64,000 nucleotides of DNA from Alphaproteobacteria bacterium (GTDB lineage Bacteria; Pseudomonadota; Alphaproteobacteria; Sphingomonadales; Sphingomonadaceae), in contig VBAC01000001.1 of the NCBI GenBank assembly GCA_005883305.1, forward strand, positions 2,046,001 through 2,110,000. Reading direction: 5' to 3'. The notes beneath the pieces were generated by a model. The model made no database searches. It was not told where the DNA came from and was given only the letters and a program-made list of their open reading frames with translations. This document shows positions 1-64,000 of this stretch, piece by piece. The position numbers and the translations under genes were made by a program. Numbering within the stretch: position 1 is the first letter of the stretch; each line of letters begins with the position of its first letter.

Positions 1-3000
1 CCGTTCCGGCCTGGGGGTCGGCCGAAAGCTCTTCGATCGACGAGCCGGCTTCGAGCGCGAAGCTGACGCTCGCGTAGACCGTATCGTAGCCTTCGCCCGA
101 ATTCTCCAAGGCCCGATCGCCCAACGTGTCGACGTAGAACGCATCGTCGCCAAGCCCGCCGGTCAGGACATCGGAGCCCGCGCCGCCGTCGAGCCTGTCG
201 TTGCCGCCCGCGCCGTTCAGATGGTCGACGCCGCCCGTGGTGGTGATCACGTCGTTATTGTCGCCGGCGTTGAGCGTGATCCCTTGATTGCCGGTCGCGT
301 TCAAAGTGACGTTGAGCGTGGCGCCCTCGCCGAAGACCACCAGCCCCGAATGGTTATAGCTGAAGGTGCCGCTGTGGAGGACGGGAGTCAGGCGGATGTA
401 ATCGAAGTCATGCGCCGAGACCGAGCTGCCCGCATCCTGGAGCGTGACGAAGGTGTTCGGGCTGATCAGCAGGTAGCGCTGGCTGGTCGTGTCGATGACG
501 ATCTCCACGCCGGTCAAGGTTTGGGTTCCGCTGGTGGTCGCGACGGTCCACGTCCCCGCGGCGTAGCTGAAGCCGGTGATGGTCGAGACGAGCGCGATAT
601 CGATGCCCGCGCCTCCGTCGAGCAAATCGTCGCCCGTGCCGCCATCGAGGAAGTCCGCGCCCGCATTGCCGTGGAGCTGATCGTTCCCGGTGCCGCCGGT
701 GAGGCTGTCGCCTTGTGCGCTGCCCCAGGCGCGGTCGTCGCCGCCCTGGCCGTCGAAGCTCAAGGGCCCGACAACGCCCCAATCGCCGACGAACGCCTCG
801 TTCTCGTCGGTGCCGACGAAATTGTGGCTGCCATCGGTCGGGTAGATCTGGATCGGCCGCTCGGCGGCGTTGTTGGTGAACGTATTGCCGCTGACATAAT
901 CGTCGAGGTCGATCGAATCGGGGCCCGACGGGAACAGGTTCAGAACGCCCGCATAGAGCCCGTCAAACGTGTTGTCGGTGATGTCGACGTGCGAGGTCTC
1001 GCTGTTGACCCCGTTGCCGAGGCCTGTGGCGGGGCCGCCGTCGCCCTGGAAGAGGTTGTCGTGGATCGAGCCGGTGGAGCCCGGGCCGGAGACGTAGGCG
1101 CCGATGACGAAGCCGGTGATGAGGTTGTGGCCGACGTCGAGGCCGGTCGTGGTCTGGGTCAGGATCGCCGAATTGTTGCCGTCGCCATTGGTTCCCACGC
1201 CCGAGCCGTCGAGGATCGAGTTGACCAGGCTGAGGCCGTTGCCGGCCACGTAGACGCCCGCGGGCCAGATCGAGCCGGGAACGTCGGCATCGCCGGTGAT
1301 CTTGACGCCGTCGATGGTCACGCCGTTGACGACGATGTTGACGCCCCCCGCGATGATCGTCTCCGCCCCGCGCGCGCCGTCGCCGGCCACGCCCGCATTG
1401 GCGCCCGAGATCGTCACGTCCTTGTTGACGAGGAGATCCTCGGCATAGGTGCCGGCCGTGACCAGGATCGTGTCGCCGTCCGAGGCCGCGTCGATCGCCG
1501 CCTGGATCGTGGTGAAGCCGCCCGAGCCCACGAGCAAAGTGTGGTTCGCGCCGCTCTGGACGATCTCGATCCCGGTGAGGGTGTCGACGCCGTCGCTCGA
1601 GGTGACGGTCCAGGTCGTGCCGTTCGCGACATAGGTCGCGCCGGCGCCGACGATCGCCGTGTCGATGCCCGAGCCGCCGTCGAGCTGGTCGTCGTCGCCG
1701 CCGCCCGTCAGAGTGTCGTCGCCGCCGCGGCCGAAGAGCAGATCGGCCCCGGCGCCGCCGTCGATCGAGTCGCTGTCGGTCGCGTTGGGGGCGGTCGGGC
1801 TGTTGTTGCCGTCGATATAGTCGGCCCCATCGGTGCCGGTGAACGTGTCGTTGCCCGATCCGCCGAGGATCACCGCGAAGTCGTTGGAATTGCCGGCCGG
1901 ATTGAGCGTGTCGATGGCCGCGCCCGCGTCGAAGGTGACGTCGGTGGTGAGGTTGCGGAAGCTGAATTCGTCGCCGACGTTGAAGAAGTCGTTGTCGGTG
2001 ACCGTCAGCCCGACCGAATCCACGCCGACCGCGATCGCGGTGCCGAGATTCTGGAAGTCGTTGCCGTCGACGGTCGCGGTCGAATTGCCGGACATGTCGA
2101 GGTTCATGCCGCTGCGGGTCCACTGGATGGTGTTGCCCGAGACGGTGAGATCCGTCCCGCCGCCGTCGGACCAGATGCCGCGGCCCCACGAAGCGGTGCC
2201 GAACAGGCCGTGCGACGTGCCCGAGATGAGGTTGTCGCTGATCTCGACCGATCCGCTCGCGTTCGGCGAGAGGTAGATGGCGCGGTCGTCGACTCCGCCG
2301 GCGCCGCCGGCGATGGTCGACCAGAAGACCGAGTCGGTGACGATGTGGCCGGCCGCGGTGGTGAAGGAGAGCGCCGCGTTGGACGGGCCGTGGCCGATCG
2401 TCCCGTCGTTGACGAAGCGAAGGCCATCGAGGGTCACGTTGTCGGTCGCGGTCACTCGGGCGTTGCCGATGATCGTCGTCTCGCCGGTGCCGCCGGCCGC
2501 GTCGCGGCCGCCGCCGGTCCCGCCGACGCCGGACTGGGCGCCGAGGATGGTCACGCCGACGTCGATCGTCAGATCCTCGTCATAGGTGCCCGCGGCGACG
2601 CTGATCGTATAATCGTCCGAAGCCGCGTCGATCGCCGCCTGGATGGTGGTGAACGTGCCGACGAACTGGCCGCCCGCGTCGAACAGCTGGATCGGGTCCG
2701 TCAGGTTGAGCGTAACGTTGCCGAAGCTGAGCAGCTCGACGCTGTTCAGCGCATCGGTGCCCTCGTCAACGCCGGTCGCGGCGTCGTCGGTGACCGAAAC
2801 GAAGCTGAGGACTCGGCCATGAGCGTCGGTGGTCGTGACCACGGTGTAGTCGTCGCGGTCGTCGTCGTAGAAGGCGGTGTCGGTGCCGGTGCCGCCGTTC
2901 AGCGTGTCGTTGCCCGATCCGGCGAAGAAATCGTCGTTGCCGCCGAGACCGTTGAAGGTGGAGTCGGTGCCCGAGCCCGCATTCTCAGAGGCGAAGAAGC

Positions 3001-6000
3001 CGTTGCGGCCCTCCGTTCCGGTGATGACCTGGCCGGCCACGCCGCCCGGCGTGCCGTCGCCATAGGCGAAGACTGAGACCTGCCGGTTGGTGCCGCCGAA
3101 GCTGTTGTTCGTGCCGACATAGTCGCGCATGTCCTCGGTGTCGTCGAACGAGCCGTAGCCGATGTGCGAGCCGGTCGAATCGGTGAAGACGTTGTTGTCG
3201 ATCGACGTTCCCGCCGCCCAATCGTCGCCGATGATCGCGTTGCCGTTGTCGTCGAACGTGTTGCCGGTGGCGGTGAACTGGGTCGACGGGTTGAAATAGG
3301 TGCCCTGGCCCCAATCCTGGATCAGGCTGTTGCTGATGACGAGGCCGGTCACTCCGCCCAGATAGGGCGTCGAGAGGCCCGGATCGTGGGTGCCGTCGCC
3401 GGTGACGACGAGGTTGGTCAGGGTGACGTTGTCGGTGTCGATATAGATCCCGGCCGGATTGCCGGCGAGCGTTCCGCCGCCGAGCACGGTGAAGCCGTCG
3501 AGAGTCGCTCCGTCGGCGTGCATGTAGACGCCGCCGTGGATGACTGCTTCGGCCCCGCGCGCTCCGGTTCCCGGAGTCCCTCCGTTCGGGCCGACGATGG
3601 TCACGTCCTTATCGACGGTGACCGTCTCGTTGTAGGTGCCCGCGGCGACGAGGATCGTGTCGCCGTTGACGGAAGCGTTGACCGCCGCCTGGATGGTGGC
3701 GAAGCCGCCCGAGCCGACGAGCAGGATCCGGCTGCCGCCGGGCCCTCCGCCGTCGACGGCTTCAACGCCGGTCAGGCTGTCGGTGCCTTCGGTCGCGGTG
3801 GTGACGGTCCAGCCCGCCTGATTGCCTGCGGTCTCCGGATCGGCGTCCGCCACCGCGGCGATGTCGGCGATGGTGATCGTGTCGGCGAAGAGCGCGGTAT
3901 CGGTGCCGCTGCCGCCGACGACGATGTCGTTCCCGGCGCCGCCCTCGAGCGCGTCGTCGCCCGAGCCGGCGTCGATATAATCGTTGCCGCCCTCGCCGTG
4001 GAGAGTGCTGGCGCCGCCGACCGTGGTGTCGGCGATATAATCGTCATAGTCGGTGGCCGTGATCTCCTGGCCGGCCCCATAGCCGAAGATGCCGACCGGA
4101 CGGCCGCCGCTGCTGTCGAAATCGTTGCCCGCCCCGAAGAACGCGCCGACATCCTCGACCGCGTCGAGCGCGCCGTAGCCGACATGGCCGAAGCTGCTGT
4201 TGGTGAAGTCGTTGCCGGAGATGACGGTGCCGTCCTCCCAATCGTCGCCGGTCAGGGCGACGCCGTTGCCGTCGAAGCTGTTGTCGGTGGCGGTGAACTG
4301 GGTGGTCGGGTTGAAATAGGTGCCGTTGGTCCAGTCGTCGATCCGGCTGTCGCTGAGCTCGAGGCCTGTGACCCCGCCATTATAGGGCGTGAGGATGCCG
4401 GTGCCGGCAGTGCCGTCGCCCTGGACGACGAGGTTGGTCAGAGTGACATTGTCGGCGTCGACGTAGATGCCGGCAGGGTTGCCGGCGAGCATCCCGCCCC
4501 CGAGCACCGTCAGGCCGTCGAGCGTCGCGCCGGCCGCGTTCATGTGGACGCCGCCGTCGATGATCGCCTCGGTGCCGCGAGCGCCGGTGCCCGGAGTCCC
4601 CGCATTCGGTCCCTCGATGGTGATGTCCTTGTTGACCGTGACCGTCTCATTGTAGGTCCCGGCCGCGACGTTCACCGAATAGCCGTTCTGCGAGGCGTTC
4701 ACCGCCGCCTGGATGGTCGCGAAGGTTCCGACCAGATTGCCGCCGCCGTCGAACAATTGGACCGGCTGGGCGAGGTCGAGAGTCACCCCGTTGAACTGCA
4801 GCACCTCGATGCTGTCGAGCGTGTCGCTGCCCTCGTCGCCGTCGCCGGCATTGTTGTCGCTGACGGCGCTGAAGCCGATGACGTGGCCGTTGCCGTCGGT
4901 GACCGTGGTGATCGTGTAATCGCCGATTACCCCGGCGTAGACCGCGGTGTCGGTGCCGCCGTCGCCTTCCAGATCGTCGTCGCCTCCATTGCCCCGCAGC
5001 GTGTCGTTGCCGCCGAGCGCGGTGAAGTGATCGTCCCCGGCGCCGCCGGCGATGTAGTCGCTGCCGACCGTGCCGTCGACGTCGTGGGCGGTGGTCAGCG
5101 CCGCATTGGGCTCGAAATAGATGCCCACCGGAGCGTTGTCCGAGCCGTCGATATTGGTGACGTCGTTGTTCTGGATGAGGATTCCGTCGGGCGTGACATC
5201 GCCGGTGACGTCAATGCCCTCGTCGACATAGGAGATGTCGTTGCCGCTGATCTCGCCGCCGCTGTTGGGCGCGTTGTTGGGCGCGCCGTTCTGGAAGACC
5301 CAGATGCCGACCACGCGGGCGGCGGCGTTGGAAATGTTCGCGCCGACGATGGTGTTGCCGGTGACGTGGAGGTCCTCGTTGGCGAACAGGAGCATCGCGC
5401 CCGAATAGGCGTTGGCGGCGCCGGCATAGCCGATGCCGGTGATCGTGTTGCCGTCGATCGTGCCGGTCGAGTTGAGAACCTGAAGGCCGTTCTGGGCATT
5501 GGTGGTGATCGGGCCCGAGCCGGTGATCGTCACTCCGGTGACCAGCAGGTCGGCGCCGTTGAACACCGTCGCGTTCTTCTGGAAGTCGGTGATCGAGCCG
5601 CCGGTCATGGCGAAGGCCATCAGGCTGTTATTGTCGACGCCGACGCCGACTCCGCGCTGGACGCCGCTGATCTGGCCGCCGACCAGCTGGTCGCGGACAT
5701 GGGCGACGTCGACCGCGGTCAGGCCGCCCGAGCTGTTGCGGTAGAACACGCCGTAGAAATTGGCCTGGCCCGCGCCGCCGCCCTCGTCGACCGTGTTGCC
5801 GGCGCCCGCGCCGTCGATGTCGATGTGGCTCAGGGTCACGTTGGTGCTGCCAATCACGGTGAAGACCGCGTGGATCTCGCGGTCGCTGATCGAGCGAACG
5901 GTCTCGTGAACGTCGGCCGGGGCCTGGATCGTCACCTGCGCGCCGGTCTCGGCAACGATGGTGAGGTTGTTTCGGCCGTTGACCACGACCTGCTCGACAT

Positions 6001-9000
6001 AGGTGCCGGCCGCGACGAGGATCGTGTCGCCGTCGACGGAGGCGTCGACCGCCGCCTGGATGGTGGCGAAGCCCCCCGATCCGACCAGCAATGTGTGCGC
6101 GCCGCCGGTCTGGACGATCTCGATGCTGATGAGCGTGTCGGTGCCGTCGGTGGACGTCGCGGTCCAGCCGGTGCCGTTGGAAACGAAGGTCGCTCCGGCG
6201 GGGAGGACCGCGGTGTCGATGCCGGCGCCGCCGTCCATCGTATCGTCGCCCGTTCCGCCGGTGAGCGTGTCGTTGCCGCCGCGGCCGAACAGCAGGTCGT
6301 TGCCGCCGGCGCCGTTGAGCACGTCGGTATCGAGCGCGCCCGGGTTGGTCGGGCTGTTGTTGCCGTCGATGAGGTCGGCGCCCGAGGTGCCGGTGATGTG
6401 GTCGTTGCCGGACCCGCCGAGCACGACGACGAGGTCGTTGGGGCTGACGACCGGCGTAAGCAGGTCGACAGCGACCTCGGCGTCGAAGTTCACGTCGTCG
6501 GTGAGGTTGCGGAAGTTGAAGTCGTCGCCGACGTCGGTGAAGTCGTTGTTGGTCAGCGAGACGTTGTCGTCGCTGACTCCGACCGAGACCCCGGTCCCGA
6601 CATGCTGGAACAGGTTGTTGTCCACGCTCGCGAAGGACGAGCCCGACATGTCGAGGTTGATGCCGCTGCGGGTCCATTCGATGGTGTTGCCGGTCACGGT
6701 GAGGGTCGCCCCGCCGCCGTCTGACCAGATGCCCCGGCCCCAGGACGCGGTGCCGAACAGGCCGTGCGACGTGCCGGAGATCAGGTTGGCGGTGATGTCG
6801 ATCGAGCCGCTCGCGTTGGGCGAGACGAAGATCGCGCGGTCGTCGACGCCATTGGCGCCGCCGGCGATGGTCGACCAGAAGATCGAGTTGATCACCTGGT
6901 GCCCGGCGGCGGTCGTGAAGGAAAGCGGGGCGTTGGACGGGCCGTGGCCGATGCTTCCGTCGTTGACGAAGCGAAGGCCGTTCAGGGTCACGTTGTCGGT
7001 CGCGGTGACATGGGCGTTGCCGATGATCGTCGTCTCGCCGACTCCGTTCGCCGCGTCGCGGCTCAGGCTGGTGATCGAGGTGTTGCCGCGCGCGCCGAGG
7101 ATTCGCACGCCGACGTCGATGTCGAGATTTTCGTGATAGACGCCCGCGGCGACCCGGATCGTGTAATTGTCCTGCGCCGAATCGATCGCCGCCTGGATCG
7201 TATCGAAGGTGCCGACCAGGGCGTTGTTGAAATCGAACAGCTGGACGTTCTTGCTCGTGTCGAGCGTGAGGTTCGAGAATTGCAGGACCTCGACGCTGTT
7301 CAGAGAGTCGAAGCCTTCGTTGCCGTTGCCGAACACGTTGTCGCCGACCTGGGTGAAGGCGATCACCCGGCCCGCCGAATTGGTGGTCACGGTGAACGAA
7401 TAATCGCCGCGCGGCCCGTCATAGACCGCGGTGTCGGTGCCGGATCCGCCGTTCAGCTGGTCGTTGCCGGTGCCGCCGTGGAGCGAGTCGTTGCCGTTGT
7501 CGCCGTTCAGGATGTCGTTGCCGCTGCCGCCGTCGAGCGTGTCGTTGTCGTCGCCGCCGTTCACGACGTCGTTATTGGCGTCGCCCGCCAGAATGTCGTT
7601 GCCGGCATTGCCGTTGATCTGGTCGTCGCCCGCGCCGCCGCGCAGATTGTCGCCCTGGGCGCTGCCGTAGGCGCGGTCGTCGCCGCCCTGGCCGTCGAAG
7701 CTGAGCGGACCGGTCACGCCCCAATCGCCGTTGAAGGCTTCGTTATGGTCGGTGCCGATGAAATTGTGGCTGAGGTCGGTCGGGTAGATCTGGATCGGCC
7801 GCGCCAAGGCGTTGTTGGTGAACGTGTTGCCGATCACATAGGTGTCGAGGTCGATCGAGTCCGGGCCGTTGGGGAAGAGGTTGAGGACGCCGGAATAGAG
7901 GCCGTCGAACGTGTTCCCCGAGATGGCGACGGTGGAGGTCTCGCTGTTGACCCCGTTGCTCATGCCGGTGTGCGGGCCGCCGTCGCCCTGGAAGCGGTTG
8001 TCGTGGATCGATCCGGTCGAGCCGGCCGTGACATAGGCGCCGATCACATAGCCGTTGATCAGATTGTTGCCGACGTTGAGGCCGCTCACCGACTGGGTGA
8101 TGATCGCCGAATTGTCGCCGCTGCCGTTGGTCGGGGTTCCGGCGCCGGCCATGACCGAATTGACCAGGCTGAAATTGTTGCCCGCGACGAAGATGCCCGA
8201 AGGCCAGGGCGCGCCGAGGCCGTCGATCGTTCCGGTGAGCTTCACGCCGTCGATGGTCACGCCGCTCGCGGTGATGTTGATGCCGCCCGTGATGACCGTT
8301 TCCGTGCCGCGCGCGCCGGTGCCCGGGATGCCGTGGTTCAAGCCTTCGATGGTGACGTCCTTGTCGACCGTCAGCGTCTCGTTCCACGTGCCCGAGGCGA
8401 TCCGGATGACGTCGCCGTCGTTCGAGGCGTTGATCGCCGCCTGGATCGTCGCATAGCCGCCATTGCCGACCAGCCTGGTCACGCCCGATGCGACGTCGTC
8501 GACGATCTCGATCCGGTCGAGGGTGTCGGTGCCGCTGCCGTCGTTGACGGTCCAGCCGGTCCCCACCTGGTTGATCGACCCGACTCCGTCATAAGCGGCG
8601 GTGTCGATGCCGGTGCCGCCGTTCAGCGTGTCGTTGCCCGAGCCGCCGTAGAGATAGTCGTTGCCGCCGAGACCGTTGAAGGTGGAATCCGTGCCGGAGC
8701 CGGGGACGAACTCGCTGGCGAAGATGCCGTTCGCCTCGTTGGTGCCGGTGAGCACCTGGCCGCCGGCGTCGCCGTCGCCGTAGGCGAAGATCGAGACCGC
8801 GCGGTTCGAGCCGTTGAAGGTGTTCGCGCCGAAATAGACGCGCACGTCCTCGATGCTGTCGAACGAGCCGATGCCGACGTGGCTGCCGGCGCTGTTGGAG
8901 AAGATGTTGCCCGAGATCATCGAGCCGGTGCCGAAATCGTCGCCGAGAAGCGCGTTGCCGTTGCCGTCGAACGTGTTGCCGCTGGCGGTGAAGGTCGTCG

Positions 9001-12000
9001 TCGGGTTGAAATAGCCGCCGGTGCCCCACTGGGTCACCAGACTGTTGCTCAGGACGAGGCCGGTGGTCGTCGTCCCGTAGGTGGTCTGGATGCCGTAGCC
9101 GTTGTTCGGCCCGTCGAGGATGAGATTGGTCAGCGTGACCCCGTCATTGTTGACCCACACGCCGGTGATGTCCTGCCCGAACAGCGGAGCGCCGGTGATG
9201 GTCAGCCCATCGAGGGTCACGCCGTCGGCGGTGATCGAGAAGAGGCCGTTGACGACCGCTTCCGCGCCGCGCGCGCCGGTGCCCGCGATGCCCGCGTTCG
9301 GGCCCTCGATCGTGACGTCCTTGTCGACCGTCACGTTCTCGTTGAAGGTCCCCGCCGCGACCGAGATGCGATAGCCGTTGGACGAGGCGTTGACCGCCGC
9401 CTGGATGGTGCCGAACGTGCCGACGAGGTTGTTGCTGCCGTCGAACAGCTGGACCGGCTGGCCGAGGTCGATGGTCTGATCCGAGAAGGTCAGCTTCTCG
9501 ATGCTGGTCAGGGTGTCGGCACCCTCGTCGCCATTGCCGGCGTTGGTGTCGGTGACCGAGCTGAAGCTCGTCGCCCGGCCGGTGGCCGGATCGGTCGTGT
9601 AGGTGAAGCTGTAGCCGGCGCGCGGGCCCGCATAATCCGCCGTGTCGTTGCCGGCGCCGCCGTTCAGAGCGTCGTTGCCCGTGCCGCCGCGAAGCACGTC
9701 TTCGCCGTTGCCGCCATTGAGCGTGTCGGTTCCGGCCAGGCCGATCAGGAGGTCGTTGCCGTCCCCGCCGCTGAGAGTGTCGTTGCCGGTTGCGCCGGTG
9801 ATCGTCTCGTCCAGGGCGCCGATGCCGGTCAGAGTCAAATTGCCGATGAAGCCGTCGAAGTTGAAGGCCGTGAACCCACCCGTATAGCCGTTGCTGATCG
9901 CGAAGATGGTGACGAAGCCGTTGGTCGCGCCGCCGGCATCGCGATCGACCTGCACCAGCAGGTCGCTACCGGACTGGGTCAGGCGAAGATGGCCGCTGGC
10001 GAAGGCGTTGCTGTTCGCCGTGTAGCCGGTCAGCCCATTGTTCAGGTAGGTGGACATCTCGAACTTGTCGCCGGCATCGCCGCGATCGAAGTCGGTCACG
10101 CGGCTGGTGCGGGCGGTGGTCGTCACGTCGGACGTGGTCCCGCCGAGCTGGAGGATGTCCGCGCCGGCGCCCAGCGTGATCTGGTAGTTGTTGACGCTGG
10201 ACGCGCCGCGCATGGAGATGCTGACGGTGTCGTTGCCGGATCCGGCGTTGATCGTCGCGCTGGCGACGCCGCTCAGGACGATTCGATCGTTGCCAGCGCC
10301 GCCGTCGACGGTCACGACATCGAGGTTGCGGTCGGTGGAGGTCGTGCCCAGCGCCATATAGGTGAGGCTGGCCCCGTTGCTCGCAGCCACCAGGCCGTCG
10401 AGGTTTACCGCCAGGCCCGCCGACAGCGTGCCGCCGCGCAGCTCGATGAAGTCGTCGCCGTCGCCCCCGTCCATGTTGATGTTCGTCGCCAGCGCCGCGG
10501 CGGCGCGCGTCACCTGGATGGTGTCGTTGCCGCCATAGCCGAAGATCGAGTCGGTCTGACCGGCGGGGCCCGTCGCCGCGGTGTCGGTGATCAGGTTGAA
10601 ATCGTCATTGCCTCGCAGGGTGTCGCCGAAGTTCGAGCCGGCCAGATATTCGATGCCGGACAGCGTATCGATGCCTTCGCCGCCCGTGTTCTGGGCCACG
10701 CCATCGATCCGCAAATCGACGTTCACGCCGGCCGTCGAATTGACGTAGGTCGCCGTGTCGAGGCCCTCGCCGCCGATCAGGGTGTCGTTGCCGAGCCCGC
10801 CCGACAGCAGGTCGTTGCCGTACCAGCCATCGAGCACGTCGTCGCCGGCGAGGCCGGTGAGGCTGTCGAGCGAGCCGCCGCCCTTGACGACGTCGTTGAC
10901 GTTGGTGCCGCGGAAGGTGACGAACTCGATGCTGGTCAGCGAACCGACATTGACCCCGTTGAAGGTGATCGCGCTGTTGCCGGCGAGGTTGCCGATGTCG
11001 AAGGCGACCCCGACGGTGCTCGCGCCGACGCCGGCGCGGGTATCGTAGACCATGATCGCGCGGTCGGCCCCATCGCCGCCGTCGTAGGTGTCGTCGCCGC
11101 CGTCGACTCCGGTGAAGAATTGTTGGATCGTATTCACGATGCCGCCGACCAGCACGTCGTCGCCATCGCCGCCGCGCAGGATGTCGTTGCCCTGGCCGCC
11201 GCCCAGGAAGTCGGCGCCCGCGCCGCCCTCGAGAGTGTCAGCGCTGCCGTCGTCCAGCGCGCCGGTCGTGCCGCCCAGCAGGACGTCGTTACCGGCGTTG
11301 CCGAAGATCACGTCCGCGCCGTTGTTGCCCTGGATGGTGTCCGCCGCGGAGCCGCCGGTGAGCCGGTTGGCCAGGGTGTTGCCGGTCAGCGTGTTGCCGA
11401 AGGCCGCCGCGCCGACCACGTTTTCGATGTTGGTAATCGTGTCGCTGCCGCCGAACGTCCCGGTAACCTGAGCCGTGACGGTGTTGAGGTTGACCGTTAC
11501 CGTCGAGGTGGCGGCGGAATAGTCGACCGTGTCGCCCAAGCCGCCCGCGCCGTTATAGGTGTCGTTGCCGCCGCCTTCGAAGAAGGTGTTGTCGTTGACG
11601 TCGCCGGTGATGTTGTCGGCGCCGGAGCCGGTGCGGACATTCTCGAAATTGGTGATGGTGTCGCTGCCCCAGCCCGTATTCTGGGCCGTCAGAGTGGCCA
11701 GGTTGACCGTCGTCGCGGTCGAGCCGGTGAAGACCAGAGTGTCCACGCCCAGGCCGCCGTCGAGCGTGTCGTTGCCGAGCCCTCCCTCGATGGCATTGGC
11801 GTTGCCGTCACCGGTCAGGATGTCGGCGTTCGCGCTGCCGATCAGGTTCTCGATGCTGCGCAAGGTGGCGATCGTCCCGCCGGCGATGGAGGCGGCGCCG
11901 TCCAGCGCGCCGTTCAGCGTGGCCGTGACGCCGGAAGCGTTGCCCGCGAAGGACGCGGTGTCCGTCCCGAGCCCGCCGTCCAGCAGGTCCACGACCGCGC

Positions 12001-14821
12001 CCGCGTTCGCACCGGGATTGAGCGTGTCGTCGCCCGCGCCGCCCGAAAGGATATTCGCGTTGGCGTCGCCGGTGAGGCTGTCGTTGAAGCCGGAGCCCGC
12101 CAGATTCTCGAATCCGCTGAGCGTGTCCGAGCCCGCATTGACCGTGCTTTGCGCCGCGCCTTGGAGGGCGAGGCTTACCGTCACGCCGGCTGCGGCGCCG
12201 GCATAGGAGGCGGTGTCGCTGCCGAGGCCGCCGGCCAAAGTGTCGGCGCCAAGACCGCCTTCGATGACATTGTCGTTGCCGTCGCCGGTCAGGGTGTCGT
12301 TATACTGCGAACCGACCAGATTCTCGATGCCGGTCAGCGTGTCGTTGCCCGCACCGACCGTGTTCTGGGCCACGCCCTGAATGTTCAGATCGACGGTGAC
12401 GCCGGTCGTGCCGGCGCCGCCGCCGTTATAGGCGGTCGCGAACGACGCGGTGTCGTTGCCGTTGCCGCCGGTCAGCGTGTCGTCGGCGACCGTTCCCTGA
12501 AGGTAGTCGTTCCCCTCGCCGCCATCGGCCACGAGGCTGCTGGTGTTGTTGACAGTGAAGGTGGTCGATCCGGCGGCGCCCTGAAGCGAGATGTTCAGCT
12601 GATAGGTCTGCCCGGCCAGCATCGGCTGGGCGACGCTGTTGCTGATGAACCGGCCGACGCGGATGTAATAGGTCCCCGCCGCGGCGAAGGTATAGGTGAT
12701 GTAGGCGTCGTCGTTGACGGTGGTGCCGGGATCGCCCGGGCCGGTGTCGTTGGTGGCCAGCAAATTGCCCGCGCTGTCGACCAGCTCGATGATGCTGTCG
12801 GTGAGCGATCCGGCTCCGTCGATGTCGAAGATCGCCTGCGCGCCGGCCGCCGTCACGTCGATCCGGTAATATTCGAGCGAGCCGCCAGTCGCCGTGGCGT
12901 TGATCGTCGCGTGCGGAATCGTGGTGGCGTTCGCGATGTTCGGGTTGGCGTCGATATCGTAGGCGCCGGCCGTGTTCACCGCGTTGGCGATGCTGTTGTT
13001 GTTGGTGGCCGCCGGCTTGGTGATGTCCGGCTGCGAGGGCGGGGAGCCGGGGATGAAATTCGTGGTGACGGTGAAGCCGCCGCCGACCAGCCGGTCGTTC
13101 CCGTCGTTGCCCGAGAGCACGTCCGTGCCGCCCGAGCCGCCGGTCAGGATGTTGTCCAGGCTGTTGCCGGTGATCGTGTCGTTGCCGCTGGTGCCGCCGA
13201 TATTCTCGATGCTGCGCAGCGTGTCGGTCTCGCCGTCGTGGTTTACGATGACGTCGGTATTCGTGTCGTTCAGAGTGACGTTCACGCCGGTGGCGCTGGT
13301 GAAGATCACGGTGTCGCTGCCGCCGACGCCGCCGTCGAGCACGTTGTTCGCGACGTTGCCGATGAAGATGTCGTTGCCCGCGCCGCCCGTGGCGTTCTCG
13401 ATCAGGGAACGGGCGTCATTGTTGTAGAGCAGCGACATGGCGATGTTGCCGGGCGCCAGGTTGACGAGGTTCTGATAGGCCAAATTGTTGACCAGCTGAT
13501 TCTGGTCGACCGTGGAGAACTCGCCCGGGCGAAGGTCGATGGTGACGCCGTTCGCGTAGTTGCTGGCGTCGATCGTGTCGTTGCCGCCGCCGTCCCAGAT
13601 GGTGAGGAAGATCTTGTTGCCCGCCGGCGCGCCCTGGCCGACGCCGTTGACGAACATCTCGCCGGTCGTCTGGCTGAACGTGTAGACGGTGTCGCCCGAA
13701 TTGGTGTTGAAATTGGCCCCATAAAGATACTGCAGCGCGGCGACGTCGTACTGCATGTACGTCTGCGGCTGGCTGATCTTCTCTCCGGCGAAATTGCTGT
13801 TGGTGAACGGCGCCGGCGTATAGGTCATCAGCGACCAGGCCTGGCCGTCGCGGTCCGGAGTCAGGGACTGGCTGCCGAAACGCGGCGAGGTCCCGAGGAA
13901 GCCGGACAGGTCGCTGTTCGTATAATCCTGGTGCCCGTGCTTGAGCCCCATGGTGTGGCCGATCTCGTGCATCATGGTGGCGAAGCCCCACGTGCCCCTG
14001 CCTGTGAGATCGTAATAAGGCTGGTTGTTGCGGCCGAACCAGATGTCGCCGGCCACTGCCTTGGTATCGGAGGCGAAGTTGCCGTAGGCGGACGGCACGT
14101 CGGCGTCGGCGGTCTGCGAGATGCGGATATTCGCGTGGACGGTGTCCGTGTCGGTGATTTCGGTGAACGTCAGCCCGGTCAGAGCGGAGAGCTGGGCGAA
14201 GGCGGCGCGCGCCGACGCCTGCTGCTGAGTGCCAAGGTCGATATGGTAGTTGCTGACGCCGTTGCTGTCGAAGGTCGGGCCGTTGTAGTTCGAGCCCGAG
14301 GTCGGGAAGCTGTAGGTGAGGTTGGTGGTGCCCCACCTGGATCCGATCAGGACCGCATCGACGTTGCGGATGCCGGTGAAGAAGTGGCTTCCGTCCGGGT
14401 TGGTGCCGAGCGTCAGGAGCTGGCCGGGACTTCCGGGCGTGTTGGCCGCGCGCGGGTCGAAGGTTCCGCCGCCGCCTTTCTGGTTGGCGGCCTCGTCATT
14501 GTCGTCCACGACCGCCAGTGTTTCGACCGATTCCCAGGTCCCGAGACCCGACAGGCTGCCGTCCACGCCGCCGGAAGACGTATCGTTACCGGCAGGCGCG
14601 TCATCGGCGGGAACGGCATCGTCGATCGTCGGCGCGACGATGCCGATCTCCGGACCGGGGTCGCTCACCGCGTCCGCGGGGGCGCCGATGCCGACCTCGA
14701 AGCCGGGCTCTCCCGCGTCGCCGGCGGGCGTGCCGGTGCCGGCCTCGAGCCGGTTGAACTGGTCGCCGACCGATGAATTGTCGTCGAGGGGCGTGTTGCT
14801 GCCGCGGTTGGAAGTGCTCAT
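1..14821 (-). CDS. Giant RTX protein: serralysin-type (M10B) metalloprotease fused to tandem beta-helix modules (3' end outside window)
   Basis: One open frame of at least 4,940 codons starts at ATG 14821 (Shine-Dalgarno AGAGGGGA five bases upstream) and is still open at base 2. Residues 1-120 are acidic and lack a Sec signal, as expected for type I secretion. The protease domain spans roughly 130-480: HEIGHTMGLKH at 285-295 gives zinc ligands H285, H289 and H295 with catalytic E286, and the Met-turn SLMTY (M332, Y334) is serralysin-like. RTX nonapeptides (GGxGxDxL) follow, then a PPC-like beta-sandwich (~610-750), further RTX repeats to ~1,730, then eight parallel beta-helix modules, each opening with TIQAA near residues 1805, 2125, 2541, 2920, 3369, 3709, 4059 and 4439. 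The family is secreted through an ABC/MFP/TolC exporter and folds on calcium. The C-terminal secretion signal and exporter genes are not in the window. Substrate is unknown; adhesion or surface-layer roles are alternatives to proteolysis for the helical part. Confidence 0.93.
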   Translation of the reverse strand, partial: MSTSNRGSNTPLDDNSSVGDQFNRLEAGTGTPAGDAGEPGFEVGIGAPADAVSDPGPEIGIVAPTIDDAVPADDAPAGNDTSSGGVDGSLSGLGTWESVETLAVVDDNDEAANQKGGGGTFDPRAANTPGSPGQLLTLGTNPDGSHFFTGIRNVDAVLIGSRWGTTNLTYSFPTSGSNYNGPTFDSNGVSNYHIDLGTQQQASARAAFAQLSALTGLTFTEITDTDTVHANIRISQTADADVPSAYGNFASDTKAVAGDIWFGRNNQPYYDLTGRGTWGFATMMHEIGHTMGLKHGHQDYTNSDLSGFLGTSPRFGSQSLTPDRDGQAWSLMTYTPAPFTNSNFAGEKISQPQTYMQYDVAALQYLYGANFNTNSGDTVYTFSQTTGEMFVNGVGQGAPAGNKIFLTIWDGGGNDTIDASNYANGVTIDLRPGEFSTVDQNQLVNNLAYQNLVNLAPGNIAMSLLYNNDARSLIENATGGAGNDIFIGNVANNVLDGGVGGSDTVIFTSATGVNVTLNDTNTDVIVNHDGETDTLRSIENIGGTSGNDTITGNSLDNILTGGSGGTDVLSGNDGNDRLVGGGFTVTTNFIPGSPPSQPDITKPAATNNNSIANAVNTAGAYDIDANPNIANATTIPHATINATATGGSLEYYRIDVTAAGAQAIFDIDGAGSLTDSIIELVDSAGNLLATNDTGPGDPGTTVNDDAYITYTFAAAGTYYIRVGRFISNSVAQPMLAGQTYQLNISLQGAAGSTTFTVNNTSSLVADGGEGNDYLQGTVADDTLTGGNGNDTASFATAYNGGGAGTTGVTVDLNIQGVAQNTVGAGNDTLTGIENLVGSQYNDTLTGDGNDNVIEGGLGADTLAGGLGSDTASYAGAAAGVTVSLALQGAAQSTVNAGSDTLSGFENLAGSGFNDSLTGDANANILSGGAGDDTLNPGANAGAVVDLLDGGLGTDTASFAGNASGVTATLNGALDGAASIAGGTIATLRSIENLIGSANADILTGDGNANAIEGGLGNDTLDGGLGVDTLVFTGSTATTVNLATLTAQNTGWGSDTITNFENVRTGSGADNITGDVNDNTFFEGGGNDTYNGAGGLGDTVDYSAATSTVTVNLNTVTAQVTGTFGGSDTITNIENVVGAAAFGNTLTGNTLANRLTGGSAADTIQGNNGADVIFGNAGNDVLLGGTTGALDDGSADTLEGGAGADFLGGGQGNDILRGGDGDDVLVGGIVNTIQQFFTGVDGGDDTYDGGDGADRAIMVYDTRAGVGASTVGVAFDIGNLAGNSAITFNGVNVGSLTSIEFVTFRGTNVNDVVKGGGSLDSLTGLAGDDVLDGWYGNDLLSGGLGNDTLIGGEGLDTATYVNSTAGVNVDLRIDGVAQNTGGEGIDTLSGIEYLAGSNFGDTLRGNDDFNLITDTAATGPAGQTDSIFGYGGNDTIQVTRAAAALATNINMDGGDGDDFIELRGGTLSAGLAVNLDGLVAASNGASLTYMALGTTSTDRNLDVVTVDGGAGNDRIVLSGVASATINAGSGNDTVSISMRGASSVNNYQITLGAGADILQLGGTTSDVTTTARTSRVTDFDRGDAGDKFEMSTYLNNGLTGYTANSNAFASGHLRLTQSGSDLLVQVDRDAGGATNGFVTIFAISNGYTGGFTAFNFDGFIGNLTLTGIGALDETITGATGNDTLSGGDGNDLLIGLAGTDTLNGGNGEDVLRGGTGNDALNGGAGNDTADYAGPRAGYSFTYTTDPATGRATSFSSVTDTNAGNGDEGADTLTSIEKLTFSDQTIDLGQPVQLFDGSNNLVGTFGTIQAAVNASSNGYRISVAAGTFNENVTVDKDVTIEGPNAGIAGTGARGAEAVVNGLFSITADGVTLDGLTITGAPLFGQDITGVWVNNDGVTLTNLILDGPNNGYGIQTTYGTTTTGLVLSNSLVTQWGTGGYFNPTTTFTASGNTFDGNGNALLGDDFGTGSMISGNIFSNSAGSHVGIGSFDSIEDVRVYFGANTFNGSNRAVSIFAYGDGDAGGQVLTGTNEANGIFASEFVPGSGTDSTFNGLGGNDYLYGGSGNDTLNGGTGIDTAAYDGVGSINQVGTGWTVNDGSGTDTLDRIEIVDDVASGVTRLVGNGGYATIQAAINASNDGDVIRIASGTWNETLTVDKDVTIEGLNHGIPGTGARGTETVITGGINITASGVTIDGVKLTGTIDGLGAPWPSGIFVAGNNFSLVNSVMAGAGTPTNGSGDNSAIITQSVSGLNVGNNLINGYVIGAYVTAGSTGSIHDNRFQGDGGPHTGMSNGVNSETSTVAISGNTFDGLYSGVLNLFPNGPDSIDLDTYVIGNTFTNNALARPIQIYPTDLSHNFIGTDHNEAFNGDWGVTGPLSFDGQGGDDRAYGSAQGDNLRGGAGDDQINGNAGNDILAGDANNDVVNGGDDNDTLDGGSGNDILNGDNGNDSLHGGTGNDQLNGGSGTDTAVYDGPRGDYSFTVTTNSAGRVIAFTQVGDNVFGNGNEGFDSLNSVEVLQFSNLTLDTSKNVQLFDFNNALVGTFDTIQAAIDSAQDNYTIRVAAGVYHENLDIDVGVRILGARGNTSITSLSRDAANGVGETTIIGNAHVTATDNVTLNGLRFVNDGSIGHGPSNAPLSFTTAAGHQVINSIFWSTIAGGANGVDDRAIFVSPNASGSIDITANLISGTSHGLFGTASWGRGIWSDGGGATLTVTGNTIEWTRSGINLDMSGSSFASVDNNLFQHVGTGVSVGVSDDNVSLTNNDFTDVGDDFNFRNLTDDVNFDAEVAVDLLTPVVSPNDLVVVLGGSGNDHITGTSGADLIDGNNSPTNPGALDTDVLNGAGGNDLLFGRGGNDTLTGGTGDDTMDGGAGIDTAVLPAGATFVSNGTGWTATSTDGTDTLISIEIVQTGGAHTLLVGSGGFATIQAAVDASVDGDTILVAAGTYVEQVVVNGRNNLTIVAETGAQVTIQAPADVHETVRSISDREIHAVFTVIGSTNVTLSHIDIDGAGAGNTVDEGGGAGQANFYGVFYRNSSGGLTAVDVAHVRDQLVGGQISGVQRGVGVGVDNNSLMAFAMTGGSITDFQKNATVFNGADLLVTGVTITGSGPITTNAQNGLQVLNSTGTIDGNTITGIGYAGAANAYSGAMLLFANEDLHVTGNTIVGANISNAAARVVGIWVFQNGAPNNAPNSGGEISGNDISYVDEGIDVTGDVTPDGILIQNNDVTNIDGSDNAPVGIYFEPNAALTTAHDVDGTVGSDYIAGGAGDDHFTALGGNDTLRGNGGDDDLEGDGGTDTAVYAGVIGDYTITTVTDGNGHVIGFSAVSDNNAGDGDEGSDTLDSIEVLQFNGVTLDLAQPVQLFDGGGNLVGTFATIQAAVNASQNGYSVNVAAGTYNETVTVNKDITIEGPNAGTPGTGARGTEAIIDGGVHMNAAGATLDGLTVLGGGMLAGNPAGIYVDADNVTLTNLVVQGDGTAGTGILTPYNGGVTGLELSDSRIDDWTNGTYFNPTTQFTATDNSFDGNGVALTGDDWEDGTVISGNDFTNSSFGHVGYGALDAVEDVGAFFGAGNDFDSSGGRPVGIFGYGAGQEITATDYDDYIADTTVGGASTLHGEGGNDYIDAGSGDDALEGGAGNDIVVGGSGTDTALFADTITIADIAAVADADPETAGNQAGWTVTTATEGTDSLTGVEAVDGGGPGGSRILLVGSGGFATIQAAVNASVNGDTILVAAGTYNETVTVDKDVTIVGPNGGTPGTGARGAEAVIHGGVYMHADGATLDGFTVLGGGTLAGNPAGIYIDTDNVTLTNLVVTGDGTHDPGLSTPYLGGVTGLVISNSLIQDWGQGTYFNPSTQFTATGNTFDDNGNAIIGDDWAAGTSIDNNVFTDSTGSHIGYGSFDDTEDMRDYVGTNNSFGGTNRQVSVFAYGDGTPGGVAGQVITGTEGRNGFFASENAGSGTDSTFNGLGGNDDFFAGSGNDTLNGGTGTDTAFYDDDRDDYTVVTTTDAHGRVLSFVSVTDDAATGVDEGTDALNSVELLSFGNVTLNLTDPIQLFDAGGQFVGTFTTIQAAIDAASDDYTISVAAGTYDEDLTIDVGVTILGAQSGVGGTGGGRDAAGGTGETTIIGNARVTATDNVTLDGLRFVNDGTIGHGPSNAALSFTTAAGHIVTDSVFWSTIAGGAGGVDDRAIYLSPNASGSVEISDNLISGTSHGLFGTASWGRGIWSDGGGTDLTVSGNTIQWTRSGMNLDMSGNSTATVDGNDFQNLGTAIAVGVDSVGLTVTDNDFFNVGDEFSFRNLTTDVTFDAGAAIDTLNPAGNSNDFAVILGGSGNDTFTGTDGADYIDGNNSPTAPNATDSDSIDGGAGADLLFGRGGDDTLTGGGDDDQLDGGSGIDTAIVGAGATYVANGTTWTVTSSDGVDTLTGIEIVQSGANHTLLVGSGGFTTIQAAIDAASDGDTILVTAGTYAEDLLVNKDVTISGANAGVAGDGARGAETIIAGGVNIVVNGVTIDGVKITGDADVPGSIWPAGVYVAGNGLSLVNSILDGSGVGTNGDGNNSAILTQTTTGLDVGHNLITGFVIGAYVSGPGSTGSIHDNLFQGDGGPATGLGNGVNSETSHVDITDNTFDGLYAGVLNLFPSGPDSIDLDDYVSGNTFTNNAAERPIQIYPTDGSHNFVGTDENEAFVGDWGVVGPLSFDGQGGDDRAWGSAQGDSLTGGTGNDQLHGNAGADFLDGGTGDDLLDGGAGIDIALVSTITGFSYAAGTWTVATTSGTQTLTGVEIVIDTTSQRYLLISPNTFVTLQDAGSSVSAHDFDYIRLTPVLHSGTFSYNHSGLVVFGEGATLNVTLNATGNQGITLNAGDNNDVITTTGGVDHLNGAGGNDRLDGGAGSDVLTGGLGDDAFYVDTLGDRALENSGEGYDTVYASVSFALEAGSSIEELSADPQAGT
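430..9480 (-). repeat. Four tandem bipartite beta-helix super-repeats inside the giant RTX gene
   Basis: Each super-repeat has a first module with an LFD...LVGTF header and a second module with an LLVGSGGF-type header, separated by short RTX stretches. First-module headers lie near 9480, 7245, 4770 and 2700, so periods are about 2.1-2.5 kb. By content the modules fall into four types. Alpha (YFNPTT, STFNGLGGND) sits at ~9480-8620, 4770-3930 and 3725-2890. Beta (DGVK, IHDN, GPLSFDGQGGDD) sits at ~8490-7620 and 1530-660. Gamma (GLRFVNDG, SWGRGIWSDGGG) sits at ~7245-6230 and 2700-1700. Delta (~6100-5040) is unique. From the N-terminus the order is alpha-beta, gamma-delta, alpha-alpha, gamma-beta. 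Boundaries are approximate. Confidence 0.85.
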
Positions 14822-15001
14822 TGGTATCCCCTCTGGAATTTCATGATATGAAGTCGATGCGTGCCGGCCGTGAGCTGGAGATCGGACCGATCTCCGGCGC
14901 AGGCCTTGGTTGAAATCGCCGCTTCGGCATCTTCCCGGCCGCGGCCGAGGCAGACGCCCCCCGCCCGGTGACTCGATGGCGCGGTTCGTGTAGCAAAGGC
15001 T

Positions 15002-15445
15002 GTGTTCAAGCTCGCGAAGGGCGTGATGGCCTGGTTCTTGCTGCCCTCAATCGCGGCGCTCGTCGCCTGCAATCCTCCGCCTAAGGAAGCCACCATGCGC
15101 AACCCAAGCCCGGCCGAAAACGCTGCTTCGGATCCACGGGGAGATTCGCCGGCGGAGGCCGAGGGGCGCCGGACCTTGTCCACGGCCTTCGTCAGGGTCG
15201 GTCCCGATGGGCATCTGACGGTGGAGCTGCGCGACGGCCGGGCGATCGTTCTCCGCGACGTCGTCATGCGCCCCGGCGATTTTTGCGGGGTGCAGGTGCT
15301 CGGCGGCTCGGCCGGCAGGCGATATTGCGGTGGATATGGCGAGATCGCCGCGGCCCGGCCCGGCGGCGCGCCGGCTCCCGGTGCTCCCGATCCGGCGAGC
15401 CTCGACCCGGCCGAACCGGGGCGCGCCCCCGTGAAAGGCGAATAG
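15002..15445 (+). CDS. Small putative lipoprotein, unknown function
   Basis: A 147-residue protein divergent from the giant protease gene. The N-terminus has basic residues, a hydrophobic stretch and a lipobox-like end (ALVAC, Cys 23), so it is probably a lipoprotein acylated at that cysteine. A linker rich in Pro, Ala and Glu follows, then a compact region (~60-115) with VRVGPDGHLTVELRDGR-like beta strands, then a Pro/Ala-rich tail. The start is uncertain: GTG at 15002 keeps the positively charged n-region, whereas ATG at 15026 has a better-placed AGGG but loses both lysines. I do not recognise the family. Confidence 0.6.
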   Translation: MFKLAKGVMAWFLLPSIAALVACNPPPKEATMRNPSPAENAASDPRGDSPAEAEGRRTLSTAFVRVGPDGHLTVELRDGRAIVLRDVVMRPGDFCGVQVLGGSAGRRYCGGYGEIAAARPGGAPAPGAPDPASLDPAEPGRAPVKGE

Positions 15446-16143
15446 CCGCCACGTATCGGTGAGGGGCTGCGGCCGATCTGCCGCGGCACCGCGAGATCAG
15501 GCCGGCGATTTTCGAGCTGGAGACATGGATGGTTTCGCGGCTTGATCGGCGAACCGGGCGCGAAGAACTGACGGGTCGACACGGCTTCACGCGCCCGCTT
15601 TTCAGGACACGAGAAAGATGTTTCGGCCCATTCACCGGGAATGGACCTCATCGGCCGTGATTTACGCAAATACTCGCCTCCCCATTACTCGGCACTTCTT
15701 CCCGCCCCTCCGGGAGGCACCGATCGAGACAAGCGAAAGGGATCGCCGCGCAGCGCGCCGACGAAACCATCATCTTGAACTCGACAGCCAAAATCAGGCG
15801 AACGGCGCCTCAACGGCCCACTCGTCAGCTCGCAAAACAGACGGTTAATTTAGCGTTGCGAATCAACGACTCTGACGCTGCGGCCAATACGGTAGAGAGT
15901 CAAGGCGAGAATGTAGAAATCTCACGGTATCAGGCCCGTAACGATATCGGCGGCCTTCCGCATATGCCTTCCCTGTCCAGCTTCGGGACAGGCCTAGCGG
16001 CGGCTTTCCGGACGATGGCACTTCTCGTGCCAGGTCCTGGTCATTTGGTGACGCGGGTTGAGCCGGGTGCGGGAGCGGCCTCGTCGGCCGGCCCGATCAT
16101 CGGCGAAGCGCGGACCGCCGCGATTCCATCCCGCCCGTTGCCG
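15446..16143. other. Intergenic region without a convincing gene
   Basis: About 700 bases, less GC-rich than the flanks, between the lipoprotein gene and the convergent PilZ gene. Open frames here have low-complexity or non-conserved translations. There is a perfect 7-bp hairpin (CCTGTCC/GGACAGG, 15972-15992) and a weaker one near 16017-16031. Either could end transcription of the lipoprotein or PilZ gene, but neither has a clear T-run. Nothing else stands out. Confidence 0.4.
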
Positions 16144-16506
16144 CTAATCCTTTTCGGGCGGGGTCAGGTGGGCGCGGGACGGGCCTGCATCCTTGATCTG
16201 GGCCGCGAAGCGACTGACGACGCCCGGGTGAAGCGGCCGGTCGAACTGGACCCCGCCTTGCCCCGCCTCATGCCAGACGATGGTGCCGGGCCAGGGTTCG
16301 AGGCCCGGCAGCCCGAGGAGCACACGCGCTCCGACCTCGAACGGCCAGCGCGAGGTGAAGCCGCAGCCTTCAGCGGATATGTCGACGAGCTCGATGAATT
16401 CGGCGCCGCGCCTGAAATTGCGAAGCACGCCGCGAATCATCGAAGGAAAGCGCTCGGTGCGTCGGCGTTCGGCAGGTAGTAATTCGACCAACACTTGCTC
16501 GCCCAC
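16144..16506 (-). CDS. PilZ domain protein
   Basis: A 120-residue single-domain protein. The N-terminal basic cluster ERRRTERF and the downstream DISAEGCGF match the two c-di-GMP contact motifs of PilZ (RxxxR and D/NxSxxG). Later strands (GTIVWHEAGQGGVQF) fit the PilZ beta-barrel. PilZ stand-alone proteins bind c-di-GMP and signal to motility, polysaccharide or other effectors; the partner here is unknown. GTG at 16506 is the first start after an in-frame TGA, but its ribosome site is poor, so translation may begin slightly elsewhere. Confidence 0.8.
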   Translation of the reverse strand: MGEQVLVELLPAERRRTERFPSMIRGVLRNFRRGAEFIELVDISAEGCGFTSRWPFEVGARVLLGLPGLEPWPGTIVWHEAGQGGVQFDRPLHPGVVSRFAAQIKDAGPSRAHLTPPEKD

Positions 16507-16652
16507 GCCAATGACTTTCGCTTTCTGCCGTGATCCATTACCCCCTCATACCGAAATATGACCTATGTTAGTAAACAATAGATTATAATCGATTTGGGGA
16601 CGCGGGTTCAACTGGCGAAAGGCCTGGCCTGCTCAATCTCAGCAAGAGGAAG

Positions 16653-17585
16653 TCAGCGGCCCCGGAGCCGGGAGACGATGTGGCGGGCGGACGCCAGATC
16701 CTGGACGATGCTGCCCAGCGACTTGTAGATCGTGACGTCGCTCGCCGCTCGGCGCCCCTCGATCGTCCCGGCCATGACCGCTCCGATCTCTCCCAGAAGG
16801 TGATCCTCGCCGATCGCGCCCGAATCCAGAGCGTAGAGATATTCCGCGCCCTGCGCGCGGACGCCCTCCTCATGATCGGCGAAGAAGCGGGCCCTCGCGA
16901 CCAGCGCCACGTCGATCTCGCTCGGCCCAGCGCGCGACGATCCGACCGCGTTGACATGGGCACCGTCGGGAACCCAATCCGACATCAGGATCGGGTCGCG
17001 CGCCGCGCTTACGGTGCAGATGATGTCCGCGGCCGCGACCGCCTCCTCGACGCTCGCGCAAGCCGTGCCGCCATGCGCCTCGGCGAAAGCCGCGGCCTTT
17101 TCGGGCGAGCGGCCCCAGACGGTCAGGCGCGCGATGTCGCGCACGCAGCGAATCGCCGCGACGTGGCGGCGCGCCTGCTCGCCATAGCCGAGGATCGCGA
17201 GCGAAGCCGCCTCCGGCCGCGCCAGCGCGTCGGTCGCCGCCGCCGAGGCCGCGGCGGTGCGGATCGCGGTGATCTCGCCGGCCTCGAGGATCGCCGAGGG
17301 CGCGCCGTCGGCCGCGTCGAACAGGACGACCACGCCCTGGTGCGAGGGGCCGCCACGATCGAAATTGTCCGGATAGACGCTGACCAGCTTGGCCCCGAAG
17401 ACTCCGTCGTCGAGCATCGCGCCGAGCATCGATCCGAAGGCTCGGCCCTCCGGCAGATCGAGGATCGTTCGCAGCAGCTGGCGGGTGCGGCCGGCGGACA
17501 GGGCGATCATCGCCTCGCGCATCAGCGAGATGCACTCCTCGTAGGGAAGCAGCTTCGCCACCTCCTCGGCGGTGACGTAGAGCAT
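16653..17585 (-). CDS. Ornithine cyclodeaminase / mu-crystallin family protein
   Basis: A 310-residue protein with the family's N-terminal substrate region (MLYVTAEEV; R-rich segment near residue 45; GAKLVSVYPDN near 68) and a Rossmann NAD(P) domain starting at LAILGYGEQARRHV (~130-145). Members include ornithine cyclodeaminase, alanine dehydrogenase, ketimine reductase and lysine cyclodeaminase, so the exact substrate cannot be read from sequence. It is the last gene of a four-gene minus-strand operon: its ATG shares one base with the TGA of the upstream transporter gene. Context suggests use of amino acids released by the operon's secreted hydrolases. Confidence 0.85.
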   Translation of the reverse strand: MLYVTAEEVAKLLPYEECISLMREAMIALSAGRTRQLLRTILDLPEGRAFGSMLGAMLDDGVFGAKLVSVYPDNFDRGGPSHQGVVVLFDAADGAPSAILEAGEITAIRTAAASAAATDALARPEAASLAILGYGEQARRHVAAIRCVRDIARLTVWGRSPEKAAAFAEAHGGTACASVEEAVAAADIICTVSAARDPILMSDWVPDGAHVNAVGSSRAGPSEIDVALVARARFFADHEEGVRAQGAEYLYALDSGAIGEDHLLGEIGAVMAGTIEGRRAASDVTIYKSLGSIVQDLASARHIVSRLRGR

Positions 17586-18469
17586 CAGCCTTCGGCCTCG
17601 ATCCGCGGCCGCCACCAGCGAATCAAAAGGCTCGCGCTGAGGATCATGACCACGCCGTAGATGTTCTGGGTCACCGCCAGCGGCAGGCTGCCGAGCACCG
17701 TCAACGTGAGGAAGATCGCCAGCGTCACGTTCTGCACGCCGGTCTCGATCGCCAGAGTCATCGCGTCGCGCGCGCCGACGCCGAGCAGCCGGCCGAGCAA
17801 CAGGCCGAAGCCCATCGCGGAAAGGTTGAGGGCGACGATCGCCGGCGTCGCCAGCAGCAGATTGTCGAGCACCAGCCTGAGGCTGACGACCACCGAAAAG
17901 CCGATCACGACGACGAGAATGACGAAGGCCGTCGGTCGAAGCCACTTCGCCATCCGGGCGGCGAAATTTGGCGCGAAGTGCCGCACGATCATTCCGGCGA
18001 CGATCGGCACCAATGTGATCTTCACCAGCTGGCCGATGGTTTTCGGCACCGAAAGGGTCGGCACAGTCCCCGTCTCCCCGCCGAGGAACCAGGGCACCGC
18101 CCAGCTCAGCACGATCGGGATGGTAAAGACGGTGACCAGGCTGGTCAGTGCGGTCAGCACGACCGCGAGGGCGGCGTTGCCGCGGCCGACGAAGGTCAGC
18201 GCGTTGGAGGTCGTCCCAGCCGGGCAGAGCGAGACGATGAACAGGCCGAGCGCCATCTGCGGCGGAAGCCGGAACAGCGTGCCGGCGACGAGGCCGAGCA
18301 AAGGCAGGACGAACAGGTGAGTCGCGAAGCCTGCGCCGACCAGCAAGGGCCTCCGCCCGACCAGTGCGAAATCGCGCAGGGTCAGAGTCAGGCCAAGGCT
18401 GAACATGATCAGCATCAGCCCGATCGGCACGACCGCGGTGTTCACGAACTGGACCCAGGAATCGCTCAT
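17585..18469 (-). CDS. Bile acid:sodium symporter (BASS/SBF) family transporter
   Basis: A 294-residue, very hydrophobic protein with about nine or ten predicted membrane spans. GLTLTLRDF early on, PAGTTSNALTF near residue 95 and ALTSLVTVFTIP match the SBF fold, in which the crossed broken helices bind sodium and an organic anion. ATG 18469 overlaps the previous gene's stop by four bases (ATGA), and its own stop overlaps the cyclodeaminase start, indicating translational coupling. Known family substrates include bile acids, pantoate and other organic anions. Here uptake of an amino-acid or N-acyl amino-acid product of the neighbouring hydrolases is a reasonable inference. Confidence 0.85.
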   Translation of the reverse strand: MSDSWVQFVNTAVVPIGLMLIMFSLGLTLTLRDFALVGRRPLLVGAGFATHLFVLPLLGLVAGTLFRLPPQMALGLFIVSLCPAGTTSNALTFVGRGNAALAVVLTALTSLVTVFTIPIVLSWAVPWFLGGETGTVPTLSVPKTIGQLVKITLVPIVAGMIVRHFAPNFAARMAKWLRPTAFVILVVVIGFSVVVSLRLVLDNLLLATPAIVALNLSAMGFGLLLGRLLGVGARDAMTLAIETGVQNVTLAIFLTLTVLGSLPLAVTQNIYGVVMILSASLLIRWWRPRIEAEG

Positions 18470-19587
18470 GCGCCCCAGACCTCGCGCGCAAAAGTGACGA
18501 AGTTCATCCCCATGATCTTCTCGATCCGGCCCGTCGAATGGCCGCGCTGCTCGAGCAGGCCGATCAGGCGGCGGTACTGGCCCGGGCCGGACAGTTCCTC
18601 GCAGAAGGGCAAGGTGTCCGGATTCTCGCCCGCGGCGCCGATACCGGCGGAGCGCCGCGCGGCGACCTCGTTGCGCATGTTTATGCGGTAGGCGGCCATG
18701 TCGTCGATTCCGGTCGTCCCGCCGTCGGTGCCGATCCCGACATGGTCCTCGCCGCAGACATCGATCGCATGCTCGATATGCGCGACGACATCGGCGGCGG
18801 TGCACACGCTCTGAGCGTTGACGAAGGGCATGAAGTAGATTCCGACGAAGCCGCCGCGCCCGGCCACCGCCCTGAGCTCCTCGTCGGTCTTGTTGCGCGG
18901 AAGGTCGACCAGAGCGCGGCAGCCGGTGTGGTTGATCGAGATCGGCGCCTTCGAGGCCTCGGTCGCCTCGAGGCAGGTCCGCTGGCCGCTGTGGGAGAGA
19001 TCGACCATCGCGCGCGCCGCGTTGATCCGCTCGACCACCTCGCGGCCGAACGGGGTGAGACCGCGATTTTCGGGCGCCATCGATCCGTCGCCGAGAGCAT
19101 TGGCGGGATTATAGGTGAGCTGGAACACGCGCACCCCGAGATTGGCGAAGACCTCGACCCGGCTGGAGTCGGCGCCCATCATCGCCGCGTTCTGGAAGCC
19201 GTAAATGACTCCGATTTTGCTCTCGCGCTTGGCCCGCAGGATGTCCGCCGCGTAGAGCACCTTGAGCAGGTCGTCCGGCCGGCTTCGAAGCCGCGCGTCC
19301 CAGCGCGCGATCTCGCGCACACTCTGCTCGAACGGCTCCTCGTTGCCCGCGACATAGCCGAGCGTGACGTTGACCGCGGTGAGCCCCGAGGCGCGCGCGT
19401 CGCGGACGATCCTGTCCGAGGTCGCGCGCGGATCGCCGCTCTCTTCCATGTTCGGGTCGTCGAGGCCGCCCAGCGCATTGACGATGATCGGGTCCCGCAC
19501 CGCCGGCTGGGCCAGCGCCGCTCCGGGCGCCAGCGCGCCGGCGCCGGCGAGGGCAAGGAAGCTGCGGCGGTCGAGCTCAGTCGTCAT
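18466..19587 (-). CDS. M19-like membrane dipeptidase homologue with Tat signal and altered metal site
   Basis: A 373-residue exported protein. The N-terminus carries a twin-arginine motif (RRSFLA) and a hydrophobic Ala/Gly stretch ending AALA near residue 26. The C-terminal half is clearly M19: DLSHSGQR and INHTGCRAL hold the two conserved histidines, PRNKTDEEL follows, and VGIGTDGG aligns with the conserved aspartate region. In the N-terminal half, however, the usual HxD ligand pair reads NALGGLDDPN and the bridging-Glu motif reads YGFQN. It may therefore bind fewer metals or have changed chemistry. Third partner of the amidohydrolase/transporter/cyclodeaminase operon, overlapping both neighbours. 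Confidence 0.85.
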   Translation of the reverse strand: MTTELDRRSFLALAGAGALAPGAALAQPAVRDPIIVNALGGLDDPNMEESGDPRATSDRIVRDARASGLTAVNVTLGYVAGNEEPFEQSVREIARWDARLRSRPDDLLKVLYAADILRAKRESKIGVIYGFQNAAMMGADSSRVEVFANLGVRVFQLTYNPANALGDGSMAPENRGLTPFGREVVERINAARAMVDLSHSGQRTCLEATEASKAPISINHTGCRALVDLPRNKTDEELRAVAGRGGFVGIYFMPFVNAQSVCTAADVVAHIEHAIDVCGEDHVGIGTDGGTTGIDDMAAYRINMRNEVAARRSAGIGAAGENPDTLPFCEELSGPGQYRRLIGLLEQRGHSTGRIEKIMGMNFVTFAREVWGA

Positions 19588-20941
19588 CGGCGCCTGCTTC
19601 CTGTGCGCTGATCGGGCGATAATCGCTCCGTTCGAACCGCCGCCCCCGCTTCACCGTGAACAGGACGGAGCGCAGGTTGGCGATGTCGCCGGCGGGATCG
19701 CGCTCGAGCACGACCATGTCGGCAAGACGGCCGGGGGCGATGACGCCCATCGCCTCGCCCTGGCCCATGGCCATCGCTCCGACCTGAGTCGCGGCGCTGA
19801 TCGCCTCGATCGGGGTGAAGCCGGCCCGCTGGACGAGCAGCTCCATCTCCTCGAACAGGGCGGGATAGGCCGCTGCGTAGGGCGTGTCGCCGTCGGTTCC
19901 CGCCGAGACGTGGACGCCTGCGCGCCGGGCCTCGGCGGTCAGGCGCGCGGCGAGATCGAGGCTGCAATTGGCGGGCCGCTGGGGAGTCGCCCGGCGCTCG
20001 CCCTCGCGATAGACGCGCAAGGTGGCGTCGAGCAGGATTCCCCGCTCCCGCATCGTCCGGAACAGCCCCTCCATCGCCGGATTGTCGCCCTGCGCGAATT
20101 GCGCCGGATCGACCGGGACTCGCTCGCGATAGGTTTGCGGCGGATGGGCCGAGACCTGATAGGCGAGGTAGCAGCTATGGCTGACGACGTCCGGACCGGC
20201 GGCCAGCACCTGATCGGGCGGAGTCGGGAAGACCATTGCGTGCGCCCAGACTTGCAAACCCTGCCTGTGGGCCTCGGCGGCGATGGCGCGAACCAGTACC
20301 GGCGGCAGATCTGCATAGATCTTGATCGCCGCCGCGCCGGTGCCGCGCGCCCGGGCGATCAGCAGCGGAAGGTTGCTCTCGGCATCGACCGCCTGCGCCC
20401 AGGGCGCCTCCCCGGGCGTGTAGCCGAAGCTCACGGCCTGCGTCCGGGGATCGGAGAAGAAGGAGCGGCCGGCGACGAGCGCGGCGTAGAAAAGGTCGGG
20501 GCCGGCGATCTCGCCGGCGCGGGCGGCCCGGTCCAGCTCCGCCACCGAGCGCAGATCGTCGGCCATGATCCGGGTCGCGGTGATTCCGCTGTAGAGGTCG
20601 CGCCGCATCAGCGCCTCGGCGCGGGCCCGGTTGGGCGGCGTGGCGATATGCTGGTGGCTGTCGATCAGCCCGGGGATGAGGTAGCGGCCGGACAGGTCGA
20701 TGATCTCGGCGTCCTCGGTCATCCGCCGGGTGAGGCGCGCGGCGGGCAGGACCGCCTCGATCCGCTCTCCATTGGCGATCACAGCCATCGCCTGCCGGGG
20801 CGCGCTGCCGGTGCCGTCGATCAGCGTCGCGCCGCGATAGACGACGCGCTGGCCCGTCTGCGCCGGCGCGTAAGGCGGATCGGCGGCGCGCGCGGCGGCC
20901 GACCCGAAAAGAAGCAACGCGACCAGAAACCCCCGAACCAT
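19577..20941 (-). CDS. Secreted metal-dependent amidohydrolase
   Basis: A 454-residue amidohydrolase-superfamily enzyme with a Sec signal (hydrophobic core, cleavage after ARA near residue 19). Metal-site elements are complete: HxH in DSHQHI (H96, H98), a candidate carboxylated lysine in KIYADL, His in WAHAM and VVSHSCYL, and Asp in AGTDGDTP. It resembles the imidazolonepropionase/Xaa-Pro dipeptidase-like branch, whose members hydrolyse N-acyl amino acids or dipeptides; the substrate here is not determined. ATG 20941 is chosen over an in-frame TTG two codons upstream. Its stop overlaps the M19-like gene by 11 bases, making it the first gene of the operon. Confidence 0.85.
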   Translation of the reverse strand: MVRGFLVALLLFGSAAARAADPPYAPAQTGQRVVYRGATLIDGTGSAPRQAMAVIANGERIEAVLPAARLTRRMTEDAEIIDLSGRYLIPGLIDSHQHIATPPNRARAEALMRRDLYSGITATRIMADDLRSVAELDRAARAGEIAGPDLFYAALVAGRSFFSDPRTQAVSFGYTPGEAPWAQAVDAESNLPLLIARARGTGAAAIKIYADLPPVLVRAIAAEAHRQGLQVWAHAMVFPTPPDQVLAAGPDVVSHSCYLAYQVSAHPPQTYRERVPVDPAQFAQGDNPAMEGLFRTMRERGILLDATLRVYREGERRATPQRPANCSLDLAARLTAEARRAGVHVSAGTDGDTPYAAAYPALFEEMELLVQRAGFTPIEAISAATQVGAMAMGQGEAMGVIAPGRLADMVVLERDPAGDIANLRSVLFTVKRGRRFERSDYRPISAQEAGADDD

Positions 20942-20988
20942 TTCCAAGGCCTAGCATCGCTCCGCCTTCCCGCCTAGGCATCCAGGCC

Positions 20989-21735
20989 ATGCCGGACCTG
21001 CCCGACGCGATCCCCGCCGCGACCCTGGTGCTGATGCGCCCGAATGGCGATGGGCCGCCCGAGCTGCTGGTGACCGAGCGGACCGGGACGATGGCCTTCG
21101 CCGCGGGGGCGCTGGTCTTCCCCGGCGGGCGGATCGACGCCGACGATCATCTGACCGCCGGGCTGCTCGGGACGGACTCCGCCAGGATCGCGGCGATCCG
21201 CGAGACGATCGAGGAGACCGGCCTCGCGCCGGGCCTCTCGCCTTCGCCGGACCCGGCGACGGTCGATGCGCTTCGCGGCGGACTCGCGGATGAGGAGCCG
21301 TTCGCCTCGCTGCTCGAATCGCATGGCCTGACGATCGAGGCGGCCGCGCTCACGCCGTTCGCGCGCTGGTGCCCCAATTTCCGCGAGACCCGCCGCTTCG
21401 ACACGCTCTTCTTCCTCGCCGAGGCGCCGGCCGATACGCCCGAGCCGAGGATCAGCGAGCATGAGGCGGTCCGCGCCTTCTGGGCCGGCGCGGCGGAGAT
21501 CCTGGCCGAGGTCGATGCCGGCCGCGCGCACGTCATCTTCCCGACCCGGCGCAACCTCGAGCGGCTGGCGCGCTTCGGCTCGATCGCCGAGGCGCTGGAG
21601 GATGCGGCGCGCCATCCGGTGACCCGGATCACGCCCTGGGTCGAGGAGCGGCACGGCGCCCCGCACGTCTGCATCCCGGAGGGGATCGGTTATCCGGTCA
21701 CCTCCGAGCCGCTCGAAACGGCGCGGCGGCGATGA
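20989..21735 (+). CDS. Nudix hydrolase of the NUDT19/CoA-diphosphatase-like type
   Basis: A 248-residue protein. The Nudix signature is split: FPGGRID near residue 45, then an insertion of about 20 residues, then REtIEETGL (~70-80). This layout is typical of NUDT19-like proteins, several of which hydrolyse CoA derivatives. CPNFRETRRFDTLFFL and the C-terminal HVIFPTRRNLE also fit. It is divergent from the amidohydrolase operon (47 bases between starts) and its stop overlaps the next gene by four bases (ATGA), so it is co-translated with the PLP enzyme. Confidence 0.85.
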   Translation: MPDLPDAIPAATLVLMRPNGDGPPELLVTERTGTMAFAAGALVFPGGRIDADDHLTAGLLGTDSARIAAIRETIEETGLAPGLSPSPDPATVDALRGGLADEEPFASLLESHGLTIEAAALTPFARWCPNFRETRRFDTLFFLAEAPADTPEPRISEHEAVRAFWAGAAEILAEVDAGRAHVIFPTRRNLERLARFGSIAEALEDAARHPVTRITPWVEERHGAPHVCIPEGIGYPVTSEPLETARRR

Positions 21736-22667
21736 GCCTCGCCGATCCGCTGACGGAGGCCGAGATCGCCGCGGCGCGGGCGCGGATCCAGGGCTTCGCG
21801 ATGCGCACGCCGCTGGCGCCGATGCGCGACGGACGGACCTTCCTGAAGCTCGAATGCCTGCAGCCCTACGGTTCCTACAAGATCCGCGGCGCGACAAACG
21901 CGCTGAAGGCTCGGCTGGAGCGGGGCGCGCTCGCGGCCATCGTCAGCGCCAGCGCCGGCAATTTCGGCCAGGCGATCGCCGCCGCGGCGGCGCGGCACCA
22001 CCTGCCGGTCACCATCCACGTCCCCGACGGCGCGGCGCGGGTAAAGGTGGAGAGCCTCAGGCGGCTCGGCGCCACCGTCCACGAACACGATTTCGCCTTA
22101 TGGTGGCGGATCATGGAGACCCGCGAGACCGGTGGCGCGGGGACCTTCTTCCACCCTGTCGCCGAGCGCGAGGTGATCGCCGGCGCCGCCACGATCGGCG
22201 CGGAGATCGCCGAGGACCTGCCCGACGTCGAGGCGGTGCTGATCCCGATCGGCGGCGGCGGGCTCGCCAGCGGAATCGCCCAGGCGGTGCGCCTCAAGCG
22301 GCCGGGCTGCCGCATCATTGCCGTCGAAACCGAAACCGCGTTGCCACTGAAGGCGGCATTGGACGCGGGAGAGCCGGTGACGGTTCCCCGAACGCCAAGC
22401 TTCGTCGACGGCATGGGCAGCACCCGCGTGCTCGACGAGATGTGGTCCTTGCTGAAGCGCCTGGTCGACGAGGTGATCGTCGTCAGCCTCGCCGAGGTCG
22501 AAGAGGTGATCCGACGCCTCGCCGCCGAGCATCACGTCATCGCCGAAGGCGCCGGCGCGGCGGCGGTGGCTGCGGCGGAGAAAGCGGGGATCGACCGGTC
22601 GGTGGCGATCGTCTCGGGCGGCAATATCGACCGCGCCGAGCTCGCCAGGATATTGGCCGGCTGGTGA
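21732..22667 (+). CDS. Threonine/serine dehydratase-like PLP enzyme (fold type II)
   Basis: A 311-residue enzyme. GSYKIRGA supplies the PLP Schiff-base lysine K50, SASAGNFGQA is the phosphate-contact loop variant of the usual SAGNHAQG, and GGGGLASG (~180) holds the PLP phosphate. SGGNID near the C-terminus closes the site. No ACT regulatory domain follows, so it resembles catabolic or racemase-like dehydratases rather than feedback-inhibited IlvA. The last codon TGG and the TGA stop lie under the 3' end of the convergent tRNA-Glu. Confidence 0.85.
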   Translation: MSLADPLTEAEIAAARARIQGFAMRTPLAPMRDGRTFLKLECLQPYGSYKIRGATNALKARLERGALAAIVSASAGNFGQAIAAAAARHHLPVTIHVPDGAARVKVESLRRLGATVHEHDFALWWRIMETRETGGAGTFFHPVAEREVIAGAATIGAEIAEDLPDVEAVLIPIGGGGLASGIAQAVRLKRPGCRIIAVETETALPLKAALDAGEPVTVPRTPSFVDGMGSTRVLDEMWSLLKRLVDEVIVVSLAEVEEVIRRLAAEHHVIAEGAGAAAVAAAEKAGIDRSVAIVSGGNIDRAELARILAGW

Positions 22668-22737
22668 CCCCAACGGGACTCGAACCCGTGTTTTCGCCGT
22701 GAAAGGGCGACGTCCTAGGCCACTAGACGATGGGGCC
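22662..22737 (-). tRNA. tRNA-Glu (UUC)
   Basis: The reverse complement folds as a complete 76-nt tRNA. The acceptor stem GGCCCCA pairs with TGGGGTC, the D-loop region holds GTGGCCTAGGAC, the anticodon loop CTTTCAC gives UUC, and the T-arm has GGTTCGAGTC. A 3' CCA is encoded. The CCA and discriminator region overlap the last codon and stop of the opposing dehydratase gene. Confidence 0.96.
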
Positions 22738-22789
22738 GTGTAGCGAGGCCGCGCCTTAAGGGCCGCGCCTTCGCCGGTCAACCTTGTGC

Positions 22790-23884
22790 TCAGGCCTCGG
22801 CCAGCCGCTTGCGGATCTGGGCCTGGCAGACCGGGCAGAAGCGCCTGTCGGTGCGTTGCATCAGGCATTCGGCGGTCGGCCGGTAGCGCCCCGTCTTCCT
22901 GTAGCGCGCGCCTTCGAACGTTCCGACCACTCCGGCCGGGGCCGGCGGGATCACGCCCGCGGGGCAGGTCGGGTTCACCGCGATTCCGGGAGTCACGAGC
23001 GGCGCCCAGGGCGCCTTCGTCGCGTCGCGCTTATCGGTGACGTTGGGCTCGAGCTTGCTCCCCTCCGGCACGGTCTGGCTCGAATCGTCATATTCGTCGG
23101 CCAGGCCGAAGCTGTGGCCGAGCTCGTGCAGGGCGACCGCCTGCCAGACCTCGGTCGGCTCGCTGGTGATCGTCACCCAGGCCGGCCGCTCGCTCGTTCC
23201 GCCGGCGCCGCCGCGCGTGGCGAGATTGACCAGCACCACCGTCAGCTTCCCCTTCGCCTTGGCCTTCTTGAGGTAGCGCCCGACCAGCGCGTTGTCCCCG
23301 GTGACCAGGCGGCCGTCGACCTTGGTGTTGAACAGGCCGCCCGGGGGGCTCGGCCAGAAAAGGGCCTCGATCTGGAGTCGCGCGCCGGTGGCGGCCTCGT
23401 CGAACGGGGGCTGCCCGCGGATGAACGTATCGAGCGCCTCGGCGGCGTCGAAAAAGTCCTTTTCGACCGCGAACAGGTCGGAGACCAAAGTCAGCTTCCA
23501 GCGGCCGGCCGGATTGAAGATCCTGCGCGAAACCGGCGCGCTGGGCGCGGGCATGAGTGCGGACCCGAGCGCCATGGCGGCGACCAGTTGGGGACCGGAA
23601 AAGGCGTGCACGGCCGCCGCAGCCGCCGGAATGCGGGAGACCGGGAGGCTCAGCGGCGGATGCGATTGGTGCCAGTCCATGCCGCCGGCGCCGCCCGGAA
23701 CCTCGACCGCCACCGCTTCCGGGCGCGCGAGCAGGCGCGCCTTACCGATGGGACGCTCGGCCGAATCGACGAACTGGAGCCTGACGGCGCCGTCCTCCGA
23801 AGGCCCCGCCAAAGCGAATGCCGCGCCCGGGGGCGGAGCGAGCTTCTTGCGATCGATGGGAATGGAAAGATGCGCCCCGGCCAT
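22790..23884 (-). CDS. IgA-peptidase M64-like zinc metallopeptidase
   Basis: A 364-residue protein with the M64 metzincin-like signature HELGHSFGLADEY (H253, E254, H257, D263, E264). The region before it (~120-250) has the family's beta-rich pattern including VVLVNLATRGG. The C-terminus has two CxxC-like cysteine clusters (ECLMQRTDRRFCPVCQ). ATG 23884 has GGGGAAG just upstream. No signal peptide is visible at this start, which is unusual for M64; an N-terminal immunoglobulin-like segment (~1-115) precedes the peptidase. The gene stands alone between tRNA-Glu and recJ. Confidence 0.85.
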   Translation of the reverse strand: MAGAHLSIPIDRKKLAPPPGAAFALAGPSEDGAVRLQFVDSAERPIGKARLLARPEAVAVEVPGGAGGMDWHQSHPPLSLPVSRIPAAAAAVHAFSGPQLVAAMALGSALMPAPSAPVSRRIFNPAGRWKLTLVSDLFAVEKDFFDAAEALDTFIRGQPPFDEAATGARLQIEALFWPSPPGGLFNTKVDGRLVTGDNALVGRYLKKAKAKGKLTVVLVNLATRGGAGGTSERPAWVTITSEPTEVWQAVALHELGHSFGLADEYDDSSQTVPEGSKLEPNVTDKRDATKAPWAPLVTPGIAVNPTCPAGVIPPAPAGVVGTFEGARYRKTGRYRPTAECLMQRTDRRFCPVCQAQIRKRLAEA

Positions 23885-23961
23885 GCTGCTTCCCCTTTTC
23901 TTGGGCAGGGGACCATGGCGGGCGAGTCGAGTCAAATCGGGGGGGACGGAATGCATTTCAT

Positions 23962-24039
23962 CGTCATTCCCGCGAAAGCGGGAATCCAGCTTCTTTGACG
24001 AGAAGAAACAAGCTGGACCCCGCTTTCGCGGGGGTGACG
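23962..24039. repeat. Palindromic intergenic repeat, family R1 copy 1
   Basis: A 78-bp element whose ends are inverted (CGTCATTCCCGCGAAAGCGG ... CGCTTTCGCGGGGGTGACG) and whose inner parts pair as AATCCAGCTT with AAGCTGGA. Three further copies lie at 26507, 34338 and 49165. It could form a long hairpin and act as a transcript stabiliser or terminator. Confidence 0.9.
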
Positions 24040-24092
24040 GCAGAAGGAAGAACTCAAGCCGAACAAGCGGCCCGCCAGGCGTCGATACGGCC

Positions 24093-25871
24093 CTAATCGG
24101 CCCAGGCCGCATCCTCGAGGTGAAGCTCGGCCGCGCCGCCCCCGTTGTAATCGTCGCGCTTGAGCCGACCGGCGAGCCAAAGCTTGCGGTGCGGAGGCGC
24201 GGCGAGCAGCGCCTCGCCCAGCGCGCTTTCGGCCATTCGAAAGGCGATCGCCTTGACCCGCCGCCCGTCCGCGCCGGCGGCGATGACGCGCAGGTGGCCG
24301 TTGCCCACGACATCCGCCTTGACGATGCCGACCGGCCCGGCGGCCACGTGCGGGCCGGGCCAGCCGGCGCCATAGGGCCCTCCGGCGTCGAGCGCGTCGC
24401 AATAAGCGGCGTTGATCCCGCCCGGGGAGATCAAGGCGTCGAGCAGCAGCGCCCGATCGTCGCGGCTGCGCGCGACATCCGCACTCAGCCGGTCGTCGAG
24501 AAACTCGACGAGCGCCTCCAGCCTGTCGCCCGCCACGGTCAGCCCGGCGGCCATCGCATGCCCGCCGCCTGCGATCAGCAATCCGCTCTCCTTCGCGGCA
24601 AGCACGGCCGCGCCGAGATCGACTCCGGATATCGAGCGGCCCGAGCCCTTGCCCAGCCCGTCCGCGCCGATGGCGACGACGATCGCGGGACGGTGCAGCT
24701 TTTCCTTGAGCCGGCCGGCGACGATGCCGATCACTCCGGGATGCCAGCCCGGAGCGGAGACCACAGCCACCGCCCGGTTCCCCTGCGCTGCGCACAACGC
24801 CTCGGCCGCCTCGCACACCGCCGCCTCGATCGCCCGGCGCTCCTCGTTGAGCCGGTCGAGCTCGGCGGCAATCGATTCGGCTTCATCGCGGTCCTCGGTC
24901 GTCAGCAGGCGAACGCCGAGGTCCGACTTGCCGACGCGGCCCCCGGCGTTGATCCTCGGCCCCAAAGCGAAGCCGAGATCGCGGCATTCGGGCGCCCGGT
25001 TGAGCCGGGCAGCGTCGGCCAAAGCGGCGAGGCCGACATTGCGCCGCGCGGCCATGACCTTCAGCCCCTGGGTCACGAAGGCGCGGTTGAGCCCCCTCAG
25101 TTGGGCGACGTCGGCGACCGTTCCAAGCGCGACCAGATCGAGCAGGTCGATCAGCCGCGGCTCCTCACGGCTCGCGAAAAAGCCGCGGCCGCGCAGGACC
25201 CGAAGCAATGCCGCCCCGAGCAGGAAGGCCATTCCGACCGCCGCGAGGTGGCCGTGGGCGGCGCCCTCGTCGCTTTCGTCGAGCCGGTTCGGGTTGACGA
25301 TGGCGTGGCCGTCCGGGAGGCGGCTGGCGCATTTGTGGTGATCGACGACGATCACGTCGACTCCGGCGCCGCGCGCCATTTCCAGCGCCTCGAAGGCCTG
25401 CGCGCCGCAATCGACGGTGACGATCAGCCGGGCGCCGCCCTCCGCGATCCGCACCAGAGCCTCGCCCGAGGGGCCGTAGCCCTCCATCAGCCGGTCCGGG
25501 ATATAGGCCCGGGGCTCGAGGCCGAGGCCGCGCAGCAGCCGGACGAGCAAGGCGGCGGAGGTCGCGCCGTCGACGTCGTAATCGCCGAAGATGGTGACCG
25601 CTTCGCCGGTCTCGACCGCACCGGCGAGCCGCTCCGCCGCCTTGTCCATGTCGCGGAAGACGGAAGGGTCGGGCATGAAGCCGCGCAGGGTCGGAGCGCG
25701 GTGGCGGGCCAGCTCGTCGCGGCCGACTCCGCGGGCGAGCAGAAGCTGGTCGACCAAATCGTCGGGCTGGAAGCCCGCGTCTGTCGCGTCCGCAGCGCCG
25801 GCCCGCCAGCGCCACGGCTGGCCGAGGATCGAGCGGGAAACGCCGCAGACGAGGCTTGCGCTGGTCAGCAT
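24093..25871 (-). CDS. recJ: Single-stranded-DNA-specific 5'-3' exonuclease RecJ
   Basis: A 592-residue DHH-superfamily nuclease of usual bacterial length. FGDYDVDG (D97, D99, D101) and VVDHHK (D177, H178, H179) form the manganese site. GTVADVAQL and GPRINAGGRVG belong to the second part of the DHH domain, and GGGHAMAAGL marks DHHA1. The C-terminal OB-fold region (KADVVGNGHLRV, WLAGRLKRDDYNG) binds DNA. RecJ degrades ssDNA in RecF-pathway recombination, mismatch and base-excision repair. A monocistronic arrangement with an R1 repeat downstream is likely. Confidence 0.97.
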   Translation of the reverse strand: MLTSASLVCGVSRSILGQPWRWRAGAADATDAGFQPDDLVDQLLLARGVGRDELARHRAPTLRGFMPDPSVFRDMDKAAERLAGAVETGEAVTIFGDYDVDGATSAALLVRLLRGLGLEPRAYIPDRLMEGYGPSGEALVRIAEGGARLIVTVDCGAQAFEALEMARGAGVDVIVVDHHKCASRLPDGHAIVNPNRLDESDEGAAHGHLAAVGMAFLLGAALLRVLRGRGFFASREEPRLIDLLDLVALGTVADVAQLRGLNRAFVTQGLKVMAARRNVGLAALADAARLNRAPECRDLGFALGPRINAGGRVGKSDLGVRLLTTEDRDEAESIAAELDRLNEERRAIEAAVCEAAEALCAAQGNRAVAVVSAPGWHPGVIGIVAGRLKEKLHRPAIVVAIGADGLGKGSGRSISGVDLGAAVLAAKESGLLIAGGGHAMAAGLTVAGDRLEALVEFLDDRLSADVARSRDDRALLLDALISPGGINAAYCDALDAGGPYGAGWPGPHVAAGPVGIVKADVVGNGHLRVIAAGADGRRVKAIAFRMAESALGEALLAAPPHRKLWLAGRLKRDDYNGGGAAELHLEDAAWAD

Positions 25872-25923
25872 GGCAGGAGCCTAGGGCAGGCGGGCGGGAA
25901 AGGGAATCCGCGCCGTGAGCCTG

Positions 25924-26399
25924 TTATCCACGATATCCCCGTTATCCACAGGCGGACTCCGCGAGAATCGGCTTGGCGCGACTCGGATCGCTGGTGCACC
26001 TAGTAGGTCCGCGATGAGGAACGGACCTCCGGCAACGGAGGAAAGAACCAAGACGCGGCCACCGCGGAAGCGGGCGGTTTCCCCTCGGGGAAGCAGGCCA
26101 CGGAGGCGGCGGAAGGACCCAGAAGAAGAAGCGTGAGGCGCAAGCCGATCCCACTTTCTTCGAAGGTCCGGCGGGACCGGAGGCTTCGGCCGAAGGGACC
26201 GTGACGGACAACCGGCAGGTTCGCCTGACAGGTGCCCGTAGGGAACCGACCGGGGTCGTCAGACCCCGGCCGGAACCTGCGAACCCCCAGGGAGCTTGCT
26301 CTCATGGAGTTCCACCCGCCCGCGAAAGACGCCAAGCCCTCACCGGCGCGGCAAGTTCGGACTCGGGACAAGTGGGGGCTGATGGCGACATCAGCCCCC
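25924..26399 (+). ncRNA. Candidate structured RNA A (paralogue of the RNA at 29.1-29.9 kb)
   Basis: About 480 bases between recJ and a convergent hypothetical gene, ending in a strong hairpin. Elements shared with the minus-strand locus at 29.1-29.9 kb are: a 5' block of about 64 bases beginning CGTTATCCACAG, a GCAA tetraloop hairpin CTCCG-GCAA-CGGAG followed by GAAAG (26027-26045), a GGCGGGACC...GGCTTCGGCC...GGGACCGT segment (26170-26202), and GGGACAAGT leading into the terminator. The GNRA stem has a T-A pair here where the other copy has C-G, which supports pairing. A basic open frame inside (to 26136) is not conserved in the paralogue, so RNA is favoured. Ends are approximate. Confidence 0.6.
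26374..26399 (+). terminator. Terminator-like hairpin of candidate RNA A
   Basis: Perfect 10-bp stem GGGGGCTGAT / ATCAGCCCCC with a six-base loop GGCGAC, followed by ATTTTGATTCC. The stem length, loop size and flanking bases match the hairpin at 29075-29100. Confidence 0.7.
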
Positions 26400-26506
26400 A
26401 TTTTGATTCCGGGGCTATCGTGGGCGGCCGATCGGCCCAGCCGCGGCGCGCGCCCCGATCAGCCGGGATGTCCAGCGCTGGAGCGCATCGACATTCGATT
26501 TTCCCT

Positions 26507-26592
26507 CGTCATTCCCGCGAAAGCGGGAATCCAGCTTCTTCAAATGCTCCGGAGAAAGAACAAGCTGGACCCCCGCTTTCGCGGGGGTGACG
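26507..26592. repeat. Palindromic intergenic repeat, family R1 copy 2
   Basis: An 86-bp copy of the R1 element with the same outer inverted ends (CGTCATTCCCGCGAAAGCGG) and AATCCAGCTT/AAGCTGGA inner pairing. It lies between candidate RNA A and the 3' end of the hypothetical gene at 26643. Confidence 0.9.
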
Positions 26593-26642
26593 ACAAAAAA
26601 GCCAAGCCAAACAAGCGGCGCCCGCTGAAATGTCGAACCGCC

Positions 26643-27287
26643 CTACCGCCCCTCGATATGATCGCGGGCGGCGCGGTCGGGATCGATCATCGGCCTCGCC
26701 CGCACCATCGGCGCGGCCGCCGCCCGGCGCTCCTCCTCGGCGATGCTCCGGCGCGCGGCGAGGCTCGATCCGGACTGGCGCGCCTGGTGCATCCCCGAGC
26801 TGTCGAGATCGAGCGGCGGCAGCGGCCGGCCAGCCTCGATGTCCGCGACGCGGTGATTCATGAAGCTCGCGAATTGCTGGTCGATATAGCCGTCCGGGAC
26901 CATCGAAAGCGCGACCCCGGCCTCGGTCTCATAGGCGGAGCCGAGAGCGTAGGCGTCGAGGTCGAACTCGGCGGTGAGCCGGGTGCCCTTGTTCTGTGGC
27001 CCGGGCTCGAAGTGAAGCCTGGTGTCGATCACCGGCCGATCGTCGACCAGGATTTCGTAGTGGATCTCCTCGCCGAGGGTCTTCTCGATCCGCTGGGTAA
27101 CGCGGTGCTTCGAATCGGCGCTCGGGCCGAGGCTGATCGTGCCCTCCGGCCCGAGCGCCGAGAAGGCCGCATAGACGGCCATCGGCTCGCGGCCGACGAC
27201 CCGGTCGAAATCGGGACCGGCCGAGCCGGCGAGCATGTAGGCGCCGCACGCGCCCATCAGCGATAGTCCGCAAAAAGCCGCTTTCAT
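26643..27287 (-). CDS. Hypothetical exported protein
   Basis: A 214-residue protein starting at ATG 27287 with GGAGGG upstream. The first ~20 residues (MKAAFCGLSLMGACGAYMLA) look like a weak signal or anchor; LMGAC is a poor lipobox. The middle is beta-rich (residues 40-130), with features such as HFEPGPQNKGTRL suggesting a compact extracytoplasmic domain, and the C-terminal 60 residues are charged and Ala/Arg-rich. I do not recognise the family. Confidence 0.7.
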   Translation of the reverse strand: MKAAFCGLSLMGACGAYMLAGSAGPDFDRVVGREPMAVYAAFSALGPEGTISLGPSADSKHRVTQRIEKTLGEEIHYEILVDDRPVIDTRLHFEPGPQNKGTRLTAEFDLDAYALGSAYETEAGVALSMVPDGYIDQQFASFMNHRVADIEAGRPLPPLDLDSSGMHQARQSGSSLAARRSIAEEERRAAAAPMVRARPMIDPDRAARDHIEGR

Positions 27288-27354
27288 CGTCCCTCCACCG
27301 TTTCGCGCAGCATAAGCGGAGGGTTTTAAGGAAGAATTGCCTTGCGCGGGGGCG

Positions 27355-27978
27355 CTAGGCGGGCCGCGGCCGCGCCGCCCAGTGCACCAGGCCCCGGCGC
27401 CACAGCGGAATGCTGATGAGGGCGAGCTGGCCGAATTGCGGCCACACGCACGAGAGCGCCACCGCCGATAGCGCCCCCAGCAGCACCGAGACCGAGCGCA
27501 GGCGCACATAGCGGACCGCCTCGGGATCGGCGCTCTCGTCGAGCATCGGCGGGCTCGTCGCGGTTCGGTTGACCTTGTAGTTGAGCAAGGCCGCAGCGCT
27601 CATCACGATGCAGTAGAAGACGGTCGGCACCGCCTCGCCCTCGTTGAGGCTGAGATAGGCCGAGGCGAAGGGCATGAAGGCGATGACATTGAGCAAGGCC
27701 ATGTTCCAGCCGAGGATTTGCGGGCTGTAGTGCGAGGCCAGGCCGAAGGCGCGGTGGTGGCCCATCCAGAAGGAGCCGATCACCCAGAAGCTGACGAAAT
27801 AGCCGACGAACGATGGGATCAATTCGGCCAGCGCCTGAAGGTGCGCGGCGGCGCTCGAATGATGGGCCAGATGCGGCGGATGGATCTCGATCACCAGCAG
27901 GGTGATGGCGATCGCGAAGACGGCGTCCGAAAAGAAGATCAGCCGCTCCAGCGTGTGATCGGTCTTGCCCGCCGCCAT
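27355..27978 (-). CDS. TMEM175-like (DUF1211) potassium channel protein
   Basis: A 207-residue membrane protein. The first helix carries RLIFFSDAVFAIAITLL, the conserved FSD-containing pore helix of TMEM175 channels, and about six hydrophobic spans follow, which is the bacterial single-repeat architecture. Bacterial TMEM175 proteins assemble as tetramers and conduct potassium with low selectivity. It lies 25 bases downstream of the OsmC gene on the same strand, so co-transcription with bactofilin and OsmC is plausible. Confidence 0.85.
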   Translation of the reverse strand: MAAGKTDHTLERLIFFSDAVFAIAITLLVIEIHPPHLAHHSSAAAHLQALAELIPSFVGYFVSFWVIGSFWMGHHRAFGLASHYSPQILGWNMALLNVIAFMPFASAYLSLNEGEAVPTVFYCIVMSAAALLNYKVNRTATSPPMLDESADPEAVRYVRLRSVSVLLGALSAVALSCVWPQFGQLALISIPLWRRGLVHWAARPRPA

Positions 27979-28003
27979 CGCGCCCTCCCCTTTGCCGGCG
28001 AGC

Positions 28004-28465
28004 CTATCGGGCGGGCGGCTCGATCACAATCTCACTGTTCAGCGAGTTGGCGATGAAGCAGCGCTCGTGGGCCTCGCGGTGGAGCCGATCGATCGTCGCG
28101 GCGTCGGGCGCGGCGCCGGCGAAGGCGACGTCGGGGCGGAGCGCGATTCGAACGATCGCCATCCTGCCGGGGCCGATCCGGCCCATCTCCCCTTCCGCCG
28201 AGTCGCGATAGGAAGCGACCTCGAGCCCGGCGTTCTGCGCCAGCGAGAGGAACCAGAGCATGTGGCAGGAGGCGACCGCCGCCACCAGCGCCTCTTCGGG
28301 ATCGACCGCGGCGGGATCGGACATCGGCTCCGGCACGACGTCGGGCGAGGAGGAGCCGGCGAGGACCGCGCCGCCGTCGAAACGGATTTCGTGCCGGCGG
28401 CTGTAGCGGCCGCTGGCGAATTCGCCGTCCGAGCGCCAGCTTATTTCGGCGACGTGGCGGCTCAT
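28004..28465 (-). CDS. OsmC family peroxiredoxin-like protein
   Basis: A 153-residue protein of typical OsmC length. VAAVASCHMLWFLSL holds the first redox cysteine and HERCFIANSL the second; the two-cysteine pair reduces organic hydroperoxides in Ohr/OsmC proteins. The DPEEALVAAVASC motif is closer to the OsmC/YhfA branch than to Ohr. The start ATG 28465 overlaps the bactofilin stop by four bases (ATGA), so the two are translationally coupled. Confidence 0.88.
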   Translation of the reverse strand: MSRHVAEISWRSDGEFASGRYSRRHEIRFDGGAVLAGSSSPDVVPEPMSDPAAVDPEEALVAAVASCHMLWFLSLAQNAGLEVASYRDSAEGEMGRIGPGRMAIVRIALRPDVAFAGAAPDAATIDRLHREAHERCFIANSLNSEIVIEPPAR

Positions 28466-28935
28466 GAGGCTCCAATTTGGGGGAACAGGGCGTTCGTCTC
28501 GGTCTCGGTCCTGGCGGGCGAGAAGGTCACCGGAGTGACCGTCAGCGCCTCCGCGCCGGGCTTGGCCAATGCCGCGCGCCGGGCGAGCCGCCCCTCGATC
28601 CCGGCGCCGGCCTCGATGCTGATCGTCTCGTAGGCGATGTCGCCCATGATCCGCGCCGTCGCCTCGACGACGATGTTGCGCGCCGAGACCGTGCCTTCGA
28701 CCGTTCCGCACAGCCTCGCCTCGTCGGCGATGATGTTGCCGGCGATGATTCCGGCCGGCCCCTGGCACAGGGTCGCGCAATGGACGTTGCCGTCGATCCG
28801 GCCGTCGACGTGGATCTGGGCGTCGGTGGCGAGATCGCCGCTGATGATCACTTCGGGTCCGATGATCGACAGGCCCGGCCCGCTCTTGGCGCCCTTGGCC
28901 GGCATGCCCGCCGCGGCTTGAGTCTTCGCGAACAT
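28462..28935 (-). CDS. Bactofilin (polymer-forming cytoskeletal protein)
   Basis: A 157-residue protein with the bactofilin core from SIIGPEVIISGDL (~residue 24) through repeated hydrophobic triads (VDGRIDGNV, GTVEGTVSA, ARIMGDI, AGIEGRL), which wind into a right-handed beta-helix that polymerises without nucleotides. Short polar N- and C-terminal tails flank it, as usual. AAGGAG lies seven bases before ATG 28935. Bactofilins position cell-wall or polar functions. No M23 peptidase partner is adjacent; OsmC and a TMEM175-like protein follow instead. Confidence 0.92.
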   Translation of the reverse strand: MFAKTQAAAGMPAKGAKSGPGLSIIGPEVIISGDLATDAQIHVDGRIDGNVHCATLCQGPAGIIAGNIIADEARLCGTVEGTVSARNIVVEATARIMGDIAYETISIEAGAGIEGRLARRAALAKPGAEALTVTPVTFSPARTETETNALFPQIGAS

Positions 28936-29074
28936 CTGATGCTCCTTGCGCTCCCGCGCGGATGCCGCGCGCCCCCGAGCCCGAACACAAAGGCTTCTTT
29001 GTACCGGGCCCGTCATGACATGCCCGAAAACGAAGGCTGCTGCCACCCTCTTCGCGAGGCCCTGAAACAGTAAT

Positions 29075-29100
29075 GGGGGCCGGCATCGCTGCCGGCCCCC
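29075..29100 (-). terminator. Terminator-like hairpin of candidate RNA B
   Basis: Perfect 10-bp stem GGGGGCCGGC / GCCGGCCCCC with a six-base loop. On the minus strand it is followed by ATTACTGTTTC, and it has the same geometry and preceding GGGACAGT as the hairpin at 26374-26399. Confidence 0.68.
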
Positions 29101-29862
29101 ACTGTCCCGGCGCGAAATCCTTGCCTGGGAGGCGAGGCGTCCCGCGCTGGGCGTTTTCGAGTCCGCGGCGCCGAAACCGGGGGTTCCCGCGCCGCTTTCT
29201 CCGGAGTCCTTCCTTCGGCCGAAGCCGCTTTCCGGTTTCCCCGCCGGCTCCCCGACAGGGCCGAAGCCCTGGCGGTTCGCCGCTCGGCAGACCGGAGCTT
29301 GCGCCCCGCTCCCACCTTTTCGGCATCCTGGCCGAAGCCAAAATCCCGGAAAAGACGGGATCCTCGGCCGAAGCCTCGGTTCCGCCTGACGGTCCATGGG
29401 CCGAAGCCCTGGGTCCCGCCGGGTTTCGCAGCTCCCGGGCCGAAGCCCGGTCCTGCCCGGCAATTCGAAGCCGAAGCTCCTCCTCGCCGGTGGCGGCGCG
29501 CGAACCGAAGTCCCGCTTCCGCCGGGCCGGTCCGGAGCCCGAAGGCTCAGGTCCCGCCTGTGGCTTGCAAGCGTGCCCGAAGGCCGCTTGGTCGCCGTGT
29601 GGGCGCTTAACGAAGCATGCCGCTTTCGCATCCGCTAAAGGGCAAGCCCGCAGCTTCCGCCTGGCGGCGGCTTCGTCAGCCGCCCTGCCTCCGCTTTCGC
29701 CCGCTTCTCGCCCGAAGGCGGCAGCAGGCTAATCTTTGGCTGTGGCTGGGAAGGCTTTCCCCCGTTGCCGGGAGATCGTCTCGGCCACGAACGAAAGCTG
29801 TCATGGAATCCGATTCGCACCAAGCGGATTCGCGCGCCTTTCGGCTGTGGATAACGAGGATA
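29075..29862 (-). ncRNA. Candidate structured RNA B (long, UUCG-hairpin-rich; paralogue of RNA A)
   Basis: About 790 bases between bactofilin and cytochrome c, best read on the minus strand. The 5' block (CGTTATCCACAG..., GCTTGGTGCGAATCGGAT), the CTCCCG-GCAA-CGGGGG hairpin with GAAAG, the GGCGGGACC...GGCTTCGGCC...GGACCGT segment and the GGGACAGT plus terminator all recur from RNA A. Between them B has many hairpins closed by CTTCGG loops, e.g. perfect stems at 29535-29548, 29435-29450 and 29255-29270. Translations in all frames are low-complexity and unlike RNA A's. Boundaries are estimates. Confidence 0.62.
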
Positions 29863-29982
29863 ATGGGGGTAAGTACCTACCCTCGATCGCACGGCGGCGC
29901 GCCCGACTCACCGGCTTGCTCCTTGCGCGCCGCCCGCATAAAGGAAGCGCCAATCAACGCTCCCTTGAAAGGTTTTGCGGGC

Positions 29983-30675
29983 ATGGACGGTCGGTTCAAC
30001 ACGATTGCGGGATGGGTGCTGGGCGCGGGCATCGTCCTCCTCGGATCGACCCTCGTCGTCGGCGAAGTCTACAAGTCCGAGCGGCCGGAAACGATGGGCT
30101 ATCCGATCGCCGGCGTTCAGGAGGAAGGCGAAGGCGGCGCGACCGCTGCCGAGCCGCCGATCGCCCATTTCATGCAGACCGCGGACGCGGCGCGCGGCGA
30201 GGCGGTGTTCCGCAAGTGCGCCGCCTGTCACAACGCCGACAATGGCGGCGCCAACGGCCTAGGCCCCAACCTTTGGGGCACGGCCGGCAACAACATCGCC
30301 CACCGCGCCGATTTCTCCTATTCGGACCCGCTCAAGAATCACGGCGGCCGCTGGGATTGGGACACGATGAGCGCCTGGCTGCACAGCCCGCGCAGCTTCG
30401 CCCCGGGCACCAAGATGACCTTCGCCGGCCTCTCCGATCCGCAGGAGCGGGCCGACGTGATGCTGTTCCTCAACCAGCACGGCGGCACCCTCACCATCCC
30501 GCCGCCCCCGGCCGAAGCCGCGCCCGCCGCCGGCAACGCCACCGAGGCCAACGCTGCCGCCGCCGATGCGAACGCCGCCGCGGCCGCGCCGACCGCGCGG
30601 ACCGAAGCCTCGACCGGCGGCCCGGGCGCGCCCGACGTCAGCGGCCGCGCGGGCCAGGAAGGCAACCGGCACTGA
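29983..30675 (+). CDS. Membrane-anchored c-type cytochrome
   Basis: A 230-residue protein with an uncleaved N-terminal transmembrane anchor (~8-27) and one class I cytochrome c domain. CAACH (C79, C82, H83) binds haem and GTKMTF provides the methionine ligand M145. This matches the CycM/c552 type that carries electrons from the bc1 complex to a terminal oxidase at the periplasmic face. The last ~60 residues are a disordered Ala/Pro/Asn-rich tail beyond the usual family end. Confidence 0.93.
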   Translation: MDGRFNTIAGWVLGAGIVLLGSTLVVGEVYKSERPETMGYPIAGVQEEGEGGATAAEPPIAHFMQTADAARGEAVFRKCAACHNADNGGANGLGPNLWGTAGNNIAHRADFSYSDPLKNHGGRWDWDTMSAWLHSPRSFAPGTKMTFAGLSDPQERADVMLFLNQHGGTLTIPPPPAEAAPAAGNATEANAAAADANAAAAAPTARTEASTGGPGAPDVSGRAGQEGNRH

Positions 30676-30683
30676 GTCCTTAT

Positions 30684-30797
30684 CCGCTCATCCTGAGGAG
30701 GGACTGAGCCTGGCGAAGGCCCGTCTCGAAGGACCCCGCGTCGTGCGTCCTTCGAGACGCCGTTTCGTCAAGCTCAACGGCTCCTCAGGATGAGCGG
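30684..30797. repeat. Palindromic intergenic repeat, family R2 copy 1
   Basis: A 114-bp element with inverted ends CCGCTCATCCTGAGGAG ... CTCCTCAGGATGAGCGG and an inner pair GTCTCGAAGGA / TCCTTCGAGAC. A second copy lies at 53413-53516. It separates the cytochrome c and LOG genes and could act as a bidirectional terminator. Confidence 0.9.
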
Positions 30798-30817
30798 TGA
30801 AGTGATTTGAACCCGGT

Positions 30818-31699
30818 CTAGGCGCAGCCCGGATCGTCCTCGGACCCGGCATAATGCCCGCAGACGTAGCTCCACGCTTCCTCGGCAGTCTCGCAGAAGG
30901 TGAACAGCTTGAGGTCGTCGGGCGAGATCACGCCCTCCTCGGCGAGCGCCTCGAAGTCGATCACGCGCTCCCAGAATGCGCGGCCGAAGAAGACGATCGG
31001 GATCGGCTTGACCTTGCCGGTCTGGATCAGCGTCAGCAGCTCGAACGCCTCGTCGAACGTGCCGAAACCGCCGGGGAACACCGCCACCGCCCGCGCGCGC
31101 AGCAGAAAGTGCATCTTGCGCAACGCGAAATAGTGGAACTGGAAGCTGAGCTTCGGGGTGACGTAGGGGTTCGGAAGCTGCTCGTGCGGAAGGACGATGT
31201 TGAGCCCGATCGATTCCTCGCCCTCGTCCAGCGCTCCGAGATTGGCCGCCTCCATGATCGACGGGCCGCCGCCCGAGCAGACGACGAAATGGCGCCGTCC
31301 CTCCTCGTCGCGCTCGACCTTGCTGACGAGCCGCGCGAGCTTGCGCGATTCGTCGTAATAGCGGGATTTCTCCTTCAGCCGCTCGGCGATCAGCCGCTGG
31401 CTGTCGGTCGCCGCAGCCGCGACCAGGGCGTCGGCCTTGGCCGGCTCGGGGATCCGCGCCGAGCCGTAGAAGACGAAGGTCGAGGCGATCTTGGCTTCGT
31501 CGAGCAGCAATTCGGGCTTCAGCAGCTCGAGCTGGAAGCGCACCGGCCGCAAATCCTCGCGAAGCAGGAAGTCCATGTCCTGGAAGGCGAGCCGATAGGC
31601 GGGATCGAGCGTCTGCGCGCTCTGCGTGGCCGAAGCGGCCGTCTCGGCCTCTTCGCGCGCGCCCTGAAAGACGCGCTTGGGGGGAACTGGGTCTGTCAT
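30818..31699 (-). CDS. LOG family protein (putative nucleoside 5'-monophosphate phosphoribohydrolase)
   Basis: A 293-residue protein. FVFYGSARI opens the Rossmann-like core, SGGGPSIMEAANLGA holds the nucleotide-binding glycines, and FPGGFGTFDEAFE is the LOG signature (canonical PGGxGTxxE). LOG enzymes cleave ribose-5-phosphate from purine or pyrimidine monophosphates and can make cytokinins. About 75 N-terminal residues precede the core, longer than the ~190-residue plant-type LOGs and typical of the long bacterial subgroup. The gene is flanked by repeats on both sides. Confidence 0.88.
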   Translation of the reverse strand: MTDPVPPKRVFQGAREEAETAASATQSAQTLDPAYRLAFQDMDFLLREDLRPVRFQLELLKPELLLDEAKIASTFVFYGSARIPEPAKADALVAAAATDSQRLIAERLKEKSRYYDESRKLARLVSKVERDEEGRRHFVVCSGGGPSIMEAANLGALDEGEESIGLNIVLPHEQLPNPYVTPKLSFQFHYFALRKMHFLLRARAVAVFPGGFGTFDEAFELLTLIQTGKVKPIPIVFFGRAFWERVIDFEALAEEGVISPDDLKLFTFCETAEEAWSYVCGHYAGSEDDPGCA

Positions 31700-31760
31700 C
31701 GGCGAGCTTGTAGCAGCGCGGCGGCAGGCGGCAATAAGGACCGCGCCTACGTCGCCAACT

Positions 31761-31902
31761 CGTTCCCCGGCGAAGGCCGGGGCCCAGGCCGGCGCAAGCC
31801 GGGCTCAGACGTAAACGCGCGAGAAGCCTGCGGCTCCTGGGCCCCGGCCTTCGGGGTCCCCGCAAAGTATTACTTTGCGGGGTGCCCCTTCGCGGGGGAA
31901 CG
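31761..31902. repeat. Long intergenic repeat, family R3 copy 1, with a 25-base near-perfect palindrome
   Basis: A 142-bp element. The outer arms pair (CGTTCCCCGGCGAAGG with CCTTCGCGGGGGAACG), an inner pair GGGGCCCAGG/CCTGGGCCCC follows, and CCCCGCAAAGTA-T-TACTTTGCGGGG (31858-31882) is a 12-bp inverted repeat around one base. A second copy lies in the opposite orientation at 44745-44892. Confidence 0.85.
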
Positions 31903-31928
31903 GCACTGCAATCGCTCTCCTGCAAAGC

Positions 31929-32576
31929 CTACCGGCAATAGGGCCCGCGTCCCATGTCGAAATGAATATGGTTGTAGTGGAAGGCGTCCGAATCCGGCGA
32001 AAGGCCGATCGCGAACCTTCTGCACCCCGCCTGGTGGACCGCCCTCAGAAAGCGCCTCACCCGTTCGTCGGAACCGTTCCAGCCCTGCTCGACGGTGATC
32101 CTCCGCCCGTCGTCGAGCACGAAGCCGGAAACGTCGACCGCATTGGCGAAGGCGTGCTCCGAAAGCCGGGCGCCGGGCTGGCTGTTGACGCTTCGGCAGG
32201 CATAGGTGCCGAACGTCTCGATCCGGATCACCCGCGCACCCAGCCACTGGTCGGCGGCGGTCTGCACCGCCTCTCGGCTCCAGCGCGCGAACTGGCGCGC
32301 CAGCGGGCAGGTCATCGCGCGCAAATTGGTCACCGGCGTGCCGATGTCGAGCAGCTGGACCGCGCCGAGCGCCGAGCAGCCGCCCGAAAAGCGCTGGTCC
32401 GGCAGGGCGCGAAAGCCGATCCGCTCGCGGGCGAGATCGATATGGCATTGCAGGGTCTCGGGCGCGTTGCGCTCGGCTTGCTCCGGGACGTGCGCCCGCG
32501 GCGGCTCGCGCTCGTTCCCGCGCGGAACGCAGCTCGCCAGCGCCAGCATCAACAGGAAAATCGCCCCCCGAGCCAT
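31929..32576 (-). CDS. Extensin-like C-terminal domain lipoprotein (M15-like fold)
   Basis: A 215-residue protein with a clear lipobox (LALASC, Cys 16). The mature region matches the bacterial extensin-like C domain. LSEHAFANAVDVSGF and YNHIHFDMG place His, Asp and His as in M15 (VanY/DacA-like) zinc peptidases, so cleavage of peptidoglycan cross-links or peptides is likely. Cysteines at CHIDL, GGCSAL, MTCPLA and TYACR probably form disulfides in the periplasm. No partner gene is coupled to it; R3 and R5 repeats flank it. Confidence 0.87.
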   Translation of the reverse strand: MARGAIFLLMLALASCVPRGNEREPPRAHVPEQAERNAPETLQCHIDLARERIGFRALPDQRFSGGCSALGAVQLLDIGTPVTNLRAMTCPLARQFARWSREAVQTAADQWLGARVIRIETFGTYACRSVNSQPGARLSEHAFANAVDVSGFVLDDGRRITVEQGWNGSDERVRRFLRAVHQAGCRRFAIGLSPDSDAFHYNHIHFDMGRGPYCR

Positions 32577-32646
32577 CGGTCGACGCTGACAGATCGCAAG
32601 CGCGGCGGTCAAGCGCGCCGGGATGGGGGCCGGCTCGAGGCCAGAC

Positions 32647-32752
32647 TCCCTCTCCCATAGGGAGAGGGTTGGGGTGAGGGGTTCCGCCGTAAGAGGATAA
32701 CCACGAACTCCGTAAACCCCCACCCTACCCTCCCCCTCAGGGGGAGGGGATT
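32647..32752. repeat. Intergenic repeat, family R5 (CTCTCCC/GGGAGAGG type)
   Basis: About 106 bases with a left hairpin CCCTCTCCCATAGGGAGAGGG, a middle GGTTGGGGTGAGGGG resembling the reverse complement of CCCCCACCCTACC, and a right hairpin CCTCCCCCTCAGGGGGAGG. Elements like this recur widely in proteobacterial intergenic DNA. It is single-copy in this window. Confidence 0.75.
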
Positions 32753-33207
32753 GGAAGGTCGATTTCGATACAATAGGTTCCCACGCGGAAGTTGAAAAAA
32801 GAACCAAACCGGCTTTCCCATACATGGCTTATGCGATAAATTCATCGCTTCCTCCGAACCGGACAGGACGATTCGCTATTGTCTCCGCCAGGCCGCCGGC
32901 CGCACCAGCCGGCCCCCCTTCCTTCTCCGCGCCTCCGCGCGAACCGACCTTCTTTTTTTGCGCGCGGAGAAGAAATGGCCCCGCCCCATCGCGAAGCGCG
33001 GGGATCGGGCAGGCTCTCGGCAACCCTCAACTTCCTCAACTTATTTTTGCGCAGGGGCGGACTTTTTTTCGCCTTGTGGAAGCGGAAACTTCGGAAACTT
33101 CCGCGCGCCGGCGAGGATGGCTTGCCGCGCCCCCCTGCACCCCCTAAGCCCGTCGACGGGCCACGCCGCCCCAACGCGGTGCGGGCTCTCTGCGAGGAGA
33201 GTCGTAA
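32753..33207 (+). promoter_or_regulatory. Long serC upstream region / possible leader RNA
   Basis: About 455 bases before the serC ATG with no credible gene. Near the gene lie a palindromic hairpin GCCCGTCGACGGGC (33148-33161), a second pairing CCGCCCCAACGCGG and a ribosome site GCGAGGAGAGTCGTAA. Two T-runs occur upstream (~32950 and ~33060). Alphaproteobacterial serC genes are known to carry a 'serC' leader RNA motif, but I cannot confirm its consensus here. Cis-regulation is therefore only suggested. Confidence 0.3.
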
Positions 33208-34335
33208 ATGAATGTGATCAAGCCGGACGCGCTTCCCGCGCGCCCTTATTTCTCTTCCGGCCCCTGCGCGAAGCCGCCGGGCTGGGCCCCCGAAAAGCTG
33301 GCCACCGCTTCGCTGGGACGGTCGCACCGCGCCAGGCTGGGCAAGGCGCGGCTTCAGCGCGCAATCGATCTGATGCGCGAGCTGCTTCGGCTGCCGGAGA
33401 CGCACCGGATCGGCATCGTCCCCGGCTCCGACACCGGCGCCTACGAGATGGCAATGTGGACGATGCTGGGCGCCCGGCCGGTGACCTGCCTCGCCTGGGA
33501 GAGCTTCGGGGAAGGCTGGGTGACCGATGCGGTCAGGCAGCTGAAGCTCGAGCCGAAGGTGATCCGCGCGGATTACGGGCAGCTTCCCGATCTGTCGCAG
33601 GTCGATTGGTCGGACGACGTCCTCTTTACCTGGAACGGCACGACCTCGGGCGTCCGCGTGCCCGACGGGGAGTGGATCGCGCAGGACCGCGAGGGCCTCA
33701 GCTTCGCCGACGCGACCAGCGCGGTCTTCGCTTACGAGCTGCCTTGGGACCGAATCGATGTCGCGACCTTCTCCTGGCAGAAGGTGCTCGGCGGCGAGGG
33801 CGGCCACGGAGTGCTGATCCTCGGCCCGCGCGCGGTCGAGCGGCTGGAGACCTACACGCCGTCCTGGCCGCTGCCGAAGATCTTCCGGCTCACGACGAAG
33901 GGCGCGCTGAGCGAGGGCGTGTTCAAGGGGGAGACGATCAACACCCCCTCGATGCTCGCCGTCGAGGACGCGATCTGGGCGATGGAATGGGCAGTGGAAG
34001 TCGGCGGCGCGGAGGGCCTGTTGGCACGGACCGAGGCCAATGCCGCCGCGCTGGACCGGATCGTCGAGGCTCGGCCCTGGCTCGGCCATCTCGCCGCCGA
34101 TCCCGCCCGCCGCTCGAAGACCAGCGTCTGCCTGACCGTCGAGGGCGCCGACGAAGCGTTCATCAAGCGGATGGCCGCTTCGCTGGAGCACGAAGGCGCG
34201 GCCTACGACATCGCCGGCTATCGCGACGCCCCGCCCGGCCTTCGCATCTGGTGCGGGGCGACGGTCGAGACCGCCGACATCGAAGCGCTCGGCCCCTGGC
34301 TCGATTGGGCCTTCGAGGAGGCGCGATCGACCTGA
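33208..34335 (+). CDS. serC: Phosphoserine aminotransferase
   Basis: A 375-residue class V PLP aminotransferase of the alphaproteobacterial SerC subgroup. The N-terminus YFSSGPCAKPPGW is characteristic and FSWQKVLGGEGGHG holds the PLP lysine. GIVPGSDTGAYEMAMW and FTWNGTTSGVRV frame the cofactor pocket. It converts 3-phosphohydroxypyruvate plus glutamate to phosphoserine, and its substrate is made by SerA encoded 98 bases downstream. It lies behind a long leader, with an R1 repeat between it and serA. Confidence 0.97.
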   Translation: MNVIKPDALPARPYFSSGPCAKPPGWAPEKLATASLGRSHRARLGKARLQRAIDLMRELLRLPETHRIGIVPGSDTGAYEMAMWTMLGARPVTCLAWESFGEGWVTDAVRQLKLEPKVIRADYGQLPDLSQVDWSDDVLFTWNGTTSGVRVPDGEWIAQDREGLSFADATSAVFAYELPWDRIDVATFSWQKVLGGEGGHGVLILGPRAVERLETYTPSWPLPKIFRLTTKGALSEGVFKGETINTPSMLAVEDAIWAMEWAVEVGGAEGLLARTEANAAALDRIVEARPWLGHLAADPARRSKTSVCLTVEGADEAFIKRMAASLEHEGAAYDIAGYRDAPPGLRIWCGATVETADIEALGPWLDWAFEEARST

Positions 34336-34337
34336 CC

Positions 34338-34422
34338 CGTCATTCCCGCGAAAGCGGGAATCCAGACGGACTCATTGCCTCCCGCCGACTCAAACTGGAT
34401 TCCCGCTTTCGCGGGAATGACG
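34338..34422. repeat. Palindromic intergenic repeat, family R1 copy 3 (between serC and serA)
   Basis: An 85-bp copy with near-perfect 20-bp inverted ends (CGTCATTCCCGCGAAAGCGG). It starts two bases after the serC stop and ends about 11 bases before the serA start, so it fills the whole serC-serA spacer. Confidence 0.92.
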
Positions 34423-34433
34423 AAGGAACGACA

Positions 34434-36011
34434 ATGCCCAAAGTGCTCATCTCCGATCCCATGGACCCCAAAGCCGCCGAGATATTCCGAGCGAGCGGGA
34501 TCGAGGTGGACGAGAAGCCCGGCCTATCGAAGGACGAGCTGAAGGCGATCGTCGGCGATTATGACGGCCTCGCCATCCGCTCGGCGACCAGGGTCACCGC
34601 CGACCTGCTCTCCGCGGCGCCGAACCTCAAGGTCGTCGGCCGCGCCGGGATCGGAGTCGACAATGTCGACATCCCGGCGGCGACGGCGCGCGGCGTGGTG
34701 GTGATGAACACGCCGTTCGGCAATTCGATCACCACCGCCGAGCATGCGGTCGCCTTGATGTTCGCGCTCGCCCGCGAGCTTCCGGCGGCCGACAGCTCGA
34801 CTCAGGCCGGCAAGTGGGAAAAGAACCGCTTCATGGGGGTCGAGCTGACCTCGAAGACGCTCGGCCTGATCGGCTGCGGCAATATCGGCTCGATCGTCGC
34901 CGACCGCGCGCTCGGCCTCAGGATGAAGGTGGTCGCCTACGATCCCTTTCTCACCCCGGAGCGCGCCGTCGAGCTTGGAGTCGAGAAGGTCGAGCTCGAC
35001 GCATTGCTCGCCCGCGCCGACTTCATCACCCTGCACACGCCGCTGACCGACCAGACCCGCAACATCCTTTCCGCCGAGAATCTGGCGAAGACCAGGAAGG
35101 GCGTGAGGATCGTCAACTGCGCGCGCGGCGGGCTGATCGACGAAGCCGCGCTCAAGGCGGCGCTCGACAGCGGCCATGTCGCGGGCGCCGCGCTCGACGT
35201 ATTCGTCGAGGAGCCGGCGAAGGAAAACCCCTTGTTCGGCGCGCCCGGCCTGGTGGCGACGCCGCACCTCGGCGCCTCGACCACCGAGGCGCAGGTCAAC
35301 GTCGCGATCCAGGTCGCCGAGCAGATGTCGGACTTCCTGATCCGCGGCGGGGTCACCAACGCGCTCAACATGCCCTCGCTGACCGCCGAGGAGGCGCCGA
35401 GGCTTCGCCCCTATATGGAGCTGGCCGAGAAGCTCGGATCGCTGATCGGCCAGATCGAGGGGACCCGAATCACCGGAGTCTCGGTCGAGGTCGAGGGCGC
35501 CGCGGCCCAGCTCAACCAGAAACCGGTCACCGGCGCGGTCCTCGCCGGGCTGATGAAGGTCTATTCCGACACGGTGAACATGGTCAACGCGCCCTGGCTC
35601 GCCAAGGAGCGCGGGCTCGACCTGCGCGAGATCCGCCACGACCGCGAGGGCGATTATCACACGCTGGTTCGCGTGACCGTCGACACGCCGGCCGGTCCGC
35701 GCTCGGTCGCCGGCACACTGTTCGGCAATTCGGCGCCGCGCCTCGTCGACATGTTCGGAATCGCGATCGAGGCGGAGCTTGGTGGGGAGATGATCTTCAT
35801 CGTGAACTTAGACGCGCCGGGCTTCATCGGCCGGCTCGGCACCGCGCTCGGCGAGGAAGGCGTCAACATCGGCACCTTCCACCTCGGCCGGCGCGAGGCC
35901 GGCGGCGAGGCGGTCGCTCTGGTTTCGGTCGACGGCCATATCGCGCCCGGGGTGGTCGAACGGCTGGCGGCCATTTCCGGCGTCAAGCGGGTCAAGCCGC
36001 TGCGCTTCTGA
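34434..36011 (+). CDS. serA: D-3-phosphoglycerate dehydrogenase
   Basis: A 525-residue enzyme of the long SerA type. The substrate domain begins VLISDPMDPKA, the NAD Rossmann motif is GLIGCGNIGSIVADRA (~144), catalytic Arg is in NCARGG and the His/Glu relay in TPHLGAST and ALDVFVEEP. After ~315 come the intervening allosteric-substrate-binding domain and a C-terminal ACT domain (EMIFIVNLDAPGFIG onward). It starts serine synthesis from 3-phosphoglycerate. The ribosome site GAAGGA sits just past the R1 repeat. Confidence 0.97.
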   Translation: MPKVLISDPMDPKAAEIFRASGIEVDEKPGLSKDELKAIVGDYDGLAIRSATRVTADLLSAAPNLKVVGRAGIGVDNVDIPAATARGVVVMNTPFGNSITTAEHAVALMFALARELPAADSSTQAGKWEKNRFMGVELTSKTLGLIGCGNIGSIVADRALGLRMKVVAYDPFLTPERAVELGVEKVELDALLARADFITLHTPLTDQTRNILSAENLAKTRKGVRIVNCARGGLIDEAALKAALDSGHVAGAALDVFVEEPAKENPLFGAPGLVATPHLGASTTEAQVNVAIQVAEQMSDFLIRGGVTNALNMPSLTAEEAPRLRPYMELAEKLGSLIGQIEGTRITGVSVEVEGAAAQLNQKPVTGAVLAGLMKVYSDTVNMVNAPWLAKERGLDLREIRHDREGDYHTLVRVTVDTPAGPRSVAGTLFGNSAPRLVDMFGIAIEAELGGEMIFIVNLDAPGFIGRLGTALGEEGVNIGTFHLGRREAGGEAVALVSVDGHIAPGVVERLAAISGVKRVKPLRF

Positions 36012-36048
36012 TTGGGAACGCTTGCGAACCTGGTGTATTGGAGAGGAG

Positions 36049-36441
36049 ATGCGCCTTTTTCTGCCGCTCGCCGCCCTGCTTCTCGCCGCGCCCGCTCCGG
36101 CGCAGCGCGAGCCCGAATGGCGCGCCGCGAGCGAATATGACGTGCTTCTGCGCGCCTGGGCCTACGAGCCGCGGCTGATCCGCCTGCCCGCGGGCGAGCC
36201 GGTGCGGCTCCGCTTCGTCAACAACAGCCGAGCGACGATGGCCTTCACCGCGCCGCGCTTCTTCCGCGCCGCCCGGCTGCGCGAGCGCGACCGCGACGTC
36301 GCGGCGCGAGGGGGCTTCCGGCTCGCCCCGGGCGAGCGCCGTTCGGTCCTGCTCGTCCCCGCAGCCGGCCGCTACGACGCGCTGAGCTCCAACCTCGTCC
36401 ACCGAGCGCTCGGAATGCGCGCCGAGATCCGGGTCGAATGA
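36049..36441 (+). CDS. Secreted cupredoxin-like domain protein
   Basis: A 130-residue protein with a Sec signal (cleavage after APAPA near residue 19). RLPAGEPVRLRFVNNSRATMAFTAPRF has the strand-turn pattern and Asn/His-edge loop of a cupredoxin-like fold, but no Cys-Met copper set is evident, so it may not bind copper. ATG 36049 has GGAGAGG upstream. It follows serA by 37 bases, possibly by read-through. Function unknown. Confidence 0.7.
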   Translation: MRLFLPLAALLLAAPAPAQREPEWRAASEYDVLLRAWAYEPRLIRLPAGEPVRLRFVNNSRATMAFTAPRFFRAARLRERDRDVAARGGFRLAPGERRSVLLVPAAGRYDALSSNLVHRALGMRAEIRVE

Positions 36442-36459
36442 GCCCTTGAATTTCGGCTA

Positions 36460-36481
36460 GTGTATTATTAGATTAATACAC
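36460..36481. promoter_or_regulatory. AT-rich inverted repeat upstream of a small basic protein gene
   Basis: GTGTATTA-TTAGAT-TAATACAC is an 8-bp perfect inverted repeat with a six-base spacer. It is strikingly AT-rich for this genome and ends one base before the AAGGAGG ribosome site of the gene at 36497. It could be a repressor operator, an RNA hairpin that occludes the ribosome site, or the end of the upstream transcript. Confidence 0.5.
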
Positions 36482-36496
36482 AAGGAGGCTCACGCC

Positions 36497-36850
36497 ATGA
36501 CGAAAGGTTTGAAGATCCCGAAGACGGTCGCCGGCGTCAAGCTGCCCAAGAAGGTGCGCAAGCGGGCGAAGAAGGCGATCAAGATGGGCGCGAGCCCGGT
36601 CGTTCGCGAGATCGCGGCGGCCGCGATCGGCGCCGCCGCGGGAAAGGCGGCCGGCACGGGCGGCTCCGCGCGCCGTTCGGAAGGCGGCGGGAGAGCGCGA
36701 ATCCACTTCGAGGGCGGCGAGATCGGCGAGGCGTTCCGCAGCGCCGCGGTCGCCGGCCTCCAGCGCTTCCTGGAGGGCTTCGAGGAAGGGCTTCGCGGAA
36801 TGAAGGGCCGCGACGAGGGCGGGAAGAAGTCTAGCCGGCGCTCGGCCTGA
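36497..36850 (+). CDS. Small basic hypothetical protein
   Basis: A 117-residue protein with a lysine-rich start (KIPKTVAGVKLPKKVRKRAKK), an alanine-rich helix (~35-60) and a Glu/Arg-rich amphipathic C-terminal helix. The composition suggests nucleic-acid or membrane binding, but I do not recognise a domain. A strong AAGGAGG site precedes it. Its last 20 bases overlap the 3' end of the convergent CHRD gene. Confidence 0.65.
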   Translation: MTKGLKIPKTVAGVKLPKKVRKRAKKAIKMGASPVVREIAAAAIGAAAGKAAGTGGSARRSEGGGRARIHFEGGEIGEAFRSAAVAGLQRFLEGFEEGLRGMKGRDEGGKKSSRRSA

Positions 36851-37307
36851 CCGTGAAGCCGCGTTCGCGCACCCTCGGCCCGCCGCGCAGCTGCCCGCGT
36901 ATGGCGCCGTTCGGGTGTTCGGAATCGTGGACGTTGAGATAGAAGCTGTGCCCGCGATAGCCGATCTCATGCGCCAGAGCGGGGTCGACCGTCGCGCAGC
37001 CCTGGCTGTGCCCCGCAGCGTCGGGAGTCGTCAGCGGCACGACGACGGGCCCGGCCGCGCCCGCCTCGCCGCGGTGGATATGCGCCGCGGTCGCCGGCCC
37101 GATGGCCCGCGCGTAGACGTTCCAGCAGACCTCGCCGCTGCGCGGATTGACCCTGACCTGGGCGGTGCCGTTGCCGTCGGGATCGCCGGGGCCGGGCACT
37201 TCCTGGATTCCGGTCAGCGAAACCTGAAGCTCGGCATTCTCGTTCTGCGGCCGGCTCGCGCAGCCGGCGGCGAGCAGGACGGTCCCCGCGAGCAGCAAAA
37301 CCCTCAT
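36831..37307 (-). CDS. CHRD domain lipoprotein
   Basis: A 158-residue protein with a good lipobox (LLAAGC, Cys 16). The mature part is one CHRD domain, the extracellular beta-strand module first seen in chordin: SLTGIQEVPGPGDPDGNG, AAHIHRGEAGAAGP and HPNGAIRGQL are its hallmarks. The conserved HIH may bind metal. ATG 37307 with GAGGGG upstream is preferred to an upstream in-frame ATG. It follows nudC closely on the same strand. The biological role of bacterial CHRD proteins is unknown. Confidence 0.88.
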   Translation of the reverse strand: MRVLLLAGTVLLAAGCASRPQNENAELQVSLTGIQEVPGPGDPDGNGTAQVRVNPRSGEVCWNVYARAIGPATAAHIHRGEAGAAGPVVVPLTTPDAAGHSQGCATVDPALAHEIGYRGHSFYLNVHDSEHPNGAIRGQLRGGPRVRERGFTVRPSAG

Positions 37308-37321
37308 CCCGTTTCCCCTCG

Positions 37322-38179
37322 TCATTCCCCGGCACTCCAGCGCGTCAGCAGCGTGTTGGCAATGGCAAAAGGCGGCGGTGCGCCGAAACGCGCGTCCGGC
37401 TCGCCGGCCAGCGCGGCCTCGACCTCGGCCCGGCTGGCCCAGAAGGCGTCCTCGAGCTCCGTCGTGTCGAGGCGGATGTCATCGGCTTCGGCACGCGCGA
37501 TGCAGGCGATCATCAGCGATCCGGGGAACGGCCAGGGCTGGCTCGCGACGTAGCGTACCTCGGAGACCGGGACGCCGGCCTCCTCCATCAGCTCGCGCGC
37601 CACCGCCTCCTCGATCGATTCGCCCGGCTCGACGAAGCCGGCGAGCGCCGAATAGCGGCCGGCCGGATATTGGTGCTGGCGGGCGAGCAGAACGCGACCC
37701 TGATGCTCGGCAAGCATGATCACCACCGGATCGACCCGGGGAAAATGCTCGGCGCCGCAGGCGCCGCACTTGCGCCCCCAGCCGGCGCGATGATGAAGCG
37801 TCGCGCCCCCGCAAATGCCGCAGAAACGATGCCGGCCGTGCCATTCGTTGAGGCTTCGCGCCGCGCCCCAGATCGCTGCGTCCCTCGGGCTCATCATCGA
37901 CAGCAGGCGAAACACGCCCCAGGCGCGCTGCCCGATCGGCGCCTCGCGCAGCAACGGCGCGAACAAGGGCGCGCCCTCGTCGAGCCCGAGGAACAGCAGC
38001 TCCCCCTCCTCGAGCGGCCCCCAGGCCAGCCGCCCCTCCTCGTCGAGCACCGGATCGAGCTCGGCCAGCCTCAGCAGCCGTGCGTCGCCGTCGGCCATCA
38101 GCTGCGCCATCCGCTCGGCGTCCAGCCGCAGATGATCGGCGCGGTCGAGCCCGGCGCCCGTGAAGCCCGGAGCGCTCAT
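37322..38179 (-). CDS. nudC: NAD(+) diphosphatase
   Basis: A 285-residue Nudix enzyme. The zinc ribbon is CGICGG...CGACG (~146-170), the Nudix box is GFVEPGESIEEAVARELMEE (~205-225), and SQPWPFPGS is the NADH-pyrophosphatase-specific motif. Members hydrolyse NAD(H) and remove NAD caps from RNA. Its start overlaps the mutY stop by four bases, so two Nudix-fold-related genes are coupled (MutY also ends in a Nudix-like domain). Confidence 0.96.
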   Translation of the reverse strand: MSAPGFTGAGLDRADHLRLDAERMAQLMADGDARLLRLAELDPVLDEEGRLAWGPLEEGELLFLGLDEGAPLFAPLLREAPIGQRAWGVFRLLSMMSPRDAAIWGAARSLNEWHGRHRFCGICGGATLHHRAGWGRKCGACGAEHFPRVDPVVIMLAEHQGRVLLARQHQYPAGRYSALAGFVEPGESIEEAVARELMEEAGVPVSEVRYVASQPWPFPGSLMIACIARAEADDIRLDTTELEDAFWASRAEVEAALAGEPDARFGAPPPFAIANTLLTRWSAGE

Positions 38180-39177
38180 GCTGCCGCCTCGCGCCAAGCG
38201 ACGCCGCGGCGGGCGAGCTTGGCGAACAAGGTCGGCAGCCCGGCCTCGCCGATGCGCTCGACCGGCCACCAGATTCCCCCTTCGCCAGCGTCGGCGCGTG
38301 CGCATTTGAGGCGCATGGTGAGCGAGAAATGGGTGAAGACGTGATCCACCGCCCCGGCGTCGCGCCATTCCGCGTCCGACGGCGCGTCGGTCGGCAGAGC
38401 GAGCATTCCGCCGAGCAGGCCCTTTGCCGGCCGCCGCACCAGCAGCACCTCGCCCTCGCGCTCGAGCCAGTAAGCCGTGCCTTCGCGCTTCGGCCTGGCC
38501 GCCTTCGCGGCCTTCAGCGGATAGCGCGCGGGATCGCCTTCCGCATAAGCCGCACACCAATCCTGCACCGGGCAGCGGCCGCAATCGGGGTTGCGCGGCG
38601 TGCAGATGGCCGAGCCCAGGTCCATCATCGCCTGGGCGAAGTCGCCCGCGCCTTCCTGCGGGGTCAGTGCGTCGGCCAGCGCGCGGATTTCGGCCCGCGC
38701 GGGCGGGAGCGGCTGCTTCACAGCGTACAGCCGCGCGACGACCCGCTCGACATTGCCGTCGACCGCCACCGCGCGCCGGCCGTAGGCGATCGCGGCGATC
38801 GCGGCGGCGGTGTAGACGCCGATGCCGGGAAGCTTGCGAAGCGCCGCCTCGTCCTCCGGGAAGCGCCCGCCATGCTCGCTCGCGACGATCCTGGCGCAGG
38901 CGAGCAGGTTGCGCGCCCGGGCGTAATAGCCGAGCCCCGCCCAGGCGGTCATCACCTCGCCGTCTTCCGCCGCGGCAAGCGCCTCAATCGTCGGCCAGCG
39001 GCGGGTGAAGTCTTCGAAATAAGGCTTAACCGCCGCGACCGTGGTCTGCTGCAGCATCACCTCCGAAAGCCACACGCGATAGGGATCGGGCGCGGCGCCG
39101 CCTTCGGCGCGCCAGGGAAGCCGCCGCTTATCCACAGCATACCAACACAAAAGAGCGCGCGAGGCATTGGCGGGCAT
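38176..39177 (-). CDS. mutY: A/G-specific adenine DNA glycosylase
   Basis: A 333-residue HhH-GPD glycosylase. E39 in LSEVMLQQT and D139 in VDGNVERVV correspond to the catalytic pair, LPGIGVYTA is the helix-hairpin-helix, and C191-x6-C198-x2-C201-x5-C207 holds the 4Fe-4S cluster. The C-terminal ~110 residues are the MutT-like domain that recognises 8-oxoguanine (VFTHFSLTMRL). It removes adenine opposite 8-oxoG. ATG 39177 lies only 14 bases from the divergent DUF721 start. Confidence 0.97.
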   Translation of the reverse strand: MPANASRALLCWYAVDKRRLPWRAEGGAAPDPYRVWLSEVMLQQTTVAAVKPYFEDFTRRWPTIEALAAAEDGEVMTAWAGLGYYARARNLLACARIVASEHGGRFPEDEAALRKLPGIGVYTAAAIAAIAYGRRAVAVDGNVERVVARLYAVKQPLPPARAEIRALADALTPQEGAGDFAQAMMDLGSAICTPRNPDCGRCPVQDWCAAYAEGDPARYPLKAAKAARPKREGTAYWLEREGEVLLVRRPAKGLLGGMLALPTDAPSDAEWRDAGAVDHVFTHFSLTMRLKCARADAGEGGIWWPVERIGEAGLPTLFAKLARRGVAWREAAA

Positions 39178-39191
39178 GGGCGGCCTATGCC

Positions 39192-39788
39192 ATGCTCGCG
39201 GCCAAGGTGGAAAGTGGCGTGACCAAAGCGGGCGGGACTGGGAAGAAGGCGGCTGTCGTGGCGCCGCGCTCGAAGCGCGTCCGCCCCGTCTCGGACCTGC
39301 TCGGGCAGGCCGGCGGAGCGGCCTTCCGCAAGTTCGGCTTCGTCCAATCCTCGATCGTCAGCCGCTGGAGGGAGATCGTCGGAGTGCGCTACGCCGCCGT
39401 CTCCTCGCCCGAATCGATCCGATTCCCCCCCGGCCGCAAGAGCGGCGGCACTTTGACGCTCGTCGTCGAGGGTGCTCATGCGCCGATGATGCAGCACGTC
39501 ACTCCGGCCATCGTCGAGCGGGTCAACACTTTCTTCGGCTATCCGGCGGTCGATCGCATCGCCTTCCGGCAAGGCATCGTTCAGGCGGCGCGGGCGAAGC
39601 CCCGTCCGGCGCCGCCGTCGCTGCGCCCGATCCCCGCCGATCTCGGCGATTCGCTGCGCGAGGTGGCCGATCCCGAGCTTCGCGCCTGCCTCGAATCGCT
39701 TGCGCGCGGGCTTATCGAGGGCGATGGAACGCCGGTGGTCACGACGATCCCGGTCGTCGGCAAGATTGGTGGAGGCAAGAAGCTATGA
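39192..39788 (+). CDS. DUF721 (DciA-like) protein
   Basis: A 198-residue protein. The core (~35-125: LLGQAGGAAFRKFGF, SRWREIVG, LTLVVEGAHAPMMQH) matches DUF721, the family that includes the ancestral replicative-helicase operator DciA; a C-terminal extension of ~75 residues is alphaproteobacterial. Whether it loads DnaB here is inference. Its stop overlaps the following DsbA-like gene (ATGA). Order mutY<>DUF721-DsbA-SMC is a familiar alphaproteobacterial arrangement. Confidence 0.85.
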   Translation: MLAAKVESGVTKAGGTGKKAAVVAPRSKRVRPVSDLLGQAGGAAFRKFGFVQSSIVSRWREIVGVRYAAVSSPESIRFPPGRKSGGTLTLVVEGAHAPMMQHVTPAIVERVNTFFGYPAVDRIAFRQGIVQAARAKPRPAPPSLRPIPADLGDSLREVADPELRACLESLARGLIEGDGTPVVTTIPVVGKIGGGKKL

Positions 39789-40546
39789 AAGCTGCATTTT
39801 CCCTTGGCGCCGCGATGTTTGCGCTCGCCCTCGCCGGCTGCGGCGGCGGCAATGATTCGAGCCAGGCCAACCTCTCGTCCGCGTCTGGCGCCAACGCCGC
39901 GCCGCTGCAGCAGATCGCCGCGCCGAACAATGGCGACTGGACCGAGACGGTGACGATGACCGATCGCGGCGGCTTCCTGATGGGCAATCCCAATGCGCCG
40001 GTTAAGCTGCTCGAATATGCCTCGATCACCTGCCCTCACTGCGCCGAGTTCAGCGAACAGGGCGGCGCGGCCCTGCGCGACACCTATGTCCGCTCGGGGC
40101 AGGTCAGCTGGGAATACCGGCCCTACATGATCTTCCCGACCGATCCGGGCATCTTCATGCTTCTTCGCTGCCTCGGCCCGCAGCCCTTCTTCCACGTCTC
40201 CGAGCAGCTCTATGCCGACCAGCGCAACTGGGCCACCCGGCTGCAGAGCATGCCCGACGAACAGGCCCAGGCGCTGCAGGGCATGCCGCCGCCGCAGCAG
40301 GCCGCGGCGCTGATCCGGGCCACCGGGCTCGACGCCTTCTTCCGCCAGCGCGGTATGCCCGAGGCGCGGATGAACGCCTGCCTCGCCGATCAATCCAACC
40401 TCCAGCAGCTCGGCGAGATCACCCGGCGCGCGACTCAGGAGGACAATGTTCAGGGAACGCCTTCCTTCTTCATCAACGGCGAGAAGACCGAAGCCGGCAC
40501 CTGGGCCCAGCTCGAGCCGCTGCTGCGCAACGCGGTGGGAGGCTGA
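39785..40546 (+). CDS. DsbA/thioredoxin-fold lipoprotein 1
   Basis: A 253-residue protein with a lipobox (LALAGC, Cys 19), a short Ser/Asn/Ala linker, then a DsbA-like thioredoxin fold. YASITCPHCAEF carries the CxxC active site (CPHC) and GTPSFFINGEK the cis-proline loop. An inserted alpha-helical domain (~115-205) lies between, as in DsbA/DsbG-type oxidoreductases. It probably introduces or isomerises disulfides in periplasmic proteins. It is coupled to DUF721 upstream and lies three bases before a second DsbA-like gene. Confidence 0.9.
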   Translation: MKAAFSLGAAMFALALAGCGGGNDSSQANLSSASGANAAPLQQIAAPNNGDWTETVTMTDRGGFLMGNPNAPVKLLEYASITCPHCAEFSEQGGAALRDTYVRSGQVSWEYRPYMIFPTDPGIFMLLRCLGPQPFFHVSEQLYADQRNWATRLQSMPDEQAQALQGMPPPQQAAALIRATGLDAFFRQRGMPEARMNACLADQSNLQQLGEITRRATQEDNVQGTPSFFINGEKTEAGTWAQLEPLLRNAVGG

Positions 40547-40549
40547 GCC

Positions 40550-41275
40550 ATGAAGCTGCACGCTGTCATCGCCATCGCGGCCGCGGCCGCTACCGTCGCC
40601 CTTCCGGCCGCTGCCCTCGCCCAGGATCGAATCGGGCCGGGTTTCGGGGGGGCTCGTCCTCGCGGCCCGCAAGGTCACGACTGGCGCACCACCGCCGAGC
40701 GCACGCCGGAAGGCGGCTTTCGCATCGGCAATCCGAATGCGCGGGTGAAGGTGGTCGAATATTTCTCGACCACCTGTCCGCACTGCGCGACCTTCGCGCA
40801 CGAGAGCGCGGACGTCCTCATCGGCGATTATGTCCGCAGCGGCCGAGTCAGCCTCGAATATCGCAATTACTATCTGAACGGCGTCGACATCGCCGCGGCG
40901 CTGCTCAGCCGCTGCGCCCAGCCGCGCCAATATTTCGAGATGAGCCACGCCTTGCTCGGCACTCAGCCGCAGTGGATGGGCCGGGTCAACGCGATCACCC
41001 CGGCGCAGCGGACCGAGCTCCAGGCGCTGCCGCCGCTCGAAGTGGCCAGGCGGCTGATCTCGATGCTCGGCCTCGACGCGATCGGCCAGCGCTACGGGAT
41101 TACGCCGCAGGTGCGCGCGCAGTGCCTGACTCAGGCCAATCTCGACCAGCTCGACGCCCTGCACAGCGCGGGCGGAACGGCCGGAGTCACGGGCACGCCG
41201 ACCTTCTTCGTCAACGGCCGGTTGGTGCAGGAGAACAACTGGGCTGGGATTCAGCCGCTGCTGCGCGCGCAGTAG
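40550..41275 (+). CDS. DsbA/thioredoxin-fold periplasmic protein 2
   Basis: A 241-residue paralogue of the preceding gene, but with a cleavable Sec signal (AAALA, ~24) instead of a lipobox. YFSTTCPHCATF has the same CPHC active site and GTPTFFVNGRL the cis-proline loop. The helical insertion is shorter and diverged (~110-190). The tandem pair suggests a membrane-tethered and a soluble oxidoreductase with related clients. smc begins 29 bases downstream. Confidence 0.9.
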   Translation: MKLHAVIAIAAAAATVALPAAALAQDRIGPGFGGARPRGPQGHDWRTTAERTPEGGFRIGNPNARVKVVEYFSTTCPHCATFAHESADVLIGDYVRSGRVSLEYRNYYLNGVDIAAALLSRCAQPRQYFEMSHALLGTQPQWMGRVNAITPAQRTELQALPPLEVARRLISMLGLDAIGQRYGITPQVRAQCLTQANLDQLDALHSAGGTAGVTGTPTFFVNGRLVQENNWAGIQPLLRAQ

Positions 41276-41304
41276 CGGCTAGGCGGGGGGGCGGTCAGAG
41301 CAAG

Positions 41305-44300
41305 GTGCAGGTCAAGAGACTCAAGCTTTCCGGCTTCAAGAGCTTCGTCGAGCCTGCCGAGCTTTGCGTCGAGGAGGGGCTGACCGGAGTCGTCGGCCCC
41401 AATGGCTGCGGCAAATCCAACGTGCTCGAGGCGATCCGCTGGGTGATGGGCGAAAGCTCGCCCAAGTCGATGCGCGGCGCCGGCATGGACGACGTCATCT
41501 TCGCGGGCACGGCGCTGAGGCCCGCGCGCGACTTCGCCGAGGTCAGCCTGCTGGTCGAGCGCGGAAGCCACGACATCGGGGGCGACGGTTCGATCGGCGC
41601 GGGCGAAGTCGAGATCACCCGCCGGATCGAGCGCGGCGCGGGCTCGGCCTATCGAGTCAACGGCCGCGACGTTCGCCAGAAGGACGTCGCCCTCCTCTTC
41701 GCCGACGCGGCGACCGGCGCGCACAGCCCGGCGCTGGTCAGCCAGGGCAAGATCAGCGCGGTGATCGCCGCCAAGCCGACCGAGCGGCGGCTGATGCTCG
41801 AGGAGGCGGCGGGCATCGCGGGCCTGCACGTCCGCCGCAAGGACGCCGAGCAGAAGCTTCGCGCGACCGAGGCCAATCTGGTGCGCCTCGACGAGATCCT
41901 CGCCGACATGGAGATGCGCGGGCTCGCGCTGAGGCGCCAGGCCAAGGCCGCCGAGCGCTACCGCAAGCTTTCCGACCAGATCCGAGTGGCCGAGGCGCGG
42001 CTGATCTTCGCCCGCTGGCGCGAGGCCGCCGAGGCGGCCGAAGCCGCGCGCGCGGAAGCGGAGACCGCGGAGAAGGCGGTGGCCCTCGCCGCCGAGGCGC
42101 AGCGCGCCGCCGCCGCCTACCAGAACCAGGCCGCGACCGACCTCGCCGACAAGCGCCGGGCCGCCGAGGCGGCGCGTGAGCGCGCGTCCGAGCTCGGCCA
42201 CAAGCTCGCCGCGCTCCGCGCCGAGCGCGACGGAGTCCAGCGCCGGATCGCCGAGCTCGAGGAGCGCCGCCGAACGCTCGCCGCAGACCGGGCGCGCGAA
42301 GAGGCGTTGCGGCAGGACGCCGCCGCCGCCATCGGCAGGCTCGAGCAGGAATTGAGCGACATCGCCCGGCGCCTCGCCGCCGCCGAGGAGGCAAGGGGAA
42401 CGATCGACATCCGCTCCGTCGAGCGGGAGGACGAGGCGCGCGCCGCCGAAGCGGCGCTCGGCCAGGCCCGCGCCGTCCAGGCCGCCGAGCAGGCCGAGGA
42501 GCGGGTTGCCCGGGCGGCTTTGGAAGCGGCCCGGGCGAAGCGCGACCGCGCCGAGGCGGAGGCCGCTCGAATCGCGGAGCAGATGTCGGGCCTCGGCGAC
42601 GATTCCGGTCCGCTGCGCACGCTGAGCGAGGCGCGCTCCAGGCGCGAGGCGGCGGAAGCCGCGCTCCGTGCCGCCGGGGAGGCGATCGCCAGGGCCGAAG
42701 CGGAGCGCCAGCAGGCGGCGGCGGCGCGCGACTCCGCGGAGAGCGAGGCCGCCTCGGCGCGCGCCGCGCTGGCCGCCGTCCAGTCCGAGCGGGAGGCCTT
42801 GATCAAAGCGGTCGAGACGTCGGGCGGCGACCGGGCGATCAATCATATCAAGGCCGCCCCGGGCTATGAGCGCGCGCTCGCCGCGGCGCTGGGCGAGGAT
42901 CTCGACGCGGCGCTGACCGGCGACGGGCCGCGCCGCTGGGCCGGCGCCGAGCCGCTTCCCGGTGATCCCGCGCTCCCATCCGGAACCCAGTCGCTCGCCG
43001 ATCATGTCGAGGCGCCGGCTGCCCTGCTCCGCCGCCTTCGGCAGATCGCGGTGGCGGACGACGATGACGGGCGGTCGCTGGCCGTTGGCCAGCGGCTCGT
43101 CACGCCGGGCGGCAAGCTTCGCCGGTGGGACGGCTATGTCGCAACGGGAATGGGCGCCGCCGCCGCCGAGCGGCTGATCCGGGTCAACCGGCTGGCCGAG
43201 ATCGAGACCGCGCTTCCGGGCGCCTCCGCGGCGGTCGACAGCGCCGAGACGGCCGCCGCCGAAGCGCGAACGGCGATGCAGGCCGCGCGCGATGCCGCCG
43301 AAGCGGCGCGGCGGGCCGAGGCCGAGGCCGGCGCGGCGATCCGCGAGGCGGGGCGCGCCGAGGATAGCGCCGCGGTCGAGCTGGAACGGCTCGAGCTGAA
43401 GCGCACGGGCCTAAGCGAGCGCGCCGATCTCGCCGCCGCCGACCTCGCCGACGCCGGCAAGAGCCTCGATCAGGCCGAGGCCGTCGCCGCCGCTCTGCCC
43501 GACGCCGCAGCGACCGAGGCGAAGGTTGCCGAGCTTCGCGCTCATGCCGAGCAGGCGCAGGCCGCTCTCGCCGAAATCCGCGCCGAGGCGGCGACCCATG
43601 CGCGCGCCGTCAGCGCCGACAAGCAGCGGGCCGACGCGGCGAGGCTGGAGCAGGCCGATTGGCGCGCCCGGGCCGGCGACGCCGACAAACGCCATCAGGA
43701 ATTCGGCCGCCGAACCGCCGAGGCCGAGACGGAGGCGAAGGCGCTCGCCGAGGCTCCGGAGGATTTCGAGCGCAAGATCGCTGCGCTCACCGACGAAGCT
43801 TCCGCCGCGGCCGAGGCGGCCCGCGCCGCCGCCGCCCATGAGCGCGCCGGCGAGGATTCGTTGCGCGTCGCCGAGGGCCGCCTGGCCGAGGCCGGCGAGG
43901 CTCAGGCCGCGGCCCGCGAAGCGCGCGCCGGGGCCGTCGCTCGCGCCGAGGCGCAGGACTCACGCCGCGTCGAGATGGCCCGGATCTCGGGCGAGAAGTT
44001 CGAATGCCCGCCGCCGCTGCTTCCGGAGAAGGCCGGCTTCAGGGAGGACGAGATCCAGGGCGTCGCCGAGGAATCGGCGCGGCTGGAACGGCAGTCGCTG
44101 GAGCGCGAGCGGATCGGCCCGGTCAACCTCGTCGCGGAGAGCGAGCTTGGCGAGCTCGAGGAAAGCCGCCTCGCCAGCCAGGCCGAGCGCGAGGAGCTGG
44201 GCCAGGCGATCCACCGGCTGCGCGGCTCGATCGGAAGCCTCAACCGCGAGGGCCGCGCCCGCCTGCTGACCGCCTTCCAGGAGGTGGACCGCCACTTCCG

Positions 44301-44739
44301 GAGCCTGTTCACCACTTTATTCGAGGGCGGCCAGGCGCATCTGGAACTGGTCGAATCCGACGATCCGCTCGAGGCGGGCCTCGAGATCATGGCCCAGCCG
44401 CCGGGCAAGCGCCTCTCCGCTCTGACCCTTCTCTCCGGCGGCGAGCAGGCGCTGACCGCGGTCGCCCTGATCTTCGCCCTCTTCCTCACCAACCCGGCCC
44501 CGATCTGCGTCCTGGACGAGGTCGATGCGCCGCTGGACGACGCGAACATCGAGCGCTTCTGCGACCTGCTCGACCGGATGACGGGGGAGACGGACACGCG
44601 CTATCTGATCGTCACCCACAACGCGGTGACGATGAGCCGAATGCACCGCCTGTTCGGCGTCACGATGATCGAGAAGGGCGTCTCGCGGCTGGTCAGCGTC
44701 GATCTCGGCGGAGCGGAGCGCCTGCTGGCGGCGGAATAA
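41305..44739 (+). CDS. smc: Chromosome segregation protein SMC
   Basis: A 1,144-residue SMC ATPase, normal length for alphaproteobacteria. The Walker A GPNGCGKSN is at 31-39; long Ala/Glu/Arg-rich coiled coils flank a hinge (~510-640, including AAPGYERALAAALGEDLDAA and GGDRAI). The C-terminal head has LLSGGEQALTAVALIFALF (signature) and CVLDEVDAPLDDANIERF (Walker B and D-loop). GTG 41305 is chosen because VQVKRLKLSGFKSF is the conserved SMC start. It condenses and resolves sister chromosomes with ScpAB, which are not in the window. Confidence 0.97.
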   Translation: MQVKRLKLSGFKSFVEPAELCVEEGLTGVVGPNGCGKSNVLEAIRWVMGESSPKSMRGAGMDDVIFAGTALRPARDFAEVSLLVERGSHDIGGDGSIGAGEVEITRRIERGAGSAYRVNGRDVRQKDVALLFADAATGAHSPALVSQGKISAVIAAKPTERRLMLEEAAGIAGLHVRRKDAEQKLRATEANLVRLDEILADMEMRGLALRRQAKAAERYRKLSDQIRVAEARLIFARWREAAEAAEAARAEAETAEKAVALAAEAQRAAAAYQNQAATDLADKRRAAEAARERASELGHKLAALRAERDGVQRRIAELEERRRTLAADRAREEALRQDAAAAIGRLEQELSDIARRLAAAEEARGTIDIRSVEREDEARAAEAALGQARAVQAAEQAEERVARAALEAARAKRDRAEAEAARIAEQMSGLGDDSGPLRTLSEARSRREAAEAALRAAGEAIARAEAERQQAAAARDSAESEAASARAALAAVQSEREALIKAVETSGGDRAINHIKAAPGYERALAAALGEDLDAALTGDGPRRWAGAEPLPGDPALPSGTQSLADHVEAPAALLRRLRQIAVADDDDGRSLAVGQRLVTPGGKLRRWDGYVATGMGAAAAERLIRVNRLAEIETALPGASAAVDSAETAAAEARTAMQAARDAAEAARRAEAEAGAAIREAGRAEDSAAVELERLELKRTGLSERADLAAADLADAGKSLDQAEAVAAALPDAAATEAKVAELRAHAEQAQAALAEIRAEAATHARAVSADKQRADAARLEQADWRARAGDADKRHQEFGRRTAEAETEAKALAEAPEDFERKIAALTDEASAAAEAARAAAAHERAGEDSLRVAEGRLAEAGEAQAAAREARAGAVARAEAQDSRRVEMARISGEKFECPPPLLPEKAGFREDEIQGVAEESARLERQSLERERIGPVNLVAESELGELEESRLASQAEREELGQAIHRLRGSIGSLNREGRARLLTAFQEVDRHFRSLFTTLFEGGQAHLELVESDDPLEAGLEIMAQPPGKRLSALTLLSGGEQALTAVALIFALFLTNPAPICVLDEVDAPLDDANIERFCDLLDRMTGETDTRYLIVTHNAVTMSRMHRLFGVTMIEKGVSRLVSVDLGGAERLLAAE

Positions 44740-44744
44740 TGCGA

Positions 44745-44892
44745 GTCATCCCGGCGAAGGGGCACCCCGCAAAGTACTACTTTGCGGGGACCCCGAAGGC
44801 CGGGACCCAGGAACGCTGAGAGGCGATAATTGGCACGGTTGCCCGAAACGCGCGCGGTGGTGTTCATGGGTCCCGGCCTTCGCCGGGATGAC
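44745..44892. repeat. Long intergenic repeat, family R3 copy 2 (inverted relative to copy 1)
   Basis: A 148-bp copy with outer arms GTCATCCCGGCGAAGG / CCTTCGCCGGGATGAC and the 12-bp inverted repeat CCCCGCAAAGTA-C-TACTTTGCGGGG (44765-44789). Only the single central base of the palindrome differs from copy 1. It sits between smc and the P450 gene. Confidence 0.85.
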
Positions 44893-44906
44893 TCGGGGGC
44901 TTGGAA

Positions 44907-46253
44907 ATGACAATCCGTTTCGTCCCGCCTTACCCGGCGCGCGGCGCGAGCCCCGTACCCGTCTGGCGCGGGTTCATGGGGGAGCGCGCCCGCACCGCGG
45001 TCTACGGCTGGTCGGAGCAGGCGTTCACCGAGCCTTTTCTCCGCCGGCGGGTGTTCGGACACAATGTCCTCATCCCGCTGACCCCGGCCGCGATCGAACG
45101 CGTGCTGCTCGACAACGCGGCCAATTACGTGAAGCCCGATCTGGTCAAGAAATTGCTCAAGCCGACGATCGGCCGCGGCCTCCTGTCCTCGGACGGCGCT
45201 CTGTGGCGCGACCAGCGCAAGATCGTGGCCGCGAATTTCGCCCCGGCGGCGATCGAGGCGCTCGTTCCCGTCTTCGCCGGCGCGGCACGGCGGGCGATGG
45301 CGGGATGGAGCGGCGCCGAGGACATGGCCGCCCAGGCGACCCAGACGACGATGCGGATCATCTCCGACGCGCTGTTCGCGGGGGATCCCCGCCTCACCAC
45401 ACAGGCGGCGATGGACCATATCACGGCCGCGCTCGACGGCGTGAGCGAGGCCCGGCTGCAAATATTGCTCGGCCTGCCGCTCATGCCCTGGAGCCTTCGC
45501 GGCCGGCGGGCGCACAAAGGCCAGGTCTACCTGCGCGAGACTTTGACGCAGGTGGTCCGCGACCGCCTTCCGGACGGCGGCCCGGACGATTTCCTCGGCC
45601 GCCTGATCCGCGCGCTCCACGGCAAGTTCGCGGGCGAGGAGGCGCTGGCGCTCGCCGTCGACAATGCCGCCACCTTCTATCTCGCCGGTCACGAGACCAC
45701 CGCCAACGCGATCACCTGGACGCTCTACCTGCTGTCGGAGCAACCCGAGCTGCAGTCCGAGGCGGCGGCGGAAGCGCGGGCCGCGCTGGCGGCGGGCGAG
45801 GAGGATGCCGAGTTGCCCGAGCGGCTCCCGCTGCTTCGCCGAGTCCTCGAGGAATCGATGCGACTCTATCCGCCGGTGCCGCGCTTCGACCGGCAGGCGG
45901 CGCAGGACGACGCGCTGGACGGCCAACCCGTGGGCGCCGGCGACATCGTCTCGATCTGGCCATGGCTGATCCACCGCCACCGGGCGCTGTGGGAGGACGC
46001 CGATATCTTCGATCCCGAAAGGATGCGGCCCGAGACCAAAGCCGCCCGCCACCGCTTCCAGTATATCCCCTTCGGCGGCGGGCCGCGCCTGTGCGTCGGA
46101 ATGCGCTTCGCCACCGCCGAGGCGCTGACCGTGCTTGCGCATTGGCTCGGCAACTGGTCGTTCGCGCCCGCGCCGGGCCGCGAGGTCCGCGCCTCCGGCA
46201 TGGTCACGCTCAGGCCGGCGGGCGGCCTGCCGCTGATGCTGGGGCCGCGCTAG
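44907..46253 (+). CDS. Cytochrome P450
   Basis: A 448-residue P450. The I-helix motif AGHETT is at 260-265, ExxR is E316-R319, PERM (~370) is the PERF-like motif, and FGGGPRLCVGMRF binds haem through C396. The N-terminus is soluble, with no membrane anchor. It resembles the bacterial CYP group related to eukaryotic CYP4-like fatty-acid or terpenoid hydroxylases; the substrate is unknown. No ferredoxin or reductase gene is adjacent. ATG 44907 is used instead of an in-frame TTG at 44901. Confidence 0.93.
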   Translation: MTIRFVPPYPARGASPVPVWRGFMGERARTAVYGWSEQAFTEPFLRRRVFGHNVLIPLTPAAIERVLLDNAANYVKPDLVKKLLKPTIGRGLLSSDGALWRDQRKIVAANFAPAAIEALVPVFAGAARRAMAGWSGAEDMAAQATQTTMRIISDALFAGDPRLTTQAAMDHITAALDGVSEARLQILLGLPLMPWSLRGRRAHKGQVYLRETLTQVVRDRLPDGGPDDFLGRLIRALHGKFAGEEALALAVDNAATFYLAGHETTANAITWTLYLLSEQPELQSEAAAEARAALAAGEEDAELPERLPLLRRVLEESMRLYPPVPRFDRQAAQDDALDGQPVGAGDIVSIWPWLIHRHRALWEDADIFDPERMRPETKAARHRFQYIPFGGGPRLCVGMRFATAEALTVLAHWLGNWSFAPAPGREVRASGMVTLRPAGGLPLMLGPR

Positions 46254-46365
46254 CGTCCGCGAGAGGGTCGCCATTGGCAGGCGGATGGCTTATCCTGGCT
46301 CCCGGATGAGCCGGTTCCCCCGCCGGACGGCGCCGCTTCGGCGGTGCGAAGAGGAGACCTAATCG

Positions 46366-46848
46366 TTGACGAACTTGGACCCGGCGCGGCGCAAGGCCGC
46401 CGAGCTGATCAGCAAGAACAGGCTCACGTCTCCGCCGGTCGATGCCGAGCGGATCGCCCGCCTCGAGAAAGTCAGCGTGCTCTACGCCGGCCTCAATGAC
46501 GAAGTGAAGGACAAGGTGTCCGCTTATGCGGAGCCGAACCGCGTCATTTACGTCAACCGCGACCAGCCTCCCGAGCACAAAAATTATGCGATCGCGCATG
46601 AGCTGGGCCATTTGCTGCTCCACCCCAGCTATGTGGAATCGAGCAAATATCAGCTGTTGCTGCGAAACACGTTCGTCGGCGCCGGCAAATCGAACGAGGA
46701 GAAGGAAGCCGAAGCCTTCGCCGCCGAGCTGCTCGTGCCGAGGAAGCTGCTCGACAGGTTCAGGAGCAAGGATCCCGAAAGCCTCGCCTCGCTGTTCGTC
46801 GCGCCGATCGAGGTGATCCGCGCCCAATTGGGGCCGCCGCTGTCGTGA
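46366..46848 (+). CDS. ImmA/IrrE family metallo-endopeptidase
   Basis: A 160-residue protein beginning with TTG 46366 behind GAGGAG nine bases upstream. HELGH (H78, E79, H82) is the zinc site and EAEAFAAELLVP provides the third ligand glutamate. ImmA/IrrE peptidases usually cleave a DNA-binding repressor or antitoxin encoded next to them. Here no helix-turn-helix gene is adjacent; instead the stop overlaps (GTGA) the start of a two-span membrane protein. The repressor-cleavage role is therefore uncertain. Confidence 0.88.
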   Translation: MTNLDPARRKAAELISKNRLTSPPVDAERIARLEKVSVLYAGLNDEVKDKVSAYAEPNRVIYVNRDQPPEHKNYAIAHELGHLLLHPSYVESSKYQLLLRNTFVGAGKSNEEKEAEAFAAELLVPRKLLDRFRSKDPESLASLFVAPIEVIRAQLGPPLS

Positions 46849-47204
46849 GCATCAGCCGCACCGACGTCCAGGCGCTGGCGCCGTCGCCAACCGACGAGAC
46901 CAAGGACCAGGCCATCGCCGATGCGGTGGTCGATGCGGCACGGCAAGAGGTGGAAACCGGCGGGCGGAAGGGCTTCTTCGACCTGCGGAACCGATGGTCG
47001 AGCGCGATCATCGTGTGGATCAGCATCCTGATCATGTTCAACGCCGCGCTGACCGTGCTGGTCGGGCTCGGAGGCCTCGATTTTCGCGAATATCACTGGT
47101 TCATCACGGCGGTCACCGTGGAAACCTTCCTCCAGATCGTGGCGCTCGGAGCGATAGCCGTGCGCTTCCTCTTCTCAAGCGGGGATACGCCGCCTGCGCC
47201 CTGA
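46845..47204 (+). CDS. Small two-TM membrane protein coupled to ImmA
   Basis: A 119-residue protein with a ~55-residue acidic cytosolic N-terminus and two hydrophobic spans (~53-75, IIVWISILIMFNAALTVLVG; ~87-108, FITAVTVETFLQIVALGAIA). The GTG start overlaps the peptidase stop by four bases, so expression is coupled. I do not recognise the family. A membrane-anchored substrate or regulator of the peptidase is one possibility. Confidence 0.75.
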   Translation: MSISRTDVQALAPSPTDETKDQAIADAVVDAARQEVETGGRKGFFDLRNRWSSAIIVWISILIMFNAALTVLVGLGGLDFREYHWFITAVTVETFLQIVALGAIAVRFLFSSGDTPPAP

Positions 47205-47216
47205 TCGGCGCGCGGC

Positions 47217-48365
47217 CTATTCCGCCGCCGCAGGCACGAGCTTGCCCGCCTTTCGCTTCCTCGCCAGCGCCGCGCGCCAGCCGCGGCTGCGCAGCCACAT
47301 GACGATTCCGGTGATCGAGAGCGCCGCCGGAACGATCCCGCCCACGAAGATCACGATCTGCCACACCGCCCCCATGCCGGTGCCGTCGTGCAGCCGGCGC
47401 ATCAGCCGGGCGTTGGTCTCGGGCCGCGGCGGACGGGGCGGCGTGACCGCCCCGGTGGAGTCGTCGACCGCGACCTCCGCCGGCCCACCGGGACGGGCAT
47501 AAGCGATCTTCCATGTGGGCTGCTGGTCGGTCGGCCAGGTGATGCCGGTGAGAGCGCCCGTCGCATGGCGCCGGCTCGCGGCGAGCGCGGAATCGACGGT
47601 GGTGGCCGTCTGCTCGAGCGGCAGCGCCCGGCCGGCGCGGGCGCGGTCGCCCTGGGCCCCGCTTCTGGGCTGGCTGGCTTCGAAGGCGCCGAACACGGAG
47701 GGGAAGGAGATCCAGAAGCCGGTAAAGCTGAGCATCGCCAGCGGCAGCAGCACCCAGAAACCGAGCAGATGGTGGATGTTGGCGTTGGTCGAATTCTGCC
47801 GCCGCCAGCGAAAGCCGCGGCTGACGCTGCCGGTCGCCGGCCACCACAGCCAGATGCCGGTGAGGCACGAGCAGAACATGAACACCCCGACCCAGCCGAC
47901 GATCGTCCGCCCCCAGCCCGGCACCATCAGGCTTCCATGAAGCATGTGGAAGACTCGGACGAGCCCGGCGTTCGACGAGGCTTTGTCGAGCACCCGCGCC
48001 GTGCCGGGATCGAGCCAGACGCTGGTGCGCGCGGGCGGCCCGCCGCCTGCGCCCGGAGCGGAGGCGCGGGTCGCCGAGACGACGACCGGCCCGCCTCCAT
48101 GCTCGGGATAACGGATCGAGGCGATGCGCTCGCCGGGCGCCAGAGCCGCCTGCGCCGCCGAGGCGTAGGCGCCCGGATCGCGCGCCGGCGTGGGGCTCGA
48201 CACGAGATAGCGTTGCGGGTTGATCGCCTCGTCGAGCCAGTCGTGCCAGACCAAGGCGGAGCCGGTCAGCGAGACCGGGATGATCAGCACCGCGAGCAGC
48301 AGGCCGATCCACTTGTGGACCTGAAGCCAAAACCCACGCAGGCGAAGAATCGTCGATTGGGCCAC
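47217..48365 (-). CDS. PepSY-associated transmembrane protein (iron-uptake linked)
   Basis: A 382-residue membrane protein with four main spans (~13-35, 150-175, 205-230, 340-365). WLQVHKWIGLLLAVLIIPVSLTGS with its HKWIG histidine and the HHLLGFW motif are typical of the PepSY_TM/PiuB family, thought to reduce ferric iron or ferri-siderophores at the inner membrane. Starts at GTG 48365 with GAAGGA upstream. It lies downstream of a PKHD hydroxylase and a TonB siderophore receptor, consistent with an iron-acquisition operon. Confidence 0.88.
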   Translation of the reverse strand: MAQSTILRLRGFWLQVHKWIGLLLAVLIIPVSLTGSALVWHDWLDEAINPQRYLVSSPTPARDPGAYASAAQAALAPGERIASIRYPEHGGGPVVVSATRASAPGAGGGPPARTSVWLDPGTARVLDKASSNAGLVRVFHMLHGSLMVPGWGRTIVGWVGVFMFCSCLTGIWLWWPATGSVSRGFRWRRQNSTNANIHHLLGFWVLLPLAMLSFTGFWISFPSVFGAFEASQPRSGAQGDRARAGRALPLEQTATTVDSALAASRRHATGALTGITWPTDQQPTWKIAYARPGGPAEVAVDDSTGAVTPPRPPRPETNARLMRRLHDGTGMGAVWQIVIFVGGIVPAALSITGIVMWLRSRGWRAALARKRKAGKLVPAAAE

Positions 48366-48452
48366 GAAAAGTCCTTCGGAAGTTTCGCCAAACCTAAAAG
48401 CTAATGCGAATGGGTTGCAACGGCTGGATTGTCGCAGAATGTCTCCGCCGTC

Positions 48453-49136
48453 TCAGCTGTCCGCCCACCGCCGCAGCAAATTGTGATAAATGCCGGTGAG
48501 GCGGATCACCTCGCGGTCGTCATGGCCGCGCTCGGCACCCAGCGCCTGGATCGACCGGTCGAGATCGAAGAGAAGCGTGCGCGCTGCGTCGTCGCGGACC
48601 ATCGACTGGATCCAGAAGAAGCTTGCGATCCGCGCGCCCTTCGTCACCGGCTCGACCCGGTGAAGGCTCGACGCGGGATAGAGGAGCAGGTGGCCGGCCG
48701 GCAGCTTCGTGGCGTGGACGCCCAGATTGTCCTCGACCACCAGCTCGCCGCCTTCATAGGCCTCCGGATCCTCGAGGAAGAGCGTCGCCGAAAGGTCGCT
48801 TCGGACGCGGAACTCGCTTCGCGCGTGGATGCGGACGGCATTGTCGACATGAGTCCCGAACGCCTCGCCGCGCTCGTAGCGGTTGAACAGGGGCGGAAAG
48901 ATCTTGAGCGGCAGCGCGGCAGCGATGAACAAGGGCGAGCGGCCCAGCGCCTCGAGCACGATCCGCCCGGCCTCCTTCGCGGCCGGGGAATCCTCGGCGA
49001 TCTGCCGGTTGTTCTTGGCCAGCGCCGATTGGTGGCCCGAGGTCGCGTTGCCGTCGATCCACTCCCCCGCGTCGACGATCGAGCGCACCCGGGCCACGCC
49101 CTCGGCATCGAGCAGATCGGGAATGGCGAGCATCAT
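48453..49136 (-). CDS. PKHD-type Fe(II)/2-oxoglutarate hydroxylase (PiuC/YbiX)
   Basis: A 227-residue enzyme, matching the usual ~226 residues of PiuC/Ybi[11 protein letters not shown] gives the HxD iron ligands, SLHRVEPV the distal His, and [12 protein letters not shown] the 2-oxoglutarate-binding Arg. ATG 49136 (tandem ATG) is chosen by family length over an in-frame ATG eight codons upstream. PiuC genes accompany TonB-dependent siderophore receptors; a role in siderophore or iron handling is inferred from this linkage. Confidence 0.93.
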
Positions 49137-49164
49137 GGGCGGACGCGACCTTTCATTCAATCAT

Positions 49165-49250
49165 CGTCACTCCCGCGAAAGCGGGAGTCCAGCTTCTTTC
49201 GCTCGCGCGACCGGGAGGCAGGCTGGATTCCCGCTTTCGCGGGAATGACG
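49165..49250. repeat. Palindromic intergenic repeat, family R1 copy 4
   Basis: An 86-bp copy with inverted ends CGTCACTCCCGCGAAAGCGG / CGCTTTCGCGGGAATGACG. It sits between the TonB receptor stop and the PKHD hydroxylase start, i.e. inside the iron operon. Confidence 0.9.
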
Positions 49251-49259
49251 GCGGGGGCA

Positions 49260-51680
49260 TCAGAAGCTGTAGAACAGGCTGAGCACCGCCGAGCGCGCCT
49301 CGCCGGGCGCCGCCCAGCCGCCGGTGATCACGCCGCTCGTCGCGTTCACATTGTTGCGGACGTTGGTGAAATAGCGCTCGCCGGTGACGTTGGTGACGTT
49401 GAGCTGCGCCGTCAGGCCCTGGCGGATCTCGTAGGAGAGGAACAGGCGGTGGGTGAGCCAGTCGTCGGTCAGATATTGGGTCCGCTGGAGCAATGTGCGC
49501 TGATAGGTGGCGACGGCGCCCTGATAGGTGAAGCCGTAGCCGACCTGAAGCCCGAACGGCGCCCGCCAGGTGGTGAACAGGCTGGCGGAATGCGCCGGCG
49601 TCTGGATCAGGCGGTCGCCGGCCTGCGGATCGGGCAGCGCCGCGCTGTTGAGGCAGGACGGCCCCGGATTGGCGAGGCAGAAATCGGAGACGCTCTGAAG
49701 TACCTTTGAGCGAAGATAGGTGTAATTGGCGAAGACCGACCAGGCACGGGTGACGTTGCCGCTGGCCCCGAGCGCGATCCCGTCGACCCGCGAGCGGCCG
49801 TCGACGAGCTGGACCGCCGGATTGACCGGGTCGCCTGAAGGCACGCGGAAGTTGCTGCGCTCGTTGCGGAACAGGGCCGCGGTCAGCTGTAGCCGCCGAT
49901 TGAACAGCTCCGCCTTGCCGCCGATCTCGTAATTCACCGCGGTCTCCGGAGCGACGTCGCAGAAATTGACCAGCGTGGCCCCGGAGCCCGAGGTGCAGCC
50001 GAGCCGCACCGTCGCCGACGAAGGCGTGCGGGCATTGCCGAAGGCGACGTAGAGGCTGGTGGCGCGGGTGGGCTTGAAGACGGCGCCGAACCGATAGGAG
50101 AACAAAGTTTCCTCGCTGACCTGCGGCGCCAGATCGGCCGCGCCCGGCATTGCCGCCCCGGGCGGATAAGCGGGGAGAAGGACGTTGACGAACCGCCCCC
50201 GAGCCCGCTCCAGCCGGACGCCGCCGTTGAGCTCGAACATCGTGCCGATCTCGAGCGTGTCGAACGCATAGGCCGCAGCGTCGCTGCTCTCGCTGCGCTG
50301 GCGCGCGGTGACCGTGTAGTTGATCGGGCCGGCATAGATCGCCGCGGGATTGGAGATGCTGTCGATCGGCAGCGGAGTGAAGGCGGAGCCGTCGGCGTTG
50401 CGGGCCAATTCGGCCGTCTCGATCCCGTAATCCTCCCGGCTGAGCGACGCGCCGACGACCATCGTGTTGCGCAGCCGGCCTGCCTCGCCGGCGGTCCAGC
50501 TGAGGTCGGTCTGGTTGTGGATCAGGCTGTTCGATTGGTCGCGCACGCGGCCGCGCGGGCCCGACGGACGGTAGAAGCCGGGGGCGAGGCCGGCCGGGCA
50601 AGCGGCGCCCGCAGTCGCGTTCGGGCCGGCCGGGACGGGCTGGAGGCCGGTACCGGTGAGGCACCATGTGCCTTCCGCCGAGCTGGTCTGGCTATACTGA
50701 TCGACCTGTTGCCAGCGGGTGAGGTTGCGCAAGAGCAGGCTGTCGCTGAACTCGTGGCGGAAGGTGGCGGTGATCCGGTCGACCGTGATCCGCTGTGTGT
50801 CGAGATTGCGATAGCCGAAATAGTCGCTGTCATGCGCCTCCGGCAGCGGCCCATCGTTCACCTGATTGAGGAAATAGGGGACTCCGTAGAAGGGAATATT
50901 GTCGTCCTCCTGATGGACCCAGGCGAGCGTCAGGCTGGTCGGCGAGCCGATGCCGAAGGTGATCGCCGGAGCGACGCCCCAGCGCCGATACGCCTCGAAA
51001 TCACGGCCCGGAATGTCGTTGCGGTGCCACATGGCGTTGAGCCGCACGGCGACGAACTCGCTGAGGCGCTGGTTGGTATCGAGAGTGCCGCGATAATAAT
51101 CGTCGGTGCCGATCGCGGCCGAGAGGATGGTCAGGTCGTCGCCCTGAGGCACCTTGGAGACCATGTTGATCGTGCCGCCGACGCTTCCCGATCCGTTGAA
51201 CACCGAATTGGCGCCGTTGTAGATCTCGATCTGCTGCAGGTTGAAGGGGTCGGTTCGGCTGTATTGGGCGGAATCGCGCACGCCGTCCTGGGTGATGTCG
51301 TTGCTCGCGCTGTAGCCGCGCAGGTTGATCGAATCGCCATAGCCGCCGCCCCCTTCCCCGGCGCCGAAGGTGATTCCGGGGATGGTCGAGAGCGCGTCGC
51401 GCAGGGTCAGCAGATTCTGCCGCCGCAGCGTCTGGTCGGAGATCACCGTGACCGTCTGGGGTGTGTCGAGCAGGTCGCTGGTCGCCTTGGGCGATTCGAG
51501 CTCGCGTTGCTCGCGCGTGCCGGTGACGACGATGGCCTCGTCGGTGCGCTGGGCGACTCCGCTCTGGGTGTCGGCGGCGACCGGGACGACGTCCGACGCG
51601 AGCGCGGGCGAGGAGAAAAAGCCGACGCAGCCGAGCGCGAGAAAGACGGGCGCGCTGGCGGCGGGAGGGCGGGACGGCAT
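49260..51680 (-). CDS. TonB-dependent catecholate-type siderophore receptor
   Basis: An 806-residue outer-membrane receptor. A signal peptide (cleavage near SPALA, ~29) is followed by EAIVVTGTREQRE (TonB-box-like and plug start), then the plug (~60-165, including GITFGAGEGGGGYGDSINLRG and GSVGGTINMVSK), then a 22-strand barrel ending in SLFYSF with the C-terminal aromatic needed for BAM insertion. It resembles Fiu/FiuA receptors for monomeric catecholates. ATG 51680 has AGGGG upstream. A Fur-like site lies about 50 bases upstream. Confidence 0.95.
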   Translation of the reverse strand: MPSRPPAASAPVFLALGCVGFFSSPALASDVVPVAADTQSGVAQRTDEAIVVTGTREQRELESPKATSDLLDTPQTVTVISDQTLRRQNLLTLRDALSTIPGITFGAGEGGGGYGDSINLRGYSASNDITQDGVRDSAQYSRTDPFNLQQIEIYNGANSVFNGSGSVGGTINMVSKVPQGDDLTILSAAIGTDDYYRGTLDTNQRLSEFVAVRLNAMWHRNDIPGRDFEAYRRWGVAPAITFGIGSPTSLTLAWVHQEDDNIPFYGVPYFLNQVNDGPLPEAHDSDYFGYRNLDTQRITVDRITATFRHEFSDSLLLRNLTRWQQVDQYSQTSSAEGTWCLTGTGLQPVPAGPNATAGAACPAGLAPGFYRPSGPRGRVRDQSNSLIHNQTDLSWTAGEAGRLRNTMVVGASLSREDYGIETAELARNADGSAFTPLPIDSISNPAAIYAGPINYTVTARQRSESSDAAAYAFDTLEIGTMFELNGGVRLERARGRFVNVLLPAYPPGAAMPGAADLAPQVSEETLFSYRFGAVFKPTRATSLYVAFGNARTPSSATVRLGCTSGSGATLVNFCDVAPETAVNYEIGGKAELFNRRLQLTAALFRNERSNFRVPSGDPVNPAVQLVDGRSRVDGIALGASGNVTRAWSVFANYTYLRSKVLQSVSDFCLANPGPSCLNSAALPDPQAGDRLIQTPAHSASLFTTWRAPFGLQVGYGFTYQGAVATYQRTLLQRTQYLTDDWLTHRLFLSYEIRQGLTAQLNVTNVTGERYFTNVRNNVNATSGVITGGWAAPGEARSAVLSLFYSF

Positions 51681-51730
51681 TCGAAAACCCCTGGCTGGCT
51701 CCGCCGGCATTCCGGTCGGCACACCGGCTA

Positions 51731-51747
51731 TTGCAATTCATTCTCAA
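51731..51747. promoter_or_regulatory. Fur-like box in front of the TonB receptor operon
   Basis: TTGCAATTCATTCTCAA lies in the divergent promoter region between the TonB receptor (51680) and the DUF347 gene (51873). The reverse complement TTGAGAATGAATTGCAA matches the 7-1-7 Fur pattern (TGAGAAT-x-ATTnnnA) well, and its AT content stands out. Iron-dependent repression of the receptor, PKHD and PepSY genes is expected. Confidence 0.65.
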
Positions 51748-51872
51748 TAGTGTCAATTCAATTGCGAAGCGGTCGCATCTAGCTTCTGTGTCGTCATGGC
51801 TTTCGCGGGCTTGCGTTTTGAGGCCGAAGCGCCGCCCATTCGTTCCTGCGCAGGCGAAGGAAGGGACGAGGG

Positions 51873-52691
51873 ATGACGATCGACGGGCGCGAGTACCAAG
51901 CAGCCTTGAGCAAGGTACCCGCGGTCACGCTGGGCTTCTGGATCGTCAAGATCCTGGCGACGACGCTCGGCGAGACGGGCGGCGACAGCGTCTCGATGAG
52001 CTGGCTCGGCGAGACGACGCCCGAAGCCGGCCAGGCGGGCCTCAACGGCTATCTGGTCGGCACCGCGATCTTTCTCGCCATCTTCCTCGCCCTCGCCGCC
52101 TGGCAGATCCGCACGCGGCGCTTCCACCCCCTTATCTATTGGGCGACGATCATCGCCTCGACCACCGCGGGAACGACGATGGCCGATTTCGCCACGCGCT
52201 CGCTGGGGATCGGCTATGCCGGCGGATCGGCGCTGCTTCTGGCGCTGGTGCTCGCCTCGCTGGCCTCGTGGAAGCTGGCGACCGGCACCATCCGGGTCGA
52301 AAGCGTCAGCACGCCCGGGAGCGAAGCCTTCTACTGGCTGACCATCACCTTCTCGCAGACGCTCGGCACCGCGCTCGGCGACTGGGTGGCCGACACGAAC
52401 GGGCTCGGCTTCGGCGGCGGAGCGCTCTTCTTCGGCGCGCTGCTGGCGGTGCTCGCCGGCCTCTATTTCTGGACCGGCGTCAATCGCGTCTTCCTGTTCT
52501 GGGCCGCCTTCATCCTGACGCGGCCGCTGGGAGCGACGGTCGGCGACCTTCTCGACAAGCCGCTTGACGACGGCGGTCTCGGCGTCAGCCGGCCGCTGGC
52601 GACGGCAGCCCTCGCCGTCGCGATCCTGCTCCTCGTTCTCATCATCCCCCAGCGGGCGGGAACGCATCCCGGTGCGGAGCGCCGCGCATGA
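51873..52691 (+). CDS. DUF347/COG4705-like integral membrane protein with four internal repeats
   Basis: A 272-residue membrane protein of about eight spans. The same motif recurs four times: TTLGETGGDSVS (~30), STTAGTTMADF (~92), SQTLGTALGDW (~160) and TRPLGATVGDLLDKP (~215). These Thr/Gly/Asp turns sit at helix starts and suggest an ion-binding quasi-symmetric core, but no substrate is known. Its stop overlaps the PAP2 gene by four bases, indicating a coupled pair. Confidence 0.85.
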   Translation: MTIDGREYQAALSKVPAVTLGFWIVKILATTLGETGGDSVSMSWLGETTPEAGQAGLNGYLVGTAIFLAIFLALAAWQIRTRRFHPLIYWATIIASTTAGTTMADFATRSLGIGYAGGSALLLALVLASLASWKLATGTIRVESVSTPGSEAFYWLTITFSQTLGTALGDWVADTNGLGFGGGALFFGALLAVLAGLYFWTGVNRVFLFWAAFILTRPLGATVGDLLDKPLDDGGLGVSRPLATAALAVAILLLVLIIPQRAGTHPGAERRA

Positions 52692-53389
52692 TCCCCTGGC
52701 GCCGGCTCCTGTCGGTCGATCGCGCGCTGCTGCTGGCGCTGGTGCTGATCGCCGCGGCCCTGTTCACCTTCTTCAAGCTCGCCTCCGAGGTCGGCGAAGG
52801 CGAGACGATGGCGCTGGACGGAGCGATCCTGCTTTGGCTGCGCACATCGGCGAACCCGGCGATCCCGGCCGGCCCGCACTGGCTGACCGAGGCGATGACC
52901 GAGACGACCGCGTTCGGCAGCGTCACGGGCCTGCTCCTGGTGATGTCCGCGGTGATCGGCTTTCTGCTCATCTCGCGCCGCCACCGCACCGCTTTGTTCG
53001 TCCTCCTCGCCACCGGCGGCGGCACCACGGCCGCCAAGCTTCTCAAGCTCCTCTACGACCGCCCGAGGCCGGGCCTCGTCCCCCATCTCGTCGACGTCAG
53101 CACGGCCAGCTTCCCGAGCGGGCATTCGGCGGATTCGGCGATCGTCTATTTGACCATCGCCGCCTTGCTCGCGCGCACCGTCCCGCAGCGGGCGCTGCGT
53201 CTCTACATACTCGGGGCGGCGGGGCTGCTGGTCCTGCTGATCGGCGTCTCGCGCGTCTATCTCGGCGTTCACTGGCCCAGCGACGTCGTCGCCGGCTGGG
53301 CGTTCGGCGCGGCCTGGGCCCTGGGTTGCTCCCTCGCTTATTCCCGCCTTTGGGCGCGGCAGGGCCTGGCGGAGGTGGAAAAGCGCTAG
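52688..53389 (+). CDS. PAP2 superfamily membrane phosphatase
   Basis: A 233-residue protein with six membrane spans and the three PAP2 motifs: KLLYDRPRP (~118), SFPSGHS (~140) and SRVYLGVHWPSDV (~190), giving the Arg, His and His of the phosphatase site. Such enzymes dephosphorylate undecaprenyl pyrophosphate or phosphatidic acid on the periplasmic side. Coupled by ATGA to the DUF347 gene; an R2 repeat follows. Confidence 0.92.
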   Translation: MIPWRRLLSVDRALLLALVLIAAALFTFFKLASEVGEGETMALDGAILLWLRTSANPAIPAGPHWLTEAMTETTAFGSVTGLLLVMSAVIGFLLISRRHRTALFVLLATGGGTTAAKLLKLLYDRPRPGLVPHLVDVSTASFPSGHSADSAIVYLTIAALLARTVPQRALRLYILGAAGLLVLLIGVSRVYLGVHWPSDVVAGWAFGAAWALGCSLAYSRLWARQGLAEVEKR

Positions 53390-53412
53390 ATAATAGTTGT
53401 CTTGAGCTCATT

Positions 53413-53516
53413 CCGCTCATCCTGAGGAGCCGCTGAGCGAAGTCGAAGCGGCGTCTCGAAGGACGGTCCTTCGAGACGGGCCCTCGACAAGCTCGGTCCC
53501 TCCTCAGGATGAGCGG
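53413..53516. repeat. Palindromic intergenic repeat, family R2 copy 2
   Basis: A 104-bp copy with inverted ends CCGCTCATCCTGAGGAG / CCTCAGGATGAGCGG and inner pair GTCTCGAAGGAC/GTCCTTCGAGAC. It separates convergent PAP2 and YpfJ-type genes. Confidence 0.9.
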
Positions 53517-53538
53517 CTCATTATGAGCTGGTCAGACC

Positions 53539-54432
53539 CTAAACCCCCTGCATGAATCCGGCGCAAGACTCGATCGTGCCGCCGCGATAGCCGCGCATCA
53601 GCGCTTCCTGCCGCTGGGCCGAGGTGCCGTGGGTGAAGCTTTCGGGAACGACCACGCCCTGGTTGGCGCGCTGGAGCGTGTCGTCGCCGATCGCGGCCGC
53701 GGCGCGCATCCCTTCCTCGATGTCGCCCGGCTCCATCGCGCCGCGCTCGCGGGCGGCCCACACTCCGGCATAGCAATCGGCCTGGAGCTCCATCCGCACC
53801 TGAAGCGCGTTCGATTCGCTCTCGCCCATCGCCGATTGCGCCTGGCGGATCCGCCCCTCGGTGCCGATCAGGGTCTGGACGTGGTGGCCGACCTCATGGG
53901 CGATGACATAGGCCTGGGCGAAATCGCCGGGCGCCCCATACTGCCGGGAAAGCTCGTCGAAAAAGGCGGTGTCGAGATAGATGCGCTGGTCGGCCGGGCA
54001 GTAGAACGGTCCCATCGCCGATTGCGCCGCACCGCAGCCGGAGCGCCCGCCGCCGGTATAGACCACCATCCGCGGCGCTTCGTAACGCTGCCCCGCGGCG
54101 CTGAACAGCTCGCCCCAGCGCTGTTCGGTCGAGCCGAGCACCTGGCAGGCGAAATGGGTCGTCGAATCCGAGGCGCAGACGCTCGAGGCCGGCTGCCCGG
54201 CTTGGCCCTGCCCGTTCGGCGACACCGCCTGCTGGCCGCCGCCGGTGAGGCTTCCGAGCCCGCCGAACAGGGCCATGACGATGACCAGGACGATCACCCC
54301 GCCGATGCCGAACCGGCTGGCGACGAGCGAGAAGATCAGGCCCGCGCCGGCGCCACCCAGGCCGCCGCCGCCGAAGCTCTGGCCGCGCTGGCTCTCCACA
54401 TTGTCGCTCGTCCCGCGATCACCGAACCGCAT
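53539..54432 (-). CDS. YpfJ-type neutral zinc metallopeptidase
   Basis: A 297-residue protein of the zinc_peptidase family. The N-terminus (MRFGDRGTSDNVESQRG) and following Gly-rich stretch are typical, one membrane span lies at ~38-58, and the domain then faces the periplasm. HEVGHHVQ is the HExxH motif and FACQV, CPAD and DCYAGVW hold conserved cysteines. Substrate is unknown. ATG 54432 has GAGGAGG upstream, and bdhA is divergent. Confidence 0.92.
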   Translation of the reverse strand: MRFGDRGTSDNVESQRGQSFGGGGLGGAGAGLIFSLVASRFGIGGVIVLVIVMALFGGLGSLTGGGQQAVSPNGQGQAGQPASSVCASDSTTHFACQVLGSTEQRWGELFSAAGQRYEAPRMVVYTGGGRSGCGAAQSAMGPFYCPADQRIYLDTAFFDELSRQYGAPGDFAQAYVIAHEVGHHVQTLIGTEGRIRQAQSAMGESESNALQVRMELQADCYAGVWAARERGAMEPGDIEEGMRAAAAIGDDTLQRANQGVVVPESFTHGTSAQRQEALMRGYRGGTIESCAGFMQGV

Positions 54433-54535
54433 GCCTCGATCCTCCTCGTTACATCGCCGAACCTTTGAGCGCGCGCCGGGTTGCATTCAACCGGCTTCGG
54501 CGTTCAAAGGACCGGCTCAACCTGAAAGGCGGTTC

Positions 54536-55291
54536 ATGTTTCTCAAAGGCAAAACAGCGCTCGTCACCGGCTCCACCTCCGGCATCGGCCTGGCCATCGC
54601 CCGGGCGCTGAAGGCGGAGGGCGCCCGCGTGATCCTCAACGGCTTCGGCGACCCGGACGAGATCGCCCGGCTCCAGGAGGAGCTCGGCGCGGCTTATAGC
54701 AACGCCGATCTGACCCGCCCCGAGGCGATCGAGGCGATGATGGCCGAAGCCGGCGCGGTCGACATCCTCGTCAACAATGCCGGCATGCAGCACGTCGCCC
54801 CGATCGACGAATTCCCGCCGGAAAAGTGGGACCTGATCCTGGCCCTCAACCTCTCCGCCGCCTTTCACACCATCCGCCTCGCGCTTCCGGGGATGAAGGC
54901 CAGGGGCTGGGGCCGGATCATCAACACCGCCTCGGCCCACAGCCTCGTCGCCAGCCCGAACAAGGCGCCCTATGTCGCCTCCAAGCACGCCATTGCCGGC
55001 CTCACCAAATCGGTCGCGCTCGAGGCCGCGCGCACCGGCGTTACCGTCAACTGCATCAGCCCCGGCTACGTCTGGACGACGCTGGTCGAGAACCAGATTC
55101 CGGACACGATGCGCACCCGCGGCCTCACGCGCGACCAGGTGATCGACGACGTCCTTCTCGCAGCCCAGCCGACCAAGCAGTTCGTCACCCCCGAGCAGGT
55201 CGCCGCGCTCGCCCTCTTCCTCTGCCGCGACGACGCTTCGGCGATCACCGGCGCCAATCTCTCCATGGACGGCGGCTGGACGGCGCAATAA
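54536..55291 (+). CDS. bdhA: D-3-hydroxybutyrate dehydrogenase
   Basis: A 251-residue short-chain dehydrogenase. TGSTSGIGLAIA binds NAD, NNAG marks the core, and S/Y/K catalysis is in SAHSLV...YVASKHA. GMQHVAPIDEFP, ISPGYVWTTLVENQIPD and the DGGWTAQ end are characteristic of 3-hydroxybutyrate dehydrogenase rather than generic SDRs. It links PHB breakdown to acetoacetate; a damaged phaB lies 7 kb away. Confidence 0.93.
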   Translation: MFLKGKTALVTGSTSGIGLAIARALKAEGARVILNGFGDPDEIARLQEELGAAYSNADLTRPEAIEAMMAEAGAVDILVNNAGMQHVAPIDEFPPEKWDLILALNLSAAFHTIRLALPGMKARGWGRIINTASAHSLVASPNKAPYVASKHAIAGLTKSVALEAARTGVTVNCISPGYVWTTLVENQIPDTMRTRGLTRDQVIDDVLLAAQPTKQFVTPEQVAALALFLCRDDASAITGANLSMDGGWTAQ

Positions 55292-55300
55292 GCTCGCCCG

Positions 55301-55927
55301 ATGCGGCTCCCGCCCCTTGCTGTCCTCCTGGCGCTCGCCGCCTGCACCACCTCGCACGAGGTCGTCGCTCCGGCGACCGCCGAGCAGCCGAGCGAGAATT
55401 GGCGCGCCCGGGTGACCGATGCGGATCTCGCCCGCATCAGGCATTGGCGCAACGCCTGGGTCGACGCGCTCGCCAAGGCGCGCGCCGCCGGCCATGGGGA
55501 GGAGATCGCCCGCGAAGGCGCGTTGCTCGATCCCGACGCGGCCCTGACGGGCGCCGCTCTGGCGCCGGGCAATTACCGCTGCCGGACGATCAAGCTCGGC
55601 GGCAAGGCCCCCGCCAACGCCGATTTCGCCGCTTTCCCCGCCGATCGCTGCCGGGTCGGGCTGGACCGCGGCCGGCTCCATTTCGCGCGGCTCGACGGTC
55701 CGCAGCGCCCGATCGGCGCGCTCTTCCCGGACAATGCGCGCCGGCAGATCTTCCTCGGCACGCTCCAGCTCGGCGACGAGCGCCTCTCGCTTCGCTACAG
55801 CCGCGACGACGAGCGCGACATGGCCGGAATCGTCGAGCGCGTCGGGGACAATCGCTGGCGGCTCGTCCTGCCCTATCCCCATTTCGAATCCCTGCTCGAC
55901 GTGATCGAGCTCACCCCCGAGCGATGA
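55301..55927 (+). CDS. DUF4893 lipoprotein
   Basis: A 208-residue protein with a lipobox (LALAAC, Cys 15). WRARVTDADLARIRHWRNAW near the start, NYRCRTIKLGGK (~88) and the C-terminal VERVGDNRWRLVLPYPHFES match DUF4893, a family frequent in sphingomonads with no known function. It starts nine bases after bdhA and is followed by an M20 hydrolase 10 bases later, so the three may be one transcript. Confidence 0.87.
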   Translation: MRLPPLAVLLALAACTTSHEVVAPATAEQPSENWRARVTDADLARIRHWRNAWVDALAKARAAGHGEEIAREGALLDPDAALTGAALAPGNYRCRTIKLGGKAPANADFAAFPADRCRVGLDRGRLHFARLDGPQRPIGALFPDNARRQIFLGTLQLGDERLSLRYSRDDERDMAGIVERVGDNRWRLVLPYPHFESLLDVIELTPER

Positions 55928-55937
55928 GGCCTTCCCT

Positions 55938-57257
55938 ATGCGACGCAAGATCTTCGCCGCCATGCTCTTGGCCTGCGCCATGAGCGCCCCGGTCTCCGCC
56001 CAGGACCTCAGGCAGGCGATCGCCGGCGACATGGGCGACCTGATGACCCTTTACCGCGATCTTCACGCCCATCCCGAACTGTCGATGCAGGAGACCCGAA
56101 GCGCCGCGCGGATGGCCGCGGAGGCGCGCCGCGCCGGCTTCACCGTCACCACCGGGGTCGGCGGCACCGGAGTCGTCGCGGTGATGGAGAACGGCCCCGG
56201 CCCGGTCCTGCTGCTGCGCGCCGACATGGACGCTCTGCCGGTCGAGGAGCAGACCGGCCTTCCTTTCGCCAGCCGCGTTCGGGGCACCAGCCTCACCGGC
56301 GTGGAGAGCGGCGTGATGCACGCCTGCGGCCACGACACGCACATGACGACCTGGGTCGGCACCGCCCGGCGGATGGCGGCGATGCGGTCTTTATGGTCGG
56401 GGACTTTGGTGATGATCGCCCAGCCGGGCGAGGAGATCGGCGCCGGCGCCAGGGCGATGCTCGACGACGGCCTGTTCACCCGCTTCCCGCACCCGACCCA
56501 CGCCATCGCCTTCCACGATTCGGCGAGCCTCCCGGCGGGAATCATCGGCTATTCGCTCGGCCCGGCGCTGGCCAACGTCGATTCGGTCGACATCGACGTT
56601 CGCGGAGTCGGCGGCCACGGCGCCTATCCGCACACCACCCGCGATCCCATCGTCCTCGCCAGCCGGATCGTCACCACCTTGCAAACCCTGGTTAGCCGCG
56701 AGATCAACCCGCTCGACAGCGCAGTCGTCACCGTTGGAAGCTTCCATTCCGGCACCAAGCACAACATCATCTCCGACGACGCGCGGCTCCAGCTGACCGT
56801 GCGCAGCTTCACTCCGGAGGTCCGCCGCCAGTTGCTCGAAGGGATTGCGCGAATCGCCCGCGGGGAGGCGCTCGCCGCCGGAGTCCCTGAGGACCGGATG
56901 CCCGTGGTCACCGTCGTCGAGGCCCAGTACACGCCCGCGACGGTCAACACCGAGGCGCTCACTCAAAGCACCGCCGCGCGCTTTCGCGAGCATTTCGGCG
57001 AGGCCCGCGTGCAGCAGGCCCAGCCGGTCATGGGCGGCGAGGATTTCTCGCGCTACCACATCGCCGATCCGCGCATCGAGAGCCTGATCTTCTGGGTCGG
57101 CGGCGTTCCCCAGGCGCGCTGGGACGCCGTCCACGGCGACGTCACGCAGCTCCCCTCGCTCCACAGCCCCTTCTGGGCGCCCGAGGCCGAGACCGTGATC
57201 GCCACCGCCACCGAGGCGATGACGGTGGCGGCGATGGGCGTGCTCGGGCGGCATTAG
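55938..57257 (+). CDS. Secreted M20 family amidohydrolase
   Basis: A 439-residue enzyme with a signal peptide (cleavage near VSAQ, ~22). It has the complete di-zinc set of M20D amidohydrolases: ADMDALPVEEQTGLPF, HACGHDTHMT, QPGEEIGAGA and PVMGGEDFSRY. A lid/dimerisation domain lies at ~205-315 (VRGVGGHGAYPHT). The family includes hippurate hydrolase and N-acyl-amino-acid amidohydrolases. Substrate not determined. Confidence 0.93.
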   Translation: MRRKIFAAMLLACAMSAPVSAQDLRQAIAGDMGDLMTLYRDLHAHPELSMQETRSAARMAAEARRAGFTVTTGVGGTGVVAVMENGPGPVLLLRADMDALPVEEQTGLPFASRVRGTSLTGVESGVMHACGHDTHMTTWVGTARRMAAMRSLWSGTLVMIAQPGEEIGAGARAMLDDGLFTRFPHPTHAIAFHDSASLPAGIIGYSLGPALANVDSVDIDVRGVGGHGAYPHTTRDPIVLASRIVTTLQTLVSREINPLDSAVVTVGSFHSGTKHNIISDDARLQLTVRSFTPEVRRQLLEGIARIARGEALAAGVPEDRMPVVTVVEAQYTPATVNTEALTQSTAARFREHFGEARVQQAQPVMGGEDFSRYHIADPRIESLIFWVGGVPQARWDAVHGDVTQLPSLHSPFWAPEAETVIATATEAMTVAAMGVLGRH

Positions 57258-57277
57258 GCGGATCGTTCAAGCCTAGC

Positions 57278-57361
57278 CGTCATTGCGAGGAGCGCAGCGA
57301 CGAAGCAATCCAGTGGACCTCCAAGTCCGCACTGGATTGCTTCGCTACGCTCGCAATGACG
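57278..57361. repeat. Palindromic intergenic repeat, family R4
   Basis: An 84-bp element with ends CGTCATTGCGAG and CTCGCAATGACG, an inner GCGCAGCGACGAAGCAATCC pairing with GGATTGCTTCGCTACGC and a short centre. Related elements are common in alphaproteobacterial genomes; this is the only copy in the window. Confidence 0.88.
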
Positions 57362-57472
57362 ACTTCACCTTGGCCCGGCCTCGATGTGGCGCGGCACCGG
57401 TGCGCGCCGGCCTTCCTCTTGTGAATCCGCAAGGATCGTGGCTTATTCGCGCCGAATAACGGGGGAGACGCC

Positions 57473-58720
57473 ATGGCCGCGGAGGAAGGTGCGCCGGTAA
57501 GCGGGCGGGATCGCCTGACCGAGCTCGACATCATCCGCGGGCTCGCCTTGTTCGGCGTGCTCTGGATGAACCTGTTCGGCCATATCGGCCTCGTCATTCC
57601 GGAGGAGCACATGTCGACGCTGGCGAGCGCGCCGGTCGACAAGTGGGTCACCTTCTTCACCACCTGGCTCGCCGCGGGCAAGGCGCAGGCCCTGTTCTCC
57701 TTCCTGTTCGGGCTCGGCTTCGCGCTGTTCCTCGAGCGCGCCGAGGGACGCGGAGCCAACGGCAATCTGCTCTACGTTCGGCGACTGGGCTTCCTGCTCG
57801 TGCTCGGCTTCGCCCATTTGTGGCTTTTGTGGATCGGCGACATCCTCAATGCCTATGCGATGATGGGGTTCGTGCTGATGCTCACCCGGCGCTGGCCCGG
57901 GTGGCTCCTGCTCGGCACCGGGCTGGCGCTGACCCTGCTCGGCACCGTCGCGCTTCGCTTCGTCGTCGAGCACACCATCTCCGCGCCGGGCGCGCCGCCG
58001 CCCTGGGCTGCGATCCAGGATGCCGGCGCCCTGCGCCGCTTCGCCTTGTTCCAGGGCAGCGATTACGCCGCTTATGTGCGCGAGCTGTTCCACGCCTCCT
58101 GGGCCGAGCTTTACGGCCAGCCGATCGGGATCGTGTTCCTCGCCTGGATCCTGGGGCGGTTCATGATCGGATCGTGGATCTACCGCCAGGGCTGGATGCA
58201 GGACACGGAGCGATATTCGGCGGGCTTTCGCAAATGGGCCCCGATCCTGCTTGTCGCCGGGCTTCTGATCGCGCTGGTTGGGCCGGCGCTGAACCTTGCG
58301 GGCATCAAGGCCCCTCCGCCTTGGTATTACGGGACGCAGCTGCTCGGCCGCCTGGCGCAATTCATTCTTCCGCTCGGCTATGCGGCGGGGATCGTCGTTC
58401 TCTGCCGGCAGGAGCGCTGGCGCGAACGGCTGTCGGGGCTCGGCGCGGTCGGGCAAATGGCGCTGACCAACTATCTGATGCAGAGCCTGCTCTACATGTT
58501 CCTGCTTTACGGCTTCGGCTTCGGCCTTCTGCCATGGCTCGGTTCCACCCTGGCGCTGATCGTGGCCTTGGTCTTCTTCGCGTTGCAGATCGCGTTCAGC
58601 CGCTGGTGGCTGGCGCGCTGTCGCTTCGGTCCGGTCGAATGGCTGTGGCGCTCCGCGACCTACGGCCGCTGGCAGGAATTGCGGCGTCCGGGCACGGAGA
58701 CGGCGGCGCTGACCGCCTGA
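57473..58720 (+). CDS. DUF418 family membrane protein
   Basis: A 415-residue integral membrane protein with about nine spans. LDIIRGLALFGVLWMN near the start and the C-terminal GQMALTNYLMQSL...WLARCRFGPVEWLWRS are diagnostic for DUF418/YeiB-like proteins, which are related to acyltransferase-3 membrane enzymes. LFSFLFGLGFALFLER is also conserved. The chemical role is unproven. It is convergent with msrA. Confidence 0.92.
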   Translation: MAAEEGAPVSGRDRLTELDIIRGLALFGVLWMNLFGHIGLVIPEEHMSTLASAPVDKWVTFFTTWLAAGKAQALFSFLFGLGFALFLERAEGRGANGNLLYVRRLGFLLVLGFAHLWLLWIGDILNAYAMMGFVLMLTRRWPGWLLLGTGLALTLLGTVALRFVVEHTISAPGAPPPWAAIQDAGALRRFALFQGSDYAAYVRELFHASWAELYGQPIGIVFLAWILGRFMIGSWIYRQGWMQDTERYSAGFRKWAPILLVAGLLIALVGPALNLAGIKAPPPWYYGTQLLGRLAQFILPLGYAAGIVVLCRQERWRERLSGLGAVGQMALTNYLMQSLLYMFLLYGFGFGLLPWLGSTLALIVALVFFALQIAFSRWWLARCRFGPVEWLWRSATYGRWQELRRPGTETAALTA

Positions 58721-58727
58721 ATCATGC

Positions 58728-59354
58728 TCAGTGCACCGCGGCCTCGGCGCCCCACACCGCGCGCAGCCGGGCGTCGCGGCCGCAGCCGCGGCGGTAGAGG
58801 CCGTAGCTGACCGCGTTCCGCCGCGCATAATCCTGGTGATAGGCCTCGGCCGGATAGAAAGGCGCCGCGGCGCGGACCGGAGTGACCACATGGCCACGCA
58901 GGATCCGGTTCGCCTCGGCCACCGCCGCCTCCGCCGCCCGCCGCTGCGCCGGATTGAGCGCGAAGATCGCCGTGCGGTAATTCGGCCCCTGGTCGCAGAA
59001 CTGCCCGTCGGGGTCGGTCGGATCGATCGTCCGCAGGAAGCGCCGGACGAGCTGGCCGTAGCCGATCCGCGCCGGATCGAACGTCACCCGCACCGCCTCC
59101 ACATGCCCGGTGCCGCCGCGCACGACCTGCTCGTAGCTGGGATTGGTGACGGTCCCGCCGGCAAAGCCCGAAACCGCTTCGATCACGCCCGGCACATGCT
59201 CGATGTCGCTCTCCGCCGACCAGAAGCAGCCGCCGGCGAACAGCGCAGTTTCGGTGTGGGAAGGGCGCGGGCGTTGCGCGGCCGCATCGGTGTCCGCACC
59301 CTGGCCGCATGCGGCAGCGGCGAGCGTCAGAGCAACAAGAACGCGCCTCTTCAT
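58728..59354 (-). CDS. msrA: Peptide methionine-(S)-sulfoxide reductase, exported form
   Basis: A 208-residue MsrA. GGCFW (C43) is the active site, VSGFAGG and GTGHVEAV (~85) the substrate site, and [12 protein letters not shown] a hallmark. The first 16 residues (basic then AAAAC) look like a signal with a weak lipobox, so it probably repairs oxidised methionines in the periplasm. The final resolving cysteine is in RRGCGRD. Start ATG 59354 overlaps the upstream AKR stop (ATGA). Confidence 0.95.
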
Positions 59355-60277
59355 AATGCGTCGAGCCTCGCGACCTGATCGGCCGTCAGCTCCAAGGTAA
59401 GGACGCCCAGCAATTCCTCAAGCTGCGCCGCGGAAGTCGCGCTGGCGATCGGGGCGGTGACTCCGGGCTGAGCGGCGAGCCAGGCGAGCGCCACCTGCGC
59501 CGGAGTCGCGCCGGTTTGGGCGGCGACCTCGTCGAGCGCGGCGAGGACGGCGAAGCCGCGTTCGTTCAAATAGGCGTCCATCCGCGGGCCGCGGACGCTC
59601 TTCGCCTTGTCGGCCGCGGAGCGGTATTTGCCGGTGAGGAAGCCCGAGGCGAGTCCGAAATAGGGCAGAACGCCGAGGCCGCGCTCGATGCAGACCTGCT
59701 GAAGCGGCCCCTCGAAGGAATCGCGGACCATCAGATTATATTCGGGCTGAAGCACCTCGTAGCGCGCCAGCCCCGCCCTTTCGGAGAGGTCGAGAGCCTC
59801 GGCGAGCCGCGCGGCGCTGTAATTGGACGCGCCGAGCGCCCGAACCTTGCCGGCCTTCACCAGCCGGTCGAACGCGCCCAGCGTCTCCTCGAGCGGAGTC
59901 TCTTCGTCGTCCTTGTGGGCGTAATAAAGGTCGATCCGCTCGACCCCGAGCCGGCGAAGCGATCCTTCGCAGGCGCGCTCGATCTCGGCGGCCGAGAGGC
60001 CGGCGTCGAAGCCGACCTTGGTAGCGATCGTCACGCCTTTGCTGCCGCCGCGCCGCCTCAGCCATTCGCCCAGAAGAGTCTCGGATTCGCCGCCGACATG
60101 GCCGGGCACCCATTTCGAATAGACGTCGGCCGTGTCGATCATCGTCCCTCCGGCATCGGCGAAGCGGTCGAGGATTCGATAGGCGTCCTCGCCCTTGGCG
60201 GTGAAGCCGAACACGTTGCCGCCGAGCACGAGGCGCGGCGTTTCCAGGCCGCTGCCGCCGAGGGGTCTCAAATCCAT
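59351..60277 (-). CDS. Aldo/keto reductase
   Basis: A 308-residue TIM-barrel NADPH oxidoreductase. The catalytic tetrad is Asp and Tyr in DTADVYSKW, Lys in ATKVGF and His in [18 protein letters not shown] and the C-terminal [15 protein letters not shown] bind NADPH. It is close to the YajO/AKR13-like group. It overlaps manC by 10 bases and msrA by four, forming a manC-AKR-msrA operon. Substrate unknown. Confidence 0.92.
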
Positions 60278-61320
60278 TTGTCGCGTCCCTTTTCCCTGAG
60301 CGCCTCGACGACCTCCTTGACCCGCTGACTCTGCGCCTTGGGAACGATCAGCACCGAGTCTGCGGTTGCCACGATGACCAGGTCCTCGACTCCGATCGCA
60401 GCGACCAGCGGCCCTTCCGAGCGGATCAGGCAGCCGCTCGCGCCGAGCGCGACGACGTCGCCGGACAGCGCATTGCCCTCGGCGTCGCTGGCGGAAACCT
60501 CCATCAGCGCCTCCCAGCTGCCGACGTCGGACCAGCCCACCGCGACGGGAGCCACGGCGACCTTCCCGGCCTTCTCCATCACCGCATAGTCGATGGAGAT
60601 TGCGGGGGAGCGGGCGAAAGCCGCCTCCTCCGGATAGATTCGCGCGCCCTCGCGCCGGGCACCGTCCATCGCCGCCCGCGCGGCGCTGGCGATATCCGGC
60701 GCGTGCGCCTCCAGCGCCTCCAGATAGGCCCCGGCGCGCATCAGGAAGATGCCACCGTTCCAGTCGTGCCGGCCGCTTTCGACATAAGCCTCGGCGGTCG
60801 CAGCGTCGGGCTTCTCGACGAACCGCGCGGCCTGGTGGACGCCCGCGCCCAGCGCCGCTCCGCGCTCGATATAGCCGTAGCCGGTCTCCGCCCGTTCGGG
60901 CTTCATCCCGAAGGTGACGATCCAGCCTTCCCGCGCGAACGGAGCCGCCCGCTCGGCCGCCGCGCGAAAGCCGGCGGCGTCGGCGATCAGATGGTCGCTG
61001 GGGAGGATCAGCAGCAAATCGTCGGGCGCGGCGGCCAGCGCGGCGAGCGCGATCGCCGGAGCGGTGTTGCGCGCGGCGGGCTCGAGGATCAGGCTGCCGA
61101 GCGCCGGCAGCGCGCCTTCGATCGCGTCCGCCTGGCTCGTCCCGGCCACCACCCAGGGGGCGGCGAACAGGCCTGGATCGGCGACGCGCTCGGCGGTCAT
61201 GCCGAGCATCGAACCCGCACCGGTGAGATCCAGCATTTGCTTGGGCTGCCCGGCGCGCGACAGGGGCCACAGGCGCGTGCCCGAGCCGCCGGAAAGGATG
61301 ACGGGGATGATCGGCTTCAT
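60268..61320 (-). CDS. manC: Mannose-1-phosphate guanylyltransferase
   Basis: A 350-residue GDP-mannose pyrophosphorylase. LSGGSGTRLWPLSR (~9-22) is the nucleotidyltransferase signature, LILPSDHLI (~100) binds metal, FVEKPD (~147) and WNGGIFLM (~165) contact the sugar phosphate, and VGWSDVGSW (~240) is conserved. It lacks the ~110-residue phosphomannose-isomerase domain of bifunctional enzymes. It supplies GDP-mannose for exopolysaccharide or glycan synthesis. Confidence 0.93.
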   Translation of the reverse strand: MKPIIPVILSGGSGTRLWPLSRAGQPKQMLDLTGAGSMLGMTAERVADPGLFAAPWVVAGTSQADAIEGALPALGSLILEPAARNTAPAIALAALAAAPDDLLLILPSDHLIADAAGFRAAAERAAPFAREGWIVTFGMKPERAETGYGYIERGAALGAGVHQAARFVEKPDAATAEAYVESGRHDWNGGIFLMRAGAYLEALEAHAPDIASAARAAMDGARREGARIYPEEAAFARSPAISIDYAVMEKAGKVAVAPVAVGWSDVGSWEALMEVSASDAEGNALSGDVVALGASGCLIRSEGPLVAAIGVEDLVIVATADSVLIVPKAQSQRVKEVVEALREKGRDKWI

Positions 61321-61511
61321 CCGCCGTTCCTAACCGTCTGCATCGCCGCCGCGAAGCCCCCTTGGAACAGGACGCGAGTTCAAGCGCTTACCTGGTTGAT
61401 GCCGATCTTTTTCGCCTCCCCCGCCCGCGCCGCGGCCGATCCCGCCGGGCTGATCCTCACCGCTGCTCAGGCCGCGGCCCAGCGCTCGGCGTCGTGGAGA
61501 AAAATCCGCAA

Positions 61512-61769
61512 ATGAGGCGCCGTGCCGGAAGATCGCGGCTCGGCTTGATCGCCGCGGCCGCCTTGGCGGTGGTCGTCGCGGTCTCCGCCCTGATGTCGTT
61601 CGACCGCTACCGCACGCCCCCCGCCGCGCCCCCGTCCGCGCTTGAGCATGTTGCCGAGAAGAACCGTCGGGCGGCGATCGTCGCCGCCGCCAGGCAGCGC
61701 GCCGAAGCCGCCGCGGCCACCAACGCCACCGAGGCGCTCGTCCAAGCCAATCTCGAAGCCGGGCGCTAG
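61512..61769 (+). CDS. Small single-span membrane protein, unknown
   Basis: An 85-residue protein: basic start (MRRRAGRSR), one hydrophobic span (~11-28), then an Ala/Arg/Glu-rich helix (AEKNRRAAIVAAARQR). The reading frame extends upstream, but ATG 61512 gives a sensible membrane topology. Its last four bases overlap the convergent RHH gene. No family recognised, and real expression is uncertain. Confidence 0.45.
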   Translation: MRRRAGRSRLGLIAAAALAVVVAVSALMSFDRYRTPPAAPPSALEHVAEKNRRAAIVAAARQRAEAAAATNATEALVQANLEAGR

Positions 61770-61978
61770 CGCCGCTCGAACAGCCAGACCCGGATCGCGC
61801 TCGCGAGGTTGGGCGGGTCGCTCTGCCCGATCCGCTCGGCATCGATCCGGGCGACGAGCGCGTTCAGCGGCAGCCCGTCCGCCTCCGCCGCCGCACACAG
61901 CGCCTCCCAGAAAACCGGCTCCAGGCTGATCGAGGTCGCGTGCCCCGCGATCATGATCGAGCGCTTCACCGGCCCCAT
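61766..61978 (-). CDS. Ribbon-helix-helix domain protein
   Basis: A 70-residue protein. KRSIMIAGHATSISLEPVFW followed by two helices matches RHH_4, a short alphaproteobacterial ribbon-helix-helix family. The beta strand RSIMIAGHATSI would contact DNA as a dimer. ATG 61978 with GGGGGAGG upstream is preferred to a TTG one codon earlier. Proteins of this group often stand alone, and no toxin gene is adjacent on the same strand, so an antitoxin role is not supported. Confidence 0.8.
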   Translation of the reverse strand: MGPVKRSIMIAGHATSISLEPVFWEALCAAAEADGLPLNALVARIDAERIGQSDPPNLASAIRVWLFERR

Positions 61979-62003
61979 CAATCCTCCCCCGGCACCAGGG
62001 CGC

Positions 62004-62685
62004 TCAATACATATGCTGCCCGCCGTTGATGCTCAGCGTCGAGCCCGTCACGAAGCCGCCATCCTCGGCGCAGAGGAAGGTGACGCCGCGCGCGATCTCC
62101 TCGGCCTTGCCGAGACGGCCGACGGGGATCCTGGCGACGATCTTCTCGAGCACCTCCGGCGGAACGGCGGCGACCATGTCGGTGTCGATATAGCCCGGAG
62201 CGATCGCGTTGACGGTGATCCCGGCCCGCGCGCCCTCCTGCGCGAGCGCCTTGGTGAAGCCGTGAATGCCGGACTTGGCCGCGGCGTAATTGACCTGGCC
62301 GTATTGCCCGGCCTGGCCGTTGATCGAGCCGATGTTGACGATGCGGCCGTATTTGCGCTCGTTCATGCCGTTCCACACCGCTTTCGCCATGTTGAAGCAG
62401 CCGCCCACGCTTCATCGTCCCGTCGCGGGTGATCCCGGCATTGTTGACGAGGATGTCGACCGGCCCCAATTCGCCTTCGACCTGGGCCACGCCGGCGATG
62501 CAGGCGTCGAGGTCGGAAACGTCCCACTTATAGGCCTTGATGCCCGTGCGGTCGGTGAACTGGCGCGCTCTTTCCTCGTTGCCGGCATAATTGGCGGCGA
62601 CGGTGACGCCCTGGTCGCGAAGGGCGATGCTGATCGCCTCGCCAATGCCCCTCGATCCGCCGGTGACGATTGCGACGCGTGCCAT
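62004..62685 (-). pseudogene. phaB: Acetoacetyl-CoA reductase with internal deletion and frameshift
   Basis: From ATG 62685 (GGAGTGGAG upstream) the frame encodes VAIVTGGSRGIGEAI, AANYAGNEE and NNAGITRDGTMKR, then shifts at base 62406. The other frame resumes with GGCFNMAKAVWNGM and continues with IVNIGSINGQAGQYGQVNY, the catalytic YAAAKSG and the normal end STLSINGGQHMY. Against the well-conserved PhaB pattern, about 13-14 residues between MKR and GGCF are missing, corresponding to ~41 bases and a +1 shift. Both halves are otherwise perfect, so the lesion is recent or an assembly error. Confidence 0.88.
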
Positions 62686-62720
62686 GCTCCACTCCTGCCG
62701 TTTTCGTTGTGCAAAGGCCC

Positions 62721-63695
62721 TTATTGCGGGGGGAGCCAACCTTCAAGCTCGCGCCCGATCACCGTACGAAGCATCGCCATTCCCGGCGCCGAGTCGTTGA
62801 GGCAGGGCAGATAGGCGAAATCGCTGCCCCCGGCGGCGGCGAACGAGTCGCGCCCGCGAATCGCCAGCTCCTCCAGCGTCTCGAGACAATCGGCGGCGAA
62901 GCCCGGGGCGAAGATGGCCACTTTCGTCACCCCCTGGCCGGGCAATTCCTCGAGCATCCGGTCTGTCGCCGGTTCAAGCCATTTCGCGCGGCCGAAGCGG
63001 GACTGAAAGGCAAGCCTGAGCGGCCGCCCCAGCGCCTTCTCCAGCAAGGCCGCGGTGCGCAGGCACTGGTCGTAATAGGGATCGCCCAGCGCTCGGGTGC
63101 GCTCCGGCATTCCGTGGAAGCTGGCGACGATCGCCTGCGGCTCGAAATCGAGTGCGGCCAATGCGCCCTCGAGGCTGTCCTTCAGCGCGCCGATATAGTC
63201 CGGACCCTCGCAATAAGGCGGCAGCGTGCGCACCGCCGGCAGCAGGCGCTTGGCGGAGAGATGGGCGAAGGCGGAGTCGAGCACCGTCGCGGTCGTCGCA
63301 GCGCAATATTGCGGGTAGAGCGGAGCGATCAGGATCCGCCCGCACCCCTCAGCCATCAGCGCGTCGATCCGCTCCCCGATCGCCGGGGTCCCATAGCGCA
63401 TCGCATGGTCGACGATCGCGTCCGGCCCGAACGCGCCGGCCAGCGCCTTGGCCTGCCGAGCGGTGATCGCCGCGAGCGGCGAGCCCTCCTCGGTCCACAC
63501 CTCGCGATAAGCGCGCGCCGACTTGCGCGGCCTCGTGGTCAGGACCAGCCCGCGAAGGATCGGCTGCCACAGGATTTGCGGGATCTCGACGACTCGCCGG
63601 TCGGAGAGGAACTGCTTCAAATAGCGCCGAACCGCGGCCGGCTCCGGCGCGTCGGGCGTGCCGAGATTGACCAGCAGGATTCCGATCCGGCTCAT
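62721..63695 (-). CDS. hemH: Ferrochelatase
   Basis: A 324-residue HemH. GILLVNLGTPDAPEPAAV (~5-22) is the family start, SFHGMPERT (~190) contains the catalytic His, and APGFAADCLETLEEL (~265) the conserved Glu and Cys region. It inserts Fe(II) into protoporphyrin IX at the cytoplasmic membrane. ATG 63695 overlaps the stop of the upstream oxidoreductase by four bases, an unexpected pairing for haem synthesis. Confidence 0.96.
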   Translation of the reverse strand: MSRIGILLVNLGTPDAPEPAAVRRYLKQFLSDRRVVEIPQILWQPILRGLVLTTRPRKSARAYREVWTEEGSPLAAITARQAKALAGAFGPDAIVDHAMRYGTPAIGERIDALMAEGCGRILIAPLYPQYCAATTATVLDSAFAHLSAKRLLPAVRTLPPYCEGPDYIGALKDSLEGALAALDFEPQAIVASFHGMPERTRALGDPYYDQCLRTAALLEKALGRPLRLAFQSRFGRAKWLEPATDRMLEELPGQGVTKVAIFAPGFAADCLETLEELAIRGRDSFAAAGGSDFAYLPCLNDSAPGMAMLRTVIGRELEGWLPPQ

Positions 63696-64000
63696 CCATG
63701 CCCCCCGACGACGATCGGCAGGGTCCGCGCGCGCTGCCCGCTGAGCGAGAAATAGGCGTTGGCCACCCCCGGCGCCGCGGTCGGCACCGCAAGCTCGGTC
63801 ACCCCGCCCGGCTCCTCGTCGCTGTCGACCAGCTCGACGGTGACGTCCGGCGAGTCGCGCAAGACGGGCAGGCCGTAGGCGCCGATCGTCTGCGCGGCGG
63901 GTTGGCCGGCGACGATCTCCAGCTTCTTTCCGATCGCCGCGGAAATGCCGTGGATCAGCCCGCCTTCGATCTGCTGCTTGACGATCTCGGGGTTGATCGC
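63692..64000 (-). CDS. C-terminal end of a xanthine dehydrogenase / isoquinoline oxidoreductase-like molybdopterin subunit (5' part outside window)
   Basis: The last 102 codons are present. INPEIVKQQIEGGLIHGISAA, TIGAYGLPVLRDSPDV and GVTELAVPTAAPGVANAYF match the C-terminal region of IorB/CoxL-type large subunits; the Glu of GVTELA aligns with the catalytic glutamate of the xanthine oxidase family. It ends TGA overlapping the hemH start. The substrate class cannot be decided from this fragment. Confidence 0.9.
   Translation of the reverse strand, partial: AINPEIVKQQIEGGLIHGISAAIGKKLEIVAGQPAAQTIGAYGLPVLRDSPDVTVELVDSDEEPGGVTELAVPTAAPGVANAYFSLSGQRARTLPIVVGGHG

Follow-up and report, generated by a model that had tools for sequence, protein, structure and literature searches.

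Within a 64,000-nucleotide window of a Sphingomonadaceae genome, the whole stretch of DNA analyzed here, two look-alike regions (copies a and b) are, judged from their sequence, a pair of non-coding RNA genes whose promoters are related and whose 3′ hairpin is common to both. We consider it probable (roughly 60%) that each copy is an autonomous gene, encoding a large structured RNA that acts in trans and is expressed from a replication-tied promoter set by DnaA and GcrA. The predicted RNA family to which they belong is spread over many sphingomonad genera and is apparently undescribed. Few large bacterial RNAs of conserved structure are known, and the function of several of them is not known.

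An earlier note on this DNA had described two such regions sharing segments in a common order, and both were recovered where it had placed them, on opposite strands (Table 1). The 5′ block is indeed common to both, with a local alignment score of 60 over 55 nt (shuffle maximum 31; 0/300 shuffles) and 82% blastn identity over 55 nt (E 5e-8). The note had counted this block as part of the RNA; as read from its motifs, it is promoter DNA carrying a DnaA box and a GcrA-type GANTC, and it lies outside the predicted transcript. The GCAA hairpin is present in both copies with the T-A to C-G change that had been reported. The 3′ hairpin is likewise found in both, a G+C hairpin with a weak T tail on which a terminator scan makes no call; the geometry proposed for it, 10 bp with a 6-nt loop, fits less well than 14 bp with a 4-nt loop. 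With promoter and hairpin excluded, the bodies of the two copies appear marginally alike (score 38 against a shuffle maximum of 39, with 2/300 shuffles equal or higher), and because they barely exceed shuffles, the common order has good support at the ends and weak support in the middle. Copies a and b score 64.7 and 69.2 bits with the promoter model, and since the promoter and hairpin models were built from sets including both copies, their own scores are not independent. Compared with shuffled sequence, both RNAs have much the stronger predicted fold (z scores in Table 1). The copy b RNA is a hairpin array, with UUCG or GNRA loops on many of the hairpins.

Table 1. Features of the two RNA loci, in window coordinates.
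Feature	Position	Strand	Details and basis
Copy a, DnaA-box-like 9-bp units, three in tandem, TTATCCACG, ATATCCCCG, TTATCCACA	25924–25950	+	Sequence; 41-promoter alignment
Copy a, exact DnaA box TTATCCACA	25942–25950	+	Last tandem unit; genome-wide exact-box scan, contig position 2071942
Copy a, putative core promoter	25973–26001	+	-35-like TTGGCG, weak -10 about 17 bp on; predicted start ~26008
Copy a, GANTC (GACTC)	25980–25984	+	38 bp from box, in putative -35/-10 spacer
Copy a, structured RNA	26008–26403	+	~396 nt, predicted start; covariation among 9 relatives; fold z -6.0 (100 shuffles)
Copy a, GCAA tetraloop hairpin	26026–26041	+	Sequence; covariation alignment
Copy a, conserved 3′ hairpin AGTGGGGGC...GCCCCCATT	26370–26403	+	Model R2, 60.9 bits (copy a in model)
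Copy b, tandem DnaA-box-like units	29846–29872	-	Sequence; promoter alignment; exact box 29846–29854
Copy b, GANTC (GAATC)	29812–29816	-	38 bp from box
Copy b, structured RNA	29072–29788	-	~717 nt, predicted start; covariation among 7 orthologues; fold z -6.8 (20 shuffles)
Copy b, GCAA tetraloop hairpin	29759–29774	-	Sequence; covariation alignment
Copy b, conserved 3′ hairpin	29072–29103	-	Model R2, 69 bits (copy b in model)

The proposal of structured, non-coding, paralogous RNAs is borne out, with covariation above controls and the lack of a clear coding signal as evidence for the structured, non-coding nature. Covarying homologues were found in related genomes, with strong compensatory change in three subgroups: 77 cells were changed on both sides in the copy-a group (shuffle mean 25.7; 92.5% paired), 65 in the copy-b group (24.5; 91.5%) and 55 in the Sphingomonas-type group (18.9; 95.5%). 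In none of the three groups did any of 500 shuffles reach the observed covariation, and shifting the structures by 1–3 columns as a control lowered pairing to 31–48%. The 3′ hairpin is near-invariant and lies hundreds of bases from the promoter. Additionally, the tetraloop strings CTTCGG (UUCG) and CGCAAG (GNRA) are enriched 9.5-fold and 5-fold over shuffles; the same k-mer comparison yielded no clear sponge motif.

Long open frames do exist in this high-G+C sequence, and in the Sphingomonas-type set one of the three position classes is least substituted in 10/12 of the pairs listed, as might be expected of a fast-evolving protein gene or of the leader of a downstream gene. Against this, most gaps between pairs of at least 72% identity are not multiples of three (84/95 in the copy-b set, 11/11 in the copy-a set and 579/732 in the Sphingomonas-type set, where the pairs are not independent), substitutions in the copy-a and copy-b groups are spread nearly evenly over the three positions, and the neighboring genes, for example uvrD and argG, change from genus to genus. 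A protein-coding gene was thus rejected on gap lengths and near-even substitutions, and we regard the protein or leader explanation as scarcely credible.

The promoter region shows a recurring geometry across the family. When 55 hairpins were picked by the hairpin pattern alone, 52 of them with at least 700 nt upstream, an exact DnaA box was present within 1400 nt upstream in 44/52, and an exact box plus a GANTC within 50 in 40/52, compared with 0/52 in reversed sequence and 2/41 downstream. Among the collected loci, 71 members have both promoter and hairpin, with lengths of 291–1329 nt; in this set, chosen for a box with no more than one mismatch, the box is exact in 64 (57 forward, 7 inverted), has one mismatch in six and is absent in one. 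The distance from forward box to GANTC is 26 (1 member), 27 (6), 28 (17), 30 (1), 37 (19) or 38 (19), and from inverted box to GANTC it is 31 in seven members. In most members the predicted DnaA box is at a helix-phased distance from the GANTC, 27–28 or 37–38 bp, with a switch of one turn between the two. A search of 397 genomes of the family with all box-GANTC gaps of 15–29 allowed gave, among the 106 matches listed, 67 gaps at 26–27 and 17 at 16–17, with 5 matches (counted by hand) for the reversed pattern; some of the matches fall at different loci (oriC, recN). An inverted pair of boxes is frequent in other genera, with the second box exactly 31 bp from the GANTC in 19/19 matched loci, two of which are one place (25–38 allowed), and the first box 23–25 or 34 ahead of the second. 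Among 20 mid-scoring hairpin loci (L185–L204), an inverted pair with the 31 spacing occurs in nine, and a single locus has its box forward, at 38. Within the set of 71, the copy of Sphingopyxis granuli (L066) departs from the rest in both spacing and motif. In copy b another GANTC, preceding the one in Table 1, lies at a distance of 23 from the box.

The available portion of a study of GcrA/CcrM promoters (PMC7987155) describes an extended motif, YGAKTCK, for GcrA and no preference for it in Brevundimonas. The copy a GANTC fits this motif on the opposite strand, and 70/71 members have their GANTC in such a context, in which two motif positions were partly preselected (the first base of MGAMTCR and its N, as a result of the search patterns) and the -10/-35 placement is putative. 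The base 3′ of the GANTC, a position that the search patterns left free, is G or A in 70/71. The source genome carries both gcrA and dnaA, and DnaA and GcrA are the binders that the motifs predict. A conserved DnaA box at a fixed, phased distance, the mark of a DnaA-regulated promoter, is present, with exceptions at 12/52 hairpins, which have no exact box plus GANTC, and at 10/20 of the mid-scoring loci, which depart from both box layouts. Besides these exceptions, a sigma-70 consensus scan of 25800–30000 that made no call and a terminator scan that passed over the 3′ hairpin weigh against the favored reading.

Those 12 hairpins, together with the fact that DnaA binding is read from motifs and that the box may have been present by chance in an ancestor, would suit an ordinary sigma-70 promoter driving a structured regulatory RNA, with the box bound by another factor or inherited by accident. 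Retention of the exact box in 64/71 members argues against such an accident, as do its shift by one helical turn and the inverted pair of other genera, and we consider this explanation unlikely. Chromosomal DnaA-box loci away from oriC are also known from datA and DARS, and the locus might similarly act mainly as DNA, titrating or reactivating DnaA, with the transcript as a by-product. Few parts of the promoter alignment are as well conserved as the DnaA boxes, and exact boxes are rare in the source genome (10, with 11 in a backwards control), as such a site would have it; the boxes here, unlike those of datA and DARS, are part of a conserved RNA's promoter, phased to the GANTC and the putative promoter, and neither covariation throughout the RNA in three groups nor a near-invariant distant hairpin is expected of it. 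A DNA site is the more improbable of these two explanations, and we favor the replication-tied RNA gene.

The earlier note had recognized no described family, and comparison with Rfam 15 agrees: its only matches in the window, a tRNA and a serC leader, lie away from the copies; 14 loci gave no match; and a search of 25800–30000 with E up to 10 returned seven rows, all far below gathering score. Known Rfam RNAs, including 6S, RNase P, tmRNA, SRP, OLE, GOLLD and ROOL, were rejected, none reaching gathering score. No published description of the family was found in the open-licence PMC literature by titles and abstract starts. The large ornate RNAs OLE, GOLLD and ROOL, the subject of PMC12286853 and other papers, are likewise hundreds of nucleotides long and elaborately structured, whereas the RNAs reported here lack an Rfam match, vary greatly in body length and have a DnaA/GcrA-type promoter. 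The accessible text on CcnA of Caulobacter crescentus (PMC8959179) describes a cell-cycle non-coding RNA of 182 nt, at the origin next to hemE and presumably CtrA-activated; both are alphaproteobacterial non-coding RNAs linked to cell-cycle regulators, here by promoter motifs alone, but the present RNAs are 291–1329 nt long, lie ~100–1900 kb from hemE and have a DnaA box and GcrA motif. Similarly, the GcrA/CcrM promoters in the consulted part of PMC7987155 share the GANTC in its extended motif and serve protein-coding genes, in contrast to the present loci, where the gene is for an RNA and the DnaA box is phased.

The family is no local duplication around bactofilin, OsmC and TMEM175, as had been suggested: members occur in many genera beside other neighbors; near the copies, the OsmC frame was confirmed as OsmC, and recJ adjoins copy a. 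As far as surveyed, convincing members appear to fall within one GTDB family. Model R1 matched 48/197 genomes of the order, and the two matches from beyond the family are weak, scoring no more than 31.8 bits. The hairpin model R2 matched 43/241 genomes of the class, of which 40 belong to other families, with a top score of 39.9 bits; among the five best outside loci (L207–L211), no DnaA box was found at L207, L209 or L211. With hemE taken as the marker of the replication origin, a position at the origin was ruled out, no checked copy being near hemE in 25 genomes: the distance is 308 kb in the source genome and ~100–1900 kb overall, calculated manually from listed positions and rounded genome lengths, with the RNA placed by a hairpin-model match only in about half of the 24 other genomes. 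A blastn-sensitivity search of PLSDB plasmids with copy b and one Sphingomonas-type RNA gave no match. On two contigs of IMG/VR, a viral collection that selects for phage-gene-bearing contigs, the hairpin lies near phage-head-type genes (a capsid by Pfam in L216); tblastn found these genes in none of the other sequences of a set of 218, mostly 2–8 kb each.

The proposed mechanism begins with DnaA, which would bind upstream on one helix face, and GcrA, predicted to act on a CcrM-methylated GANTC within the -35/-10 spacer. Together they would set transcription, so that the RNA would be synthesized in a pulse linked to the initiation of replication and to fork passage; a promoter of this type is therefore probably replication-coupled, and because most members examined have DnaA binding sites upstream, RNA synthesis may keep time with the cell cycle. 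The body would evolve fast, gaining and losing tetraloop-capped hairpins, with the 3′ hairpin nearly fixed. Least certainly, the RNA could serve as a scaffold, or as a decoy, for a protein recognizing the 3′ hairpin and the repeated hairpin modules, acting in trans on a presumed target within an RNP; given how strongly the bodies differ between genera, the function may not be one and the same throughout. More tentative, and in our estimate somewhat short of even odds, is a family-wide master RNA in most sphingomonad genera, fired jointly by DnaA and GcrA/CcrM, whose RNP signals replication state to the rest of the cell. In this picture the geometry of the promoter and the 3′ hairpin would persist as each lineage remodels the hairpin array.

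Taken together, these data describe a putative RNA family in many genera of a culturable bacterial family, with a readable control region. If our reading of the promoter is true, the replication initiator would be connected directly to a non-coding RNA encoded away from the origin, and the function of that RNA would be open to test in ordinary laboratory strains.

The two copies in the window are RNA-like genes in opposite orientation whose ends are clearly related and whose middles hardly are: aligned locally over their full regions, they match along 55 nt at the 5' end with a score of 60 (0 of 300 shuffles above 31), whereas the bodies by themselves reach 38, when the best shuffle reaches 39. 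The common segments that an earlier note had described in both copies are well supported at the ends and weakly in the bodies. Contrary to what had been proposed, the 5' block is not part of the RNA; it is upstream DNA with DnaA boxes, a -35-like element and a GANTC site. Both copies fold well below their shuffles (z of -6.0 for copy a and -6.8 for copy b).

Three groups were aligned independently (copy-a, n = 9; copy-b, n = 7; Sphingomonas-type, n = 14), and in each the consensus structure carries more compensatory changes than 500 shuffles or than versions of itself displaced by 1-3 columns. The displaced versions are at a disadvantage in this comparison, since the structures come from the alignments themselves, and shuffling does not preserve how the sequences are related; for one of five measures, pair types, one shuffle in 500 came up to the copy-b value. 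The best-conserved part of the RNA, the 3' hairpin AGTGGGGGCYGGYRGCRAYRCCRGCCCCCATT, carries paired changes between distant genera (AGTGGCGG/CCGCCATT, AGTGAGGG/CCCTCATT and AGTGGAGG/CCTCCATT), and across 78 bodies UUCG and GNRA tetraloop strings are abundant and U is scarce (12%). No codon pattern was found in gap lengths or substitution positions of the copy-a and copy-b groups; one of the three position classes has the fewest substitutions in 10 of the 12 pairs printed for the Sphingomonas-type set, where 579 of 732 gap lengths cannot be divided by three. The covariation in all three groups and the lack of a codon pattern in both window groups bear out the earlier reading of structured non-coding RNAs.

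Of 60 genomes searched at the DNA level, their own among them, 21 have a match to copy a and 27 to copy b. An exact pattern for the 3' hairpin picks out 54 stretches among 84,980 species genomes, in Sphingomonas, Sphingosinicella, Sphingomicrobium, Sphingobium, Sphingopyxis, Novosphingobium and other alphaproteobacterial/sphingomonad bacteria. A script joining hairpin and promoter over the loci collected gave 71 members of 291-1329 nt, counted as distinct around the GANTC site. The hairpin model R2 matches 196 of 249 genomes of the bacterial family, taken from the genus names above to be GTDB Sphingomonadaceae, and 76 of 91 genera (E <= 0.001), figures that include chance hairpins, R2 reaching 39.9 bits outside the family; among the matches listed, at least 107 of the 249 genomes score 42 bits or more. 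At 28 of the best loci the promoter model R1, a partly independent test as many of these genomes also fed it, matches 22 at 49.7 bits or more and four weakly (17-24 bits; L174, L175, L177, L178), with no match at two (L181, L182). It matches 8 of 20 mid-scoring loci (L185-L204), mostly weakly, and outside the family is weak in genomes G049 (family f2) and G038 (family f4), at 31.8, 23.6 and 20.3 bits. One locus holds tandem members, which suggests local duplication, and box pairs some 440-510 bp apart also occur in three genomes (G208, G252, G287).

Features located in the window and at other loci
Feature	Sequence	Position	Remark
Palindromic intergenic repeat CCCGCGAAAGCGGGAATCC...CCCCCGCTTTCGCGGGGGTGACG	window	26505-26595	seen in the sequence
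214-aa reading frame	window	26643-27287	no match in Pfam search
serC leader (RF00517)	window	33154-33206	45.6 bits, Rfam
Exact DnaA box	window	39128-39136	near a frame we take to be mutY-like; no match to family hairpin or promoter models
Tandem family members	L065	6296-6598 and 6736-7026	gap 138 bp
Family hairpin + promoter	L216	1725-2324	just upstream of phage-head-type genes
Family hairpin	L217	4979-5009	just upstream of phage-head-type genes

The forward promoter class runs TTATCCCCG-ATATCCCCG-TTATCCACAG, a TTGG/TTGAC-like -35, GANTC and, about 28 bp further, a G taken as the putative transcription start. Box and GANTC lie 26-28 or 37-38 bp apart (30 at L066, none at 31-36); window copy b has 38 and its six aligned orthologues 28, so the spacing has changed by 10 bp at a single orthologous site. 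Novosphingobium and several other genera instead have an inverted pair of boxes, the second of which stands exactly 31 bp before GANTC. This layout recurs at 9 of those 20 mid-scoring loci (8 matched by pattern, L193 recognised on reading), L204 carries a forward box with one mismatch at 38, and the other 10 fit neither arrangement. Since the box had itself helped to select the 71 members, hairpins were also picked by hairpin pattern alone; 40 of 52 have an exact box and GANTC, with reversed sequence yielding 0 of 52 and the downstream side 2 of 41. The box centre would fall at about -52 or -62 relative to the inferred start. These two positions differ by a full helical turn, which would suit an activator that contacts polymerase from the upstream side. 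In 70 of the 71 members the base after GANTC, which was not selected for, is a purine (G or A), giving CGAMTCR, the reverse complement of YGAKTCK; PMC7987155 cites YGAKTCK for GcrA-activated sites in Caulobacter and found no such preference in Brevundimonas.

The broad box/GANTC pattern also matches beside hemE, beside what we take to be the DUF299/ppsR neighbour of oriC, and beside recN (gene names read from translations), as a DnaA-box search should. The RNA copies themselves lie 308 kb from hemE, taken as origin marker, in the window's genome and about 100-1900 kb from it in 24 others, so they are not copies at the origin. Upstream of the presumed recN in two genomes (L137, L138) a DnaA box is followed by GATTC/GAATC sites, and its control by DnaA and GcrA is possible. 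In the window the exact box at 39128-39136 is the third within a span of 14 kb; the entire genome has 10. Of 33 loci, 16 have an ORF of the uvrD cluster no more than 3.5 kb from the RNA, in most cases upstream and on the opposite strand, and 6 have one of the argG cluster upstream (names from Pfam checks of each cluster's longest member). In the window, recJ is divergent to copy a and a cytochrome c gene to copy b. With neighbours so varied, the promoter goes with the RNA rather than with any adjacent gene. The phage-head-type genes at L216 and L217, contigs both from a viral collection, presumably resemble a gene transfer agent cluster.

The family has no match in Rfam and we found no description of it in the open-licence literature, in line with the earlier note, which recognised no described family. 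The closest functional parallel, CcnA, differs in being short, at the origin and CtrA-linked (PMC8959179). For these reasons we call the family a large structured RNA with an initiator-type promoter. Both RNA structure and promoter geometry are under selection, and we put the probability of a genuine structured RNA gene family at about 0.9. The motifs and their spacing point to probable control of its promoters by DnaA and GcrA/CcrM; more tentatively, the RNA might work in trans, its RNP serving as scaffold or decoy.
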